Below are positions 1 to 64,000 of a stretch of 64,000 bases of DNA, piece by piece. Numbering within the stretch: the first letter of the stretch is position 1; each line of letters begins with the position of its first letter. The stretch spans positions 2,450,289 through 2,514,288 of the forward strand of contig NZ_KE356561.1 in assembly GCF_000415985.1 (NCBI RefSeq), read 5' to 3'. The DNA comes from Haloquadratum walsbyi J07HQW2 (GTDB lineage Archaea > Halobacteriota > Halobacteria > Halobacteriales > Haloferacaceae). Made by a program: the position numbers and the translations under genes. The notes beneath the pieces were generated by a model. The model searched no databases. It saw nothing but the letters and a program-made list of their open reading frames with translations, and had not been told where the DNA came from.

Positions 1-882
1 ACCTGTTCCGACCGCATCAATCGTCTCAGCATTATACACTGGTTGTTCAAAAATCGTGTCATCATATAAAGCAACTGCACCGCTCTCTCCTCTCGTCAGG
101 ACAACCGTTTCAAGATCAAATGTTGATGCGAGTTCGCGAACAACTGACTCTGGGTCAGCGTCTAATCCTAAGCATGCCTCAACATCACGTTCTGCTCCAA
201 TGAGAATATCAATATGCGGTAGTAGTGATCTGTATGCTTTTGCTGCTGCGGTGGTGTCCCATAACTTTGAGCGATAATTAAGATCAAATGCAGTTTGTGT
301 CCCAGCCGATTGAGCTGTCTGTAGAACTGTCTCGACCGTTGTCTGTACTGTTTCAGAAAGTGCTGGTGTAATCCCGCTCATATAACATGTTGATGCTGAT
401 CTAACTGTCTCGAGAGATATCTCTGCAGCACTCAATGTGGTCACTGATGATCCTGCTCGATCGTAATGCACCGAATCGCCTCGAGGTTCTCCTCCTGGTT
501 CGAAATAATAGGTTCCGACTCGGGAATTATCGCTTTCATCCCATGTGATATCGACTTCAACATCATGACCTCGGAGTGTTGTGATGATGCGACGTCCTAA
601 TGGTGAGGCGGGGAGTTTTGATATCCAACTGGTCTCGCAGCCAAGCTGTGAAGCTATCACAGCAACATTGCTCTCTGCCCCGCCTACATGGACCGCAAAT
701 TCATCTGCCTGCGTAATCCGAACACCTGCCGGTGGTGACAACCGAAGCATTGTTTCGCCGATTGTCACAATATCAACAGAGGTGTTCGTCTCTGTGTCTG
801 TGCTTGTGTTCGCGTTGACGTCGACGTCGACGTCTTCGTCTTCATCTTCTCTATCTGTATCTGTATCTGTTGTCTTCCCCAT
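1..882 (-). CDS. kdgK: 2-keto-3-deoxygluconate kinase (PfkB family), 3' end outside window
   Basis: PfkB-family sugar kinase, most like haloarchaeal KDG kinase, which phosphorylates 2-keto-3-deoxygluconate in the semi-phosphorylated Entner-Doudoroff pathway. The start is the ATG at 882, and 294 codons are in the window. After an unusual N-terminal tail of about 32 residues rich in Asp, Glu and Thr, the fold begins with VDIVTIGETMLRLSPPAG. The sugar-binding stretch HVGGAESNVAV follows. FDLNYRSKLW is typical of KDG kinases (the substrate-contact arginine lies in NYR). The visible end, DAVGTG, is the beginning of the anion-hole/catalytic-Asp motif, so the catalytic Asp lies just beyond base 1. 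The tail is encoded by hexanucleotide repeats (about 783-870). Substrate specificity within PfkB is inferred. Confidence 0.85.
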   Translation of the reverse strand, partial: MGKTTDTDTDREDEDEDVDVDVNANTSTDTETNTSVDIVTIGETMLRLSPPAGVRITQADEFAVHVGGAESNVAVIASQLGCETSWISKLPASPLGRRIITTLRGHDVEVDITWDESDNSRVGTYYFEPGGEPRGDSVHYDRAGSSVTTLSAAEISLETVRSASTCYMSGITPALSETVQTTVETVLQTAQSAGTQTAFDLNYRSKLWDTTAAAKAYRSLLPHIDILIGAERDVEACLGLDADPESVVRELASTFDLETVVLTRGESGAVALYDDTIFEQPVYNAETIDAVGTG

Positions 883-957
883 ATTAGACTCGGTTATAGT
901 TCTCTTTTAGAGTGCGACATTGCAATGATGTCGCTCTGTGAAATCATCTGTTGATAC

Positions 958-3288
958 TCATTCCAATCGGTGACCATCATGTCCTGGGTAATCACGCTCA
1001 AACCGCACATCAAGTTCATCGCGGTCAATTTCAATCAGAACCGGTCGACCGTGCGGACACGCATACGGATTTTCACATCCATCGAGCTTCTCAAGCAACT
1101 CAACTGTTGACCCCTCAGTGAGTGCTGTGTTTCCAGTTAATGATGGATAGCACGCAAGATCAGCAAGGATGTTATCAGTCAGTGTATTAATTATCCCACT
1201 TCCATCGTGATCATTGATAGAATCAGCTGTCTCAGAAAGCACATCACGAACAACTGTCGGATCAAGTGTTGATGCAAAGGCTGTAGGAACTGCAGTGACC
1301 ATTATAGCATTACTATTATCATCGGCGTCCGTAACGCCGAAGCCGAGCGTTTCAAGCGCGTCGGCGTATGATTTAAATTGAGCGGATTCACCGGCAGTAA
1401 GCTCAACTTCAACTGGTTCGGCGAGCGCTTGTGTTGTTACTATGTTAGTAAGCGCTGTCTGAAGCCGTTCATAGTTGATCCGTTCATCAGCAGCGTGTTG
1501 ATCAATTAGTATGAGCCCATCGTCTGATTCTGCAATGATATATGTTTCATCAATCTGCCCAAGAATTCGCAGCGACGGAAGTGACTCAACAGCCGGTTCA
1601 AGAGCTGCCACATCTCCGGTGAGATCATGCTGTATCGATTGCTCATTGATATTAGCACTTGATGTATCAATTTGTGTTTGTCTCTCAACATCATCCTCAT
1701 TTGGAACTGCACTGTTATTGGCTTCCTCAGCGTCTACACGAGTTGTATCATCATCTTTATTTGATGTCGATTGACTCTGAATAGTCGGATTAGTATCCGC
1801 ATTGGACGTCTTGATGTTCCCTGATGACTGTGTTGTTGATGAGTTGGAGTCCGTATCATCATCACGATGATTAGTATCAACCGTCCATGCAGCATCGCTT
1901 GTCGGGTCAACGTGGTCTGCTGTTTCAGTGTCCATACTGTCTACTGTCGTATCAGCCACTGAGTCACCCGAGGTCCCATCTTGCTGATTCTCAGCGTCAG
2001 TATCACTCTTTGCTGTGACTGTGTTATTATTTATGCGGTCTGATTGCGGTTGATTTTCAGTTTCGATACTATCAGTTGGGTCTGGGCTCTCCGCGTTCTC
2101 CTGGATTGATTTTTCAGCCTTCTCGAGGTTTGCTGCATCAGTTCCACTCTCAGTAGTTTCTGTTGTTACATCAGGCGATGATTGAGTAATTTCAGTCTCC
2201 GAAGGTGCACTCCGTCCACGAGGTGCTCGCGAACGAATAAGCCCAGCCGATAACAGCGTCTCACGTACACTACTGGTGACAGCATTTCGAACCCCAGTCT
2301 CATCACCAAATCGTACTTCCATCTTGCGTGGATGGACATTGACATCAATCGATCCCGGATCAATATCAAGAAATAAAACAGCGAATGGATATCGATCAGC
2401 AGCCAACTGGTCACCGTATGCGTTAATAATCGCTTCTCGTAATGCACGTGCTTCCACATATCGTCCATTGATAAATGTTGAGAGATACTGTCGTGTGCTC
2501 CGTGTCGTCTCTGGATGTGAAACCAATCCCTCAATTGCTGTGATACTCTCAGCTTTAGTTTCAATCTCAGTTTTGATCTCCTCAGTATCAATCGACACCA
2601 TCGACTCTGCAACCTCTCGACCATACACAGACATTATCGCCGATTCAAGACTCCCTCGCCCGGTCGTCGAAAAGACCTCACGATCACTATGCTCAAGCGT
2701 AATAGCAATATCCGGATTCGCAAGTGCATAATGGGTAACGACCGTATTAATACGATCAAACTCTGTCGCGGTTGTTTTGAGAAACTTCCGTCGTGCAGGC
2801 GTGTTGAAAAACAGATCACTTATTTCGATTGCTGTTCCTTCTGGACAACCTGCAGACTCAACGTCAACAACAGTTCCACCTTCGACACGAAGTTCAGTAC
2901 CGCGATCCACATTCCGCGGCTTCGTTCGGACTGTCATTCTCGAAACTGCACTGATTGTATACAATGCTTCGCCTCGAAATCCGAGTGTCCCAACCCCAGA
3001 GGCAAGATCATCAATATCGGTGATCTTGCTCGTGGTATGCTCCTTGACTGCGCGCTGAACAGCCTCTCTATCCATTCCAATACCGTCGTCTCGAACACGG
3101 ATCCCCGCTGTTCCTCCTGCTTCGACGGCAACCGAGATACGTGTCGCATCGGCATCAAGACTGTTCTCGACAAGTTCCTTTACCACTGATGCTGGACGCT
3201 CAACGACCTCACCGGCAGCAATCTGCCGAACTGTTTCCGCATCAAGTGCCGTGATCGTATGCCCGTTATTATTCATGGGAGTGCTCAT
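958..3288 (-). CDS. mutL: DNA mismatch repair protein MutL
   Basis: MutL couples mismatch recognition by MutS to strand incision. The N-terminal GHKL ATPase has its motifs in order: KELVENSLDADA (near residue 37), DDGIGM (near 67) and GFRGEAL (near 100). A long acidic, Ser/Thr/Asp-rich linker (about 350-555) leads to the dimerisation domain. That domain carries DQHAADERINYE, a match to the DQHA(X)2E(X)4E metal-binding endonuclease signature, plus ACYPSLTGN and CPHGRP near the C terminus. It is therefore predicted to be a nicking MutL. The start at 3288 overlaps the upstream Nudix gene by 20 bases, so the two are probably co-transcribed; an in-frame ATG at 3276 is the alternative. mutS lies 2.3 kb away on the same strand. 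Confidence 0.95.
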   Translation of the reverse strand: MSTPMNNNGHTITALDAETVRQIAAGEVVERPASVVKELVENSLDADATRISVAVEAGGTAGIRVRDDGIGMDREAVQRAVKEHTTSKITDIDDLASGVGTLGFRGEALYTISAVSRMTVRTKPRNVDRGTELRVEGGTVVDVESAGCPEGTAIEISDLFFNTPARRKFLKTTATEFDRINTVVTHYALANPDIAITLEHSDREVFSTTGRGSLESAIMSVYGREVAESMVSIDTEEIKTEIETKAESITAIEGLVSHPETTRSTRQYLSTFINGRYVEARALREAIINAYGDQLAADRYPFAVLFLDIDPGSIDVNVHPRKMEVRFGDETGVRNAVTSSVRETLLSAGLIRSRAPRGRSAPSETEITQSSPDVTTETTESGTDAANLEKAEKSIQENAESPDPTDSIETENQPQSDRINNNTVTAKSDTDAENQQDGTSGDSVADTTVDSMDTETADHVDPTSDAAWTVDTNHRDDDTDSNSSTTQSSGNIKTSNADTNPTIQSQSTSNKDDDTTRVDAEEANNSAVPNEDDVERQTQIDTSSANINEQSIQHDLTGDVAALEPAVESLPSLRILGQIDETYIIAESDDGLILIDQHAADERINYERLQTALTNIVTTQALAEPVEVELTAGESAQFKSYADALETLGFGVTDADDNSNAIMVTAVPTAFASTLDPTVVRDVLSETADSINDHDGSGIINTLTDNILADLACYPSLTGNTALTEGSTVELLEKLDGCENPYACPHGRPVLIEIDRDELDVRFERDYPGHDGHRLE

Positions 3289-3790
3289 GGTCTGAATCTA
3301 TGTTAATATCAGGATCCGATTCACCCGTTGATCTGGATTCTGTTGTTGCATCAATACTAGATGGTATCTCAGTATTGACTGTTGTGGACTGATTTTGTCC
3401 GTTTGTGACGATATTGATGGCTGTACGTTGATCCTCACTCACTCGATTTTTTGCTGCGGTGGGTGAAAGCCACAGTGCATCAGTGTGTTCATGACTCAAC
3501 TGCACTTTCTTTGAATCGACAGTACAATCATAATATACGGCAAACCGACCACAATCGGCTTCATTCCGCCATGCAACGGCATGGATGGGTTGTCCAACTG
3601 TCGCATCAAGCCCAGTCTCTTCAACAATCTCGCGATGAACGCCATCGATAGCATCCTCACATGTTCCTAATCGTCCACCTGGAAGTTCCCAATCACCGTC
3701 ACTAGAACGAGCCACAATGAGCACCTCTTCATCTGGGGCAACAATTACGCCTCGAAGACTAACGGTCGCCTTTAGATGATCTTCAGTCAT
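3269..3790 (-). CDS. Nudix hydrolase
   Basis: 173-residue Nudix protein that hydrolyses a nucleoside diphosphate linked to another moiety; the substrate cannot be read from sequence. The Nudix box is complete: G, five residues, E, seven residues, then REIVEETGL (about residues 38-61), preceded by WELPGG. The C terminus is a hydrophilic Asp/Glu/His/Ser tail ending SDHEHSHE. Its 3' end overlaps the mutL start, so it is the first gene of a Nudix-mutL pair. A house-cleaning role near repair genes is tempting but only inferred from location. Confidence 0.88.
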   Translation of the reverse strand: MTEDHLKATVSLRGVIVAPDEEVLIVARSSDGDWELPGGRLGTCEDAIDGVHREIVEETGLDATVGQPIHAVAWRNEADCGRFAVYYDCTVDSKKVQLSHEHTDALWLSPTAAKNRVSEDQRTAINIVTNGQNQSTTVNTEIPSSIDATTESRSTGESDPDINIDSDHEHSHE

Positions 3791-4217
3791 ATATTGATTA
3801 TTATTGATAACATATCATCACAGTCCACAGTCTATTCTTCGACTCATAAATAATGCTTCGTCATTCCAATCGCTTGTGACCATCAGAACCTTTTCGGCAG
3901 TTGCTCTTTGATCATTCTACGCTACTTTTGCGTTGTGACGAATCGGCATTTATTATCACACATACTCATATTTAGTGCTAAATCTACGCAATTTGTCACA
4001 CTTATTAGCATATCACGGCGCGATGAGGAATCAACGCTCATCAGATACGATAGTTCGATTTTTGATATGGTTAACTATTGTTGATACAATTATCAGCAGA
4101 CACATTACACAGCGGCATAAATAAATCCATACTTGACCGCGTCGTGATTGTTACTTACTCGATTTAGAGTAGATGTAGACGTAGATGTAGATATAGATAT
4201 GAGTCGAAAATAATAAT
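3791..4217. other. Intergenic, AT-rich, no gene seen
   Basis: No reading frame with coding character was found. The only structure is a short imperfect hexanucleotide run of GTAGAT/GTAGAC units at about 4170-4198, close to the 3' end of the downstream membrane-protein gene. Confidence 0.5.
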
Positions 4218-5102
4218 TCACATTGTCAGCACTTCAGTATCGGGAGTTGCTCGGATGACAAACACATCAGCTTCAGTCGCTAATGATGGAATATAGACAT
4301 TTGTATCGAGATCCTTTCGTCCCTCAGGAACAAGATTTCCGACCGGCAGGTATGCGGTTTTGACGGGTACACCATCTACATTTTTAAACTGGACGGCAAC
4401 CTCAGCCTTTGCTTCTTCTCCTTGATTATGAACTGTTGCTCTAATGCGCGCTTTTTCAGCTTGCAGCGATTCAATTGGTGTTTGGTTTCCATTTTGATAG
4501 AACGCATACTCGCTGACAACAATATTATCGACTGGGTCAGATTTGATATATTTGAACAGTCGGTCTCCCATACCTTCGACCAGTTCTTCCATCTCGCTAT
4601 TGTCAACGATTGTCTGCACTGGATTCAAGGCTGCACGAAGGCTCCCTGCAGTTACTTTTCGGTTACTTGTCGATTTTTTTAATTTTTCATACTCGGTGAG
4701 AAATGAATTCATCTGCGAGGGCAACTCGCCATCAAAGTACTCCTGTAGGGTCGTTATTTCGCTATCAAAATTAATCTGCTTCGGCAGGGGTTTGTTTGGT
4801 TTTCGTGAGACGCTGTCTGGGACACTGCTTGCTGTCTGCTCTTCTTCTGATTCAACGAGAATACTAGCTCGTGATCCGAAGTACCCGAGTAGGTCCAACA
4901 CCATCCCTAACATTAGGGTAATAATAGTGACGGCAACAACGGCTGCTGCAAAGAACCGACCGATTGCTCCAGGAAACGCAAAAATAAAAATCGCGATGAA
5001 AACTACGGTGACACCACCGACAGTTAATAAAAACGCCGCAAAATTGGGTCCGGCGTCCTCTTCGATAAGTTGCTGTGCTGGTCCCTGCTGCTCGCTACTC
5101 AT
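4218..5102 (-). CDS. Haloarchaeal membrane-anchored protein of unknown function
   Basis: 294 residues. I chose the ATG at 5102 because it shares bases with the upstream stop (ATGA overlap); an in-frame ATG at 5174 would bury 72 bases in the upstream gene. A short polar N terminus is followed by two strong hydrophobic segments (about residues 20-45 and 48-72). Next come a charged helical region (SQMNSFLTEYEKLKKS) and a C-terminal beta-rich domain (from about 205) containing ARIRATVHNQGEEAKAEVAV and NLVPEGRKDLDTNV. That domain resembles CARDB/immunoglobulin-like folds with an extracellular-protein flavour. I do not recognise a named family. It is co-transcribed with the small membrane protein just upstream. 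Confidence 0.75.
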   Translation of the reverse strand: MSSEQQGPAQQLIEEDAGPNFAAFLLTVGGVTVVFIAIFIFAFPGAIGRFFAAAVVAVTIITLMLGMVLDLLGYFGSRASILVESEEEQTASSVPDSVSRKPNKPLPKQINFDSEITTLQEYFDGELPSQMNSFLTEYEKLKKSTSNRKVTAGSLRAALNPVQTIVDNSEMEELVEGMGDRLFKYIKSDPVDNIVVSEYAFYQNGNQTPIESLQAEKARIRATVHNQGEEAKAEVAVQFKNVDGVPVKTAYLPVGNLVPEGRKDLDTNVYIPSLATEADVFVIRATPDTEVLTM

Positions 5103-5374
5103 GCGTTTGAACCTGTTCCCTGTCGAAGTGTCTGTGTCGCGGTATATGTCATTGTCAACAGATGCGATAGCCATAATCCGACTGTGACACCAAATAGGGT
5201 TCCAGCACCCATAATTCGTAGCTCCACTCCAAGTGGTGCAAATGAGACCGCAGCCGTCAGTGTGCCGAATACGACCATCAGCCCATATTGTACCTTCGTC
5301 AACGGATTGATATTGGTAAACATCGATTTCATATGTGTCTCAGAGGTACGCCGACCACTTATACTATCGGTCAT
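5099..5374 (-). CDS. Small two-helix membrane protein, unknown
   Basis: 91 residues with two hydrophobic segments (about 30-50 and 53-75) and a Thr-rich C terminus. A start at Met15 (MKSMFTNINPLTKVQYG) is possible. The stop overlaps the start of the next gene by four bases, so the two membrane proteins form a translationally coupled pair and probably act together. No family recognised. Confidence 0.65.
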   Translation of the reverse strand: MTDSISGRRTSETHMKSMFTNINPLTKVQYGLMVVFGTLTAAVSFAPLGVELRIMGAGTLFGVTVGLWLSHLLTMTYTATQTLRQGTGSNA

Positions 5375-5610
5375 TGAGGGGAAACGACCGCTATCCGAAC
5401 GATATTGGTATTATCCTAACACAACAAGCAGTGGTACGGAAAGTGTCATCACATGCATAATTGATTCCGATGATACAGATTCAATATAAGATATTTATTG
5501 GGTGTGAAATTGAATGGTTTCGACTTTCTGTGTAGGATGCTCTACAGGCATAATATAGTATAAAACTATGTAAGCATACGTAAAAACTATCAATTAACGT
5601 AGAAATACAA

Positions 5611-8426
5611 CTATTCACCGTCAGTATGCTCTTCCTTATTATTTGCATCTATCAATTGCTCCTGCCATTGCTCGACGGTTTGTAGTAACGCTACCGGTGC
5701 TGTTGATTCGATATCGAGTGCCTGGAGCTCATCAATTACTTCCTCAATCTCTGCATCAATTCTACTTTCTTCAGCACTTTCTAGTGTCTCTCCATTCTGC
5801 ACGTCAGATGTTTTATTATGATCTGTAGATGTTGTTTGCTTCTTTGTGTGTTCACTTTTTTCGGCGACTCGAATATCACCAGCATTGACATCAAACACAA
5901 CCTGTTGAGTCGTCTCTGGGGTATCATTGCCAATCGTCGTGCCATCCTCTTGATCAGGTTTGGGTGTACCAGTATCATTTTGTGTCTCAACTTCAATTGC
6001 CTCATCGGCGCGAAGCGTTGATAACACATCTCTAGCTCGTGTTACAACCGGGTCTGGAACACCCGCAAGTTCTGCCACATGGATTCCATAAGACCGATCT
6101 GCTGGTCCTGATTTGATAGTTCGGAGAAACGTCACATCGCCATTACGTTCCTCTGCGGCGACATGTACATTTGAAACGCCTGTAATTCGGTCTGCTAACT
6201 CTGTGAGTTCATGATAATGCGTCGCAAAAAGAACCCGTGGTGACGGTGCTGTCGGTTGCGCTGCCGAAAGATACTCTGTTGCAGCCCATGCAATTGAAAT
6301 TCCATCATATGTTGCGGTTCCTCGACCAACCTCATCAAGAATAACGAGTGACTCTGAAGATGCCGAGTGAAGAATCTTCGAAAGCTCCTGCATCTCCACC
6401 ATGAATGTCGACCGACCCTGCGCAAGCTCATCTAGTGCACCGACACGCGTGTAAATCCATCGACGGAACCAATGGTGGCATCTGCTGCTGGAACAAAACT
6501 TCCCGCGTGCGCAAGGAGGGTTATAAGAGCTACTTGTCGAAGATATGTAGACTTTCCGCTCATATTTGGTCCCGTGACAAGCAGAAAATTCCGCTCATTT
6601 CCCAGCTGAAGACCATTTGGGACAAACTCTGTTGTTTGCTCGACAACTGGGTGCCGACCAGCTTCGATATCAACTGTTTGATCAGCACATAGCGTCGGAC
6701 GTGTCCAGTCATTTTCCACAGCATGCGTTGCAAATGAATAAACGGCATCTATCTCTGCGATAACCTGTCCGACTGTTTGTAACATAGCAGCATAATCGGC
6801 AATCTCTTTACGAAGTTCACAGAATAGCTCATACTCCATTTCACCGCGAGATTCCTCTAATCGAAGAATCTCACGTTCACGCTCAATGAGTTGATCAGTT
6901 TCGAATCGTTTTGAATTCTTCAGGGTCTTAATCTCACGGTAGTGCTCTGGAGCCTGATCAGCAACAGACTTGCCAATCTGAATATAATGTCCATCAGTCT
7001 TGTTTCGGTCGACACTGAGGTGATTCAGATCATGTGCATTCGCCTCTCGTTCAGCTAATGTGTCCATCCATTCTTGGGCGGTCTCATGATGCTCTCGGAG
7101 GGAATCGAGTTCGTCATCATATCCATATTGAAATAGACCACCTTCTCGAATTGTCTTTGGGGGATCGTCAACAAGCGCAGTTGCGAGCTTCTCTCGAACG
7201 GTTTTGACAGTATCTTCGGTTGCTCGAGTGACCACCTCGATCAAAGGCGATTCAGACAATGCCGACTCTGTAATGACTTCATTTAATTCTGGAAGGATAT
7301 CAAGCGTCTGTTGAATCCTATCCAGGTCAGCGGCATCAGCACTTTCGGAGATACATCGCGCAGCGAGCCGTTCGAGATCATAGCTTCCGCTAAGTGCTTC
7401 TTTAATCCGCTCACGAGCCAGCGGTGCATCCACAAGTGCCTCGACACAATTAACTCGACGAGTTATTTCTGTTTGCTCTCGTTGTGGTCGCATTATCCAC
7501 TCTCGAAGTTGTCGTTGCCCTGCGCTTGTTACAGTATGATCGATAGTCCCGAGGAGCGTTCCATCCCCGCCACGATCGCCATGCATTGTCTCGGTCAATT
7601 CGAGATTCCGTCGTGTCGTCGTGTCCAGTGCAAGATGAGTATCTGAATCAAGTGGCTGCAATCTCGTTATTGCAGCACGAACACCCGTGTCTGTTTCATC
7701 GATATACGCAAGTATTGCACCAGCAGCCTGTATCGCAACCTCAGTTTCAATATTCAGACTGTCAATCGCTGTTGTGCCAAACTGCTCGCCAAGAATATGA
7801 CGAGCCCGTCCAGGCGCAAAGGCTGCTGTTTCAAACGATGACACCGTCGCCTCAGTGTTCTCATGAAGTCGTCGCATGAAATCATCAACATCTCGGACGG
7901 TCGGACCAGGGAGAATTTCAACTGGATCAAATCGAGTAAGCTCTATATATGCGGTCTCAGCATCCTCGACAGTGCCAATAAAAAATGAGCCAGTCGTGAC
8001 TTCCGCAAATGCAATTCCAACCGCTGTCTCATCTTTCTCAGTCGATGTAAGATCTCCAACGACAGCTGCAATATATCGCGCATCGGCATCATCAGTTGAT
8101 AACAACGTTCCTGGTGTGACAACTCGAGTGATACGTCGATAATGATCACCATCGTCAGATTCATGCTGATCTGCGACTGCAACCCGATATCCACGCTCGA
8201 CAAGTGATTTGAGATATGGGGTCAAATCATCAATAGGCACACCAGCCATCGGATACGAAGCTCCGTGTGCAGACTTTTGTGAGATTGTGAGATCAAGCTC
8301 TGTGGACACCAATTCAGCGTCTTCAGCGAAGAACTCATAGAAATCACCACACTGCATCGTCAATAGATCCGCTTCTGTCTCAGCGCGGAGTGAGAGGAAC
8401 TCGTCTACAATTCCCTGCGAGGCCAT
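5611..8426 (-). pseudogene. mutS: DNA mismatch repair ATPase MutS, split by a one-base frameshift
   Basis: MutS1-type mismatch recognition protein. The first segment (8426 to about 6432) has the mismatch-reading Phe-X-Glu (F29-Y-E31 in MQCGDFYEFF), the connector, core and clamp regions, and the Walker A GPNMSGKSTYLRQ. It then runs out of frame and stops. The second segment (6402-5611) resumes with MVEMQELSKILH and Walker B VILDEVGRGTATYDG, then a variable acidic linker and a C-terminal helical tail. Between them the other frame encodes the expected YTRVGALDELAQGRSTF, so one base is missing near 6456-6457. Apart from this the gene looks intact, so the lesion is recent or is a sequencing error. 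mutL is 2.3 kb downstream on the same strand. Confidence 0.9.
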
Positions 8427-8630
8427 ACCGCCTTGTCCGACGCCGATGCGATAAAACGCTATGGTATATCTGTCTCATCAACGCTACTGTACACCCATGA
8501 CCGTTATGTAATTAGGTATATACGTTGAATGAACAGTATCATTTTATATCCCTACATTTGAGGTGAATTACATTATTCAACAAACGGTTCGATCAAGCCA
8601 AAGAAAACACTTCATAGAGAGCAAGTTTTG

Positions 8631-9614
8631 TTATTCGAATTTTTGTTGGAGAGCCTCAGCAGCTTCATCAAGAATCTGCTCGCTAAATTCTCCAAGTGAG
8701 GGGGCACCGTCCAGCGTGACCATGTTAGCAAAATCGTGAATCGCGCTTTCATAATTCGTGTGCTCAACGTTGACACCTGCCTCAACTAACGCTTCGGCGT
8801 ACTGGAACCCTTCATCGCGCAGTGGATCATAGCCACTGGTGAATATGGTCGTTGATGGGAGCCCCTCAAGATTACCATGGAGCGGTGAAGCGAGTGGATT
8901 CTGTCCGTCAACACCAAGTGCATCATCTCTCAGATAATGATTCCAAAACCACACCATTGCTCGTCGCGTGAGGAAATACCCCTCACGATTCGTTTCATAC
9001 GACTGTGTATCGTATGAGTGATTGGTCACTGGATAAAGCAGCAGTTGATGATCAATCTCTGGAGCCCCAACTCCAGCGTCGTTAGCTAACTGTGCAACTA
9101 CTGTTGCAAGATTTCCACCTGCTGATTCGCCAGCAACTGCAAGTCCACCGCCCGCACCAATGTCGTCAACGTTCGCTGCAACCCATTTTGTTGCTTCATA
9201 CGCATCCTCAACCGCTGCTGGGAATTTGTGTTCAGGGGCTTTTCGATAATCAACACTGACGACAACTGTATTACCACGCGCTGCGAGCGCTCGTCCGACA
9301 GAATCGTGTGTATCGAGATTACCACATACCCACCCTCCACCGTGGAAATAGACAACTGCTGGAAGAGTCGTATCTGGATCTGGGTCGTAAATCCGAACCC
9401 GAATGTCACGACCGTACGCTCGGATTTTCTGTTCGCTGACAGATTCAATTGGCTCGGGATCTACGTCTGGTGTGAACAGATCTCCAAGAAGTGCTCGTGC
9501 TTGTTCAACAGAAAGCGTCGCGAGGTCCGGTGCCCCCGTTTCTTCAAGCGCTGAAAGCATTTCTTCTGCTTCACTACTGGGCGACTCAGCCCGCCTCTCG
9601 TCGGCTTGAGACAT
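8631..9614 (-). CDS. Alpha/beta hydrolase, hormone-sensitive-lipase-like esterase
   Basis: 327 residues from the ATG at 9614 (MSQADERRAES). Upstream in-frame codons run into transposon debris and were not used. The HSL-family oxyanion motif HGGGW and nucleophile motif GESAGG (Ser nucleophile) are clear. The acid lies in SGYDPLRDEG and the catalytic His in ESAIHDFANM. It is likely a cytoplasmic carboxylesterase acting on short acyl esters; the natural substrate is unknown. It stands alone, with about 200 bases of empty AT-rich DNA between it and mutS. Confidence 0.88.
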   Translation of the reverse strand: MSQADERRAESPSSEAEEMLSALEETGAPDLATLSVEQARALLGDLFTPDVDPEPIESVSEQKIRAYGRDIRVRIYDPDPDTTLPAVVYFHGGGWVCGNLDTHDSVGRALAARGNTVVVSVDYRKAPEHKFPAAVEDAYEATKWVAANVDDIGAGGGLAVAGESAGGNLATVVAQLANDAGVGAPEIDHQLLLYPVTNHSYDTQSYETNREGYFLTRRAMVWFWNHYLRDDALGVDGQNPLASPLHGNLEGLPSTTIFTSGYDPLRDEGFQYAEALVEAGVNVEHTNYESAIHDFANMVTLDGAPSLGEFSEQILDEAAEALQQKFE

Positions 9615-9724
9615 GCATATAAATACTGTTGTATTGAGTATAAATCCCGGGATAATCACCTGACTACACTGGACTGGGCACAGTTCATGTTCAGCAGCCG
9701 CTGGGTTTACAGGCGGAACAGACC

Positions 9725-9785
9725 GAGTGCCTCGGGGCTTGACCCCGAGGCCGTTCACGTCTGCATTCGAGGGGAAGCGTCTTGT
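9725..9785 (-). repeat. TnpB scrap with type-B hairpin
   Basis: A perfect 8-base stem (CCTCGGGG/CCCCGAGG, 9730-9737 and 9743-9750) with a five-base loop. It lies directly downstream, on the minus strand, of codons for SNADVNG, the RuvC-III motif of TnpB/OrfB proteins. It is the remnant of an IS200/IS605-family element. The same hairpin recurs at 13247, 23655, 28109 and 47327. Confidence 0.7.
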
Positions 9786-9970
9786 TGAAGAGACAAATGA
9801 AAGAAAACGCTGCAATGAATACCATTCGCTGCAAAGCAAAATCGAGATTAGTCTAATTCCGACATCTGTAGGGGCTGAATCACCCTAGTTAGCTCCATTT
9901 GGGTACACTGTTTATATTTGCAGATATCTCAACAAAACAGAATGGATTATTTAGAGGCTGTTAATTCAGT

Positions 9971-10858
9971 TCACTCACCAACGTTACATCCGGAAGTATA
10001 TTCCACTGACTCAATAGACTGAATTGACCCATCACCGCAGACTGGGCATGCAGGGTCTGACTGATACGATATTTGTTCAAAGCTTGTCTCTAATGCATCA
10101 TAAAATACTAATTCACCAATGAGTGGATTCCCAGTGTCTAAAATAAGTTTCACTACTTCTGTTGCCTGCAGGCACCCAACTGTTCCCGGAAGAACCCCTA
10201 AGACACCGGTTGCTGCACAGTCAGGAACTGTGCCTGGCTCAGGCGCTTCTGGGAATAGACATCGATAACAAGGTCCATCGGGAACGAGCGTTGTCAGCTG
10301 TCCTTCAAATTTATATATGGCACCGTGTGCGATTGGTATTCCCCGAAATCGGCAGAAATCATTCAATAAATATCGCGTGGGAAAATTATCCGAAGCATCA
10401 ACAACAATATCATATTCAGGAACAGTTTCTCTGATAGATTGTTTATCGACTCGGCTCTGATGTGTCTTGACCGTGATATCAGGATTAACATCAGCAATAA
10501 ATCGAGCTGCGCTATTAACTTTTGAATCACCCAGATCCACATCACGATGAATAACTTGACGTTGAAGATTACTTCGCTCGACAACATCATTATCAACCAC
10601 CCCAATAGTGCCAATACCAGCAGCTGCAAGATACTGAATAACTGGTGACCCCAATCCTCCGGCGCCAACGATAAGAACATTTGTATCCAGCAATCGCGCT
10701 TGTCCCTCCGGTCCAATCTCGTCCATAATTATATGCCGGGAGTATCGATCAAGCTGTGTAGAATCAAGTGATAAACTACCTCCGTCTCTCTTAGGTTTGT
10801 CTGAATCCGATCCCGCTTCAGGCCTACTGTTTGGTCGAGGTGCCGGCGGCGGTGACAT
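9971..10858 (-). CDS. ubaA: E1-like ubiquitin/SAMP-activating enzyme (ThiF/MoeB/HesA family)
   Basis: Adenylates the C-terminal Gly-Gly of ubiquitin-like proteins. In Haloferax, UbaA activates SAMPs for protein conjugation and for sulfur transfer to molybdopterin and tRNA thiolation. The Rossmann ATP site GAGGLGSP lies at residues 65-72, with DNDVVERSNLQRQ (about 89-101) and DASDNFPTRY behind it. The probable catalytic cysteine is C214 (PDCAATGV). Zinc ligands are CYRC (197-200) and CPVC near the C terminus. The first 30 residues are a Pro/Ser-rich extension not needed for the fold. The gene lies 67 bases downstream of rpl15e on the same strand. Confidence 0.88.
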   Translation of the reverse strand: MSPPPAPRPNSRPEAGSDSDKPKRDGGSLSLDSTQLDRYSRHIIMDEIGPEGQARLLDTNVLIVGAGGLGSPVIQYLAAAGIGTIGVVDNDVVERSNLQRQVIHRDVDLGDSKVNSAARFIADVNPDITVKTHQSRVDKQSIRETVPEYDIVVDASDNFPTRYLLNDFCRFRGIPIAHGAIYKFEGQLTTLVPDGPCYRCLFPEAPEPGTVPDCAATGVLGVLPGTVGCLQATEVVKLILDTGNPLIGELVFYDALETSFEQISYQSDPACPVCGDGSIQSIESVEYTSGCNVGE

Positions 10859-10925
10859 AGATGATTATGTGGGTCAGTGAAGAAAAAACCAGAGCGTTGT
10901 ACACGCTTGTGCTCTCGCGTCAGTA

Positions 10926-11516
10926 TTACTTTCCGCGTCGACTGTTGGATCCGGTGCTTGGACGAGTATGCTCGGCACCCTTTCCACGGTTTTGAAGCCC
11001 TCGATTTGAACGACCAGCGTTCGTTAATCCTCGGAAGGCGCGACCTCTGTGTGAATCATCACAGATCCAATTCAGGTCATCATCATTCTCAATTGCAGGA
11101 TGCTCAGGGTCGACATGAATAATCTCATGCCATTTCTGTGACCCATCTTCACCAACCCAGTACGATGCTAATGTCCGAAGATTCGGATATTTCCGTGCAG
11201 CTCGTTCTTCAGCAATGCGCTGAATACTTGTTCGTCGACCAAGGCGATTGACTCCCTGTCGCTTACTTCGTCGACCGCCAGTAAATCGTTCCTTCCGTGC
11301 ACCGCCCTTCCGCACAGAGACACGGGTGACTATGATACCCTGCTTGGCTTTATATCCAAGTTCGCGTGCCTTATCAAGTCGTGTCGGACGATCAATGCGG
11401 ACGATTGCACCTTGGTCTCGCCACTCCTGTTTTCGTTGCCACTGCAACTCGGCGAGTTTACCATCGCCGGGTTGTTTCCATGCTTCTTTAATATGTGAGT
11501 AGAAACTTCGTGCCAT
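10926..11516 (-). CDS. rpl15e: 50S ribosomal protein L15e
   Basis: 196 residues, a full-length L15e found only in archaea and eukaryotes, where it binds 23S rRNA. The start is MARSFYSHIKEAWKQP, followed by the highly basic stretch GGRRSKRQGVNRLGRRTS and a C-terminal tail of Arg, Gly and Ser. Base use is more GC-rich than in its neighbours, as expected of a highly expressed gene. Only six bases separate its start codon from the stop of a GC-rich micro-ORF (11523-11628). Confidence 0.96.
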   Translation of the reverse strand: MARSFYSHIKEAWKQPGDGKLAELQWQRKQEWRDQGAIVRIDRPTRLDKARELGYKAKQGIIVTRVSVRKGGARKERFTGGRRSKRQGVNRLGRRTSIQRIAEERAARKYPNLRTLASYWVGEDGSQKWHEIIHVDPEHPAIENDDDLNWICDDSHRGRAFRGLTNAGRSNRGLQNRGKGAEHTRPSTGSNSRRGK

Positions 11517-11522
11517 CTGTTT

Positions 11523-11628
11523 TCACCACGGGCGCTTGCGATTCGGGAAGACGTCATTGACGTCTTCCCACATGTCGTCCCGAGTACTCGGGTGCCCACT
11601 GGCGTCCCGTTCGACCAGCGAGTTACAT
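11523..11628 (-). pseudogene. Cryptic GC-rich micro-ORF or structured leader of rpl15e
   Basis: Strikingly GC-rich DNA in an AT-rich setting. One minus-strand frame reads SLVERDASGHPSTRDDMW and ends NDVFPNRKRPW before a TGA six bases upstream of rpl15e. Its codon choice looks like that of expressed genes. The only plausible ATG (11628-11626) is out of frame by one T and is followed at once by TAA; without that T the product would be about 34 residues. The same DNA holds an 11-base perfect hairpin with a three-base loop (11545-11569) and a 14-base palindrome CCCGAGTACTCGGG (11579-11592). It may be a small protein gene with a damaged start, an RNA leader, or both. I do not recognise the family. 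Confidence 0.45.
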
Positions 11629-12076
11629 AAGATATCAAGCGTCTGCGTTTAATGACTTCGATGTTGGGATCCTATCCTGCTATTTTTGCTGTGTACACTA
11701 CGACTGGACATCGCCTCTGCTATTCTCATCTGCTCTTCGCGTACTCTTCTATTGGTGGTCGGTGATGTTGTATTATGTTCCAATATCACCACATACGTCG
11801 ATTATCTGACTCAGCTGTTGAGCCAACATCTACCCGTGGCGACTGGGTCAGTGTTATGATGATTAAAATATCAAACCCGACAGTTGACACGATCAGCCGT
11901 GTGGTGGTAATGATACTCTCAGGTCACCTCAACGCACGCAGGGAGCAATCATCAAGCCTCTATAATCGATTCATCGTTATCGCTGATTTGATATCGCAAT
12001 ATATCGTTTATGAACATCACTCAGCGTAGGTTAGTAGCAACTCGTTGATAGCAATCCATAAACAGGTCTTCAATAA
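11629..12076. other. Intergenic, no convincing gene
   Basis: About 450 bases. An 84-codon plus-strand frame (11775-12029) exists, but its composition is not protein-like (runs of Val/Ile/Met, no acidic bias) and it overlaps no recognisable motif. No tRNA-like cloverleaf seen. Confidence 0.4.
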
Positions 12077-12994
12077 TTATGCGACTCCATCGATTGACTC
12101 AAACTGCCCTGCAGAAATGGCGTTCGCAATAGCAACAACATCTGATTCAGCGTCAATCCGGTCAGTTGCATTCGGGTATTTCCGTTCAAAATATGTTAAT
12201 AGATTTGAAATATCACGACACAGACGCTCATGAGCGTTTTCATGATCCGTTGAGACTGCTTGTGGCCAGTCAAAGACTGTTACTCCATCTTTACTCACCG
12301 CAACATTGTATTCACTCATATCAGCGTGCACGTATCCACTATCATAGGCGCGCTGCATTTCTATGAGGATCAATTCAAGCACGCCAACAGCCTGCTGCTG
12401 TGGCAACTGCGCGCGATTGAGCTCAGTAGCTTCAAATTTTTCCATCACGATCCCATGGCGATTATGATCAATCGGCTGCGGTACCGAAACACTGGGATAC
12501 AGCGCTTCAAGAACTTCATGCTCGCGCTCGGCTGCTTTCCGGGCTGTATAAAGCCATGAAACGTGGTCATTCTCAGACGTGTAATTACGCTCGCGCATCA
12601 CCTCACGGAAATTAGTGTATCCTTCTCTGTGGAATTTTAATGCAAGCGGTTTATACGATTTTACCTCTAGGACATCGCTTTCTTTTCCGACTCCAAGCGG
12701 TGCGCCGACTCCCTCAACTGTCTCACGCTCACTGAATGTGCGGAGAGCAAGTGCGTCATATCCCTCAGCTGCGAGTGTGTATCCTTCATATTGGATTGTC
12801 TTTCGCTCAATTAATTCCCGAGTTCCACACCGATCAAGACGATAATTGACTTCCTCGGGAGATAATCCTGATAACTGTGGCAACTTCCCGCGATTAACCC
12901 ACTCGGAGAACCGCATGCCCTGCTCGACACCTGAGAGTAAGTAGAAATCTTCAGGCTCTAATTCGGTCATCACACCGGCGACATTCCGCACCAT
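12077..12994 (-). CDS. rio2: Rio2 family serine protein kinase
   Basis: 305 residues from the ATG at 12994 (MVRNVAGVMTELEPEDFYLL). In-frame codons further upstream lack coding character. A winged-helix N-terminal domain (about 1-95) is followed by the RIO kinase fold: glycine loop LGVGKESDV, ATP lysine in PLALKFHREG, catalytic loop VHADMSEYN and metal Asp in VFDWPQAV. Archaeal Rio2 takes part in late small-subunit maturation. A hydrophilic helix closes the protein. Its role is taken from the family; nothing local adds to it. Confidence 0.93.
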   Translation of the reverse strand: MVRNVAGVMTELEPEDFYLLSGVEQGMRFSEWVNRGKLPQLSGLSPEEVNYRLDRCGTRELIERKTIQYEGYTLAAEGYDALALRTFSERETVEGVGAPLGVGKESDVLEVKSYKPLALKFHREGYTNFREVMRERNYTSENDHVSWLYTARKAAEREHEVLEALYPSVSVPQPIDHNRHGIVMEKFEATELNRAQLPQQQAVGVLELILIEMQRAYDSGYVHADMSEYNVAVSKDGVTVFDWPQAVSTDHENAHERLCRDISNLLTYFERKYPNATDRIDAESDVVAIANAISAGQFESIDGVA

Positions 12995-13246
12995 ACCCAA
13001 TTGACGGCAGCAACGCCTAAAAATATCGTGAGTTCGGTCGTCTGGGCTCTGTATATCAAATATCGCTATATCAAATTTGTTGTCCTGTGAGTCTATTGAG
13101 GCTATAATGCATAGTTTCGAGCGATTGAACGGTAACCACCGCTTCAGATAGCAGTCTACCCAACTATTATGCTGTGATATCTGCAATGTGAGCGGTCTCA
13201 ATCAGTGGTAGTGGCTTAGACGGCGTTTTTACAGATGAGTAAGGCA

Positions 13247-13279
13247 GGTGCCTCAAGGCTTGACTCCGAGTGAATTCAT
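13247..13279 (+). repeat. Solo type-B hairpin repeat
   Basis: Degenerate copy of the repeat at 9725-9758 (GTGCCTCAAGGCTTGACTCC here), same orientation on the plus strand as the 9725 copy. No associated gene; it sits just upstream of the aldehyde dehydrogenase. Confidence 0.6.
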
Positions 13280-13338
13280 TACATGATGTGTTTTTATGAC
13301 TGCTCCGACGTATACAACCATATCATACCACCACACGT

Positions 13339-14700
13339 ATGGACGTAATTAACCCTGCTACCAACGAACGAATCGACCAGTATAAAACCGATACGAGTAA
13401 TGATGTAGAGACAACACTCAATCAAGCACAGACAACCTTTGCGACATGGCGTGATCGCTCAACTCGTAATCGTGAAGAACTCCTCGCGGCTGCAGGTGAT
13501 ATTCTTGAAGACCGTATTGAGGAGTATGCTGAATTGATGACAACAGAAATGGGAAAGCCAATCGCACAGGCTCGCGCTGAAATCAAAAAATGCATACGAG
13601 TGTGTGAGTATTACGCAACCCACGCGAGTGCACACCTCCAGCCGGATGGTCATCCAAGTCCACCTGGCAGTTCCGTACAGACCGTTTATGAGCCACTTGG
13701 TCCTGTTCTTGCGGTTATGCCCTGGAACTTCCCCTTCTGGCAGGTATTTCGATTTGCAGCGCCATATCTGACTGCCGGTAATGTTGGAATCTTAAAACAT
13801 GCTGAAAATGTTCCTGGCTGCGCAGAGGCAATTGCGGAGGTATTTGATGATGCTGGATACCCTGATGGTGTCTTCGAAACGCTCCTGATTGAGGTAGATC
13901 AAGTTAGTGATGTCATTGCAGATGACCGTATCAAAGCGGTAACCATAACAGGCAGTGGTCCAGCTGGACGTGCTGTTGCATCAACAGCTGGTGAGAATCT
14001 CAAAAAGACTGTTCTTGAACTTGGTGGGAGCGACCCATTCATTGTACTTGATGATGCAGATATTACTGCTGCGGTTGAGGCCGGTGCATGGGCTCGCACT
14101 CTCAACAACGGACAATCATGCATTGCCGCCAAGCGATTTATTGTTCATTCAGATGTGTATGACAGGTTTCTTGAACAACTGCGTGATGAGATGAAATCCT
14201 ATACAATTGGTGATCCACTTGATGATTCGACAGACATCGGTCCGCAAGCTCGAAGTGATCTCTGCGCGAACCTACATTCCCAAGTCGAACGCTCCGTTGA
14301 GGCAGGCGCAACAATTGAGATTGGTGGTGAACCGCTTGATCGTGACGGGTCGTATTATCCTCCAACAATCCTCACTAATATTCCAGAATCCTGTCCCGCC
14401 GCGAATGAAGAGCTATTCGGTCCTGTTGCTTCCGTCTTTGAGGTTTCGAACGAGGAGATGGCTGTAAAAACAGCAAACGATACCGAATTTGGTCTCGGAG
14501 CGAGTGTTTGGACAGCTGATAGAGACCGCGGACGGGAAATCGGTCGACGTATTGATGCCGGTTGTGTCTACGTTAATCAACTCGTGAAATCTGACCCTCG
14601 TGTGCCATTTGGTGGGATTGCGAAATCCGGATACGGTCGTGAACTTGCTGAAGCTGGAATTACAGAGTTTATTAATCGTAAGACACTCTGGGTTGAATGA
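13339..14700 (+). CDS. NAD(P)-dependent aldehyde dehydrogenase, succinate-semialdehyde type
   Basis: 453 residues of the ALDH superfamily, oxidising an aldehyde to the acid. PWNFPFWQ and the Rossmann-like TITGSGPAG bind the cofactor. The general base Glu lies in LELGGSDPF and the catalytic cysteine in NNGQSCIAAKR. The start MDVINPATNERIDQY and the closing SGYGRELAEAGITEFINRKT match bacterial and archaeal GabD-like SSADHs, which run at about 455 residues. Succinic semialdehyde as substrate is the best guess; glyceraldehyde or other aldehydes cannot be excluded. It is a stand-alone gene. Confidence 0.88.
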   Translation: MDVINPATNERIDQYKTDTSNDVETTLNQAQTTFATWRDRSTRNREELLAAAGDILEDRIEEYAELMTTEMGKPIAQARAEIKKCIRVCEYYATHASAHLQPDGHPSPPGSSVQTVYEPLGPVLAVMPWNFPFWQVFRFAAPYLTAGNVGILKHAENVPGCAEAIAEVFDDAGYPDGVFETLLIEVDQVSDVIADDRIKAVTITGSGPAGRAVASTAGENLKKTVLELGGSDPFIVLDDADITAAVEAGAWARTLNNGQSCIAAKRFIVHSDVYDRFLEQLRDEMKSYTIGDPLDDSTDIGPQARSDLCANLHSQVERSVEAGATIEIGGEPLDRDGSYYPPTILTNIPESCPAANEELFGPVASVFEVSNEEMAVKTANDTEFGLGASVWTADRDRGREIGRRIDAGCVYVNQLVKSDPRVPFGGIAKSGYGRELAEAGITEFINRKTLWVE

Positions 14701-14909
14701 TATTCTCGACTAGTTTCCGATATTCACAGTTAACCCTCAATTATATACACGAACAACATGACTAAGAATATCTTACAATCAACTTCGTTTTTGATCCGAA
14801 CTTGAACGCAATCACTGACAAAAATTGAGAAAGTAATCGACGTATACTCATTCATATGGTCATATCTAATTTCGAAGTGGCTTTACTGACCTAGATAGTA
14901 TTTATATAC

Positions 14910-15746
14910 ATGCTCGTTGGCGCACATGAGTCCATTGCTGGTGGAGTTGCAAACGCCGTTGATAGACAACTTGAAAATGGTGGTAACTGTGGACAAATAT
15001 TCACTCACTCTCCGCAGGTCTGGCAGGATCCATCAATTGATGACACAGACGCAGAAGCGTTTCGTGACCGCTCACAGAAACACGACGTTGGTCCGTGGGT
15101 TATACATTCCTCGTATCTGGTGAACCTTTGTACCCCCAAGGATGGTCTTCGAGCAAAATCGATTGATTCGATGCAAAAGGAGATTGACGCTGCAGCGCAA
15201 TTATCAATTCCATATGTAAACGTTCATCTCGGCGCACACACTGGAGCAGGCGAGCAACAGGGGCTCGATAATGCAGTTTCTGCACTTGATGAGCTTACCG
15301 TCCCAGACGGTGTTACAATCTTAATCGAGTCTGATGCTGGTTCAGGAACAAAACTTGGTAATAAATTTGATCATCTCGAATATATACTTGAAGAGAGCAC
15401 CCACGAACTTGAAGTGTGTCTTGATACCGCACATGTCTTTGCGGCTGGGTACGATCTTTCAACTCCGGCCGCTGTCGATACAACATTCACACAGTTTGAT
15501 GCAACCGTTGGATTAGATAATCTTGCATGTGTCCATCTGAATGACTCTAAACATGCTTGTGGAACGAACAAGGATGAACATGCACACATTGGGAAGGGTA
15601 AGATCGGTGAATCTGGGATGGAGGCATTTATTAATCACTCCGCGATTGACCCGGTTCCACTCGTATTAGAAACCCCGAGCGAGGATGGCAAAGGGTTTGA
15701 ATGGAATATCAACCGAGTTCGTGACCTCGCGAACGATCCTGCCTAA
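14910..15746 (+). CDS. nfo: Endonuclease IV (AP endonuclease family 2)
   Basis: 278 residues. It cleaves DNA 5' of abasic sites in base excision repair, using three zinc ions in a TIM barrel. The family opening is [13 protein letters not shown]; metal ligands lie in [33 protein letters not shown] and DEHAHIGKG. The protein is complete. A TATA-like TTTATATA sits only two bases before the ATG (14901-14908). The conserved N terminus fixes this start, so transcription probably begins further upstream. The methyltransferase follows almost immediately. It works downstream of glycosylases such as the type-4 UDG at 43 kb. Confidence 0.94.
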
Positions 15747-15753
15747 TCGTCTC

Positions 15754-16566
15754 GTGCGAGAGTTTTCATCCGAATATCTTACACATACCCGTCGCGGACT
15801 GTGGGCTGATTCGCGCGCGGCACTGAAACCGCTCTCACTCGAAGATAGAACTCGTATTCTTGACGTTGGAGCGGGAACAGGTGAGTTCGCACAGGTTCTT
15901 GATGCAGAATCTCCCGGTGATGTCATCTGTCTTGATCTGGACTCTGAATTACTTTCCATTGCACATTCAGAAACTGGTCTGTCGACGATTATAGGTGATG
16001 CAACTCAACTCCCAATCCGGTCTGATGCCGTTGATCTTGTGACTTGTCAAGCGTTATTAAGCAATCTTCCAAATCCAATCGATATTCTTCAGACATTTAC
16101 TCATGTTTCATGTGCACTTGTTGCTGCGGTTGAACCCGATAATGCTGCTGTCAGCGTTTCATCGACCGTCAAGACTGAAGCTGACATAGAACGTCAAGCA
16201 CGCGAGGCATATATTGCCGGCGTTCAAACCGATGTTGCGCTTGGTGATCGTCTGACAGCAGCATTTGATGAGGCAGGATTAAATAACATTCTCCACCGAC
16301 GACATTACCATCACAGGACAACTGAACCGCCATATGATGATACTGCCTTGACCGCAGCAGCCAGAAAAGCGCACGGTACTGCATTACGAAATCACTACAC
16401 TGAGCTCCGTCGAGAGCTTTCACCTGATGCGTATGATACCCTTCGACGTGACTGGCGTGCAATGGGACGGGCAGTTATCGATCAGATACGTAATAAAACG
16501 TATCGCCGTACAGAGATTATCCCATTTGATGTTGTTGTTGGTCGTGTACCCTCAACCGGTCAATAG
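15754..16566 (+). CDS. Class I SAM-dependent methyltransferase
   Basis: 270 residues from the GTG at 15754, eight bases after the nfo stop. An ATG at 15685 would overlap nfo by 62 bases, and a GTG at 15721 by 26. The SAM-binding motif I is RILDVGAGTGEFAQVL, with the acidic ribose contact in VICLDLDSE, motif II DATQLPIRSDAVDLV, and LLSNLPNP downstream. The C-terminal part is helical. The methyl acceptor is unknown. The tight spacing suggests co-transcription with nfo, which may be chance. Confidence 0.82.
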   Translation: MREFSSEYLTHTRRGLWADSRAALKPLSLEDRTRILDVGAGTGEFAQVLDAESPGDVICLDLDSELLSIAHSETGLSTIIGDATQLPIRSDAVDLVTCQALLSNLPNPIDILQTFTHVSCALVAAVEPDNAAVSVSSTVKTEADIERQAREAYIAGVQTDVALGDRLTAAFDEAGLNNILHRRHYHHRTTEPPYDDTALTAAARKAHGTALRNHYTELRRELSPDAYDTLRRDWRAMGRAVIDQIRNKTYRRTEIIPFDVVVGRVPSTGQ

Positions 16567-16808
16567 CGTATTACGAATTATCTTGATATCAAGCATATTA
16601 ACATACTCACGCCGAGTCGCCGACTTGCGCCGGTTGTATAATGATTAAATTACTAACGCAACAGCTGCTGATAATATCATTTCTGTTCTGTGTGACGCGC
16701 AACAAATCTGCTCTAATTATATCCATCGGTTACAAAATAATAAGACGAAATAATACAACTGAGGCTGTAAGAAGGCGTCAGACGTCTACTACACATATCT
16801 GTAGTTTC

Positions 16809-17470
16809 ATTGACATCCTCCGCTTTTAGGCGGAGGAATCCTGAGCGTGAGCGTTAGTGTTGGAGATTTCAGGGTTGCAGTCCCACCGAGCATCCAGACG
16901 GGAAGAATCTGAAGGGATGCTCGTGGACTGTGGCGAGTAGAGTGTAGTGGGACAGGACTGCTGGCGATGGGAGTGCCAAGCCCCAGCCCCGTCCCCGGGA
17001 CTCCACTCCTATCCTCCGTCATATGCGGACTCCCAGAGTTGGGTTTGCCTCGGGAACTCCAGCAGACCTCAACGGACACGGACACGGACACGGACTCGGA
17101 GTTCCTGTGAGTTGTGCTTACAGCAGTCAACTGTCGAGTCAGTGATTCCAGTCGAGTCAAGTCCAGTCGAGTCGTATTCTGTGAGAATACGCTGGTTATC
17201 GACTGGGTCCGATTCGATTCGATTATTGCTTGGTTGGGTTGCTTGGGGCGGGGCGGGGCGGGCAGGCCGCCATCGGAGGACTCAGCAGAATCACTCTGTT
17301 CTGGCTCAATTCCTATCCTTCAAGATGATTGCCTGCCAGTTGAAACGATGGATTGTGACATCTCGGGCTGGCTATCACACCGTGGATTGTTACTCGGGTG
17401 TCGGTTTCATCCTATCCTATCCTGTCCTGCGGCTCAAGGCGCAGGTATTCTCCTTGATTCTGTATAATTA
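16809..17470 (-). mobile_element. Gene-less TnpB-derived element (MITE-like)
   Basis: Bounded by two hairpins. One end is TTGACATCCTCCGC...GCGGAGGAATCC, followed by a stretch that closely matches the DNA after the tnpB pseudogene at 20684-20745 (GAATCC.GAGCG, GGAGATT.AGGGTT, GCAG.CTCCC). The other end (17424-17466) has CGCAGGTATTCTCCTTG and TTCTGTATAAT, matching the far ends at 22141, 38727 and 40359. The interior encodes no intact protein but is full of simple repeats: GGACAC units (17074-17095), GAGTC and GATTC units (17150-17227), GGGGC units (17248-17263) and CCTAT units (17411-17420). It is an internally replaced or deleted IS200/IS605-type relic. Confidence 0.7.
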
Positions 17471-17546
17471 CAATAGCAGAACAGTCAATAATAAGATAAT
17501 TGAACCAGCCAATGCAAGTTTGTCTAGGAAAAAGGATTACGCGTAA

Positions 17547-18749
17547 TCAGCGGATGACATCAAGCCCGTGTTGTTTCTCCCGCGGCGCACGACCTCCATC
17601 AGACTGCCATCCGGTCGATCCAGCGTCTGAAGTTGATCCATTTGCAGTGTTACCCTGCGTGGAGTTGAATTCAGACCCTGAATCTTCAAGACTACGACGC
17701 GAAGCATCAGCTTGTTTTTGCGTTGATGGTCCTAGTACCTGTGCAGACTGGACACCTGTCATGATGGCCATCACGCGGACCTTTCCTTTGTATTCTTCTT
17801 GAATTCGTGCACCCCAAATCACATTTGCACTTGCTTCAAGTCGCTCGGTGATGCTATCTGCAATGCCCTCTGCCTCTTTCAGCGTTAGATCAGGACCACC
17901 GGTTATATGAACAAGCCCACCTGATGCACCACGATAATCAACATCTAACAATGGATGATTCATTGCGTCGTTGACAACCTCTTGTGTCTTATTCTTATCT
18001 TGCGTTTCACCGACGAGCATGACTGCAACACCGCCCTGGTCCATAATCGTCGACATATCTGCGTAGTCGAGATTAATCAATGATGGCTGCGTAATTGTTT
18101 CTGAGATTCCTTTAACAGTCTCAGCGATAATCTGATCCATCACTGAGAAGGCTTTCCCAATAGGCAAATTCGGGACGTAATCAAGAAGCCGATTATTATC
18201 AAGGACAATAATCGAGTCAGCTTCATTACGAAGTTTTTCAAGTCCTTCTTCAGCTTTCACCGTTCGTGCACGCTCAACGTTGAATGGTGTCGAAACCATC
18301 CCGACGACGATTGCACCTTGTTCTTTCGCAATCTTTGAGATGACAGGCGCAGCGCCTGTTCCGGTCCCGCCACCCATTCCAGCGGTAACAAAGACAAGAT
18401 CAGCTTCACCAAGGACATCTTTAATAGTCCCCTGTGCCATTTCTGTTGCCCGCTCGCCCATCGATGGGTCGCCACCGGCACCAAGTCCCTGCGTCAAGGA
18501 CTTCCCAACGAGGATCTTGGTATCGGCTTCGATCATCTTCAGATGTTGTTTATCAGTATTAATTGCGATTGTATCAGCACCGTCAACACCGATGTTATAC
18601 AACCGGTTGACGGTATTGTTACCTGCGCCACCAGCACCAACGATCACAATCCGTGGGCTACCGAAGTCTTCTGTACCGTCTCCAGTTTGATCGCCAACAT
18701 CGCGCTCTTCTTCATCACGCTTCATCGCCTCTTCAACGATATCTTGCAT
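17547..18749 (-). CDS. ftsZ2: Tubulin-like cell division GTPase FtsZ2
   Basis: 400 residues. GTP-dependent ring protein; in Haloferax FtsZ2 drives constriction while FtsZ1 provides assembly and shape control. The tubulin signature GGGTGTG is at about 126-132, and the T7-loop catalytic acids lie in NLDYAD (226-231). Assignment to FtsZ2 rather than FtsZ1 rests on MQDIVEEA at the N terminus, [13 protein letters not shown], and [15 protein letters not shown] before the variable tail, as I remember the two paralogues. The tail is polar and ends in GLDVIR. The gene is preceded by a CdrS-like regulator four bases upstream, the arrangement known for the cdrS-ftsZ2 operon. Confidence 0.92.
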
Positions 18750-18753
18750 CGTC

Positions 18754-18933
18754 TTACACCTTTGCCCACGTATGTTTACCGGACGACTCGTGATGATCGT
18801 CTTGTTGTTCGTTAATCATTTCACGCACCGCCGAACGAATGGCTTCCGATCGATTCGGAAACTCGCCCGTTTCAACCATTTGTTCGACTTCCTCTATCTG
18901 CTGCTTCGGAATTCGTAGTGTCACACGCTCCAT
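18754..18933 (-). CDS. cdrS: Ribbon-helix-helix regulator CdrS
   Basis: 59 residues from the ATG at 18933: a minimal MetJ/Arc-type DNA-binding protein. [19 protein letters not shown] gives the beta strand and first helix; [17 protein letters not shown] gives the second helix; the tail is short and hydrophilic. In Halobacterium and Haloferax, CdrS is co-transcribed with ftsZ2 and controls cell division genes. The four-base gap to ftsZ2 fits that operon. A 207-base gap upstream gives room for its own promoter and for binding by CdrL. Confidence 0.85.
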
Positions 18934-19140
18934 AGTTACATTCCCCCGGTAAGACGGCTCGCGCATTCCAGTGAATGCTTTTAGAGACAATTTCAACCGG
19001 TACTGAACCGATATTGCACTCAAATGTGCTGTGTGTCATACACCGTCTTACGCAGTCATACACATATAGCGATGAGTTATAAATCTATCGACCAAAGTAA
19101 GACAAATTCAATCAAAGAGTCACATAATCTCTGTAAATCA

Positions 19141-19722
19141 TTACGATGATTCAAGTACATCCGCAGCAGATGTCCGCCGACCACAGCTAGGACAGAACGC
19201 CCAGTCTGACTGGATCTCATCGCCACACTCACAGAAAGCCCGGTGTGTTGCCTTCTCGCCACAATTTGGACAGTACACTTGACTGTCTGTAATTACCTTT
19301 CCACACTTATTACACTTTGATGTCTCTTCGCTATGTGATGTCTTACGATCTGCCTCAGTCTCAACAGCAATATCTAACTCTTCAGTTGGCTCCGCGGCTG
19401 TACCTTCTTGTCTATCGGTGTAAACAGCTTCCGGCTCACCATCGAGGACAATGTTTACAGTTACTTCCCGATCAATAGACTGTGCGGTATGATTTTTACT
19501 CTCTGTCATAGGATGATCAGCACTTTGAGCACTTCTTTCATCTGGTGATAAAAACTCTGAACCAATTTCATCATTAACAGTCTCACTTTTGTTTTCGTAT
19601 CCAGCTTTTCTATTCTCAAGATATGCCCGGAGTGCCTCACGCATCACCTCACTTTTTGACTGTTTGATCCCTTCGAGTTGCTCGACGAGATTATCGTCGG
19701 CACGAAAGGTGATTTTGCTCAT
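19141..19722 (-). CDS. cdrL: RHH domain plus double zinc ribbon regulator, CdrL-like
   Basis: 193 residues from the ATG at 19722 (MSKITFRADDNLVEQLEGI). An N-terminal ribbon-helix-helix domain (about 1-45, with KSEVMREALRAYLENR as second helix) leads into an acidic disordered linker. The C-terminal zinc ribbons are CNKCGKVI...CPNCG and CECGDEI...CPSCG. An RHH protein of this kind encoded next to cdrS is the layout described for CdrL, which controls cdrS-ftsZ2. The 30 in-frame codons upstream of this start are AT-rich and not protein-like. The name is inferred from architecture and position. Confidence 0.75.
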   Translation of the reverse strand: MSKITFRADDNLVEQLEGIKQSKSEVMREALRAYLENRKAGYENKSETVNDEIGSEFLSPDERSAQSADHPMTESKNHTAQSIDREVTVNIVLDGEPEAVYTDRQEGTAAEPTEELDIAVETEADRKTSHSEETSKCNKCGKVITDSQVYCPNCGEKATHRAFCECGDEIQSDWAFCPSCGRRTSAADVLESS

Positions 19723-19941
19723 TAACGACAAGTTGCTTTTGATTGAATTAATACTTCGTGTTTGTCTGACGTGTGTCATGCGTGTTTCAAACATATTGTA
19801 GAAAATCTTGTACAACTTAGATAATCGACAAATGAAATAAGCTGAGTACCCCGATATATCTCAACATAACCGAGACTCAGCTATCATCTGACCACCGTGT
19901 TGAATTCAAACACTTTTTATTTCTCACTGCGAGCGAGAGAT

Positions 19942-20481
19942 ATGGTTGAAGCGTTTGCCGTTGCGAGCCGAAAAGGCGACACAGGAAACACAACAAGTAC
20001 ACTCGCACTTGGGATGGCACTCGCGGCTGACACCGACATTATTCTTCTTGATTCAGCACCATTGGAATCGAAATGCGCAGTATTCCCGATCGTCCTTGCA
20101 GATCGTTTTGTGATTATCCCGCAGCCAACTGTTCCGTCATTCTCAGGTGGTCTATCAAGAACATGCGCGGGCGTACGGAACAACAATCGGTGGTATCATT
20201 TTTAATTGAGTTCAATCAAATGAAACTATTGAGATGGTTGCTGAACAGGCAACACGATATTTTACTGTCAATACACTTGTCATGGTCCCTGAAAGCAATG
20301 CTCTCCGTATATGACTCGACAGGCTGGTAGAACGCTTCTTGCACATGCCCCAGAAACGACCGCGGCAAGCCCTTTCCAACGTGCAGCAGTTGCAGTTGAT
20401 ATCTGTGATGGAGATGCTGATGATGATGCAATCGGCGTTGCTGACCGATTTCAAGATGTTGTAATCCCCGAGCGTCCGTAA
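19942..20481 (+). pseudogene. Decayed MinD/ParA-like ATPase gene
   Basis: Begins MVEAFAVASRKGDTGNTTST, where a working Walker A would read about GKGGTGKTT; the glycine and the lysine are replaced. The frame continues through LALGMALAADTDIILLDSAP with an internal deletion, then stops. Later pieces in other frames (VAEQ, VPESNAL, LLAHAPETTAASPFQRAAVAV) still match the C-terminal part of haloarchaeal MinD-type proteins. Several frameshifts make it clearly dead. Membrane or septum-site positioning would have been its role; note that it lies beside the ftsZ2 cluster. Confidence 0.7.
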
Positions 20482-20683
20482 AGTGGCACTTTATGAACAG
20501 ATTCCAACTGGTGACCTGCGTTAATCTAGCACTGATGCAGATATTGCTGAGACACTTACTCAATCGCTGACTGGATACATCGCTTTTGAACCACAGAGCT
20601 CAATCCTCACTGCCGATGATGACCGAGCAGTGATTACGTTTGAGCAGGGAGTCCCGATGACTGCATATCACACTATTGACATC

Positions 20684-22190
20684 CTCGCCCGCGTAAACAC
20701 GGGTGAATCCCGAGCGGTGGGAGATTAGGGTTTGCAGACTCCCTATTCTCTCGTGTTGAACGACCCGCTCTCGCGGTCGAACAGGAAGACTCCGGGCCGT
20801 GCCAAACGGCCGTTACTCATATCCCTCGTTGGGGGACTCTGAGTTATCTTTCGGCGGATATTCACCGCACCGTTCACATCTGCGTTCATCGGTACACCGC
20901 ACGAATCACAGACGTACAGCCCACGCTCAACACGGTTGCTATCGCTGATTTGACCACAACACGAGCACGTCTTACTGGTGTGTTCCTCATCAGTCCGTGT
21001 CACCAGTATGCCGTGTTCTTCAGCCTTGTACTCCAACAGATCGGTGAATCGTGCGAACTCCCAACCGTGTAACTCCTTGTTGCCTGCGTGCCCCCGGTTG
21101 CGGGACTCACCACTGTCCTCACGAATATCACTGAGACTGAGATCACCAACAGCTATCTCGCCAATATCGTTAGCGACACACTGCTCAACGATATGTTTCG
21201 ACAGTGTATGCAGGAAGTGGTCTTTCCGACCTGAGAGTGTTCGGCGGGCTTTCAGTGCCCGGTCTGAGGGCCGTTCTCACCTTCGGTCTGGTATTCATTT
21301 TGAGTGAAATAGTGTTTGTCTTCTTTGAGCTTATTCCCCGGGTACAACTCGCTCGCACCGTCTTCATAGTCAATAGCGAGGTAGTTACTAATTCCGAGGT
21401 CGATCTCAGCTGTGTTGTCGCCGGGAGCATCCTCAACGGAGATTTGATTATTACAGACAAGATGGATTTCCCAGCAGTTGCCATTCCAAACCGCCCGTGC
21501 CTGCTGGATGTTCTCAACAGTCACATCGGGGCGTGTCTCGTATTCAACGAGTATGAAATCTGATCGACTATGCTTCAGAACCCCTTAGACAGTCGGATCT
21601 GCCCGTGTTTTGCGTCGTGTCTGATACTTTTTTTCCATGTGACTGTTGAGCGTGGGTGGTCGTCACCACGTTTTCGGTATCCCGGTGGGTTGTTGCCGTC
21701 ATCGGCATCGGAATTGTACCATCCGCTGAACGCCTCAGCAAGTTCTTCAAGAACTCTCGCTGAGTTGAGTGTGAGTGGAGGTCAGTATAGCGTTCGTGGT
21801 TTTTCAATGTCGATTTTAGCTCATCCTCTTCAGGAATTTCACCCGTCTCATCCCATTGCTCTTGGATATAGTAGCGTCCGACGTTCCACAGTTTCGACGC
21901 GGAGAACCCGCAAGCGTCGAGATCGTCCCGAACCTGTTGGTGGTTCGTGATCTTGGCGACGTATGTGCAGGTTGTGTCCAGCATCAGGCTGCATAACATG
22001 TTATGGAGTTTTCATATTACAAAGCGTCGGTGGAATATTCGGTCATACTACGATGGTGTGGATATGACTCACTCATATCGGTTTCATCACCCACCTGTTC
22101 GTCACTCGATTCCGACGGTTGTCGGAACACTCTCTGCTCACGGTAAGGCGGGTGTATTCACCTTGTCTTTCTATAATCATGTTGTTGGTT
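20684..22190 (-). mobile_element. IS1341-type (IS200/IS605 family) element carrying only tnpB
   Basis: Right end, read on the minus strand: a stem CCCGTGTTTACGCGGG followed by GAGGATGTCAA at 20684-20712, just past the tnpB stop. Left end (about 22141-22190): CGGGTGTATTCACC and TTTCTATAAT. No tnpA is present. In this family the 3' end of tnpB and the downstream hairpin give rise to a guide (omega) RNA; here the RNA region would span roughly 20684-20850. The element sits inside a pseudogene. Exact ends are uncertain by a few bases. Confidence 0.75.
20743..21984 (-). pseudogene. tnpB: TnpB (OrfB) RNA-guided nuclease, frameshifted
   Basis: About 1.24 kb, close to full length (about 410 residues). 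The N-terminal part starts MLDTTCTYVAKITNHQQVRD. After frameshifts near 21700 and 21550, the RuvC-I region reads AEIDLGISNYLAIDYEDG. After another shift near 21250 come RuvC-II (IGEIAVGDLSLSDI), a four-Cys zinc finger (CSCCG and CDSCG) and RuvC-III NADVNGAVNIRRK, ending SGSFNTRE. All catalytic acids remain visible, but at least three frameshifts preclude a full protein. Family knowledge: TnpB is the ancestor of Cas12 and cuts DNA guided by an RNA from the element's end. Confidence 0.85.
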
Positions 22191-22848
22191 CTGATGCAAT
22201 TGATGCCGTATCAGATAGCGCTACCCCTCATGTTGATATGTATACTTCCTGCGACGGTTCTGATGAGTCTTCATCATAATATAACCAATTCATTCGCCGT
22301 AACTCCGACGGCACCGGTTTCTCAACTCACTGATGACGCCACAATTATCGATTAGATTCGTGATACTGCTCCGCAAACATGGGTTGATGATATCGATATA
22401 CAGACTGCGGCTGAGGCATTCCTCGCAGATACCGACCGAATTGAGTCAATCATGAAGGAAGCACGGGCAGCCGAGTGGGGATTCACTGACCAATTAGGCT
22501 CATCTGAGACCTCTAAAAACATAATTTAATTGAAAACTAGGGAACTAAGCTCCCTTCGTTAAGAAACGAACAAACTGAGCGAGTGAGCGGGGTAGTTCAC
22601 TCTGTGTAAACCGGACAGTCAATAATGCCACTCAACAGAGGACAAACAATGCACACGAGAGTGAGTCTGAGTTGAAAACTCCTGATACTGAAACAAGCAG
22701 CGACGACCCTGTGACGGATTTGGGTGGTTCATCTGGTGAATAGCATGTCATATTCATGAGCAAGACAAATCATAGAAACTTGACAAATGTGATCCAAATA
22801 TACGGTACCGATGGTATTATTATGTCATACCCGTCGTTATTACTGTAA

Positions 22849-23172
22849 TCAGTCACTTTGGTCTGTTGATTTCGTTGTCTCTGTCTGCACTGGAATGGTG
22901 ACTTCCTCACCAGCGCACGACCCCTCGCGAGAATAATCGTCCGATGGCTGCTGTCCACCATCAGTCATCGGCTTTGCAGTATCAGCAACATCATCAACGA
23001 CACTACCGACGAGGTAACCAACTGCGCCTCCAAGTCCAGATGAAAGTCCGGTCACAAATGGACCGACACGAGCGCCTGCAGCAGCACCAACTTGACTCCC
23101 AAATTTTGCTCCACGCTTTGCATTCTTATCCTCCGATTCATTATCATCAGATGAGCACATCGGACTTTTCAT
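22849..23172 (-). CDS. Small Gly/Ala-rich hydrophobic protein, unknown
   Basis: 107 residues from the ATG at 23172 (an ATG at 23160 is also possible). A charged N terminus (SSDDNESEDKNAKRGAKFG) precedes a Gly/Ala/Val-rich stretch (about residues 25-68). That stretch resembles glycine-zipper membrane segments (GAAAGARVGPFVTGLSSGLG, then GAVGYLVGSVVDDV). The tail is acidic and Ser/Thr-rich. No family named; it probably associates with the membrane. Confidence 0.6.
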   Translation of the reverse strand: MKSPMCSSDDNESEDKNAKRGAKFGSQVGAAAGARVGPFVTGLSSGLGGAVGYLVGSVVDDVADTAKPMTDGGQQPSDDYSREGSCAGEEVTIPVQTETTKSTDQSD

Positions 23173-23311
23173 ACGAAACACAATATGGTCTTGTCGTACT
23201 TGTATGCCCCGGCAACTGAGACTGTGCTTTCGGTGTATGACGTAGTGTAAATATTTGGACATAATTAAAGTTTAAAGGTTTAGATTTCTTTCGTTCAGTT
23301 GGATTACAACA

Positions 23312-23473
23312 ATGTGCCACTTTGGTGACTACACGGACGATTGGGCGTATGAGTCAACAAATGAAGATGAGGAAGCAAAAGAAGAGATAGACGAACCTGA
23401 GTCGCCATTTGCCGATATGGACGAAGCTGAAGACGTCCGTATTGTCACTGACGGCGGCGACGACGACGAGTAG
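23312..23473 (+). CDS. Small acidic haloarchaeal protein
   Basis: 53 residues: MCHFGDYTDDWAYESTNED at the start, then a run rich in Glu and Asp, ending VRIVTDGGDDDE. The pattern of MCHF followed by an acidic body and a TDGG end matches a small conserved haloarchaeal protein of unknown role, as I recall. Start and stop are clear, and the codon bias is protein-like. Confidence 0.65.
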   Translation: MCHFGDYTDDWAYESTNEDEEAKEEIDEPESPFADMDEAEDVRIVTDGGDDDE

Positions 23474-23654
23474 CTGGATACTGTTGACTGTCGCACGCGA
23501 CACACGTCGCATAGAGCTACCACTTTTTTGAGGATCCCATTGCCAACAAGTGAATACATTACAAATATACATATATTCATATGCTGATATAAATCACTGA
23601 ACTGTATTTTATACTATTATAATACTGCTATGAGTGAACCCGACAGGCTTACTG

Positions 23655-23690
23655 ATGAAGTACCTCGGAGCTTATCCCCGAAGCATCCAC
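23655..23690 (-). repeat. Solo type-B hairpin repeat
   Basis: The minus strand reads GCTTCGGGGATAAGCTCCG followed by AGGTACTTCAT, an imperfect copy of the hairpin at 9725 and 28109, with no gene attached. Confidence 0.55.
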
Positions 23691-23758
23691 TTTCTTGACG
23701 TTTAAAACAGTATCTCCACCGTCAGAACCCTCAATTGTCATGATGAACTATTGTACGT

Positions 23759-24208
23759 ATGAGTAGTGTTACTGCGACATATATTGAAAATCGCGAGCGA
23801 GTTCAACCAGACGATGTAAATAATTACGGTACCGCACATGGAGGGAATGTTGCCAAGTGGATGGATGAGGTCGGCGCGATGTCAGCAATGCGCCATGCGG
23901 GCAATACATGTGTCACCGCTCGTATCGACCGATTGGATTTTGAACGCCCAATTCCACAAGGTGATACCTGTATTATTGAGTCATATGCGTACGCAACCGG
24001 AGAGACCTCAATTCGTGTTCGACTTCGAGCATACCGAGAAAATCCACAGACTGGCACTCGCGAACGAACAACCGAATCATATTTTGTGTTTGTCGCTGTC
24101 GACGAGGATATGAACCCAACGACGGTCACAGATCTCTCTGTTGAATCAGAGCGCTGTCGTAAACTCCGCGAAGATGCACTTGAAGGCGAACGTGATATGA
24201 GTTCCTAA
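23759..24208 (+). CDS. Hotdog-fold acyl-CoA thioesterase
   Basis: 149 residues of the acyl-CoA hydrolase (YciA/BACH-like) group, which splits acyl-CoA into free acid and CoA. The N terminus has RVQPDDVNNYGTAHGGNVAKW, with the catalytic Asp of the family expected in WMDEVGAMSA. The core strands TARIDRLDFERPIPQGDTC and IRVRLRAYRENPQTG follow. It is full length with a polar tail. Its physiological substrate is unknown. Confidence 0.85.
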   Translation: MSSVTATYIENRERVQPDDVNNYGTAHGGNVAKWMDEVGAMSAMRHAGNTCVTARIDRLDFERPIPQGDTCIIESYAYATGETSIRVRLRAYRENPQTGTRERTTESYFVFVAVDEDMNPTTVTDLSVESERCRKLREDALEGERDMSS

Positions 24209-24372
24209 GAGCAATCACCGTACGTAAGTTTCAGATTACTGTTAGATATATCAAATGTCCCTATTATCTCTTCATGAGATCACTCATGACAAGCCCTCAT
24301 ATTTGCAACACTCGATATCACTTATTCATATGTTGGTGTCTGTTCAATAACTAACTCATAATTGACCGGTCG

Positions 24373-25875
24373 TCATTTCTCAAGTGCTCGTTCGAGACTG
24401 CTAGCAACATTCCGTGTTTTTTCAGCGAGCGGTGATGGAATGTGTCCTGCGGCAACTGCTGTATTAAGTTCATTATCATCAACACGTTCCACCGTTCCAT
24501 CCGGATATTTAATGACATCAACATGAAGATCAACATATCGGACTGACTCGGGAAAGCACTCTACAGGCGTACATATATTCACATACGTTCCTTTATGATC
24601 ACCGTCACGACTCCGGTACACCGTTGGATACCACCATCGCCCCTCTCGGACTTTCGTGACGGCTGTATCACCGGATTCACGAGGGGTCCCAAGTGCATCG
24701 TACGTGCCACTTCCATGCCCGGTTATCCTTCGTGTTACTTCGATAGTCCCATCAGCGTCCCAATCAGTGACTTCTCCTTCACCCAACGAGAATGCATGAC
24801 CCTCCGGCTTTCCATGGTAGAGTTCGACTCGCTCCCCTTTTGTTGGTCCAAATTGTTGCGTCACTACTCCAAACGGAAATTCACTATCGTTCCCTGAATT
24901 AATATCTTTAGCACTCCCACATAGCGCCTCAGCAAGGTCGACACCAGCACTTGCGGCTTCTCCTGCAGCCTTTATTCGATGATGACCCTGCATTGTGGTC
25001 AGAACATCTCGTCTGATTTCATCCAACGCAAACCGCGATTCACGACCGAACCAGAGCCACCGCCCTGTCGGTGTCGCTTCTTCAGTCCCCACTCTTTCGG
25101 ATACTGCCTCAGCACGTTCGATAGCTCGCTCAAGTCCCGACTCTAATGCTGTGAGTGATGCCTGTGTTGCCGCATGAGTCCATTCAACTCCCCATCCTTC
25201 CGGCAGATCAATATCTATAAGCTCAACCATCCCAGCGAGTTCCCGCGCTGCCTCACTATCGTATGAATCAACTGTAATACCGTCATGACCCTTTATGAGC
25301 ATTGCAAGTCCACCATCCGCTCGTAATGTTGTTCCGACTACTGCATCTGTCTCATAATCGGTTTTATTCCATGGTGGCATACTATCATGAACTTGAACGG
25401 TCACTACCTCACCCTGTTCAATGTATTCTTCAGTATTGTCATACGGTAGATACCCTTTGGCGATACTCTCATCTGCTATGTCTACATCATCAAAGTCAGT
25501 GTTAGTGTCAATTTCTGCTTTCGGGATGAGTGCACAGATCGCACCAGAGCCTTGTGTTTCTGTAATTTGCGCGGTGAACACAGTTCCTGGTGGCGTTATA
25601 TCATCCCACGCAAGCGAATCCCGTCCGCATGCAGTGAGCACATCCGTAACCGATTTCACCCCAGACTCCGCCCCATGTATACCTACCCCCTGAGAATCAT
25701 CTGTTGTACTGACCCTTACGGTGTGATATACATCATCGAAGTCATTCTCAAATCGTTCCCGAATCACTGATGAAGCCTGAACTATGTCGTAATCAGCGTC
25801 AAGAAGACGCTTTGTTACCGCCGTGGCGTATATGCCACGTACACTAACACGAGCGGTATGATCGTCAGTTCCCAT
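24373..25875 (-). CDS. fau1: Probable ribonuclease FAU-1 (RNase E/G and DUF402 domains)
   Basis: 500 residues. FAU-1 proteins bind AU-rich RNA and cleave RNA; the Pyrococcus and Thermococcus enzymes process rRNA precursors. The N-terminal S1/RNase E-like half includes PPGTVFTAQITETQGSGAIC and GEVVTVQVHDSMPPWNKTD. A helical middle follows (ALESGLERAIERAEAVSERV). The DUF402 domain (from about 365) contains GEVTDWDADGTIEVTRRITG, EGRWWYPTVYRSRDGDHKGT and YVDLHVDVIKYPDGTVERVD. It is complete and stands alone. The RNA target here is unknown. Confidence 0.88.
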   Translation of the reverse strand: MGTDDHTARVSVRGIYATAVTKRLLDADYDIVQASSVIRERFENDFDDVYHTVRVSTTDDSQGVGIHGAESGVKSVTDVLTACGRDSLAWDDITPPGTVFTAQITETQGSGAICALIPKAEIDTNTDFDDVDIADESIAKGYLPYDNTEEYIEQGEVVTVQVHDSMPPWNKTDYETDAVVGTTLRADGGLAMLIKGHDGITVDSYDSEAARELAGMVELIDIDLPEGWGVEWTHAATQASLTALESGLERAIERAEAVSERVGTEEATPTGRWLWFGRESRFALDEIRRDVLTTMQGHHRIKAAGEAASAGVDLAEALCGSAKDINSGNDSEFPFGVVTQQFGPTKGERVELYHGKPEGHAFSLGEGEVTDWDADGTIEVTRRITGHGSGTYDALGTPRESGDTAVTKVREGRWWYPTVYRSRDGDHKGTYVNICTPVECFPESVRYVDLHVDVIKYPDGTVERVDDNELNTAVAAGHIPSPLAEKTRNVASSLERALEK

Positions 25876-26311
25876 AACAGCACATATGCATGGACGATTT
25901 TGAATACTATCGGTCCTAACTTGCTTTGCTGACTTTTTAATTAACCAGAATGCAGTCAGTATCAGCCATGACTGGCTTACAGAATTAAGGACTATAATTA
26001 ATTTTTAGCAAATACCATACCCAATTCAACTATTATGAAAATTGATAAACATTGATACTATCGCTAAGCCTTTGTATGGATTCGACTCACGTAGATGCTG
26101 AAATCTCATTTATCAAAAGGACTCAATCAGATTTCCTGGGTGTACTCTCTTTCTAGCTAGTTGGTTTCGCTCATCGAATGAGTACACGGACTCGCGCTCT
26201 TTGGGGTTGAGTAACGGACCGTTCACGCGACACAAGGAATATCTCAGGCTCGACCACAAGAGGACTCACGACAACTGATATGTTCAATTAGTAATAATTG
26301 ACGTGTATACG
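25876..26311. other. Intergenic with possible tnpB 3' scrap
   Basis: AT-rich and mostly featureless. At 26203-26275 the plus strand reads SNGPFTRHKEYL and is more GC-rich. The nucleotides TGAGTAACGG.CCGTT match the tnpB 3' region at 20804-20821 (reverse strand). That suggests a small TnpB C-terminal remnant (usual form SNG.LA.PGV.L). No intact gene. Confidence 0.35.
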
Positions 26312-27316
26312 ATGGTCAAACCTGAAGACCCCATCGAGGAGGCGGCTGATGATTCACTCGACCTCTATGACATTGCAACATGGGAAGTTCGTAGCAACAC
26401 TGATCGAGTTGCCTCTGTGCTTTGGTGGCTTCTTGCAGGGTCTGCCCGCGTCGTCATTATCCTCATAGCATTGATACTGTTGCTTGCTGTTGGTGGTCTT
26501 GCTGCGCTCACGGATCCACAAACAGGAATATTAACCGCTCTATCAGCAATCCCAGCCGTTGGACTTGCTGTGTATGTGTCACTGACAGACATCACAGAAA
26601 CTGAACCAATATCATTGCTTGTTGCTACATTTTTACTTGGCGTCCTTACAGCAAACTTTGCAGCTGTTCTTAATACAGTTTTAAGACCATACTTCGTTGG
26701 ACTTGGATTTATTAGCTCAATTATATTCTTCTTCGTCGTCGTTGGTCCAATTGAGGAATCTGTTAAACTTTTAGCTGTCAGACTGTATGCATATAGTGAT
26801 GATCGGTTTGATTCTGTTCTTGATGGCGCCGTTTACGGTGCGATGGCTGGATTAGGATTTGCGGTTATCGAAAATGCACTGTATATTGCTCGACAACTAC
26901 CAAATAGTGGACTTGACATTGGTTTAGGGCTTATTGGTGCTGGTGGCGGCATAACGGCTGTTAGAGCACTTGCTGGTCCTGGTCATGTAATATACTCAGC
27001 AATTGCTGGTTACTATCTTGGTCTTGCAAAATTTAATCCTGGTCAACGAGGACCAATCATCATGAAGGGAATATTGCTCGCAGCAGTGATTCATGCAATG
27101 TATAACGCGACTGTTGGAGTTGGATCTGGACTTATCGCGTCAGTCACCGGGTTTAGCGGGATTATCCCATATCTTATTTATGTTATTTCCTACGATAGCG
27201 TATTCGGTCTAATGTTATTTATTAAGATACGGCGATACTGCAACAGCTACCAGCGTGTGCATTCTACAGATAGAGAAGCTGAGATTTCCCCAGATGAAAG
27301 CGACGTGACTCAGTAA
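26312..27316 (+). CDS. PrsW-family intramembrane metalloprotease
   Basis: 334 residues from the ATG at 26312 (MVKPEDPIEEAADDS); an ATG three codons upstream is possible. An acidic cytoplasmic N terminus precedes about eight hydrophobic segments. Family motifs for zinc coordination and catalysis are present: GPIEESVKLLAV, FAVIENALYIAR, GPGHVIYSAIAGYYLG and AVIHAMYNATVG. Bacterial PrsW cleaves an anti-sigma factor; archaea lack those, so the substrate here is unknown. The C-terminal tail is hydrophilic. Confidence 0.88.
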   Translation: MVKPEDPIEEAADDSLDLYDIATWEVRSNTDRVASVLWWLLAGSARVVIILIALILLLAVGGLAALTDPQTGILTALSAIPAVGLAVYVSLTDITETEPISLLVATFLLGVLTANFAAVLNTVLRPYFVGLGFISSIIFFFVVVGPIEESVKLLAVRLYAYSDDRFDSVLDGAVYGAMAGLGFAVIENALYIARQLPNSGLDIGLGLIGAGGGITAVRALAGPGHVIYSAIAGYYLGLAKFNPGQRGPIIMKGILLAAVIHAMYNATVGVGSGLIASVTGFSGIIPYLIYVISYDSVFGLMLFIKIRRYCNSYQRVHSTDREAEISPDESDVTQ

Positions 27317-27401
27317 CTGATGAAGTTATATGATACATATCCACCCCGACTCCACGGATCGGAAGCCATGACCGTGCAATTAAATTGAACATAAAGGATC
27401 G

Positions 27402-28031
27402 TTATATATCGGCTTCACGATACCCGCTCGTTAGTTGTTCAACATATTTTGCAACGACATCGACCTCAAGATGAACAGGGTCGCCTACAGCCTTATCTGA
27501 AAGCGTTGTCACCTCATACGTTGTTGGAATAATTGCTACACTGAATTCTTCTGCGTCACGCTCAGCAATTGTGAGACTAATCCCATCGATAGTGATTGAT
27601 CCTTTCTGGACAACATACGGCGCAATCGATGTGGGTAGATCAAACCCAAAGGTCCAATCATCACCAACACGATCAATCGATGTTACCTGAGCCGTCATGT
27701 CAACGTGACCTTGGACAAGGTGTCCATCAAATCGATCATTGGCTGCGAGCGCGCGCTCAATATTCACGCGATCACCAACATTGACTTCACCTAGGTATGT
27801 TTTATCGACAGTCTCAGCCGCAAGGAATACCTCAAACCAACCGTCCGTATCTGCTGCCGCCGATTCAGACGACTCGACGGTGAGGCATGCACCACTCACG
27901 GCAATAGACTGCCCATGTTGGAGCTGTGCTGCATCAATCGCTGTGGGCGGCTCAATACGAAGCCGTCGACCACCCTCATCTGTCGTTGCTGCGGTGACTA
28001 CCCCAGTTCCTTCGACAATACCAGTAAACAT
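27402..28031 (-). CDS. ribE: Riboflavin synthase, alpha subunit type
   Basis: 209 residues from the ATG at 28031 (MFTGIVEGTG). Converts two 6,7-dimethyl-8-ribityllumazines to riboflavin. It shows the duplicated beta-barrel: the first repeat has VSGACLTVESSE, the second begins VQGHVDMTAQV and contains GSITIDGISLTIAE. This is the bacterial-type enzyme; many archaea use an unrelated RibC, while haloarchaea carry this form. It is a single gene; other rib genes are not in the window. Confidence 0.94.
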   Translation of the reverse strand: MFTGIVEGTGVVTAATTDEGGRRLRIEPPTAIDAAQLQHGQSIAVSGACLTVESSESAAADTDGWFEVFLAAETVDKTYLGEVNVGDRVNIERALAANDRFDGHLVQGHVDMTAQVTSIDRVGDDWTFGFDLPTSIAPYVVQKGSITIDGISLTIAERDAEEFSVAIIPTTYEVTTLSDKAVGDPVHLEVDVVAKYVEQLTSGYREADI

Positions 28032-28108
28032 ACAATAGGGTTGGGACGGACGCGAAAAAAACTCCCGAATCACTGGATGGATGACTGGCTTATCCAGATT
28101 ACCTTACA

Positions 28109-28140
28109 GTGAACAACCTCGGGGGCAAGCCCCGAAACAC
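28109..28140 (-). repeat. Solo type-B hairpin repeat
   Basis: The minus strand reads GTGTTTCGGGGCTTGCCCCC then GAGGTTGTTCAC, one of the best preserved copies of the family at 9725. It lies between ribE and pgk with no gene attached. Confidence 0.65.
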
Positions 28141-28193
28141 TCTCGCTCTAACTAGAGGGGAACTCAGAATAAAAACAATCTGAACGTTAGACC

Positions 28194-29429
28194 TCACACA
28201 GTCTCAGATTCTAATGCTTCTATACCAGCGAGGGGTTCTCCAGTCAGGGCACGAATATACGCTCCACCGGCAATTGAAACGTGATCAAAGTCTGTTTTAT
28301 TCATATCATACATCTCAATCGCTCGAGACGTATCGCCTCCACCGACAACAGAAAAACACTCAGTCTCTGCAATCGCTTCCAATACTTGCACTGTTCCAAC
28401 AGCAAAGTCTTTATTTTCGAACACACCAAGAGCACCTTTGACAAAGGCTGCATCAGCATCGCGAATCATATCGGCGTACAGTTCTGCTGTCGCAGTTCCG
28501 ATATCCATGAAGGAAACACTCTTATCAGTGATTGAATCGACGGCGACCTCTGCACGCTCACCCGCATCATCATATGCAAGATCGTTTGCAAGCGTTATCT
28601 GATCAGCGTGATCTGTAAGGATTGAATTAATCACCTCGCTATTGCGTTCCCACTGTGTATCATACCGGTCAGTTTCAGAGGAAATATCAAAACCAACTGG
28701 AATATCTGAGGCACGGAGGAATAACTCACCTACAACCCCACCCAATAAAAATGAATCAACACTCTCGCCAAGATTATCTATTACATCAATAACGTCAGTC
28801 GCTTTCGTCCCGCCAACAGCCATGATGACGGTGCCATCAAATTCTTTCTTCGCAATAGCAGTATTAGCTTCATATTCGGTCTCCATCACACGACCAGCAT
28901 ATGAGGGAAGTACGCTAGGAAACCCAACAAGAGACGCATGTGAGCGATGGGCAGCCGAGTATGCGTCATTTACATATGCGTCTACATGACCAGACAATGA
29001 CTGCACGAATGTTGTGTCAGCTTTTGTTTCTGGGTCTGCCTCGGGGAGTTCGTCTTCACACATACGTGTGTTTTCTAGTAATAATACATCTCCAGGCTCA
29101 GTTACACCGATTGACTCGCCAACCCGGCTGCCGTAAGTGTCATCGATAAATTTGACGTCACAGTCAAGATATGTTTCAAGTACTGATGCATGTCCCTCAA
29201 GTGAGACAAAATCATCATCCCCAGGACGACCCTGATGTGCGAGGAGAATAACATGATATCCAGCGTCCGATAATTCTTGCACTGTCTGTGCATGACGCTC
29301 AAAACGACGATTATCTTGAACCGCGCCATCACTGATAGGTGAGTTTAGGTCAACTCGGACAAGAACCCGTTTTTCACTGGCTATATCTGTATCGGCATTG
29401 AGAGTATCAATAGTATCGAATGAAGACAT
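28194..29429 (-). CDS. pgk: 3-phosphoglycerate kinase
   Basis: 411 residues. Interconverts 1,3-bisphosphoglycerate and 3-phosphoglycerate with ADP/ATP. The substrate site motif RVDLNSPI and NRRFERHAQTVQEL lie in the N-terminal domain. GGTKATDVIDV and the nucleotide loop SVVGGGDTSRAIE (about 365) lie in the C-terminal domain. It sits downstream of the bacterial-type gap gene on the same strand, 103 bases apart. In Haloferax this pgk-gap neighbourhood belongs to gluconeogenesis. Confidence 0.95.
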   Translation of the reverse strand: MSSFDTIDTLNADTDIASEKRVLVRVDLNSPISDGAVQDNRRFERHAQTVQELSDAGYHVILLAHQGRPGDDDFVSLEGHASVLETYLDCDVKFIDDTYGSRVGESIGVTEPGDVLLLENTRMCEDELPEADPETKADTTFVQSLSGHVDAYVNDAYSAAHRSHASLVGFPSVLPSYAGRVMETEYEANTAIAKKEFDGTVIMAVGGTKATDVIDVIDNLGESVDSFLLGGVVGELFLRASDIPVGFDISSETDRYDTQWERNSEVINSILTDHADQITLANDLAYDDAGERAEVAVDSITDKSVSFMDIGTATAELYADMIRDADAAFVKGALGVFENKDFAVGTVQVLEAIAETECFSVVGGGDTSRAIEMYDMNKTDFDHVSIAGGAYIRALTGEPLAGIEALESETV

Positions 29430-29532
29430 GTAAGATAGTGTTAATTCTCGGTATTGACTGTTGGTTATTGGGTGAAAGATACTGAAGTGCTGTCATATCA
29501 TGACGGATTAACGGTCACAATTACGTACGTAA

Positions 29533-30582
29533 TTATGTATTTGTATTCGTAATGTACTGTGCAAGATCAAGCATCCGGTTTGAGAATCCAAACTCGTTGT
29601 CATACCAGGTTAAAATCTTGTATAGTCCTCCTGCGTTCACCTGATTAGTCGAATTAAGATCAACCATCGATGAAAATGGGAGTCCAATGATATCTGAGGA
29701 AACAACCTCATCATCAGTATAGCCTAAGACACCAGCAAGTGGACCGTCGTCAGCAGCATTGCGGAATGCACTATTCACACCTTCGACACTTGGTGCAGCC
29801 GATAAGTCGACAACTAATTCTGTAATTGACCCATTCGGTACTGGAACCCGCATTGCCATTCCATCGAGTTTTCCATCAAGCTGTGGAAGTATCTCGGTGG
29901 TTGCCTGTGCAGCTCCTGTTGAGGTCGGAACAATGTTCTCTGCGGCTGCCCGTCCTCGTCGTGTTTTTGACATTGGACTGTCGATAAGTGCCTGACTTCC
30001 AGTGTATGCATGAACGGTCGTCAAAAGACCACTCTCAATCCCAAATTCATCATTGAGGACCTTTGCGACTGGAGTAACAGAGTTGGTTGTACAGGACGCA
30101 TTCGAAAGGATATCCTCACCGGCGTACTCGTTATGATTGACACCATACACAATCTGCTTAACTGGCTCATCACCCTTTGGTGGTGCAGAAATAATCACCT
30201 TATTTGCTCCTGCCTCTAGATGTGCAGCAGCGTCTGATCGAGTTCGAAAAATGCCAGTGCACTCGAGTGTTACATCGACATCAAGTTGATCCCACGGCAA
30301 TTCTGTGGGATCTTGAATGTTATATAATGGCACAGTCGTATCGCCGATGGTGAGCACGTCCCCATCTTGTGAGATATCATCTCCCCGACCCATAACCGTA
30401 TCATACTTTGCCAAATAACCCATATCATCGAATTCCATAACGTCATTAATCCCGACAAGCTCAATTGATGGGTTGTTAGTGATTGCTCGGAGGACGCTTC
30501 GTCCGATTCGACCAAAGCCGTTTAACCCAACCCGAATGGCATCATTGCTGGGGTCAGCGAACAGATTTGATTTTTCACTCAT
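29533..30582 (-). CDS. Glyceraldehyde-3-phosphate dehydrogenase, bacterial/class I type
   Basis: 349 residues from the ATG at 30582 (MSEKSNLFADPSN); an ATG seven codons upstream is less likely. The NAD(P) site is VGLNGFGRIGRSVLRA, the catalytic Cys lies in SNASCTTNSVTPV, and the closing helix is WYDNEFGFSNRML. It differs completely in sequence from the archaeal type II GAPDH at 62203-63276. Its position beside pgk parallels Haloferax GapII, which serves gluconeogenesis. Direction of use here is inferred. Confidence 0.94.
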   Translation of the reverse strand: MSEKSNLFADPSNDAIRVGLNGFGRIGRSVLRAITNNPSIELVGINDVMEFDDMGYLAKYDTVMGRGDDISQDGDVLTIGDTTVPLYNIQDPTELPWDQLDVDVTLECTGIFRTRSDAAAHLEAGANKVIISAPPKGDEPVKQIVYGVNHNEYAGEDILSNASCTTNSVTPVAKVLNDEFGIESGLLTTVHAYTGSQALIDSPMSKTRRGRAAAENIVPTSTGAAQATTEILPQLDGKLDGMAMRVPVPNGSITELVVDLSAAPSVEGVNSAFRNAADDGPLAGVLGYTDDEVVSSDIIGLPFSSMVDLNSTNQVNAGGLYKILTWYDNEFGFSNRMLDLAQYITNTNT

Positions 30583-30796
30583 ATGTGAGTACACTTCATA
30601 CACATACTTGAATCCCTATGTTCCGATGATAGTGACTAAACCACACCTAGCATTCACGCTCATAGAAATCCACCTCTTCGACAAGCAATTATACACAGTT
30701 ATTTTCGGCTAGAATCACAAGTAAATAATAATTTAGCACGTAGTCTATGTAGTTGAGGAGAAGTCTTTTTATCGAACATAACTTACATTCGTATGA

Positions 30797-31159
30797 ATGA
30801 GAGATGACCCCGACGATCCGTTTGATGACTTCTTCGATGGGATCGAGCGGATGATGAATGAGATGACAGACGATGGCGCTGCTGGATTTGCGTCTGAGAC
30901 ACACGTTGATGTTTACAATGACGATGATCAACTTCGAGTTGTTGCTGATCTCCCAGGCGTCACAAAGGACGCAATTACGCTTCAATGCGATGGAACCGTA
31001 TTGACAATCTCAGCTGCGGGTGATCGTCGTGAGTATGATGAACGAATTCAGCTGCCGACACGCGTTGATGAACACAGCGCAGATGCGTCGTTCAATAATG
31101 GTATTCTCCAGGTATCATTTCAGAAATCAGATGACTCAGCGGCAATTGATGTCGAATAA
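30797..31159 (+). CDS. Hsp20/alpha-crystallin small heat-shock protein
   Basis: 120 residues. An ATP-independent holdase chaperone. A short N terminus (DDPFDDFFDGIERMMNEM) precedes an alpha-crystallin domain: VDVYNDDDQLRVVADLPGV, then IQLPTRVDEHSADASFNNGI ending in LQVSF. It lacks a classic IXI tail. An AT-rich promoter-like TCTTTTTATCG lies about 30 bases upstream. It is transcribed away from the gap-pgk pair. Confidence 0.9.
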   Translation: MRDDPDDPFDDFFDGIERMMNEMTDDGAAGFASETHVDVYNDDDQLRVVADLPGVTKDAITLQCDGTVLTISAAGDRREYDERIQLPTRVDEHSADASFNNGILQVSFQKSDDSAAIDVE

Positions 31160-31530
31160 TTCCTACAAGAAGCATACTCTTTGCCTCTGAATTCTCGGTG
31201 GTTGTCTTCCGCTGTTATCAATTTTGACTAGTTGTGATCAGCTTGAACTTCCTGTAGGACTATACCGAAGATATGCACCAAGCGTATGTCTGCGCACGCA
31301 ATGACAACCCCCCGGGTGAATTCGCATGCTACCTATGAAAATATCGTTCGACACGTCCTAACTCAGTGTAAAAACATCGACATGTAGTATGCAGCTGTTA
31401 AACATACAGAATAGAAATATCATTGACAAGTCCGCTAGGCTCCATACTGAGACTCAGCGTAGCGATTGGGCAATTGTCTCAAGTAAAGTATAATGAAACA
31501 GTTGGGATATGCTGAATTGATATCATCAAT
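31160..31530. other. Intergenic, no gene supported
   Basis: About 370 bases. A 33-codon plus-strand frame (31286-31387, MSAHAMTTPRVNSHATYENI) ends in a stop and has no recognisable relative. It could be a gene scrap. Nothing else seen. Confidence 0.35.
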
Positions 31531-32400
31531 TTATGCCTCCGCAGTCTGACGAATTAATGTGGAGAGCTGATCCCAAAAATCAGCATCGTATTTCTCTGTA
31601 TCATCGATTGTTGGTCGTGCGTTTGTTTCAGAGACAACTGCTCGCTGGTCAGTGACGAGAATATCAACACCAAGATAATTAATATCGAGTACTGCTGCGG
31701 TTTTTATTGCTAACTCTTGATACTGATCTGGAATCTGAACACCATGAGCTGTTGCTCCGCGGTGAACATTATGTTTCCACTGTTCATTATCCACATCAGC
31801 ATGCGAATTGGATATCCGACGTTCAACGCCACCAACGACATTACCGTTGACAACCATCACTCGATAATCTCGCGCATTTGGGAGAAACTCTTGAATCAAA
31901 TATGATTTATCACCTGTTGCTTGATAGTCATGAACAAGATCAAGATAGTCGATGATACCAAGCAATGAGTCGATATCACTCGCTGTTGTGACCCCAATGC
32001 CACGCGTTGCTGAATTTGGCTTTATTACAACTGGAAATGAAAGCGTATCAACAGCTTCGATAACTGCGTCATGATCAATTGGGTTTGAAATAACGCGCGT
32101 TTCAGGAACTGGAATATTTGTCTGTGCAAGCGTTGCGAGAACAGCGGCTTTGTTTCGCGAGGTAACTATTGCATCTCGACCGTTAACCCATGGAATATTA
32201 TGCCGTGCCGAGATAACCCCACCTTCCATCAATCGCCCTGGATACACAAATCCAACATCATACTCAGCTGCTGGTGACTGCGTAAGATCGACTGTTCGCT
32301 GAGTCGCCTGTAGGTGTTCAACGGTGATATCACGATCAGCGAGTGGCTCTTTCATTCGAGTGAATGTTGTTGAAGCTGTCGTGACAGCAAGTGTGAGCAT
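31531..32400 (-). CDS. RimK-like ATP-grasp ligase
   Basis: 289 residues from the ATG at 32400 (MLTLAVTTASTTFTRM); in-frame codons further upstream are AT-rich and not conserved-looking. ATP-grasp enzymes join a carboxylate to an amine through an acylphosphate. The ATP lysine region is FPVVIKPNSATRGIGV. The hinge and metal sites follow in SYLIQEFLPNARDYRVMVV, VGVDILV and ETNARPTID. The family includes RimK (glutamylation of S6), LysX/ArgX and cofactor F420 ligase. Which amine is modified here cannot be told from sequence. Confidence 0.85.
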   Translation of the reverse strand: MLTLAVTTASTTFTRMKEPLADRDITVEHLQATQRTVDLTQSPAAEYDVGFVYPGRLMEGGVISARHNIPWVNGRDAIVTSRNKAAVLATLAQTNIPVPETRVISNPIDHDAVIEAVDTLSFPVVIKPNSATRGIGVTTASDIDSLLGIIDYLDLVHDYQATGDKSYLIQEFLPNARDYRVMVVNGNVVGGVERRISNSHADVDNEQWKHNVHRGATAHGVQIPDQYQELAIKTAAVLDINYLGVDILVTDQRAVVSETNARPTIDDTEKYDADFWDQLSTLIRQTAEA

Positions 32401-32662
32401 CGCGTATGTCAGTATAGTAAGCGTGACACCATCTATAAATAATTCGAACGAGCCAACAACTGGGAAAATCATAGCTATTAGATGACGCTTTTGTGTATAA
32501 TAAAACGCCACATACAGATCTCACCTCGAGTAACAAAGACGGTCTGAAAGAAGTAGCCTTGAGCTGACAGGCACTTAGATATATTACAAATAAAAACTTC
32601 CAGCATTTGTGGGTAGGGATATGATTAATTTTTACTGTAACCCGGTCGCTGACGATATCAAC

Positions 32663-33193
32663 TTAGGAAATAAGCAGTTTTTGTCCTTTTTCAACATCGA
32701 CTCGACATGGTGGTGATATCTTATTATATGCTCGACGAAGACCATCCTTGGCAACAGAGGCATCATCAACCCCACAATAAATAGTGAATACACGCTCATT
32801 CTGTTGAATACGAGCAGCCGTCCCGACAGGCTTTCCGAAGGCTTGTCGCATCCCATCTGAGACTCGGTCTGCGCCAGCACCAGTTGCTTGCTTGTTCTCA
32901 CGGAGGATCTGATGTGGGAATTTTCGAAGAACCATCTTATAATTATCCTGCCCAACCTGTTTGAGCATCGTTCGGTTTGCTGAAAGGCGGGCAGACTCAA
33001 GAGATCCGTGACGGATTTGACATTCTTCTTCAATCCGTAAACTAATCTGGACGGGGTAATCTTGTGGTCCCGTCTGAAGATTTCCCATATTGTGCTGTGC
33101 AATTTTCGAACCGGGGATCCCAGTGACGTAGTCACGTCGCGTGTAAGACGGCTTTGAGAGCTTCCGGTACATGGAGGCAGGCTTATCGGACAT
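32663..33193 (-). CDS. rpl10e: 50S ribosomal protein L10e (L16 family)
   Basis: 176 residues. Archaeal L10e is the counterpart of bacterial L16 and lies near the tRNA elbow on the large subunit. The N terminus [20 protein letters not shown] is followed by [21 protein letters not shown] (the conserved L16/L10e block, about residues 100-120), then [17 protein letters not shown]. It is complete. NucS lies 71 bases upstream on the same strand; a shared transcript is possible. Confidence 0.95.
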
Positions 33194-33264
33194 TGTGTAT
33201 GTTCTTATATACTCACACGGCTATACAGGCTAAAAACGCTTCGAAGCAAAGAGAGACACTCATA

Positions 33265-33978
33265 TTATTCAATATCGACCGAGCAGTACTCAAAGTCCCA
33301 CTCATCAAGTAGCGAAGCTGTTCGATCAGTAATTGAGGGGGCAACGAGTATTCCACGTGTAGAAGTATTCGAAAGTTCTGTTGTGATTGCCTCGACGTAT
33401 CGTTTTAGTTGGCTTGCAGCTGATGGTCCAACCCGCCGCCGTTTTAATTCAACAACGACAGGTCGACCAGCAGCATCTTTTCCAAAGATATCGATTGGAC
33501 CTGCTGTTGTCTGTCTTTCAGTCGCAATTGGATCAAACCCGTCTTCAATAACATCTGGGGAATCTAGAATTCGCTGTCGAAGATCCTCCTCACTTCCAAT
33601 TAATGTAAGATCACTTCGGTCAGTGACCGCGTACGCAGATATTGTCTCGACGCGCTCAAATAAAACATCAAGCTGCTCTGTAGGATTACTCCGTGTGCTT
33701 TGAATCTGAAGTTGCCCGTCACGAACACTTGCATTGTGTGTCGACCCAGGGGGTTGCCAATTGACCGGTTCACGGCTCTCGTTCGTATGAACAAGTGCAG
33801 TTCCATCAGGCTTGTATATGACAAGTCGTTGTCCTGGTCCTAATGTCGAGGCTGCCCGTCCCTCATAATGAACCTCACATCGACCAAACATTGTTAGGAG
33901 ACGTCCATTCTCGAATGCAGACTCTAGTAGCTCGAATGCATCTCGATGTGTGGGTCGATAAAGTCTTGTTGTGGACAT
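33265..33978 (-). CDS. nucS: Mismatch-specific endonuclease NucS/EndoMS
   Basis: 237 residues. EndoMS makes double-strand cuts at base mismatches, giving many archaea and actinobacteria a MutS-independent mismatch pathway. An N-terminal dimerisation and DNA-binding domain (about 1-115) precedes a PD-(D/E)XK-like nuclease domain. Its metal-site residues lie in GPIDIFGKDAAGRPVVVELK (Asp, then the E-L-K core) followed by RRRVGPSAASQLKRYVE. All motifs are intact. It overlaps no gene; a VanZ-like gene ends seven bases upstream of its start. It is notable because mutS in this window is frameshifted. Confidence 0.93.
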   Translation of the reverse strand: MSTTRLYRPTHRDAFELLESAFENGRLLTMFGRCEVHYEGRAASTLGPGQRLVIYKPDGTALVHTNESREPVNWQPPGSTHNASVRDGQLQIQSTRSNPTEQLDVLFERVETISAYAVTDRSDLTLIGSEEDLRQRILDSPDVIEDGFDPIATERQTTAGPIDIFGKDAAGRPVVVELKRRRVGPSAASQLKRYVEAITTELSNTSTRGILVAPSITDRTASLLDEWDFEYCSVDIE

Positions 33979-33985
33979 CGGCCAC

Positions 33986-34396
33986 CTAGTGATATCGTTG
34001 TGTTACAACATCAAAAACCGAACGTGTGTAGATAGAGGTAGCACCCACAGTGTTTGCAAGTATATCAGTGAAAGATAATTGCCGCGCCGGAATCATTATC
34101 TGGAGTCCTTCTATTCCAATGCCGTATGCGATTACAAAAATGATCACAATAAACATATCTCGACCGTTTTTCGGAGTGAATCTTTGTGTATTGACAATTG
34201 TCCATGCCAATACGGCGTACCCAATTATATGTAAAACAACATCCATGCGAATCTCAAACATCGTATCGATCCCGACCGCATGACCCCCACCTCGTAGTGG
34301 AATAATAGATGCAATGAGGATAATAACTGCACAACATAGAGGAGCTATCCACTGCTTGTGATGATTAGTTTGTAGTATCCACAGAGGCGACCCCAT
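33986..34396 (-). CDS. VanZ-like membrane protein
   Basis: 136 residues with four hydrophobic helices (about 15-35, 52-70, 80-100 and 108-125). The VanZ family pattern shows in MDVVLHIIGYAVLAWTI (conserved His in the second helix) and YGIGIEGLQIMIPARQLSFTD, whose Glu and Gln are typical. Function in archaea is unknown; VanZ contributes to teicoplanin resistance in enterococci. The closely spaced nucS downstream is probably on the same transcript. Confidence 0.82.
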   Translation of the reverse strand: MGSPLWILQTNHHKQWIAPLCCAVIILIASIIPLRGGGHAVGIDTMFEIRMDVVLHIIGYAVLAWTIVNTQRFTPKNGRDMFIVIIFVIAYGIGIEGLQIMIPARQLSFTDILANTVGATSIYTRSVFDVVTQRYH

Positions 34397-34518
34397 GGCT
34401 ATTCGTGGTTATTGATCGAAGAAAGTGGTTCAGAGAACTGTCGCAACCGAAGTGGACTCTGCCGCCCGCCGGACCGCCAGCCTCCGTCCGCTACGTGTGT
34501 GTCGACTTCAATGCCGGG

Positions 34519-34713
34519 TTACAGGCGCTCGACGTTCTTCGCACGCGGACCCTTGTCCGCTTGCACAATTTCAAACTCGAGATCTTGGCCTTCTTCGAGG
34601 TCTGGACCGCCAATATCTTCCATATGGAAGAAAACATCCTCGTCTGCATCCTCGGTGGATATGAATCCGTAACCGCCTGTGTCGTTAAAGAAGTCGACAG
34701 TACCTTGCGCCAT
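34519..34713 (-). CDS. Cold-shock domain protein
   Basis: 64 residues from the ATG at 34713. An OB-fold RNA/DNA chaperone: RNP-1-like GGYGFIST and RNP-2-like DVFFHM, with an acidic surface instead of the usual basic one (FEIVQADKGPRAKNVERL at the end). It starts MAQGTVDFFNDT. DNA here is more GC-rich than in neighbouring genes, as in highly expressed haloarchaeal genes. It is divergent from the thermosome gene across 278 bases. Confidence 0.94.
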   Translation of the reverse strand: MAQGTVDFFNDTGGYGFISTEDADEDVFFHMEDIGGPDLEEGQDLEFEIVQADKGPRAKNVERL

Positions 34714-34957
34714 TGCAAGTACAATATTTCCCTGGCTACACATAACTGTTGTGCGATGTGTGATACCACGGCGAGACATCTGTGTCTACGCACTACACAA
34801 TCTTAATATCGTATAAACCCATACATTGATAGGAAAATCAGGGGCTGATATGTCGATACAGTTTTTGATTCACTTTGTCGAAATCAGGACATTGACCCAC
34901 TCTTAGTCGAATTATGTGATAAGACATCACACGCCACTGTGTAATGCCAACAAAATA

Positions 34958-34965
34958 TTTATATA
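34958..34965 (+). promoter_or_regulatory. TATA box of the thermosome gene
   Basis: TTTATATA with an A-rich stretch just before it. It lies about 27-34 bases before the ATG at 34992, which predicts a transcript with almost no leader, common in haloarchaea. It is one of the clearest promoters in the window. Confidence 0.65.
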
Positions 34966-34991
34966 GAATCGCAAACAATCACCGAGTGAAT

Positions 34992-36668
34992 ATGAGTCAG
35001 CGAATGCAGCAAGGTCAGCCGATGATCATCATGGGCGACGACGCACAGCGCGTCAAGGACCAAGATGCTCAAGAGTACAATATTCAGGCGGCGCGAGCCG
35101 TATCTGAAGCTGTACAGTCAACACTCGGACCAAAAGGCATGGATAAGATGCTTGTCGACTCAATGGGTGATGTTACAATCACAAACGATGGTGTAACCAT
35201 CCTACAAGAGATGGACATCGATAACCCAACAGCAGAAATGATCGTTGAAGTCGCCGAGACACAGGAAGATGAAGCTGGCGACGGAACAACAACTGCAGTT
35301 GCTATTGCTGGTGAACTCCTGAAGAATGCCGAGGAGCTTCTTGAACAGGACATTCATCCAACAGCCGCAATTCGTGGATTTAATCTCGCAAGCGAAGAAG
35401 CACGATCAGAAATTGACGAGGTAACACAGGCTGTCGAACCTGGCGAGACAGAACTTCTACAGAAGGTCGCTGAAACCTCGATGACCGGAAAAAGTTCTGA
35501 ACTTGATAAAGAGATTTTGGCTGAATTAGTCGTTGAGACGGTTGAGGCAATCACGGTCGAAGCCAACGATGGCTCCTACGTTGTTGATCTTGAGAATCTC
35601 AATATTGAGACTCAAACCGGACGAGCAGCGTCTGAGTCTGAGTTGCTCAATGGGGCAGCGATTGATAAGGATCCAGTTCATGACGATATGCCGACTGCTG
35701 CTGCGGAGGCAAATATCTTGCTGCTGAATGAGCCTATCGAGGTTGAAGAAACGGATGTCGATACGCAAGTAAACATCGAGTCCCCGGATCAACTACAACA
35801 GTTCCTTGATCAAGAAGAAAAGCAACTCAAGGAGAAGGTTGACAAAATCGCAGATTCTGGTGCTGACGTTGTGTTCTGCCAGAAGGGTATCGATGACCTT
35901 GCACAGCACTATCTTGCGAAGGAAGATATCATCGCAGTCCGTCGAGCAAAGAAGTCAGACATTGGTTTCTTGAAAAACGTTCTTGAGGCTAATGTTGTCT
36001 CCGATCTTGACAGTGTTACTGAAGATGACCTTGGATACGGGTCGGTTCGACGCGATGGTGAAGATGAGCTATTCTATGTCGAAGGACTCGGCTCAGAGAC
36101 TCACGGCGTAACGCTATTGCTCCGTGGGTCAACCGATCACGTCGTTGATGAGCTTGAGCGTGGTATCAACGACGCTATTGATGTCGTTTCAACAACTGTC
36201 TCAGATGGTCGCGTTGTTGCTGGTGGTGGAGCTATCGAGGTTGAGGTCGCTCGTCGTCTTCGTGATTATGCTGACTCTGTCAGCGGACGTGAACAGTTAG
36301 CCGTTGAAGCCTTCGCAGACGCACTCGAACTTGTTCCCCGAGTGCTTGCAGAGAATGCCGGGCTTGATTCGATAGATACGCTCGTCGATCTGCGAAAAGC
36401 TCATGAGAATGGTGACACAGGCGCTGGTCTGAATGTATTCAGCAGTGATGTTGAGGACTCATTCGACGCTGGTGTCGTTGAGCCAGCACACTCAAAAGAA
36501 CAGGCAATCGCTTCAGCCGCTGAAGCTGCAAATCTTGTGCTCAAGATTGACGATATTATCGCCGCTGATGAACTGAGCACCAGCGGCGATGATGACGAAG
36601 GCGGTGCCCCAGGTGCCGGCGGTATGGGCGGCATGGGTGGCATGGGCGGTATGGGCGGTGCGATGTAA
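34992..36668 (+). CDS. thsA: Thermosome (group II chaperonin) subunit
   Basis: 558 residues from the ATG at 34992 ([20 protein letters not shown]); an ATG 16 codons upstream lies before the TATA box and was rejected. ATP-driven protein folding in a double-ring chamber. The equatorial nucleotide site has [17 protein letters not shown] and [15 protein letters not shown]. The apical domain with helical lid follows, then [20 protein letters not shown]. The C terminus is a GGM repeat tail, the usual hallmark. Which of the paralogous subunits this is cannot be settled here. Confidence 0.95.
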
Positions 36669-36691
36669 CTCACAATTAGGTTAATATAATT

Positions 36692-36720
36692 CTCTCAGAG
36701 CCTCTTTATATCTCTGAGAG
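36692..36720 (+). terminator. Inverted repeat after the thermosome gene
   Basis: Perfect 9-base arms CTCTCAGAG and CTCTGAGAG with an 11-base loop containing CTCTTTATAT, beginning 24 bases after the stop. It is not followed by a strong T run, so it may act in transcript end formation or stability rather than as a simple terminator. Confidence 0.45.
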
Positions 36721-37009
36721 AGTTCATACTCTGATGACCTATTCAAGATAAACACGTTATACTCACGTCAATTATTTGCAGTAACCCACGTGTTCGATGA
36801 GCAACGATACCGATGATTTGCGGTTGAATTAGCTTATCTATCAAGACGAACGCCGAACTTTTATTAGTATTAATTCTGCTTCAATGATTAGTTTCTGACA
36901 TACGCAAAAACAAATATGGATGTCTCAAAGCTCCTGTTGCCAATTAAATCGGCGTACCGAAGAGACAACGAGCAGGCAGTATATACACCTGAGCGGCAAA
37001 TTATATATT

Positions 37010-38020
37010 ATGCAACGTGAGACCCTCTTATTGAATGCCACGGACGTCAAGCAGAATGCTCCGATGTCAGAGGTTGTTCCTGCTGTTGAGGACGCGTTCG
37101 CTGCCTTCCAACGCGGAGATGCACAGATGCCAGCGAAATCTTATATCGAGTTACCACAGTATAATGGTGATTTCCGCTCAATGCCAGCGTATCTTGATGC
37201 TGGGAGTTGGGATGCAGCGGGAATCAAATGGGTGAATGTCCACCCAGATAATCATGACCAGTTTGATTTACCAACGGTTCTCGGGACAATGATATACTCC
37301 GATCCTGAGACTGCATTCCCACTTGCGATACTCGATGGACGAGAGTTGACAATGCAGCGAACCGGTGCTGCTGCAGCTGTTGCCACCGATCATCTTGCCG
37401 TTTCTGATGCATCCTCACTCGGGATTGTGGGTGCTGGTGTTCAATCGTATACCCAGTTGGAGGCGATTTCTCAGATTCGACCGATTGAGACGGTTTTTGT
37501 TGCTGATCGTAATGAAAAACGTGTTACGAAATTTATTGAAACATTTGATACCGAAACCGAATTTGATGTCCATGCAGGATCAATCGGTGATGCTGCTGGA
37601 TGTGATATTCTCTCGACTGTAACACCAGTTGAGGACCCGATTGTTCCCCGAGAAGCAGTCGGCGATGATACGCATATCAATGCAATGGGAGCAGACGCAC
37701 CAGGCAAACATGAACTTGCAGATGAGATTTTATCTGATGCGATGATTATTATCGATGATTACGAGCAAACGACTCATTCGGGTGAAATTAACGTCCCATG
37801 GCAGGCGAATCAGTTAGATGAAAATGATATCAACGCCTCAGTCGGCGAGGTGGTAGTTGATCAACATTCAGGGAGAAAGGACAAAACGGGTATTTCAGTG
37901 TTTGACTCGACTGGTCTCGCAATTCAGGATGTCGCGGCTGCGCATATCGTCTATAAGCATGCACGTGCGAATAATAATGGATATGATTTTGATCTTCTTG
38001 GGTTTGCGGAAACACACTGA
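37010..38020 (+). CDS. Ornithine cyclodeaminase/mu-crystallin family dehydrogenase, alanine dehydrogenase type
   Basis: 336 residues from the ATG at 37010 (MQRETLLLNATDVKQ); 30 upstream in-frame codons lack coding character. The family includes archaeal alanine dehydrogenase, ornithine cyclodeaminase and L-lysine/arginine relatives. The substrate lysine lies in GIKWVNVHPDN, and the NAD site in LGIVGAGVQSYTQLEAI with DRNEKR after the second strand. THINAMGADAPGKHELADE and the active-site Asp region SVGEVVVDQHSG follow. A stand-alone gene. Alanine dehydrogenase is the most common haloarchaeal annotation but is not proven. Confidence 0.87.
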   Translation: MQRETLLLNATDVKQNAPMSEVVPAVEDAFAAFQRGDAQMPAKSYIELPQYNGDFRSMPAYLDAGSWDAAGIKWVNVHPDNHDQFDLPTVLGTMIYSDPETAFPLAILDGRELTMQRTGAAAAVATDHLAVSDASSLGIVGAGVQSYTQLEAISQIRPIETVFVADRNEKRVTKFIETFDTETEFDVHAGSIGDAAGCDILSTVTPVEDPIVPREAVGDDTHINAMGADAPGKHELADEILSDAMIIIDDYEQTTHSGEINVPWQANQLDENDINASVGEVVVDQHSGRKDKTGISVFDSTGLAIQDVAAAHIVYKHARANNNGYDFDLLGFAETH

Positions 38021-38133
38021 GTTTCTGCGCTTCTATCAGGCATGGTGTGTAATACAGTAACAAAACTCAAATCTGTGGACTCCTTCATATCTTAACGCTT
38101 GTAGATATCTTTTTGTATGGTAGTCAGTATCTA

Positions 38134-38286
38134 ATGTCCAATCATGATTGTGTGCACTATGCAGCGTTTATTTCAGCACTATTATACTATGATATTGGAA
38201 GGGTCAAAAATCACCGTCCAAGTGAAGCCTTTCATATTCCAGTCGAACACGAGACTATTCTTCACTATATCAAGTTCATTCGTTGA
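38134..38286 (+). CDS. Hypothetical 50-residue ORF
   Basis: Reads MSNHDCVHYAAFISALLYYD, then GRVKNHRPSEAFHIPVEHET and a short end before TGA. The residue mix (His, Tyr, Glu, few rare codons) looks more like a protein than the surrounding DNA. No family recognised, no promoter evident. It could equally be the remnant of a larger gene. Confidence 0.35.
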   Translation: MSNHDCVHYAAFISALLYYDIGRVKNHRPSEAFHIPVEHETILHYIKFIR

Positions 38287-38315
38287 TCATACTCATAGCT
38301 GAAGTTGCACGTTTG

Positions 38316-38758
38316 ACATCCTCCCCCGCCCGTCGGCGAGGATTCCCACGACACCATGTCGCTGCGCTTGAGTTGAGTTGAGTTGAGTTGAGTGAGTTAG
38401 TGAGTTGAGTTGAGTTGAGTTGAGTTGAGTTGAGTTGAGTTGAGTTGAGTTGAGTTGAGTTGGGTTAGTGTGGCTTGCCGCCGTCCGACATCGACGGCGA
38501 CTGGCTGTGCCAACCAACCGTTACTCCTCTCCTCGGCATGAGGACTCGGAGTTATCTGTGCTTGTGCTGACGACAAGCCTGAGTGTCAGCACAGAACAGG
38601 AAGGGTGTTTCTGCGTGCAATCAGGGACCCCGATATTGACCGATTACACGGGACAGGCGGGGAGACCGCTTCGGTTGCGGTACCATGTTTCTCCATTATC
38701 ATATCTCTGTCGGATTCATCTCCGTCCTAAAGGACGGGTTTTCTCCTCGACTTTCCAT
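38316..38758 (-). mobile_element. Gene-less TnpB-derived element (MITE-like)
   Basis: One end: TTTGACATCCTCCCCCGCC with GGCGAGGATTCCC as the other arm (38316-38347). Other end: CCGTCCTAAAGGACGG then TTTTCTCCTCG and CATAACCTACTATAAT (38727-38757). The ends match those of the tnpB element at 20684-22190. Inside, the minus strand at about 38500-38535 still reads ERSNGWLAQP, the conserved end of TnpB, proving descent. About 90 bases next to it are a pentanucleotide tract. No intact gene remains. Confidence 0.75.
38368..38460 (+). repeat. Pentanucleotide microsatellite (TTGAG)n
   Basis: Five TTGAG units, a short interruption (TGAGTTAG), then twelve perfect TGAGT units through 38460, about 17 copies in all. 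It lies inside the gene-less element. It is the longest simple repeat in the window and a likely site of length variation. Confidence 0.95.
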
Positions 38759-38778
38759 AACCTACTATAATTAAATTA

Positions 38779-39585
38779 TCAGTTAACGACATGTCGGCGA
38801 TCATATGACCCAAGTCGTTTGACCCATCCATTAGTTGCAATTGATTCAATTACGTTCAGTGCCTCTTGAGCTCGCGATTCATACAGTCCAGCCTCAAAGT
38901 CAATATGAAATAGATAATCGCCTAATCGATTCCCGCTTGGTCGGGACTCAATACGTGAGAGATTGATATTACGGTCAGCAAATGCCTCCAGTAGCTCCAA
39001 CAACAATCCTGGGTAATTGGCATTCGGATAGACAACAACTGTGGAACGCCCACCAGCTGTTACGCGTTCATTCTCAGGGGCGACAACAAAGAATCGTGTT
39101 GCATTTGATGACCTATCTTGGATGTCTTCTGTAATAACAGTCAATACATCACCCGCATTGTCCGGATGACCAATTCCCGCAACAGTTGGATCCTCACGAG
39201 CGCGCTCAACACCACGCGCTGTGCTTGCGACTGCCTCAGCGCGCACGTCAGGATAATTATCTTCGAGATATGATCGACACTGCGCAAGTGCCTGTGAATG
39301 CGACGCAATCACATCAAACTGTGATGACTGTGCAAGGAGTGCATGTCGAATTGGCGTAACAATTTCTTGTGTGACTGCTACGTCACTGTCAGCAATTGAA
39401 TCAAGCGTTTCAGTGACACTTCCTTCAATACTATTCTCAATCGGGACGACACCTCGTTCATACTCTTCAGTATCAACAGCAGCGACGATTGCAGAGACCG
39501 ATTCCTGAAATACAACATTTTCATCGATAGCGCTGGCAGCTCGGTGTGAATATGTTCCTGCTGGTCCCAGCGTGACTATTTGCAT
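38779..39585 (-). CDS. pheA: Prephenate dehydratase
   Basis: 268 residues. Converts prephenate to phenylpyruvate for phenylalanine synthesis. The catalytic domain (about 1-175) has TLGPAGTYSHRAA, VVPIENSIEGSVTETLD and the Thr-Arg-Phe catalytic motif in NATRFFVVA. The ACT regulatory domain follows, with the Phe-binding ESRPSGNRLGDYLFHIDFEA. It is a monofunctional enzyme without chorismate mutase. The next gene upstream on this strand is hisH, 48 bases away; no functional link is implied. Confidence 0.95.
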   Translation of the reverse strand: MQIVTLGPAGTYSHRAASAIDENVVFQESVSAIVAAVDTEEYERGVVPIENSIEGSVTETLDSIADSDVAVTQEIVTPIRHALLAQSSQFDVIASHSQALAQCRSYLEDNYPDVRAEAVASTARGVERAREDPTVAGIGHPDNAGDVLTVITEDIQDRSSNATRFFVVAPENERVTAGGRSTVVVYPNANYPGLLLELLEAFADRNINLSRIESRPSGNRLGDYLFHIDFEAGLYESRAQEALNVIESIATNGWVKRLGSYDRRHVVN

Positions 39586-39633
39586 AGCAACGTCTACTTG
39601 AGGGGGTCAGAAAAATTCTCGGGCTCACGTAGT

Positions 39634-40269
39634 TTAACAAAATTCTACGAAATTTTGCAGGATCTGTAGTCCTGTTTCTCCAGATTTCTCAGGGTGGAAC
39701 TGCGTTCCAAAGACGGATCCTGATTCATCAGCAATAACTGCAGGAAATGTATCTCCATAATCGGCTGTTGCGACAACTGCATCTGTGTTATTAGGATCAG
39801 CGTAGTATGAATGCACAAAATATGCATACTGCCCATCGACACCGTCAACTAATGGATGTTCCCGGGTAATCGAGAGTTCATTCCATCCCATATGCGGAAC
39901 CTTCTGATTACCATCGAACCGACGATTCCGTCCAGAAATAAAATCAAGTCCCTTAACATCCTCTTCACCGGCGTGGTCGGCTTCTTGACTGCTTGTCAGA
40001 AGCATCTGCATTCCAAGACAGATTCCAAAAACTGGTTGGTCGCGATCAACAGCAGCGGCAAGTGACTCCCGGAATGGACCTGCATTTTCCATTCCTTCGC
40101 TAAAAGCTCCGACACCTGGAAGAACAATCCCGTCCGCATCAGCAAGGCTCTCTGGATCGGCTGAAAGTGTTACCGATGCTCCAGCGCGCTCCAGTCCTCG
40201 TGTCACTGACCGGAGATTTCCAAGCCCATAGTCAACGAGCATGATATCTGCGGTCGTCTGAACACTCAT
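39634..40269 (-). CDS. hisH: Imidazole glycerol phosphate synthase, glutamine amidotransferase subunit
   Basis: 211 residues from the ATG at 40269 (MSVQTTADIMLVDYGLGN). HisH releases ammonia from glutamine and passes it to HisF in histidine synthesis. The class I glutaminase triad is visible: Cys in FGICLGMQMLL, His and Glu in GTQFHPEKSG. LVDYGLGNLRSV and VLPGVGAFSEGM form the oxyanion and entry loops. It is complete. hisF and other his genes are not in the window, as usual for the scattered haloarchaeal his genes. Confidence 0.95.
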   Translation of the reverse strand: MSVQTTADIMLVDYGLGNLRSVTRGLERAGASVTLSADPESLADADGIVLPGVGAFSEGMENAGPFRESLAAAVDRDQPVFGICLGMQMLLTSSQEADHAGEEDVKGLDFISGRNRRFDGNQKVPHMGWNELSITREHPLVDGVDGQYAYFVHSYYADPNNTDAVVATADYGDTFPAVIADESGSVFGTQFHPEKSGETGLQILQNFVEFC

Positions 40270-40345
40270 ATAGAAACGTCTACACACACCGCTAAAATTG
40301 TTTCTGACAGCTCGATAGAATTCAATCATCACGCCTTCATTATTG

Positions 40346-40396
40346 ACATCCTCCCGCAGCTGAAGACGCGGGTATTCTCCTTGTATTCTATAATAT
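40346..40396 (-). mobile_element. Collapsed TnpB element: hairpin made of both outer ends
   Basis: TTGACATCCTCCCGC (the right-end outer arm seen at 16809, 20684 and 38316) is followed after nine bases by GCGGGTATTCTCCTTG and ATTCTATAAT (the left-end outer arm seen at 17440, 22153 and 38740). Everything between has gone, leaving one hairpin (CCCGC/GCGGG). It sits between hisH and phnD. It is best explained as the smallest derivative of the same element family. Confidence 0.65.
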
Positions 40397-40494
40397 ATGA
40401 TTCCATTGAGATGCAAACTGTCTGAATCTTACCCGCCAGTCCCGTAATTCATCCGACATATTTAATCATATGTATTGTCGAATGATCAATACTG

Positions 40495-41481
40495 ATGTCA
40501 TCTCGACGTAGATTCCTCCAAGGTATCGGCGCAGTCAGCACAGTCGGTGTTTTAGCAGGATGTACCGGGTCAACTGACAGTAGTAATGCCGGAAGTGGCG
40601 ACCAAACAACAGCCACTACAACGATAGCGACATCAGACTCAGTTCCTTTTGGTGACAATCGAGCGACATTCTATATGTCGCCAAGTGAACCACAGCAATT
40701 GATGGAAGCACAGTATGCCCCAGTGAAGACTATTCTCCAGCGTGAACTCCCAGTTGAAACTGCAACTCTCCGATATGCAGCCGGATATAGTGCTGTCCTG
40801 CAGAGTCTTGCCGGTGGGACCGGAGATATTGCTGAGACCGGACCGTTCGCTGCAGCACTTGGCGTCGATAACAATCGCTGCAATATCATTCTACAACGGT
40901 ATGGGTATGGGTCATGGACATATGCATCAGTCATCGCCACACGTGAGGATTCTTCAATAGAGTCACTCGCCGATCTTGAAGGCGAGCGAGTTGCATTTGC
41001 AGATCGACTATCAGCTTCTGGTGCACTGTATCCGTTGTTCATGCTTAAGCAAGCAGGATTGAATATTGGGAACCTCCCGACCGACAGCGGGGATACATCA
41101 TTCACCGCACAATTTTCTAGTCATGCGGAGGCGTTCGCTGCCTTGGAGCGAGGACAAGTTGCTGCTGCTGGTGTTGGAAAGTTCATCACGCTTGATGATA
41201 ACCGTGAACTGAAGAATGGATTTCAATATATTGAGACAACAACTAGTATTCCCCGAGCACCAATTGTCGTGAGTCCGGAACTCTCAGCAGATGAGCAAAC
41301 AGCCATCAAAGATGCATTACTCACCGCCAATGAGTCAATATACGTCGGTGAAGATGGTGAGCCGGACACCGATGATGATCTTTGGTTCAGTGATGTTCGT
41401 GAAGCAGATGATGAGACATACCAACCAGTCGTTGATGTGGCAAATGAACTTGGTGTCACGACTGATCTTCTTGATTCCTGA
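40495..41481 (+). CDS. phnD: Phosphonate/phosphite ABC transporter substrate-binding lipoprotein
   Basis: 328 residues. A Tat signal with lipobox opens the protein: SSRRRFLQGIGAVSTVGVL then AGC, so it is exported folded and lipid-anchored at the Cys. A Ser/Thr/Gly-rich linker leads into the PhnD fold: LRYAAGYSAVLQSLAGGTGD, ETGPFAAAL, FADRLSASGALYPLFMLKQ and VAAAGVGKFITLDD. It is first in a phnDCE cluster, with the ATPase gene 34 bases downstream. No C-P lyase genes are nearby, so phosphonate, phosphite or phosphate could be the ligand. Confidence 0.92.
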   Translation: MSSRRRFLQGIGAVSTVGVLAGCTGSTDSSNAGSGDQTTATTTIATSDSVPFGDNRATFYMSPSEPQQLMEAQYAPVKTILQRELPVETATLRYAAGYSAVLQSLAGGTGDIAETGPFAAALGVDNNRCNIILQRYGYGSWTYASVIATREDSSIESLADLEGERVAFADRLSASGALYPLFMLKQAGLNIGNLPTDSGDTSFTAQFSSHAEAFAALERGQVAAAGVGKFITLDDNRELKNGFQYIETTTSIPRAPIVVSPELSADEQTAIKDALLTANESIYVGEDGEPDTDDDLWFSDVREADDETYQPVVDVANELGVTTDLLDS

Positions 41482-41515
41482 TATCATCACGGCTGATAGC
41501 TTAGATTAATTCATT

Positions 41516-42388
41516 ATGCCACATGTTTCCTTACAGAACGTTACGAAAGTGTTTGGTAAAGATACTGTTGCACTCGATGACGTCTCAATCGAGATTACCG
41601 CAGGTGAGTTTGTTGTTATTCTTGGACCCTCTGGCGCTGGAAAATCGACGTTGCTGCGGATTCTAAATGGGCTGACGGAGCCATCAACAGGGACCGCGAA
41701 AATTGGCGAAGCTCCTGTTTCAGAATCAGGTAGCGATGTCGGCATGGTGTTTCAGATGCATTATCTTATCGAGTCGCTGTCCGCATATCGGAACGCACTT
41801 ACGGGCGCACTTGCCCGGACAGCCAATCTAAAGAGCATTCTCACGCTTAATCAAACAGATGACAAGCGTGCTGCCCTTCGTGCGCTTGATACAGTTGGAC
41901 TTCTTGCAGACGCAGAACAGCGGGCAGGAACGATGTCCGGGGGACAGAAACAGCGCGTTGGGATTGCCCGGGCGCTCGTCCAAAATCCATCGCTACTGTT
42001 AGCTGATGAGCCTGTTTCAAGTCTCGATCCGAAAGCAGCTCGGGACGTAATGAGATATATGAAACAAGCAGCGCGTGAGCGTGATCTCACGACAATCGCA
42101 AGTCTTCATCAGGTCAATATTGCTCGGGAGTTTGGAGATCGGTTTATTGGCATCCGCGATGGGATGGTTGTATTTGATGGATCCCGTGCAGAATTGTCGA
42201 TGGATATTATCGATGATCTATATTATACCGATTCTGAAAATACTCCTCTCAATCGTGGACAAGCGGAAAGTCTGGCTGATGAATCGACCGCAGTGAGTGA
42301 GACCAGCACAGCCCCCCACGCCGAGAATACCTCTGATCGTGATAGTAGTGCTGACACCGATATTGATACTGGAGAGGCGCAGTTATGA
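41516..42388 (+). CDS. phnC: Phosphonate/phosphite ABC transporter ATP-binding protein
   Basis: 290 residues. Walker A is GPSGAGKSTLLRIL, the ABC signature MSGGQKQRVGIARAL, and Walker B LLLADEPVSSLDPKAARDV; the switch His lies in IASLHQVNIA. The last 40 or so residues are an acidic Ser/Asp-rich tail beyond the usual PhnC length, typical of haloarchaea. Its stop overlaps the permease start by four bases (ATGA), so translation is coupled. Confidence 0.95.
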   Translation: MPHVSLQNVTKVFGKDTVALDDVSIEITAGEFVVILGPSGAGKSTLLRILNGLTEPSTGTAKIGEAPVSESGSDVGMVFQMHYLIESLSAYRNALTGALARTANLKSILTLNQTDDKRAALRALDTVGLLADAEQRAGTMSGGQKQRVGIARALVQNPSLLLADEPVSSLDPKAARDVMRYMKQAARERDLTTIASLHQVNIAREFGDRFIGIRDGMVVFDGSRAELSMDIIDDLYYTDSENTPLNRGQAESLADESTAVSETSTAPHAENTSDRDSSADTDIDTGEAQL

Positions 42389-43386
42389 GCACGGATACAG
42401 TCGATGAAATTCTTTCTCGGATTGAACGCGTCGTTCTCATTCGTCGGATGCTCTGGGTTATTGCAGTGACACTCGCTGCCGCTGCTGTTTACTTTGGGAC
42501 TGGATTCCTTGGGGCTCGTCCAGTGCCTGAGATTATTCGCTTTGCGCAGTTTGAGTTCTTCGCTGCTGAATTTATCAAGTATGCACAACCAAATTTTATC
42601 GATCTTACGTTTTATACGCAGAATAACGATATCAATGGTTTCGATGCGATTATTGCGAGTATAACACATCCTGAGTCGATCATCACGACGGTTCTTTCAC
42701 TCCGAAGTAGTCTGATTATCTCTGCGGTCGTGATGACAGTAACAATTGGTACGGTCGGAACAGTTCTTGGGTTCCCATTTGCGCTTTTCTTTGGCGTTCT
42801 TGGGTCTGAACGTGTCACTCCATTCCCACTCAATTTTATATTTCGAGGAGTGATGTCAGCGATTCGAGCCATTCCGGCACTTGTCTGGGTGTTTATTTAC
42901 GCAGCGCTTGTACCACTTTCACCATTAACAGCGATGCTTGCAGTCGCAACAGACACAATCGGTAATCTTGGTCGGCTCTTTACAGATGAACTTGAAGAAA
43001 TTGATGACGGTCCCATTGAGGCAATCCGGTCCACTGGCGCCTCACGAGTTCAGATAATAAACTTTGGAATGTTATCACAGGTGTCATCATCGTTTGTCGC
43101 CTGGACGCTGTACATTCTTGAGATCAATACCCGAATCGCAATCTCATTAGGTGTTGTTGGAGCCGGTGGACTTGGACAGTATATACAGCAAAATCTCAAT
43201 CTGTTCAATTCATTCCGAGCTGGAGCTGGGCTTGTAACACTCCTCGCGCTTGTCCTCTCAATCGAACTACTATCATCACGGCTCCGAGCTCGGCTTCGTC
43301 CATCAGAACATGATGCGAAGGGGCTGCTCCAGTCAATTCGCGAACTTGGTGATCCTGACCGGTGGCTTGGACGAACAGTGGAATGA
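42385..43386 (+). CDS. phnE: Phosphonate/phosphite ABC transporter permease
   Basis: 333 residues, about six or seven membrane segments. The first is at about 20-40, followed by a roughly 60-residue extracellular loop, then the MetI-type core. The ATPase-contacting EAA loop is EAIRSTGASRVQIINFGML. GGVMSAIRAIPAL-like features (RGVMSAIRAIPALVWVFIY) are typical of PhnE. It closes the phnDCE operon. The next gene, on the other strand, stops two bases beyond. Confidence 0.92.
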   Translation: MSTDTVDEILSRIERVVLIRRMLWVIAVTLAAAAVYFGTGFLGARPVPEIIRFAQFEFFAAEFIKYAQPNFIDLTFYTQNNDINGFDAIIASITHPESIITTVLSLRSSLIISAVVMTVTIGTVGTVLGFPFALFFGVLGSERVTPFPLNFIFRGVMSAIRAIPALVWVFIYAALVPLSPLTAMLAVATDTIGNLGRLFTDELEEIDDGPIEAIRSTGASRVQIINFGMLSQVSSSFVAWTLYILEINTRIAISLGVVGAGGLGQYIQQNLNLFNSFRAGAGLVTLLALVLSIELLSSRLRARLRPSEHDAKGLLQSIRELGDPDRWLGRTVE

Positions 43387-43387
43387 A

Positions 43388-44083
43388 TTAATCTTCATAC
43401 TCACCAAGTCGGGACTGACCTCCCGATTCTGCATTATTTGCACTGTCTGTATCACTCTGCACACCAGCCAGTGAAGCTGCGCTCTTAATTGTATTGACAA
43501 ACGTGTCTGAGTGGCTTTGGTCATACAGCGTTGCTGCGGGGTGAACAGATATAATAACTCGATGTGACTCATCGCCTAATCGAATATCAACAACATCACC
43601 AGCAGCTGTCGTTACGGCGACCTGACGGTCAAGTAAATGCTCTGACGGGACCTTTCCGAGTGTGACGATTACTGCTGGGTCGATAACCGAAAGCTCATGT
43701 TCAAGATATCTGCGGCAGTTCGATAGTTCCTCAGTCTTTGGATTTCGATTCTCCGGGGGTCGACATCGCACACAATTAGTGATGCGGATTGTATCTCGAC
43801 TGACACCAACTTCATTGAGAGCATCATCAAGAACGTCTCCTGAACGCCCAACAAATGGTTCACCGTGCTCATCTTCATTTGCACCTGGCGCCTCGCCAAC
43901 AAATACTAATTCGGCATCAGCAGGACCGACCCCGTTGACAATCTGTGAACGTGATTCAACAAGATTTTGACATCGTTTGCATGCAGTGACGTCAAGTCCA
44001 TCCATCGTTGAACTTGGTCCTGATATATTACTTACCTCATTATCATCATTGCTGGCAACGTGATTGCCATCATCAGCAGTCAT
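43388..44083 (-). CDS. Type-4 (Fe-S) uracil-DNA glycosylase
   Basis: 231 residues. Removes uracil from DNA, opening base excision repair that endonuclease IV (14910) can continue. Family-4 motifs: [20 protein letters not shown] (active-site loop), [17 protein letters not shown] and [10 protein letters not shown]. The four Fe-S cysteines are CKRC near residue 35, the Cys in NCVRC, and the Cys in SNCRRYL. Acidic tails flank the domain at both ends. It is complete and convergent with phnE. Confidence 0.93.
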
Positions 44084-44143
44084 ACTACAGACGTGAACGG
44101 TAGAAACTTACACATAACGGTCAATAAACGATCAATCAAATAA

Positions 44144-44764
44144 TTAACCGTTAGTTGTGCCGACTCGCTGGTCCCACTGACGAGCACCTCGGGCAGCAAG
44201 TCGAGCAACTCGGACCGGTTCGGGACGTCCTCCAACTGGTGTGTATGCCCGAATAATCGTCTCAGTAGTTGTCGTATCAACTCTGGCTGATCTAAAAAAT
44301 AGTGTATTATCATCGCCGTTGTCGCCGTCCGCAGAGTCATCGGCTGCTATCATCAACTGTTCACGATCTGGAAGTTCCTGATATTGAGTTAGTCGTTGTT
44401 CCAACGCATCGCCCGCAAAGTGCTCTCGCAATGCCGATTCAAGTCCAGCACTCTGTTCATACGAGACTGCAATCACCGGACGCTCTGCTGTGTGTGCGAG
44501 TGAGGAAATATCAATCAGATTAAACCACGCTGGAGCAACCCCAGAAATTAATATATACTGGACATCCGGACGACAGAGATCATTAATTACCGTCTGTATT
44601 GCTGATGTCGCATCAATTCCTCCGACTGTTGCCGTAGCAAATGCAAATCCATCTGTAACTCGGTCTCGACGAACAACTGCACCACAGATAGTACACTCAC
44701 CGGTACCTTTAGCAGTCGATTCAGCAATACCGAGCGCACGCGTCCCGGGTTTAATATCCGTCAT
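44144..44764 (-). CDS. DUF99 family protein (UPF0215, endonuclease V-like fold)
   Basis: 206 residues. The N-terminal KPGTRALGIAESTAKGTGEC and VVRRDRVTDGFAFATATVGG, then VQYILISGVAPAWFNLIDI and ERPVIAVSYEQSAGLE, define DUF99. The fold is predicted to resemble endonuclease V, but family members are not shown to cut DNA. A Zn-like CTIC pair is in the N-terminal region. It lies 60 bases upstream of the uracil-DNA glycosylase on the same strand, a suggestive but unproven repair link. Confidence 0.85.
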   Translation of the reverse strand: MTDIKPGTRALGIAESTAKGTGECTICGAVVRRDRVTDGFAFATATVGGIDATSAIQTVINDLCRPDVQYILISGVAPAWFNLIDISSLAHTAERPVIAVSYEQSAGLESALREHFAGDALEQRLTQYQELPDREQLMIAADDSADGDNGDDNTLFFRSARVDTTTTETIIRAYTPVGGRPEPVRVARLAARGARQWDQRVGTTNG

Positions 44765-45029
44765 CTCTCTTCTCGTTTATTATCCAGTTTGTTATGCACT
44801 TACTGACAATGGTATACCGATTAGCTATATGTAATATATTTGTTAATGAATACTTACGGAGAAATTATGAGCACGCACATTATGCAATAAAATATAGTAC
44901 ATGATGTATCCTCTCGCATATGATTCATACTATCAACTAATTTTAATATACAGATTGTAAATAAAAAACAGTGGATCGTGCTCAGGATCTTCGTAGCGTG
45001 GTCTGTGTGTCTATGCTCCCGACTGCCAG

Positions 45030-45206
45030 TTAGCTGTCTTTAATATCTTTAAGACGATTGAGCAGCTCATCATTCGATGCACCAATCTCATATTCGACCT
45101 CACCGCTATGATCTGATTGGGAGGTCGAGACACCGTCATCATCTTCGAGATCAGTCTCAAAATCTTGATTTTCTTGCTCGGACTCGTCGTAGCTCCCAAA
45201 TCCCAT
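45030..45206 (-). CDS. DUF5786 small acidic haloarchaeal protein
   Basis: 58 residues starting MGFGSYDESEQENQDFETDL, then an acidic Ser-rich middle and the C-terminal helix SNDELLNRLKDIKDS. This arrangement is characteristic of the haloarchaeal DUF5786 family, whose role is unknown. It is a stand-alone gene with empty DNA on both sides (44765-45029 holds nothing I can support). Confidence 0.85.
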   Translation of the reverse strand: MGFGSYDESEQENQDFETDLEDDDGVSTSQSDHSGEVEYEIGASNDELLNRLKDIKDS

Positions 45207-45379
45207 ACATTAAGTACTACAATATGAAGGTATAAAAATGGACTGCAACCTCTAGTCTCTGATTTTTGCATGTAGCTACACACTGGCGACAACGGACACG
45301 AAAAATCTGCTTACTCCTGATAAGATCTGATACCAGGGCGAAGAATTGAACACTATCTCCTCTCAAAGCAGTATATATT

Positions 45380-46015
45380 ATGAACGTGCATGAAGTTACA
45401 GCGGATGCTGAGGGATTCACATGCAATGCATATCTTATTTCCGGCAATCGACCGGTCTTGATTGATGCTGGTGCAATGCCAGGTGTCGTCGATATTATTA
45501 CTGAGACAGTAGACAATCTTGCGGCTGTTTATTTAACGCATCAACACACTGATCATGTTGCTGAACTCGATGCTGTTCTGAATAAGTTTGACGCAGAGCT
45601 GTATGCGTATGGTGACCATCCTCGTCGAGATGGCAATCTTGCGGACGGTGATATTATTGAAATTGAAGATGAGTCATTTGAGGTGGTTTATACACCTGGT
45701 CATGCGTCAGACCATATCACACTTGTCGGTAACAAACGCATATTTAGTGGTGATGTCGTCGTATATAATGATGGCGCTTTCAACGACGGGAGCTTTGGAC
45801 GAACGGATATGACTGGTCAGTCGCGTGAACAACTTATTGAAAGCTTACACCGACTTCTTGAACGACTTCCGCGGACAGTCGAACGATTGTATCCAGGACA
45901 TGGTGATGTCTACCGCGGATTAAGCAACGATGATACCACAGACAGTATTCAGACTGTTATTGAGCGCGCGCTCACACGTGCTGAGCGTCGTGAGCCGAAA
46001 TATTCCAATAATTGA
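45380..46015 (+). CDS. Metallo-beta-lactamase fold hydrolase (glyoxalase II-like)
   Basis: 211 residues. The metal site is complete: THQHTDH (HxHxDH), PGHASDH, SGDVVV and PGHGD, in the order of the glyoxalase II / MBL family. It lacks the extra C-terminal domain of true glyoxalase II; a helical tail with TRAERREPK closes it. The substrate is unknown; a thioester or similar is likely from family knowledge. Confidence 0.9.
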   Translation: MNVHEVTADAEGFTCNAYLISGNRPVLIDAGAMPGVVDIITETVDNLAAVYLTHQHTDHVAELDAVLNKFDAELYAYGDHPRRDGNLADGDIIEIEDESFEVVYTPGHASDHITLVGNKRIFSGDVVVYNDGAFNDGSFGRTDMTGQSREQLIESLHRLLERLPRTVERLYPGHGDVYRGLSNDDTTDSIQTVIERALTRAERREPKYSNN

Positions 46016-46310
46016 TGATTTCGTCTATATTAACGCGAAAGAATCCTCACTGCAACTGAACTGCAACTCGCAGTCTTATTATTGATACAGAACCTGATGC
46101 ATAAGACTGCTCGAATTATACCTCCGAACACATGTTAGAATGAAATGTCGTCGAATGCCAAAATCCGGTGAACGGGCTTTGCTCATATCAATAATACTCA
46201 CTGACCAATCTCCACGGTAAATAGTCATTATCCATATACAGACTAATTCAGTATCAGAGAACAGTTATTGACAGAATTTGGTACTAATATATTACATGTA
46301 TCAAATCATG

Positions 46311-47171
46311 TTAAATGAGCTCAGAGATGCCATTTATTGAATCGATGACAGCACGTGCACCAGCAGAATTAAATGCGTCTCGTCCAGCATCGCCGTCAAG
46401 CCCGCCAGTGAGAACTCCGACTCCGTGATATGTCCGATTATCATCGGTCATATCGGCGTTAACAGCTGTTTTTACATCATCAAGGGTGTCTCCGGCAAAC
46501 ACAATTGTATCTGCCTCAAGCCGGTCTGCGAGTATCTGCAACGCTCGCGGATGTGGCTTCCCTTCATTCCAATCATCCATAGTGAATCGATGTGACGGTG
46601 GAATTGAGAATTGTACACGGTCAAGAGCAATTGAGGCTTCAGCTGCTGGGCGACCAGTAAGAATACCGATTTTGGTGGTTTCAACCAGCATATGTATCGT
46701 TGTATCGTCGATGAGAACAGGCTCATCGGCAATATATCCCTTTCTGTGAACAGGTGGATCGCCACCTTCGAGTTCACGATACCGGTCGCTTCCAAGATAA
46801 AGTGCTTGGAATACATCACGGAGACGCTCACTATTCCATGTCTGCATTACGATTTCATAATCGGTGGTGCTCAGATAATTAGCAACAACTTCTTTTGCTG
46901 ATTCAAGACCACCCCCTTGGGCAGCGATTTGCGTAGTGAATTGGTCGATGCTAACTGATTCGTGACGTGCAGTTAAAATATATAAAGCAACGGCGTCAGT
47001 CACATCCCAGTCATTATTAAATCCACCAGCGTTTTTAAAATCCTGTATATCTGTTCGTTCGATTGTTTGATCATAACATTGATCGACGGTATCAACAATT
47101 GCTCGCCGATACGATCGTGAAACGTCAATGAGCACGCCGTCAATATCCAGGACGACCGCGTCTACATCCAT
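46311..47171 (-). CDS. HAD superfamily IA phosphatase (TIGR01548-like)
   Basis: 286 residues. The HAD catalytic loop [20 protein letters not shown] has the nucleophile Asp and acid Asp. Motif II is [15 protein letters not shown], with the motif III lysine in GKPHPRALQ and motif IV in [15 protein letters not shown] large helical cap (about 40-150) fits the archaeal HAD-IA hypothetical subfamily I know as TIGR01548, sometimes linked to histidinol-phosphatase-like activity. The substrate is not fixed by sequence. It is a stand-alone gene. Confidence 0.85.
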
Positions 47172-47326
47172 ACTATAGTTCGTATGAGGAGTAGACTTAG
47201 CGCTGTTTGTTCCAACGTGCAGGTAGAAACAGTTCTGGAAATAGATACGACTCCGGTTAGCATTATCTAAATATAATCATTATTGATCAGGTGGATCATC
47301 AGATTAGCGATTAGATGTGAAGTACC

Positions 47327-47353
47327 CCGGGCTTAAGCCCCGAGGCACTCACC
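47327..47353 (-). repeat. Type-B hairpin forming the end of the UPF0146 gene
   Basis: The minus strand reads GGTGAGTGCCTCGGGGCTTA, then AGCCCGGGGTACTTCAC, the fifth copy of the hairpin seen at 9725. Here it lies within a gene: its bases give the codons GECLGA and the stop of the UPF0146 reading frame. Confidence 0.65.
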
Positions 47354-47794
47354 TTCTGTATCTGTAGATTCAACAATATATACAGTCTCGCCACCAGGAA
47401 GTGAAACCGGATGACAGGAAATAACTGGGACGTCATATCCAAGTGTTGTGAGTCGGCAATCTGCCCCGACAGCATCTGCAACATCCCGAAACGGTCGATG
47501 CAGTTCTGGTGGGAGGTTCAATGCATACAGTAGTTCAACATCGTACAGTGACTTCGGCACATGCTGTTTACTTGTGGCGACAATATCATCACGAACAAAT
47601 GTTACTGAATCTGGGACTGGACACGAGACAATATCCGTGGCTACGATATCGATTCCACGTGAGGCAAGCTCTACAGCGACAGCCGGTCGGTTTCCAATAC
47701 CGACTTCAACAGCGGATTCATACCGCGAAAATCGCTTAACCAGAGCGTCTTGTGCCAGTGAACACACGGCGGGATATTTATTATACCACCGCAC
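47333..47794 (-). CDS. UPF0146 family protein
   Basis: 153 residues. A small Rossmann-like fold resembling methyltransferases: VEVGIGNRPAVAVELASRGI, then VATDI and LLYALNLPPELHRPFRDVAD. No methyl acceptor is known. The conserved body ends near ETVYIVES; the last residues TEGECLGA come from a hairpin repeat, so the native C terminus was probably replaced when the repeat arrived. It is divergent from the archaemetzincin gene by 12 bases, a neighbourhood I recall as common in haloarchaea. Confidence 0.8.
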   Translation of the reverse strand: MRWYNKYPAVCSLAQDALVKRFSRYESAVEVGIGNRPAVAVELASRGIDIVATDIVSCPVPDSVTFVRDDIVATSKQHVPKSLYDVELLYALNLPPELHRPFRDVADAVGADCRLTTLGYDVPVISCHPVSLPGGETVYIVESTDTEGECLGA

Positions 47795-47806
47795 CTACTT
47801 ATCTCT

Positions 47807-48328
47807 ATGCTTGTCGATATCGTGCCGATCGGGGACCTTCCGGCGCAGGTGAAGCGGGAAGCATCCGCGGCGCTGCGAGGTGTCTACGAGTGCGACGTGA
47901 CGGTGCATGAAGAGCAATCAATCCCTGACGGCGCGTTCGACCATAGTCGAAGCCAATACCGTGCTGAACAGTTCATTGAATTAGCGAGTCGTATCGGGAG
48001 TGGTAAAAAAAATATTGGAATTACCGCTGAAGATCTTTATTACCGACGGCGGAATTACGTATTTGGACTTGCATATCTGAATGGTAACGGGTCGGTTATC
48101 TCAACATATCGACTCCAGACCTCATCTGATGGTGGACTCAAATCTAAATCACCAGATGCAGTGTTCGCAGACCGCGTTCGAAAAGAGGTTGTGCATGAAA
48201 TTGGTCATACATTTGGATTAGAACATTGTGATAATAATAAATGCGTAATGTCATTCTCACCAACTGTCCGTGAGGTCGACGTGAAAGAAGAGAACCTCTG
48301 TGGCAGTTGCAATCGCCTACTATACTGA
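47807..48328 (+). CDS. amzA: Archaemetzincin (zinc metalloprotease)
   Basis: 173 residues. The extended zinc motif HEIGHTFGLEHC (HEXXHXXGXXHC) lies near residue 130. The archaemetzincin-specific second-zinc cysteines follow: C in EHCDNNKCVMSFS and the C-terminal CGSC. A compact domain with no signal peptide, so it is cytoplasmic. The natural substrate is unknown. It is complete, with base composition more GC-rich at its 5' end. Confidence 0.93.
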   Translation: MLVDIVPIGDLPAQVKREASAALRGVYECDVTVHEEQSIPDGAFDHSRSQYRAEQFIELASRIGSGKKNIGITAEDLYYRRRNYVFGLAYLNGNGSVISTYRLQTSSDGGLKSKSPDAVFADRVRKEVVHEIGHTFGLEHCDNNKCVMSFSPTVREVDVKEENLCGSCNRLLY

Positions 48329-48465
48329 GTCTATCTTACATTTATATAGCTGAACTCTTTTTCTGTGATAGCTTGACCGAAGACACCTAAGAGATCAGCT
48401 TTAACACTCCTATCAGAGAATATTCATCAATCACAACTCATATGATACCGACTAATTCTCTCACC
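48329..48465. other. Intergenic, AT-rich
   Basis: No gene seen between the archaemetzincin stop and the dead UspA gene; 48851-49091 beyond that pseudogene is likewise empty. Confidence 0.4.
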
Positions 48466-48850
48466 ACAGTAACGGGCGCATGGAAGCACGTTCAACGAGT
48501 CCTTATGCAGCAATCCCAACAAGTCCTTCAAGTCGACCTGAAAGTGATCGATGACCGACAATAATTCAGTCAACAGCAATCTCCGTTACATGAGTGCTGA
48601 TACACTCGACCGGGTCACCGTACAGTAGTGTTATTTCGATATCAACATTATCTTCAACATCAACTTCTTCTTTTACATCCGCTAACACTGACTTTCCACG
48701 CGCTTCAGCATCCGTAATACCCTCTGTATATATCCGCTCACCAACTTCGGTTTCGTCGGGGCTGCTCCCACACTCTCAGCATCATCAACAAGCACACGTG
48801 GGTTAACGGCATGTGCAATCAATGATGATCCACCAGCCTGTCTAATAATA
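48466..48850 (-). pseudogene. Dead universal stress protein (UspA) gene
   Basis: Minus-strand pieces: IAHAVNPRVLVDDAESVG, then in another frame ERIYTEGITDAEARGKSVLA and ITLLYGDPVECISTHVTEIA. After an in-frame stop comes IIVGHRSLSGRLEGLVGIAA, the ATP-binding end of UspA domains. At least one frameshift and two internal stops. UspA-type proteins are nucleotide-binding stress proteins of uncertain mechanism. No start codon survives. Confidence 0.75.
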
Positions 48851-49091
48851 TCTTCACTCCGAAACGCAACGAATAATTACGAATGACGCTTGTGCTACCC
48901 TTGTTGCATCTGTCGCACTCATTCCTGTGATCACACACTGATCTCATGACATTTCTGTAAATTAGTATCTGATATGTTACCCACACCCCAGGACTCACAG
49001 CATCCAATATCAAGGTAGGTAGTACGATTGATATAGTCTCTATCAGCGAGACATGCACTTATGTTACGGTTAGAATAGAACAGAACAGTTA

Positions 49092-50939
49092 TTAAGGAGA
49101 GTAATAATACTCGCCTTGCTGTTTTTGACTTCGATCCAGTTGTGATCCTGGTTTATTAATACGTGGGCGTTGCGTTCGCTCATCACGACGGAATGTAATA
49201 TCAAGATCCGAAAGGAAATCATTCATTCCTGCACGCATTTCCTGTGGAGCACTTGCATATCCATACTCGGACGGTTGCCCATCAAATACCATTAACCGGT
49301 CAGCGAGTAGATCGATCATATAGATATCGTGATCAATAACAAGAACGGTCTCATCATTATTTTCGGCATAGCGTCGGATTGCTGATGTTGCTTGAACTCG
49401 CTGTTCAACGTCGAGGTGCGCGGATGGCTCGTCCATGACGTATAGATCAGCATCATCAGACAGACATGCTGCGATGGCGACCCGCTGCCTTTCGCCACCG
49501 GAGAGGTCATCAAGATTACGCTCCATAATCTGATCTAACTGTAATGGCTGTGAAATCTCAGTCTTCCAGTATGAGGTGCCAAAATCATTTGTGATCGATG
49601 AAAGAAACGCATCAACACGCATCGGTTGGTCAATCTCGATATACTGTGGTTTATATGCGATATCAAGTTGGAATGAGAGCGACTCACTATCTGGATCCGA
49701 TTCGAGCGCACCGGTGAATAATTTTGCAAGCGTTGACTTTCCAATTCCATTCGGTCCAACCACACCAAGAACCTCCGATTCATAGATTGTACCCGATTCA
49801 ACTTCGAGTGAGAACTCATTGGTACCATATGACTTCGACAGTGCTGGATACTCGACGAGCGGTGTAGACTTCGCTGTTTTGCGGGGGGCATGTTCCTGAA
49901 ATTCAATTTCATCCGGACGAATCCGCATATTCTCATTTGAGAGGAATCCTTTGAGATACTCATTGATTCCATTGCGAACGGATTTCGGGTCCGTAATAAC
50001 ACCAAAGGCACCGGGTTCACCGTATGCAACGTGCAGTGAGTCTGCAAGCAGATCAAGAATCGCAAGGTCGTGTTCAACAACTAATACCGCACGATCGGCA
50101 TCTTCTGCGAGTTCACGAATTAATCGAGCAGCAGTCACACGCTGACCGATATCAAGATATGGTGACACTTCATCGAGGAAATAGAAATCACGGTCGCGAG
50201 CGAGTGTCGCCGCAAGTGCAACACGTTGAAGCTCACCACCGGATAGTGTAGATAGTGATTGATCAATAACCGGTCTGATACCAAGACGATCAATGTATGA
50301 ATCAAGTGCACCCCGTTCATCTGTTGATTCAAGCAGTTCACCAGTCGTTCCGTCAAACTGTCCGGGGATCTGGTCTACATACTGTGGCTTTTGTGCAATA
50401 GAAATGTCATCTGAGCGTATTCGCTCGATGTATGTCTGTAGCTCTGTCCCCCGATATCGTTCGAGAACAGCATCCCATGTCGCTGTCTCAGTTGTCTCTG
50501 CGGTATATTCACCAAGATTTGGAACTAACTCACCTGCAAGTGCACGAACAGCAGTTGTTTTTCCAATCCCATTCGGTCCGAGAATCCCCGTCACCGTGCC
50601 GGAATCAGGAATTGGTAACCCGTAGAGCGCAAATGCATTCTCGCCGTATCGATGAACGGGCTCATCCTCAAGTTCGACTGGAAGATTAATTATCTCGATG
50701 GCATCAAATGGACATTTCTCAACGCAGATACCACAGCTTTCCCCAAGGCAAACGTCCTCTGAGATTCGAATCTGGTTCGGATCTCCCTCAAATGGTTCAT
50801 CCTCATCATAATAATCACTACGGGTAACAATACACTCCTTACCCGTTCGATTCGGCGGACAGTAGTTTGCACACTCGTAGTTGCACCGATCAGGTTGACA
50901 TCGATCAAGATCGACAACAGCAATGCTATCGTCCGCCAT
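49092..50939 (-). CDS. rli1: Ribosome recycling ATPase ABCE1/Rli1
   Basis: 615 residues. Splits ribosomes after termination and in rescue, working with aRF1/Pelota. The N-terminal Fe-S domain has cysteine clusters in DRCQPDRCNYECANYC and CLGESCGICVEKCPFDAI. The two ABC cassettes have Walker A GPNGIGKTTAVRALAG and GPNGIGKSTLAK. Signatures are LSGGELQRVALA and LSGGERQRVAIA, and Walker B motifs are FYFLDEVSPYLD and LYVMDEPSAHLD. The hinge regions are in place. It is upstream of nothing on this strand but directly follows the EMC6-like gene by four bases, so the two share a transcript. Confidence 0.96.
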   Translation of the reverse strand: MADDSIAVVDLDRCQPDRCNYECANYCPPNRTGKECIVTRSDYYDEDEPFEGDPNQIRISEDVCLGESCGICVEKCPFDAIEIINLPVELEDEPVHRYGENAFALYGLPIPDSGTVTGILGPNGIGKTTAVRALAGELVPNLGEYTAETTETATWDAVLERYRGTELQTYIERIRSDDISIAQKPQYVDQIPGQFDGTTGELLESTDERGALDSYIDRLGIRPVIDQSLSTLSGGELQRVALAATLARDRDFYFLDEVSPYLDIGQRVTAARLIRELAEDADRAVLVVEHDLAILDLLADSLHVAYGEPGAFGVITDPKSVRNGINEYLKGFLSNENMRIRPDEIEFQEHAPRKTAKSTPLVEYPALSKSYGTNEFSLEVESGTIYESEVLGVVGPNGIGKSTLAKLFTGALESDPDSESLSFQLDIAYKPQYIEIDQPMRVDAFLSSITNDFGTSYWKTEISQPLQLDQIMERNLDDLSGGERQRVAIAACLSDDADLYVMDEPSAHLDVEQRVQATSAIRRYAENNDETVLVIDHDIYMIDLLADRLMVFDGQPSEYGYASAPQEMRAGMNDFLSDLDITFRRDERTQRPRINKPGSQLDRSQKQQGEYYYSP

Positions 50940-50943
50940 TGTT

Positions 50944-51258
50944 CTATAGTGTAACCCCTTCAGTCAAAAGAATGCTGAATGTGATGAACCATAATGTAAA
51001 TGTCATAAACGTCACATAAAGGTAATCCTTCGCGCCAAAGTCACTCACATCAATACCAGCGACTCGTAGCACTGGGAACTGAAGCAGCACAGACGCACCA
51101 ACCAGTATTAGGGTTTGTTGACTCCCAGCAGCAGCGACACTGGTACCGATAACCTGTCCAGATGCAATCGCAGCAATGACGCCGGCAAGACAAGCAAGCG
51201 TCGTGACTGTGATCCCCCGAAGGTGACCAGACAGGTTGCGACCCGTTTCCGTAGCCAT
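50944..51258 (-). CDS. EMC6-like membrane protein
   Basis: 104 residues with three hydrophobic helices (about 15-35, 45-65 and 80-100). Its end, DFGAKDYLYVTFMTFTLWFI, resembles the EMC6/Rab5-interacting family, part of the eukaryotic ER membrane protein complex that inserts membrane proteins. Haloarchaeal proteins of this sort are annotated EMC6-like. It is first in a two-gene unit with rli1, four bases apart, linking a putative insertase component to ribosome recycling. Family assignment is from memory and moderate. Confidence 0.7.
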   Translation of the reverse strand: MATETGRNLSGHLRGITVTTLACLAGVIAAIASGQVIGTSVAAAGSQQTLILVGASVLLQFPVLRVAGIDVSDFGAKDYLYVTFMTFTLWFITFSILLTEGVTL

Positions 51259-51376
51259 ATATCATTTCGACCATCGTGCATCAAAAGCCGTTCGTTCCGC
51301 TGGTGCCGATACATACTGAGTTCGTTGAGTACGACTCGCGAAGGTTTATGCCGATTCATTACCTCCTTATCGTATA

Positions 51377-51730
51377 ATGGCTCAGGGAGAGGAGGAGAGG
51401 CTTGATGACCTCCCACCGAGTGCAAAGTTGGTATTTAAAGTGCTCGAATACGATGGTCCCCTCACGCAAAAAGGGATTGTTGAAGAATCGATGCTTTCAG
51501 CGCGAACCGTTCGTTATGCGCTGGAACGGCTCGAAGATATTGATATCGTTGATGAGGATGTCTACTTTGCGGATGCCCGACAGAATCTATATCAACTCAC
51601 GGAAGCTGTTCCAAAGGCAGCAACTAGCACTGACGGTGGCGAATCAGACTCGACATCATCATCGTTCAACTCGGACTCGGACTCGGACTCGGACTCAGAC
51701 TCAGAGGTTGGACCCCGCCACGCTGAGTAA
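51377..51730 (+). CDS. Winged-helix DNA-binding protein with Ser-Asp repeat tail
   Basis: 117 residues. A MarR/ArsR-like winged helix: PPSAKLVFKVLEYDGPLTQK, then IVEESMLSARTVRYALERLE as recognition helix and a short wing with DEDVYFADARQNLYQLT. The tail holds a run of alternating Ser-Asp residues encoded by hexanucleotide repeats (51670-51702), then GPRHAE. A transcription regulator by family; target unknown. It is divergent from the EMC6-like gene across 118 bases. Confidence 0.8.
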   Translation: MAQGEEERLDDLPPSAKLVFKVLEYDGPLTQKGIVEESMLSARTVRYALERLEDIDIVDEDVYFADARQNLYQLTEAVPKAATSTDGGESDSTSSSFNSDSDSDSDSDSEVGPRHAE

Positions 51731-51872
51731 AGCAGATACATCTCATATCTATTCTAAGAATCGGGAACTCTGAGTATAACCGTGATCGTCTGAGCTGATA
51801 GTAGTATCAGAAATCAATTATTCTTTGGACACGAGCGAATTGAGGAGCGATACACTCAGTTATTAAAACGCA

Positions 51873-53777
51873 TTATGTCGGATGTACACTAATTTTTGCT
51901 CGTCGGTCGATAGCTGCCTCAAGATCATCAGCAATGGCACTTCCACGTGAAACCTGAATGTCTCCTCCGCGACCAACAGTTGCGGTAAACAGATATTCGT
52001 TATCCGCACGGATTTCAACGGTCTCCCCAACATGTTCATCAAGCCGAACAACTACATGCCTGGATGTAACTTCAGGCGTGACTGTCATCATGCCATCTGC
52101 CGTATTTTGATGGTTACTGGTATTTGAGGTAGCCGCCTGTGCGCCCCCGTCACCTCGATGATTTGTTGAATTTTCTTCGTGTGTTCGCACGTCAATATCA
52201 ATCCCAAGACGATCTTCGACATCAGCAATGCGCCCACCGCCCTTGCCGATGACGTATGAAATATCATCTTCATCTACGTATACGATAGCATCATTTTGCC
52301 CTTTTATTTCGACATCAACGTGCCCGCGAGCGATTGAACGGATCTCCCGCTCAACCTCCTGTCGTGCGAGCCGATCAACTCCGGTTTCCTCTTGACCTGA
52401 TTCATCATCTAATGGCACGGTGATGACCTGTCGATTAAACGTGTAAATCTCATAAGCCGGAATATCTGTCTCGAAGTCTGAGATTTGAATAACTGGTCGT
52501 GCCAGATCCTCAGCTGCAAGTCCTTCTGGAACTTTGACCTCTGTTGTAACATCATAGACCGTGTCAATATTCCCATCCTCAATATACACCACTGTATCGA
52601 CAACCTGTGGGATCATTCCAAGTTCAACACGACCGACAAGTCGTTGAAGCGCATCAATCGCTTGTGTTGCATGGACGACACCAACCATTCCGACACCAGC
52701 TAGTCGCATATCGGCGAATACGCTGAAATCTTTGGTCTTTCGGACTTCATCATAAATCGTATAATCCGGTCGTACAAGCAGCAATGAATCGGCTGTCTTC
52801 GCCATATCACCACCAAGCGCAGTATACTGTGTCACGTCATCATCGACTTGAAGATCACGAGGCTTCTCCATCGTCTTCACAGCATAATCATTATTGGTCA
52901 GGAATTCTGCAACCGCCTGTGCGAATGTTGACTTTCCAGCTCCTGGTGATCCAGAGATAAGAACGCCGCGCTGGCGAGCCTCAAGCCGATCTCGTAGATC
53001 ATCCGCAAACTCATAATCATCGAGATCAGTTTTTACCACCGGACGAACTGCAGTAATTTCAATCCCATCTGCAAATGGTGGTCGAGCAACAGCAATACGA
53101 TAATCGCGGAATTGAACAATCTTCATTCCTGGCTCGCTAAGCTCAACAAATCCATCAGAACTACTCCGTGCTGTAGCTTCGACATCGTCTGCCCACTCTT
53201 TCATTGTTGGCTCATCGGTCGGAGTATCAGCAATCTGCTGATAAGTCATTTCACCAATCGCTCCACGCTTAGCTTTTGGGACAGTATCGGTTTTGAGATG
53301 CACTGACATCGTTTGCTTATCAAAGAAATCCTCGATGGAAAGATCAGCTGATGTGGATACAGTCCCTCGGGGGCGAGGCTCGACGTACTCAACGCCTATT
53401 CCTTTTGCCTTCGCGACCTCCGATTGGACAACGTCACTTGTCAGAAGCGTTGCATTCTCAATATCAGCTACATTACGGATAACAGCATCAATATCCGCGG
53501 TATCGTTATGAACTGACGCAGCATCACTGTTTGCCGTATTGTCTGGGGCGTTCCCTCCCCCGACATACTGCATTTCAACCTCGCGGTTATCAGCAAGGGA
53601 TGCAAGCTCTTGCAGCTCTTCAAGTCCGTCCCATCCAGTATCACGTCCATTATTCGCCTGTGATTCAAGCTCACTGACGACGACTTCCGGAATAATAACT
53701 GTCGCCGTCTCTGCCGACTCAACGCGTTCGGACACGCGACCGTCAACGACCGCGCTCGTGTCCGGAACTACTTTCAT
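51873..53777 (-). CDS. PIN domain - VirB11-like ATPase - KH domain protein
   Basis: 634 residues. Domain order: PIN nuclease fold (about 1-135) with acids in VPDTSAVVDGRV and ATLLTSDVVQSE; a linker; a VirB11/PilT-type hexameric ATPase (about 230-470) with Walker A GSPGAGKSTFAQ and YTIYDEVRKTKDF; then a KH RNA-binding domain, SYVIGKGGGRIADVEDRLGI (about 515-535). A TRAM-like acidic C-terminal domain follows (VVRLDEHVGETVEIRADNEY). Such PINc-ATPase-KH proteins are conserved in archaea and probably act in RNA decay or processing; the mechanism is not established. Confidence 0.9.
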   Translation of the reverse strand: MKVVPDTSAVVDGRVSERVESAETATVIIPEVVVSELESQANNGRDTGWDGLEELQELASLADNREVEMQYVGGGNAPDNTANSDAASVHNDTADIDAVIRNVADIENATLLTSDVVQSEVAKAKGIGVEYVEPRPRGTVSTSADLSIEDFFDKQTMSVHLKTDTVPKAKRGAIGEMTYQQIADTPTDEPTMKEWADDVEATARSSSDGFVELSEPGMKIVQFRDYRIAVARPPFADGIEITAVRPVVKTDLDDYEFADDLRDRLEARQRGVLISGSPGAGKSTFAQAVAEFLTNNDYAVKTMEKPRDLQVDDDVTQYTALGGDMAKTADSLLLVRPDYTIYDEVRKTKDFSVFADMRLAGVGMVGVVHATQAIDALQRLVGRVELGMIPQVVDTVVYIEDGNIDTVYDVTTEVKVPEGLAAEDLARPVIQISDFETDIPAYEIYTFNRQVITVPLDDESGQEETGVDRLARQEVEREIRSIARGHVDVEIKGQNDAIVYVDEDDISYVIGKGGGRIADVEDRLGIDIDVRTHEENSTNHRGDGGAQAATSNTSNHQNTADGMMTVTPEVTSRHVVVRLDEHVGETVEIRADNEYLFTATVGRGGDIQVSRGSAIADDLEAAIDRRAKISVHPT

Positions 53778-53960
53778 ATCTATTGTTTAGTGTGGCAGCG
53801 GGATAAGGATGCGACATCATATTAAAATTAACCGTCGTGTAGCAGTCAGAAATATAGAGCACATATCTCAAAATCTGTGTTTGCGCTTCAAATAGGATGC
53901 TGTCAAAATAATGTAATATATCATCCTGAGACATTTTACGATGCAACAGCACATCATAAT

Positions 53961-55115
53961 GTGTCCATCCAATATACGAACACTCGCGATGAGCTGATCT
54001 CACTTACGCAGACGCTCGTCTCAACACCAAGCCATCATGACGCAACTGCTGTTGGTGACATCATTCAAAATTGGATTGAAACTAATACCGATGCAACGGT
54101 ACGGCGGGACTCACGCGGAAATATCATCGCTCAACGGGCCGGAGGCTCAGCTTCGACGTCACTTGCACTTATCGGACATCATGACGTTGTTGACCCGCAC
54201 GAACAGCAAGTGATCAATGACGATGAGTATCGAGTGACAAAGCAGAGTGGGCGATTATATGGACGCGGCACAGCAGATATGAAGGGGTCACTTGCCGCTG
54301 CTCTTCTTGCGTTTCGTGATACAACCCCTGTTGATAATCTTGAAGTTGTATTCGCCTCATTCACTGGCGAAGAGGATGGTGGTATCGGTGCACAGGCGGC
54401 GATTGATGATGGGTTCAGCCCAGAATATGCGATCGTCGGTGAGGGATCGACGAATTACGCTGGGGTGGGTCAAACAGATATTGTCATTGCACATAAAGGA
54501 CGACGGGGGTCAACACTCACTGCACACGGTGAAGCTGCACATGCGAGCGAAGTTGAGTGCGGTGTAAATGCTATCTATCGTGCCTCGGATGCTATTGACA
54601 TCCTTCGAGAACTCGCTGCTGATGTACCTATTGCCACTGTCGAAGACACAGAGATTAATGGAAGCTTGGCTGTCACTGAGGTTGATGGGGGGACTGAATG
54701 GAACAGTATTCCCGAAACTTCTCATGTGACTATCGACGAGCGAACCGTGCCTGGCAAGCGTGTCCCGATTGAACAAGCGGCTATTGAGGGCGTAACCTGG
54801 GATATTGACCAGGATCTCCCACCAATGGCGTGTGATGACACAGCCTTTGCTACTGCTGTGACAGATGTCGCGACAAGTGTACACATGGAGGAAACAGGAA
54901 CGCCAACACAAGTGACGAAACCACATGCAACTGATGCTGGATGGCTTTCAGAAGCCGGAACGACCTGTGTCATTGTCGGAGCTGCTGAGCCGGGAGAAGC
55001 ACACACCGCTGAGGAGAGCGTTTCAATTGATGCTATCGAACGGTGCTATGATATATATCGCACTGTTCCATCGCAACAATATATTGATAATAATGAGTAC
55101 TGGCTATCCAATTGA
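53961..55115 (+). CDS. M20 family metallopeptidase (ArgE/DapE/ACY1-like)
   Basis: 384 residues from the GTG at 53961 (VSIQYTNTRDELISL); an ATG 28 codons upstream lies in non-coding-looking DNA. Zinc and catalytic residues: LIGHHDVVD (His, Asp), GRGTADMKGSLAAALLA (bridging Asp) and FTGEEDGGIGA (catalytic Glu-Glu). A dimerisation domain lies in the middle. It deacylates or cleaves an amino-acid amide such as acetylornithine, succinyl-diaminopimelate or N-acyl amino acids; the substrate is unclear. A second peptidase gene follows at 55268. Confidence 0.88.
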   Translation: MSIQYTNTRDELISLTQTLVSTPSHHDATAVGDIIQNWIETNTDATVRRDSRGNIIAQRAGGSASTSLALIGHHDVVDPHEQQVINDDEYRVTKQSGRLYGRGTADMKGSLAAALLAFRDTTPVDNLEVVFASFTGEEDGGIGAQAAIDDGFSPEYAIVGEGSTNYAGVGQTDIVIAHKGRRGSTLTAHGEAAHASEVECGVNAIYRASDAIDILRELAADVPIATVEDTEINGSLAVTEVDGGTEWNSIPETSHVTIDERTVPGKRVPIEQAAIEGVTWDIDQDLPPMACDDTAFATAVTDVATSVHMEETGTPTQVTKPHATDAGWLSEAGTTCVIVGAAEPGEAHTAEESVSIDAIERCYDIYRTVPSQQYIDNNEYWLSN

Positions 55116-55267
55116 TATCTCAAGATTGCCAGTGTATCGGTACAAACAAATCCCTGGATATTAGCTGGAGCCACTGTTATCCGGATTAAAACGATTAGAC
55201 ACTCGGTTTTTTAATCAACTTCTCAACGAGCGGTGGGTTGATTATGCTACCGTGGTATCCATTAATA

Positions 55268-56797
55268 ATGTCGGCAGATGCATATGCGACACTTTGCGAG
55301 CAGTATGAGCACGTATCAAATATTCAACATGCACGAGGTGTGCTTTCATGGGACCAACAGGTGACGATGCCGGAGGATGGAACTCCAGCTCGAACAGCAC
55401 AGCTTTCAGCGCTTTCAACTGTCGCACATGATGCACTCACTAATGATATAATTGCAGATACACTCGAAACATTGCGTGCTAATAGCGACTCACTTTCATC
55501 TGATCAGAAAGCGACTGTCCGGGAAATACGGCGAAAACACGAACGCGCAACAGCAGTCCCAGAATCACTCATTGCTGAGATGTCAGAGACAGCCTCGGAG
55601 GCACTCCCTGTTTGGGAATCTGCAAAAGCAGACGATGATTTCGATGCATTCGCGCCGTACTTACAGCGACATGTCGAACTCAATCGCGAATACGCTGACT
55701 GCATCGACTCTACCCGTGATCCGTATGCAGTCTTGCTTGAGGAGTTTGAGCCGTATCTTTCACTCGATCACGTAGAATCAGTTCTGCGAACCATCCGTGA
55801 GACACTTGTCCCATTGATTGATGAAATTCGTGCTTCGGAGACGACACTGGCGACGGATGCATTTACTACACAGGGCACGTACTCGTCTGCGAATCAAGAG
55901 GCGCTCTGTCGAGACGTTTTGACGACGCTTGGATACCCATGGGAACGGGGCCGACTCGACACAGCCCCGCATCCATTTTCGATGGGAACAAGCTTTGATG
56001 CCCGAGTCACGACGCGATTCGATGAAACTGATCCGCTTGGGTCGGTATTTTCGACTATCCATGAGTTCGGTCATGCGAGCTATACCTTGGGATTATCAGA
56101 CGATGCATACGCAACGCCACTTGGTGAGGACCGCGATCTCTCGGTTCATGAGTCACAGTCACGATTATGGGAAAATCACGTTGGACGCTCACGTGCGTTC
56201 TGGGATGTGCTGTTATCACAGATGAATGAACACTTCCCACAGACAGATTCATTGAGCGTTCGTGAAGCATATGAAGCCGCAAATCAGGTCTATGAGGATA
56301 ATCTTATTCGCGTTAATGCAGATGAATTAACATACCATCTGCATGTTTTGATCCGGTATGAGATTGAGCGTGCGCTGATCGATGGGGACATTGATGTCGC
56401 AGAGGTCCCAGCTATCTGGAATAACAAATATGAGGAGTATCTTGGAATCCAGCCCGAGACAGATGCTGAAGGCTGCCTTCAGGATATTCACTGGAGTCAC
56501 GGAAATATTGGTTATTTCCCAACATATTCACTTGGATCAGCAATGGCTGCACAGCTATACACTGCTGCTGAGGAATCGATTGCCGATCTTGACGGCAAAA
56601 TTGCTGCTGGATCATTTGATGAGCTGCGTGAGTGGCTTCGAAGAAATGTTCACCAACATGGGGCACGATATCAGACAGACGAACTTATCAAACAAGCGAC
56701 TGGGTCATCATTTACTGCAGACGCATTTGTATCGTATGTGAGCAAAAAATATGCATCATTATACAGTCTTGATCAAGAGTTCCATACACCGTTATAA
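55268..56797 (+). CDS. Carboxypeptidase Taq (M32 family)
   Basis: 509 residues from the ATG at 55268 (MSADAYATLCEQYEHVSN). A zinc carboxypeptidase that trims C-terminal residues. The metal motif HEFGHASYTLGL (HEXXH) lies near residue 266, with the third ligand and family signature ESQSRLWENHVGRS downstream. HPFSMGTSFDARVTTRFDE precedes it. YFPTYSLGSAMAAQL and HQHGARYQTDELIKQATG close the fold. It is complete, all-helical as in the family. Same direction as the M20 gene, 152 bases apart. Confidence 0.93.
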   Translation: MSADAYATLCEQYEHVSNIQHARGVLSWDQQVTMPEDGTPARTAQLSALSTVAHDALTNDIIADTLETLRANSDSLSSDQKATVREIRRKHERATAVPESLIAEMSETASEALPVWESAKADDDFDAFAPYLQRHVELNREYADCIDSTRDPYAVLLEEFEPYLSLDHVESVLRTIRETLVPLIDEIRASETTLATDAFTTQGTYSSANQEALCRDVLTTLGYPWERGRLDTAPHPFSMGTSFDARVTTRFDETDPLGSVFSTIHEFGHASYTLGLSDDAYATPLGEDRDLSVHESQSRLWENHVGRSRAFWDVLLSQMNEHFPQTDSLSVREAYEAANQVYEDNLIRVNADELTYHLHVLIRYEIERALIDGDIDVAEVPAIWNNKYEEYLGIQPETDAEGCLQDIHWSHGNIGYFPTYSLGSAMAAQLYTAAEESIADLDGKIAAGSFDELREWLRRNVHQHGARYQTDELIKQATGSSFTADAFVSYVSKKYASLYSLDQEFHTPL

Positions 56798-56864
56798 TAT
56801 CTATATCTTAAATTAATAACGGAATTGAAAATAATCGCGTATAACTGATAGTGATTAGTAATTT

Positions 56865-57335
56865 TCAGGATCCAATACCCGGACTTCCACCGGTCTCAGC
56901 TTCGAACCACCGCCATGCAGCGAGTGCGGCAGTAACCCCACCTGCGACAGCAAGTGCAATCCCACGGAATCCTAACTCAAATGCCCCGGGTGCTCCGCCA
57001 AAGAGATAAACAAGTCCGCTGCCGGAGAGCGTATAGATTATTCCGATACCAGTGAGTAAGTGGGTTGGTCCCCGAGCAAAACGCATCTCAACGAGAACAC
57101 CAGCAATACTTCGTCCGAAGAGAACAAGTCCACCAACAGCCACGGGGGTAAAATCAAAGAGCACGCCGATTTCTGCGGCAACGAGACCAAGTGGAACAAA
57201 TGCATGCCAAATGCCAGTCGCATCCGGATCTGGGTCCGGGTCCGGTCTTGCGTTATGACCAGAATCAATATCTCTGCCACTGGAAGAATTGGAACTGTGG
57301 CTGGTGCCTGAATCGCGTGAGGGAGTAAAATTCAT
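56865..57335 (-). CDS. Haloarchaeal membrane protein with Asp-Pro repeat
   Basis: 156 residues from the ATG at 57335 (MNFTPSRDSGTSHSSNSSSG). The cytoplasmic N terminus is Ser-rich, then PDPDPDPDA encoded by hexanucleotide repeats (57230-57246). Four hydrophobic helices follow (about 50-70, 72-90, 98-118 and 125-145), ending FEAETGGSPGIGS. A conserved haloarchaeal type by look, but I cannot name the family. It is divergent from the zinc-ribbon gene at 57516. Confidence 0.7.
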   Translation of the reverse strand: MNFTPSRDSGTSHSSNSSSGRDIDSGHNARPDPDPDPDATGIWHAFVPLGLVAAEIGVLFDFTPVAVGGLVLFGRSIAGVLVEMRFARGPTHLLTGIGIIYTLSGSGLVYLFGGAPGAFELGFRGIALAVAGGVTAALAAWRWFEAETGGSPGIGS

Positions 57336-57515
57336 TATTGATGCTATGATTTCGGCTGTCAAGACCATTGCGCGTGAATACGTGTGGCGAGTGTATTCAT
57401 CAATAATTGATCTAACAGCAAGCCGCCGAATTGGTTACATACTTTTACTTCGTTCAAATGGACTGATCCGAATGAGCGATAAGGATAAGTAATGGTAACG
57501 AATACCATGATGTGT

Positions 57516-57701
57516 ATGGCATCATCACCGTCCCCCGATGACGCACTGTTTGATCAGTTCCTCAGTGACCGTGGGCATGAGGTAGAGCCCGCTAGCTGGG
57601 AGGAATCGTATAATAAAAAACAGTGTCCTGACTGTGGTGCACTGCACGATACGTCAGCAACGGTGTGTTCTGTCTGTGAGTGGACTCCAGAGTCAGTCTA
57701 G
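57516..57701 (+). CDS. HVO_0416-type small zinc-ribbon protein
   Basis: 61 residues from the ATG at 57516 (MASSPSPDDALFDQFLSDRG); an ATG eight codons upstream is possible but is not conserved-looking. The zinc ribbon uses CPDC and CSVC pairs (CPDCGALHDTSATVCSVCEW). This matches a small haloarchaeal protein known as the HVO_0416 family, as I remember it. Role unknown. The UvrD-type helicase gene follows 120 bases downstream. Confidence 0.85.
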   Translation: MASSPSPDDALFDQFLSDRGHEVEPASWEESYNKKQCPDCGALHDTSATVCSVCEWTPESV

Positions 57702-57821
57702 TATTACTATTCACTCAAATAGAGTCACGAACGTCACTTCTGTTTAAATGAACCGTTATTCATATTCGCGATAAGTATAGAAGCACACGGTTTATCACTA
57801 ATAAAAGCGTATATACGTACA

Positions 57822-59678
57822 ATGAGCGATGCTGACCCGGGAGTGACCCGATTGTTTGGTGGTCCTGGCAGTGGGAAGACCACTGCGTTACTTGATGAGG
57901 TTGACGAGATTCTTGATGCGGATGATGTCACTATTCGTGATATCCTCGTTGTCTCGTATACACGGGCTGCAGCCGCAGAGGTGCGTGAACGACTTGCTGA
58001 ACGGCTTGACATTTCTCCGCGCGCGCTTCAGGGAAATGTGGCGACGATGCACGCCAAAGCCTATGAATTATTAGATCTCTCACGGAGTGATGTCGTCGAT
58101 GATAGCGATAAAGAGGAATTTTGTGAGGAGTATGGCATCGAATTCGAAGATAAGTATGGCGGTGCAGGTCGCCGAACAGCGCGATCGACAACGCTTGGGA
58201 ATAAAATTATTGCCACCAGTCAGTGGCTTCAGCGAACACGACGTGATGTAGCTGATTGGTATGACGTTCCATTTCAGTGGAATGTCGAAGAGGTTCGGCT
58301 TCCACCTGATATTGATCCAAATGCCCAGGAAGGAAACAAATACACACCAACATGGTCATCTGATGATGATCGTATCCATGTCCCAGATGTCATTCAGGCA
58401 TGGCGATCATACAAATCTGACCATGGAATGGTTGGATTCGCCGATATGCTTGAACGGGTGAAGCAGCGCTCACTTGTCCCGCAAGTAGATTATCTTGTGA
58501 TTGACGAATTTCAGGATATCACCACGCTACAGTACGATATCTATGAGGAATGGAAGCCAACTGTTGATCGCGTGCTCATCGCTGGTGACGATGATCAGGT
58601 TGTATATGCTTGGCAGGGAGCTGATCCAAATCTGTTACTTGATGCTGATCGCGATGAGGATGTTGTACTCCCGAATTCATACCGCCTCCCATCCAAGGTA
58701 CTTAGTGTTGTTAATCAAGAGATCCGACATATCGACAAGCGACAAGAGAAAGATCTTCACCCACGCAAGGAAGGGGGCAATGTTGAGGGAATCGAGTCCC
58801 CATCAATGCTTGATCTCGCACGTAATGTTCGTCACACCGTTGAGCGAGGCGACGGTGAAGAAACGTTAATGATCTTATTCCGTGCTCGATATCAGATGTT
58901 CCAGTTTATTGATGAATTCCTTCCGTTAGGAATGCCATTTTCGGCGCTCACTGACCAGCGGATGTGGACGGATCGTCTTACACAGTATGTTCACGGAATC
59001 GAACGATTTGATCGCGATGAGACGCTGACTGGACTTCAGGCACAACGACTTGCTGATATGTTTCAGACGTCTGCGTTTGGCACCAAAGAACGTGATGCAC
59101 TATTTGATTTCATCGATGATCAACAGGAAGCCGCTGACGTCGATGACTTAGCAAAAATATCCATTGAGCCCGATGTGATCTCTGATCATGCACCTTTCGC
59201 TCCGGATACAGCCGCAGCCGGTGACATGCTTAGGAAAGTGACCTCATTCCAGCGAAAATCTGTCGAGGCATATTTCAGTGGCGACTACCGCGGAATGGAC
59301 CCCAGCCAGGTTCGTGTCGGGACAATCCATTCTGCGAAGGGTCGTGAAGCAGATCATGTGTTTGTTGCGACTGATCTGACAGAAAAAGTCGTTGAGCAGA
59401 TGGCTGCATCTGTCGATGAAGATACAGTTCCCGGTGTTGATGAGTTTACATCACGAACCAATCCGGTACCTATTCTTACAGACAATGAACGGCGCGTATT
59501 TTATGTTGGCATGTCACGTGCCCGTGAACGACTCGTGTTACTTGAGAATCTTGTTGGAGGTGCACCAACCCTTCCAATTAGTGTCTTACTTCATAATGAG
59601 ACTCGTCATGAATCCGTTGATGACCTGCTTGCAGAGACTCAAGAGGAGTCAGTGCCAGCCCCTGAACCAGACGCGTGA
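57822..59678 (+). CDS. UvrD/Rep-family superfamily 1 DNA helicase
   Basis: 618 residues. Helicase motifs in order: Walker A GGPGSGKTTALLDE (near residue 14), VVSYTRAAAAEVRERLA (Ia), VIDEFQDITTLQYDI (II, DEFQD), LIAGDDDQVVYAWQGA (III), LPNSYRLPSKV (IV), VGTIHSAKGREADHVFVATDL (V) and VFYVGMSRARERLVLLE (VI). It is shorter than UvrD/PcrA (about 720), with a compact 2B region. A 3'-5' helicase in repair or recombination is likely by family. The C terminus is acidic (EPDA). DNA immediately downstream is non-coding debris. Confidence 0.93.
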   Translation: MSDADPGVTRLFGGPGSGKTTALLDEVDEILDADDVTIRDILVVSYTRAAAAEVRERLAERLDISPRALQGNVATMHAKAYELLDLSRSDVVDDSDKEEFCEEYGIEFEDKYGGAGRRTARSTTLGNKIIATSQWLQRTRRDVADWYDVPFQWNVEEVRLPPDIDPNAQEGNKYTPTWSSDDDRIHVPDVIQAWRSYKSDHGMVGFADMLERVKQRSLVPQVDYLVIDEFQDITTLQYDIYEEWKPTVDRVLIAGDDDQVVYAWQGADPNLLLDADRDEDVVLPNSYRLPSKVLSVVNQEIRHIDKRQEKDLHPRKEGGNVEGIESPSMLDLARNVRHTVERGDGEETLMILFRARYQMFQFIDEFLPLGMPFSALTDQRMWTDRLTQYVHGIERFDRDETLTGLQAQRLADMFQTSAFGTKERDALFDFIDDQQEAADVDDLAKISIEPDVISDHAPFAPDTAAAGDMLRKVTSFQRKSVEAYFSGDYRGMDPSQVRVGTIHSAKGREADHVFVATDLTEKVVEQMAASVDEDTVPGVDEFTSRTNPVPILTDNERRVFYVGMSRARERLVLLENLVGGAPTLPISVLLHNETRHESVDDLLAETQEESVPAPEPDA

Positions 59679-60194
59679 CAAATACGCCTGTTAAATGTAT
59701 TACTGACGCTACATTGTGCCGACGATCCGCAGATTGTCGTCCCGCCGATCAGAACACCTGCTGCGACTGCCATTGAACCTCATGGTGCAGTTGGGTTTGT
59801 TACTGTCAATACTACTGAAACCAAGTCCCCTCCAGCATCATTTCGATACCTAACTGCGATACCATCCACGAATGACAGTGCATACGTTCATACAAACTTA
59901 TAACCGGTAGTTTGAGCAGAATCAAAAGCAGCTAAATAGGCAGTGCGAACAGAATATTCTATCATCAGTGAGCAAATTAAATCTAATAACACAGAAATAA
60001 ATTATAACAAAATAACTGCTGTCAGCGATGCGCTTGGAACTAATGATATTAATTCAGATATAGCGATTTCAATTTAGTAGGTGTCCAAGCAGCGACTATC
60101 CTCGATTTGGCGCGGAGAAAAGACACAGAGAACACAGAAAAACCGGAAAATACAGACTGCATAGACACACAGACATTTTATCTCACAGCGACAA
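59679..60194. other. AT-rich debris between helicase and dead M24 gene
   Basis: No intact gene. Short protein-like pieces such as TAIEPHGAVGFVTVNTT near 59770 and SDAVKFE-like scraps occur, but they cannot be tied to a family. Probably eroded coding DNA. Confidence 0.4.
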
Positions 60195-61119
60195 TTTCAG
60201 ATGATAGCGCTGTGCGTTTTGAATAAGCAAGGCACACACTCCGATCAACATCAGCGGTAATAGATGCTCGTATTGAGAAAACTACTATTGAGCGTCGAGC
60301 GATTGAAATTGCACAGTCTGCAGGACTAGCAGCAATCGATCGGATTAACACACAACTCGCGGATGTGACTGTCACTAATGAGCAGGTAATGCTACAGGAA
60401 AATCAGTTACCACAAAACAACTTGAGCGAATGGCAGCTGCTGAAGTTGCTCGTCGCGGCGTCGACGATGGAGACTGTGCATCCGTATGTGTGATCGCAGC
60501 CGAGTCGATGATTGCAAGATTATCAAGAGACGCTCCAACAGGTTCAGTATCTTCAGTTCGAGTACGACCCGGTGTCCCAGTGCAAATTGGCGTCTGCCCG
60601 CGTTGTCCAAATGTATACCATGGACTTGTTTGGCGAACTATTGTTATTGAGAGTGAGGGCGGATAGGAGCGACGAGCACATATTGCTGTTGAGTCTGCAC
60701 TTGAGACAGCCGAGTCAGGAATATCACTCACAAGCATATATCAGGAGGCTCTCGCAGAACTTGCAGCCCTCGGATTTGATGTAACTGCATCTGATGATTC
60801 AAGCAAAAAGTCCGAACACGCTGATATTATGATGCATGGTATTAGATTATCACAACAAGAGTGTCCATACACTGACTCTGAGATAACACTGAAACCTGGG
60901 ACTGTCCTTGCGATCGCATCAGGAATATTTAATTTGAACCATGGTGGTGTTCGACTTTGTGATGTGATTATTATTGATGATGAGGGGGTTTCGATTGCTG
61001 GAGGCGAGGCTGATTCATCAGGTTGTGTGAATCGGTCGCTTACCGGGAATCGAGGAGAAAGCCCGTGCTTTCGCGCGGAGATGAATCCGACACCGACAAC
61101 CGATCAGACAAACCACTGA
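60195..61119 (+). pseudogene. Dead M24 family peptidase (Xaa-Pro dipeptidase-like)
   Basis: Segments in three frames line up with the M24 fold: TIERRAIEIAQSAGLAAIDR, then AAAEVARRGVDDGDCASVCV and RVRPGVPVQIGVCPRCPNVY. After a stop come ERRAHIAVESALETAESGIS, MMHGIRLSQQECPYTDSEIT and LKPGTVLAIASGIFN. In M24 enzymes the metal Asp in (V/I)D.G and the His in GHG.G are essential; here they read QIGV and HGIR, so the active site is lost. Several frameshifts, no start. The helicase gene is upstream. Confidence 0.72.
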
Positions 61120-61201
61120 CGATAGCACGACCTGATATTCCAACACAGTCTTATCTGCACCCATACGGTTAGCCGTGTACGGATTAACGCTCCGGGCGAG
61201 T

Positions 61202-61460
61202 CGAACCGTGTACCTCGCTGGTTGAATAGAATAGAATAGAATAGCCAGTCATGTTCAATGCTCGCTGTCTGCGAGGAGGAAGGCTCTTCTGACAGAGCTA
61301 CACGCGCTGGAACGCACACCATTGGTCACAACCCGGTGGCAACCTTCGAGGGGTCACGCAAACGCGAACGCGTATTTGAACCCCGAGCCCGAGGAACCGC
61401 GCGACCTGCAGATCCACTTTGTGGAATCCTCGCCCTTTAGAGCGAGGAGGATGTCAAACC
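61202..61460 (+). mobile_element. TnpB 3' end remnant with right-end hairpin
   Basis: The plus strand ends GAATCCTCGCCCTTTAGAGC then GAGGAGGATGTCAAAC, the right-end hairpin of the family at 20684 in the opposite orientation. The DNA before it is GC-rich and holds short repeats of ATAGA units (61225-61242). A frame reading EEEGSSDRATRAGTHT to DPLCGILAL may be the C terminus of a TnpB variant. No left end found within the window. Confidence 0.55.
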
Positions 61461-61573
61461 CACAGTATCTTCGGACGTATCGACATCGGATTCGATTTCA
61501 ACATACTGAAAATAATATAATCATTATGAGTGACAACTGTCAAGTTAGCTAAAATTCAACACATCTATCAACG

Positions 61574-62125
61574 ATGCGTATTGGATGTTGCTCAGATACA
61601 CACGATAATCTCAGATTAGCTCGAAGGGCTGTTGAGACGTTCATTGCTGCTGATGTTGACATGATCATTCACTGCGGTGATATCGTCTCACCATTTACTG
61701 CTTCAATTTTTGATACTGAGATACCGTTCCACGCTATCCGGGGGAATAACGATGGTGAGTGGGCAGTTGAATCAACAATCGAAGACTTCGAAAACGGGTC
61801 CGGGACGTATCATGGAGAAAGTGTCCATCTATCGTTTGAAACCACCGAGAACAACTCTAATTCAGAGATTGACATTGCCGTATATCACGGAACGAGCGAA
61901 CACCTTGTCGACGCACTACTCGAATGTGGACAGTATGACTACGTCCTCCGTGGGCATACACACAACCAAACGGTCGAAATGTCTGATAGCTCAGTCCATG
62001 TTAATCCAGGTGGACTTCCAATCTCAGGCGCTGATGATGCATACCATGTCGCAATCATTGATACAGACCATACAGTATCAACTGATGCGGTGACAGTTCA
62101 TACTATCAACAATAACAGCGATTAA
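61574..62125 (+). CDS. Metallophosphoesterase (YfcE/MJ0936 family)
   Basis: 183 residues. A compact phosphodiesterase with the two-metal site complete: CSDTHDN, HCGDIVSP, IRGNNDGEW, VYHGTSEHL and RGHTHNQ, then HVNPGGLPI. A family relative (MJ0936) hydrolyses phosphodiesters in vitro; the physiological target is unknown. It starts at the conserved MRIGCCSDTHDN. It follows transposon debris. Confidence 0.9.
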   Translation: MRIGCCSDTHDNLRLARRAVETFIAADVDMIIHCGDIVSPFTASIFDTEIPFHAIRGNNDGEWAVESTIEDFENGSGTYHGESVHLSFETTENNSNSEIDIAVYHGTSEHLVDALLECGQYDYVLRGHTHNQTVEMSDSSVHVNPGGLPISGADDAYHVAIIDTDHTVSTDAVTVHTINNNSD

Positions 62126-62202
62126 TCCAATATTATGCGTTATCGAATTGAATTAACCCTGCGTATCATCATAGCGTTTCTATCTCTTCAAGAGAATTTT
62201 GA

Positions 62203-63276
62203 TTAATCATCTGTAGCCTCAACTTCAGAGTGGTCAGTCTCGGCTACTCCTATCGGTGAGCCTGTAATCCCAACACCAAGCGTTCGGTTTGTCAATTCAA
62301 TGCTCTCAGCAGCTGTTGCTGACTCAGTCATCGCTCGGATTGCATCGATATTCTCTGGAATAACGTCTGATTCTTGATGAATTGCCTGGAAAAGGTACAG
62401 ATCACGACCTGAGATAGCAATTGATTCACCCCAAACACAGTTTTCCCAGATATCTCCTCGCGGACGCCCAGCATCGTGTGCGAAATCTTTGAGCTTTCCA
62501 GCACCGTCGATACCCATCCCCTCACTGATGACATAGATGCGAGATTCCTCCTCAAGCAGTTGCCGAACATGTGCTGCGGTTACATCGGATTTGAGCGTCA
62601 CATTGAGCGCATGTACGTGCATGAGTGTTGCTGGAACTTTTAGTCCAAGCGTATCAATCGCAAGGTCAGGAAAAATTGTCTTCACATCCGGACCGTGATG
62701 GGAGGGAATTGAAATTGGATCTGGAAGGATATCATTAATCGGACCTCGAGAATTTTGACTTGGATCACCACCGCGTCGGACAAGCGTCGTTCGAACCTGG
62801 TCAATCCCATACGCCTCCCAGAGGGGAGCAATAATCCGTGATAATCCAGTCGTGTTACATGAGACGACGCGAACGCTATCCGCTCCACGAGCCGCGTCGT
62901 AGTTTGCTCGAGCATTAAAACTCGCCTCAGCAATATCCGCATCTTCACCACCCTGGAAAATCGCTGAGGTCTCATATGACTCGTATAGTGATTTATTTTC
63001 CGCGCCAACTCCTGATGGTGTGCAATCAATCATGATATCAGCAGCCGCAACTAATTCATCAATCGCACCGGCAAGTTCAACCCCAGCATCTCCAAATAAC
63101 GGAGCGCGATCTGGAATTGCAGCATATATCTCATATCCGCGCTGATCAGCGGTGTGGGCCTCAAAATTCGGCTTTGTTTTCGCAACGCCGACGACCTCCA
63201 TGTCGGGTTGCAGCGAAACAGCGTCGGCGACACGTTTGCCGATTGTCCCATAGCCATTGATACCCACTCGTATCAT
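62203..63276 (-). CDS. gap: Glyceraldehyde-3-phosphate dehydrogenase, archaeal type II
   Basis: 357 residues, full length for the archaeal class. The cofactor site is [17 protein letters not shown]; the phosphate and catalytic region is [13 protein letters not shown] with the active-site Cys. [17 protein letters not shown] and [19 protein letters not shown] are type II hallmarks; the tail is acidic. It is unrelated in sequence to the bacterial-type GAPDH at 29533-30582. Halophiles can carry both, one for glycolysis and one for gluconeogenesis; assigning direction here needs expression data. Confidence 0.94.
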
Positions 63277-63419
63277 TATTGTATAATCAACTAACCACGT
63301 GGATAATTATTTCGAAGATATCAGATAGAAATTAACTACTGGACGAGTACTGTGTTAGGTCAAGAATGGCAGCTATCATGACCCGAATCCATAACCCGAC
63401 GGCACCCTCATTATGCGAT

Positions 63420-64000
63420 ATGTCTAAATTTGAGTCTAAACTTGCTGCTGCGGCGACGACAGCCGTTGAAAAGTGTGCATCACTCAAACCTACGGAGTCA
63501 TGTGTTATTATCACGGATCACAACCGCCGTGCAATCGCCGATGCACTTTTTGATGCAGCACAGACAGTCACAGACACGGTCTCATTAATTCAATATCCTC
63601 CAGGCTCACAGCATGGCGAAGAGCCACCAGCCTTCGCTGCAACGGCGATGTCAAATGCGGATGTATTCTTTGCACCAACAACAAAAAGTATCAGTCACAC
63701 CCGAGCGCGCGGAGAAGCTTGTGATGCTGGGGCAAGAGGAGCAACGCTTCCTGGTATCACACAAGATGTCTTTACAGCAGGATTGGATGCTGATTATCAG
63801 ACAATCAGTGAGCACAGCCGCGATATTTATGAACAGGTTACGGATGCAGATGAGATACGTGTCACTTCACCTGCGGGAACAGATCTCAGAGTAACTCCCG
63901 GTGAACGAGAGTGGTATCAAGACACCGGATCCATTGACACTGCTGGAGCATTCTCAAATCTCCCTGCTGGAGAAGTATTCACCGCGCCGACAACCGCGAC
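63420..64000 (+). CDS. Aminopeptidase (M29/leucyl aminopeptidase type), 3' end outside window
   Basis: 193 codons in the window from the ATG at 63420 (MSKFESKLAAAATTAVEKC); an in-frame ATG at 63366 exists. Features include KPTESCVIITDHNRRAIADA, MSNADVFFAPTTKSISHTRA and RVTSPAGTDLRVTPGEREW, which match archaeal aminopeptidases of the thermophilic (M29-like) group. The metal-binding half lies past the window end. It is the intact peptidase nearest the dead M24 gene. Confidence 0.75.
   Translation, partial: MSKFESKLAAAATTAVEKCASLKPTESCVIITDHNRRAIADALFDAAQTVTDTVSLIQYPPGSQHGEEPPAFAATAMSNADVFFAPTTKSISHTRARGEACDAGARGATLPGITQDVFTAGLDADYQTISEHSRDIYEQVTDADEIRVTSPAGTDLRVTPGEREWYQDTGSIDTAGAFSNLPAGEVFTAPTTA

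Follow-up and report, generated by a model that had tools for sequence, protein, structure and literature searches.

A probable leader RNA of the eL15 family, extended by a predicted loop-tail pseudoknot, precedes rpl15e in Haloquadratum walsbyi and other haloarchaea

The window analysed here is a stretch of 64,000 nucleotides of Haloquadratum walsbyi J07HQW2, in which rpl15e lies on the minus strand and is preceded by a segment with 56-59% GC, compared to 47% in the window. An earlier note on this DNA had described the segment as GC-rich and had pointed to a frame ending NDVFPNRKRPW-stop just before L15e, a perfect 11-bp hairpin and a 14-base palindrome, and all of these were found in place. 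The frame, ..NDVFPNRKRPW-TGA on the minus strand, ends at 11523 and is followed by AAACAG (11522-11517) and the L15e ATG at 11516; the hairpin is GGGAAGACGTC AAT GACGTCTTCCC (11569-11545, minus strand) and the palindrome is CCCGAGTACTCGGG (11592-11579, minus strand). The ATGTAA that had been taken as a start-stop pair is indeed present at 11628-11623, whereas the statement that it holds the sole ATG of the frame was wrong, as another in-frame ATG at 11573-11571 opens a frame of 16 aa (MWEDVNDVFPNRKRPW). Further upstream, about 430 bases (11640-12076) without a convincing gene separate the promoter region of rpl15e from an ORF at 12077-13201 (minus strand), which we take to be RIO-kinase-like. 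The features of the locus are as follows.

10926..11516, minus strand: rpl15e, an ORF of 196 aa, the gene under the proposed regulation
11517..11624, minus strand: leader of the rpl15e mRNA (r-leader), from AACUCG to the last base 5' of the AUG; matched by covariance model R1
11523..11527, minus strand: GGUGA, resembling a ribosome-binding site, directly 3' of the pseudoknot; the apparent micro-ORF takes its "stop codon" from it
11523..11573, minus strand: apparent 16-aa frame MWEDVNDVFPNRKRPW-stop, judged non-coding
11528..11533, minus strand: 3' strand of the pseudoknot, GCCCGU, in the tail; covaries with 11605-11610
11535..11592, minus strand: RF03144 core (P2, GACAUGU/GAA internal loop, P3), cmscan 33.6 bits
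11545..11569, minus strand: hairpin P3 (the 11-bp hairpin); CGA 11577-11575 and UCG 11541-11539 pair to close it below
11579..11592, minus strand: hairpin P2 (the 14-base palindrome); CCCG/CGGG, CCUG/CAGG and CUCG/CGAG variants are all found
11594..11604, minus strand: one arm, CGCCAGUGGGC, of a competing helix, whose other arm is 11524-11533 (GCCCGUGGUG); the helix would hide GGUG
11595..11602, minus strand: 3' strand of P1, CCAGUGGG, pairing with 11615-11622
11605..11610, minus strand: 5' strand of the pseudoknot, located in the P1 loop and reading ACGGGA, of which ACGGG is paired; the strand covaries with 11528-11533
11615..11622, minus strand: 5' strand of P1, CUCGCUGG, forming 8 bp with 11595-11602
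11623..11628, minus strand: ATGTAA, the "start-stop" pair, probably a chance occurrence at about the predicted transcription start
11648..11660, minus strand: putative BRE/TATA-like box CGAAGTCATTAAA, called from sequence

The segment folds better than all 200 of its dinucleotide shuffles, with z values of -3.1 and -3.3 in two foldings. A DNA match that spans the segment and the first part of rpl15e was found in 16/16 other genomes of the genus-level group (79-87% identity), although in the two least complete of these the alignment begins within the leader or later. For a wider comparison we used the bases 5' of the rpl15e start codon in loci from genome_contigs and from related genomes, where the rpl15e homologues (80 loci) have 78-96% identity. 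The leaders have the same order of blocks across these loci: ACUCGCUGG, a loop with RCGGRC, CCAGYGGGCACCYG, a second loop, CRGGACGRNAUGUGR and a variable hairpin, then YUGAAYC, about 5-6 bases, GYCCGY, usually GGUGA, and the AUG.

Based on a scan with cmscan, the core of the leader aligns to the Rfam family RF03144 (eL15-Euryarchaeota ribosomal protein leader) over all 48 model positions, end to end, with 33.6 bits and an E value of 6.4e-5. It ends at 11535, 18 nt 5' of the L15e ATG (11516), on the same strand as rpl15e. Scanned against Rfam with default settings, the window gave no match, because this score is just below the gathering score of 33.7, and the near-threshold match was obtained from a permissive scan only. 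RF03144 scored above the cut-off in 6/10 related loci, at the same position before rpl15e, and among leaders of the same genus-level group G011 was over the cut-off with 36.8 bits and G008 just under it with 33.3. The layout of the family is also present in the window, with the P2 hairpin followed by P3 and its AUGU/GAA internal loop, and the pairs covary.

RF03144 was described by Eckert and Weinberg (2020) as a candidate eL15 r-leader with predicted autoregulation and predicted binding of eL15; it has a partial likeness to a bulged-G module in the 23S rRNA site of this protein (PMC7247131). The candidates of these authors were in general consistent with transcription start data (PMC7247131), and the structure of RF03144 was later improved in Rfam 15 by 3 covarying base pairs (PMC11701678). 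Our literature search found no experimental work on the eL15 leader family. The 23S rRNA pieces of the genome were also searched for the sequences of P1 and the tail; AACTCGCTGG was absent from them and no convincing match was seen. The 23S rRNA model itself matches this genome (G000) in five separate pieces, one set of them about 14 kb apart; the pieces include C1:990676-992196, 2222721-2223021 and 2236959-2238956, and the split could come from the search itself, from an insertion or from a faulty assembly.

Like RF03144, the haloarchaeal leader has rpl15e downstream, the two hairpins P2 and P3, and the AUGU/GAA internal loop. However, the RF03144 model starts 3' of P1 and stops 5' of the tail, whereas the haloarchaeal members add P1 and the loop-tail pseudoknot; the Haloquadratum members fall just below the RF03144 cut-off, and a Halorubrum-type leader (L057) has no match. 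The leader is best read as an extended, haloarchaea-specific member of the catalogued eL15 r-leader family. As far as the Rfam model and the main text of PMC7247131 show, it is the haloarchaeal extension, the pseudoknot and the tie to the start codon that go beyond the catalogue; the word "pseudoknot" is absent from that main text, and P1 or the pseudoknot may be drawn in its supplement.

The paired elements covary. Anchored blocks (A2) served for the pair counts, because the MAFFT alignment (A1) misplaces the 5' strand of the pseudoknot in some rows. In 47 distinct haloarchaeal block rows, 95.4% of the cells of P1, P2, P3 and the pseudoknot together were paired, and the same rows held 131 double changes, compared to 39.5 in shuffles and 3-14 when the partners were slid by 1-3 columns. 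Within P1, changes on both sides were found in 4/6 inner pairs.

In the pseudoknot the P1 loop, which in the window reads ACGGGA, can form five pairs with the tail GCCCGU. As the pseudoknot columns were anchored by sequence motif, the inner pairs are fixed by construction, and the weight lies on the variable outer pair. In the set of 150 leaders, to which divergent families were added and in which seven rows were hand-corrected and some rows repeat a sequence, this outer pair was G-C in 67 leaders and A-U in 65, whereas 4 had U-A, 2 a wobble and 12 a mismatch. The tree of these leaders required 15 changes on its 5' side and 17 on its 3' side; a tree-based sign test had 6 pairs only on well-supported branches (median p 0.125). 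The fifth pair, the second one to covary, was G-C in 130, A-U in 15 and G-U in 1 of the 150. Among the haloarchaeal families read, f37 (L175, L178, L179 and L181) diverges most, and its P1 and P2 have quite different letters. In this family the loop, ACGGU or ACGGC, is still complementary to the tail GCCGU, as read by hand from the sequences. The loop-tail pseudoknot covaries, and its position relative to the gene is also constrained: the spacer between its 3' strand and the AUG is 8-11 nt long in 139/146 leaders, and in most of them GGUGA comes immediately after that strand. GGTGA occurs in 101/146 leaders, and GGUGA or part of it is missing in 34/146. The spacing bears on a rival reading, in which the target of the leader would be transcription or the stability of the mRNA, by way of a processing site or of early termination, and not initiation. 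Transcription terminators are among the known r-leader mechanisms (PMC7247131), but the conserved 3' edge of the leader is tied to the AUG and no U-run is found between P3 and rpl15e, and we regard such an effect as quite unlikely.

The earlier note had offered a small conserved protein destroyed by a single insertion, a start-stop control element, and autoregulation of L15e as explanations, and had proposed to compare frame and structure across relatives; the comparison came out clearly for structure. The conserved RNA contains AAUCGCAAGCGCCCGUGGUGA, which can be read as NRKRPW-stop, the stop being part of GGUGA, and the frame is readable in this way in Halobellus and Halogeometricum, which are closely related. 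However, the ..RPW-stop frame is open in only 15/81 leaders, the leader lengths are spread over all three frames (30, 29 and 22 leaders by length modulo 3), no start codon is found in the matching place elsewhere, and the variation tracks base pairs and not codons. That relatives have an intact small protein which a single additional T has disrupted in this genome is accordingly highly improbable. A gene for a small protein, which would need an open frame kept across relatives together with its start codon, was rejected on the counts of frames, lengths and start codons.

The start-stop pair fares no better, as an ATG is found at that site in 2/81 leaders. A box of the TTAA, TTAT or TTTA type lies at -28 to -30 from AACTCG in 76/81 leaders, and from the spacing of archaeal promoters we infer that the transcript probably begins at about AACUCG; the ATGTAA would stand there by chance. 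Among the three explanations, autoregulation of L15e fits best, the segment belonging to a known family of predicted eL15 r-leaders. That the segment is a structured 5' leader of the rpl15e mRNA, an RNA rather than a protein, is well supported.

Additionally, we determined the distribution of the extended form with R1, a covariance model of its nested structure. The training alignment of R1 includes the leader of the window, which it matched with 93.2 bits (11515-11624, minus strand; window in the training set). R1 was found in 235/243 haloarchaeal species and in 204/205 good genomes of an order-wide sample, and, when the whole phylum was sampled, in 52 of the 53 genomes belonging to the order. 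Outside the order, the phylum-wide sample gave no comparable match, with five matches of only 19-21 bits; four of these five genomes have an RF03144 match elsewhere in the genome, and the fifth is without a listed one. RF03144 itself was matched at E 0.01 or better in 141/295 genomes of the phylum, and the leaders that we read from outside the order had the P2/P3 core without P1.

The position of the leader before rpl15e, its conservation, the covariation of P1, P2, P3 and the pseudoknot, the distribution and the promoter-like box are observed, and an explanation of the whole can be built on them. The transcription start, the binding of eL15, the direction of the regulation and the step that is blocked are proposed as follows. 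Transcription would start at about 11624-11626, and the leader RNA would fold into P1, P2 and P3. The predicted binding site of eL15 would be P2/P3 with the conserved AUGU/GAA internal loop, and the P1 loop would pair with the tail just 5' of GGUGA, in a pseudoknot that usually ends 8-11 nt before the AUG. Free eL15 beyond the need of ribosome assembly would bind the core, which is located between the two halves of the pseudoknot, and the bound core would stabilise the pseudoknot and keep the small subunit off the start codon. We consider it likely that rpl15e regulates itself in this manner, by blocked initiation. Haloferax volcanii has been reported not to use Shine-Dalgarno pairing (PMC3986360). 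Because of this report, and because 34/146 leaders have no GGUG-like site, the block is more likely steric than a masking of that one motif.

Pseudoknots at the ribosome site are found in the E. coli leaders of S4 (alpha operon) and S15 (rpsO). These bacterial leaders would resemble the proposed one in having a pseudoknot that adjoins the start codon and is stabilised by a ribosomal protein; however, they are not homologous to it, have other ligands and belong to another domain of life, and the likeness is one of resemblance only.

The fold of the leader also allows a second pairing of the tail. The minimum-energy fold of 11514-11626 contains the competing helix, which reaches into GGUG and is mutually exclusive with P1 and the pseudoknot. 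When 140 leaders were folded as nested structures with pseudoknots disallowed, the competing helix was favoured in 56 and P1 in 50, and this energy comparison failed to separate the two. The tail GCCCGY could pair either with the P1 loop, so that GGUGA stays accessible, or with a hexamer of the P1 3' arm and junction that is nearly identical to the loop; the binding of eL15 would select between these states. In one leader (L015) the loop has changed from GGG to GAG, the junction from GGG to GAG and the tail from CCC to CUC, all together. Apart from L015 the competing helix has no covariation of its own, because the letters of the junction hexamer are nearly invariant; loop and junction may resemble each other by coincidence, and the nested energies disregard both the pseudoknot and high salt. 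A choice between two states is a tentative possibility, which draws some support from a comparable choice of partners in 15/17 Methanosarcina-like leaders.

In the Methanosarcina-like rpl15e leaders GUUUCAU stands just 5' of the RF03144 core, around locus position 1500. It was found that 15/17 of them (L096, L102, L103, L107-L110, L112-L116 and L119-L121) have two copies of RUGRAAC, 11-13 nt apart and 3' of the core, both complementary to GUUUCAU. The second copy adjoins the GGUG site, and one strand has two possible partners. The eL15 leader may be a two-choice RNA switch that was built twice in archaea, although we hold this broader reading to be doubtful. The core would act as the sensor of eL15, and the outer elements as lineage-specific expression platforms: in haloarchaea one tail segment would choose between the P1-loop pseudoknot and a helix hiding the ribosome site, and in the Methanosarcina-like leaders one upstream segment would choose between two repeated partners, the second of them beside the ribosome site.

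As regards the proposed self-regulation, archaea have only a small number of known cis-regulatory RNAs. For haloarchaea the Rfam model does not extend far enough, and real members of the family are missed by it. The tie between pseudoknot and start codon, present in almost every haloarchaeon, would turn a statistical motif into a mechanism that can be tested in the genetic model Haloferax volcanii, and it raises the question of how initiation may be controlled by structure near the AUG where Shine-Dalgarno pairing is reportedly not needed.
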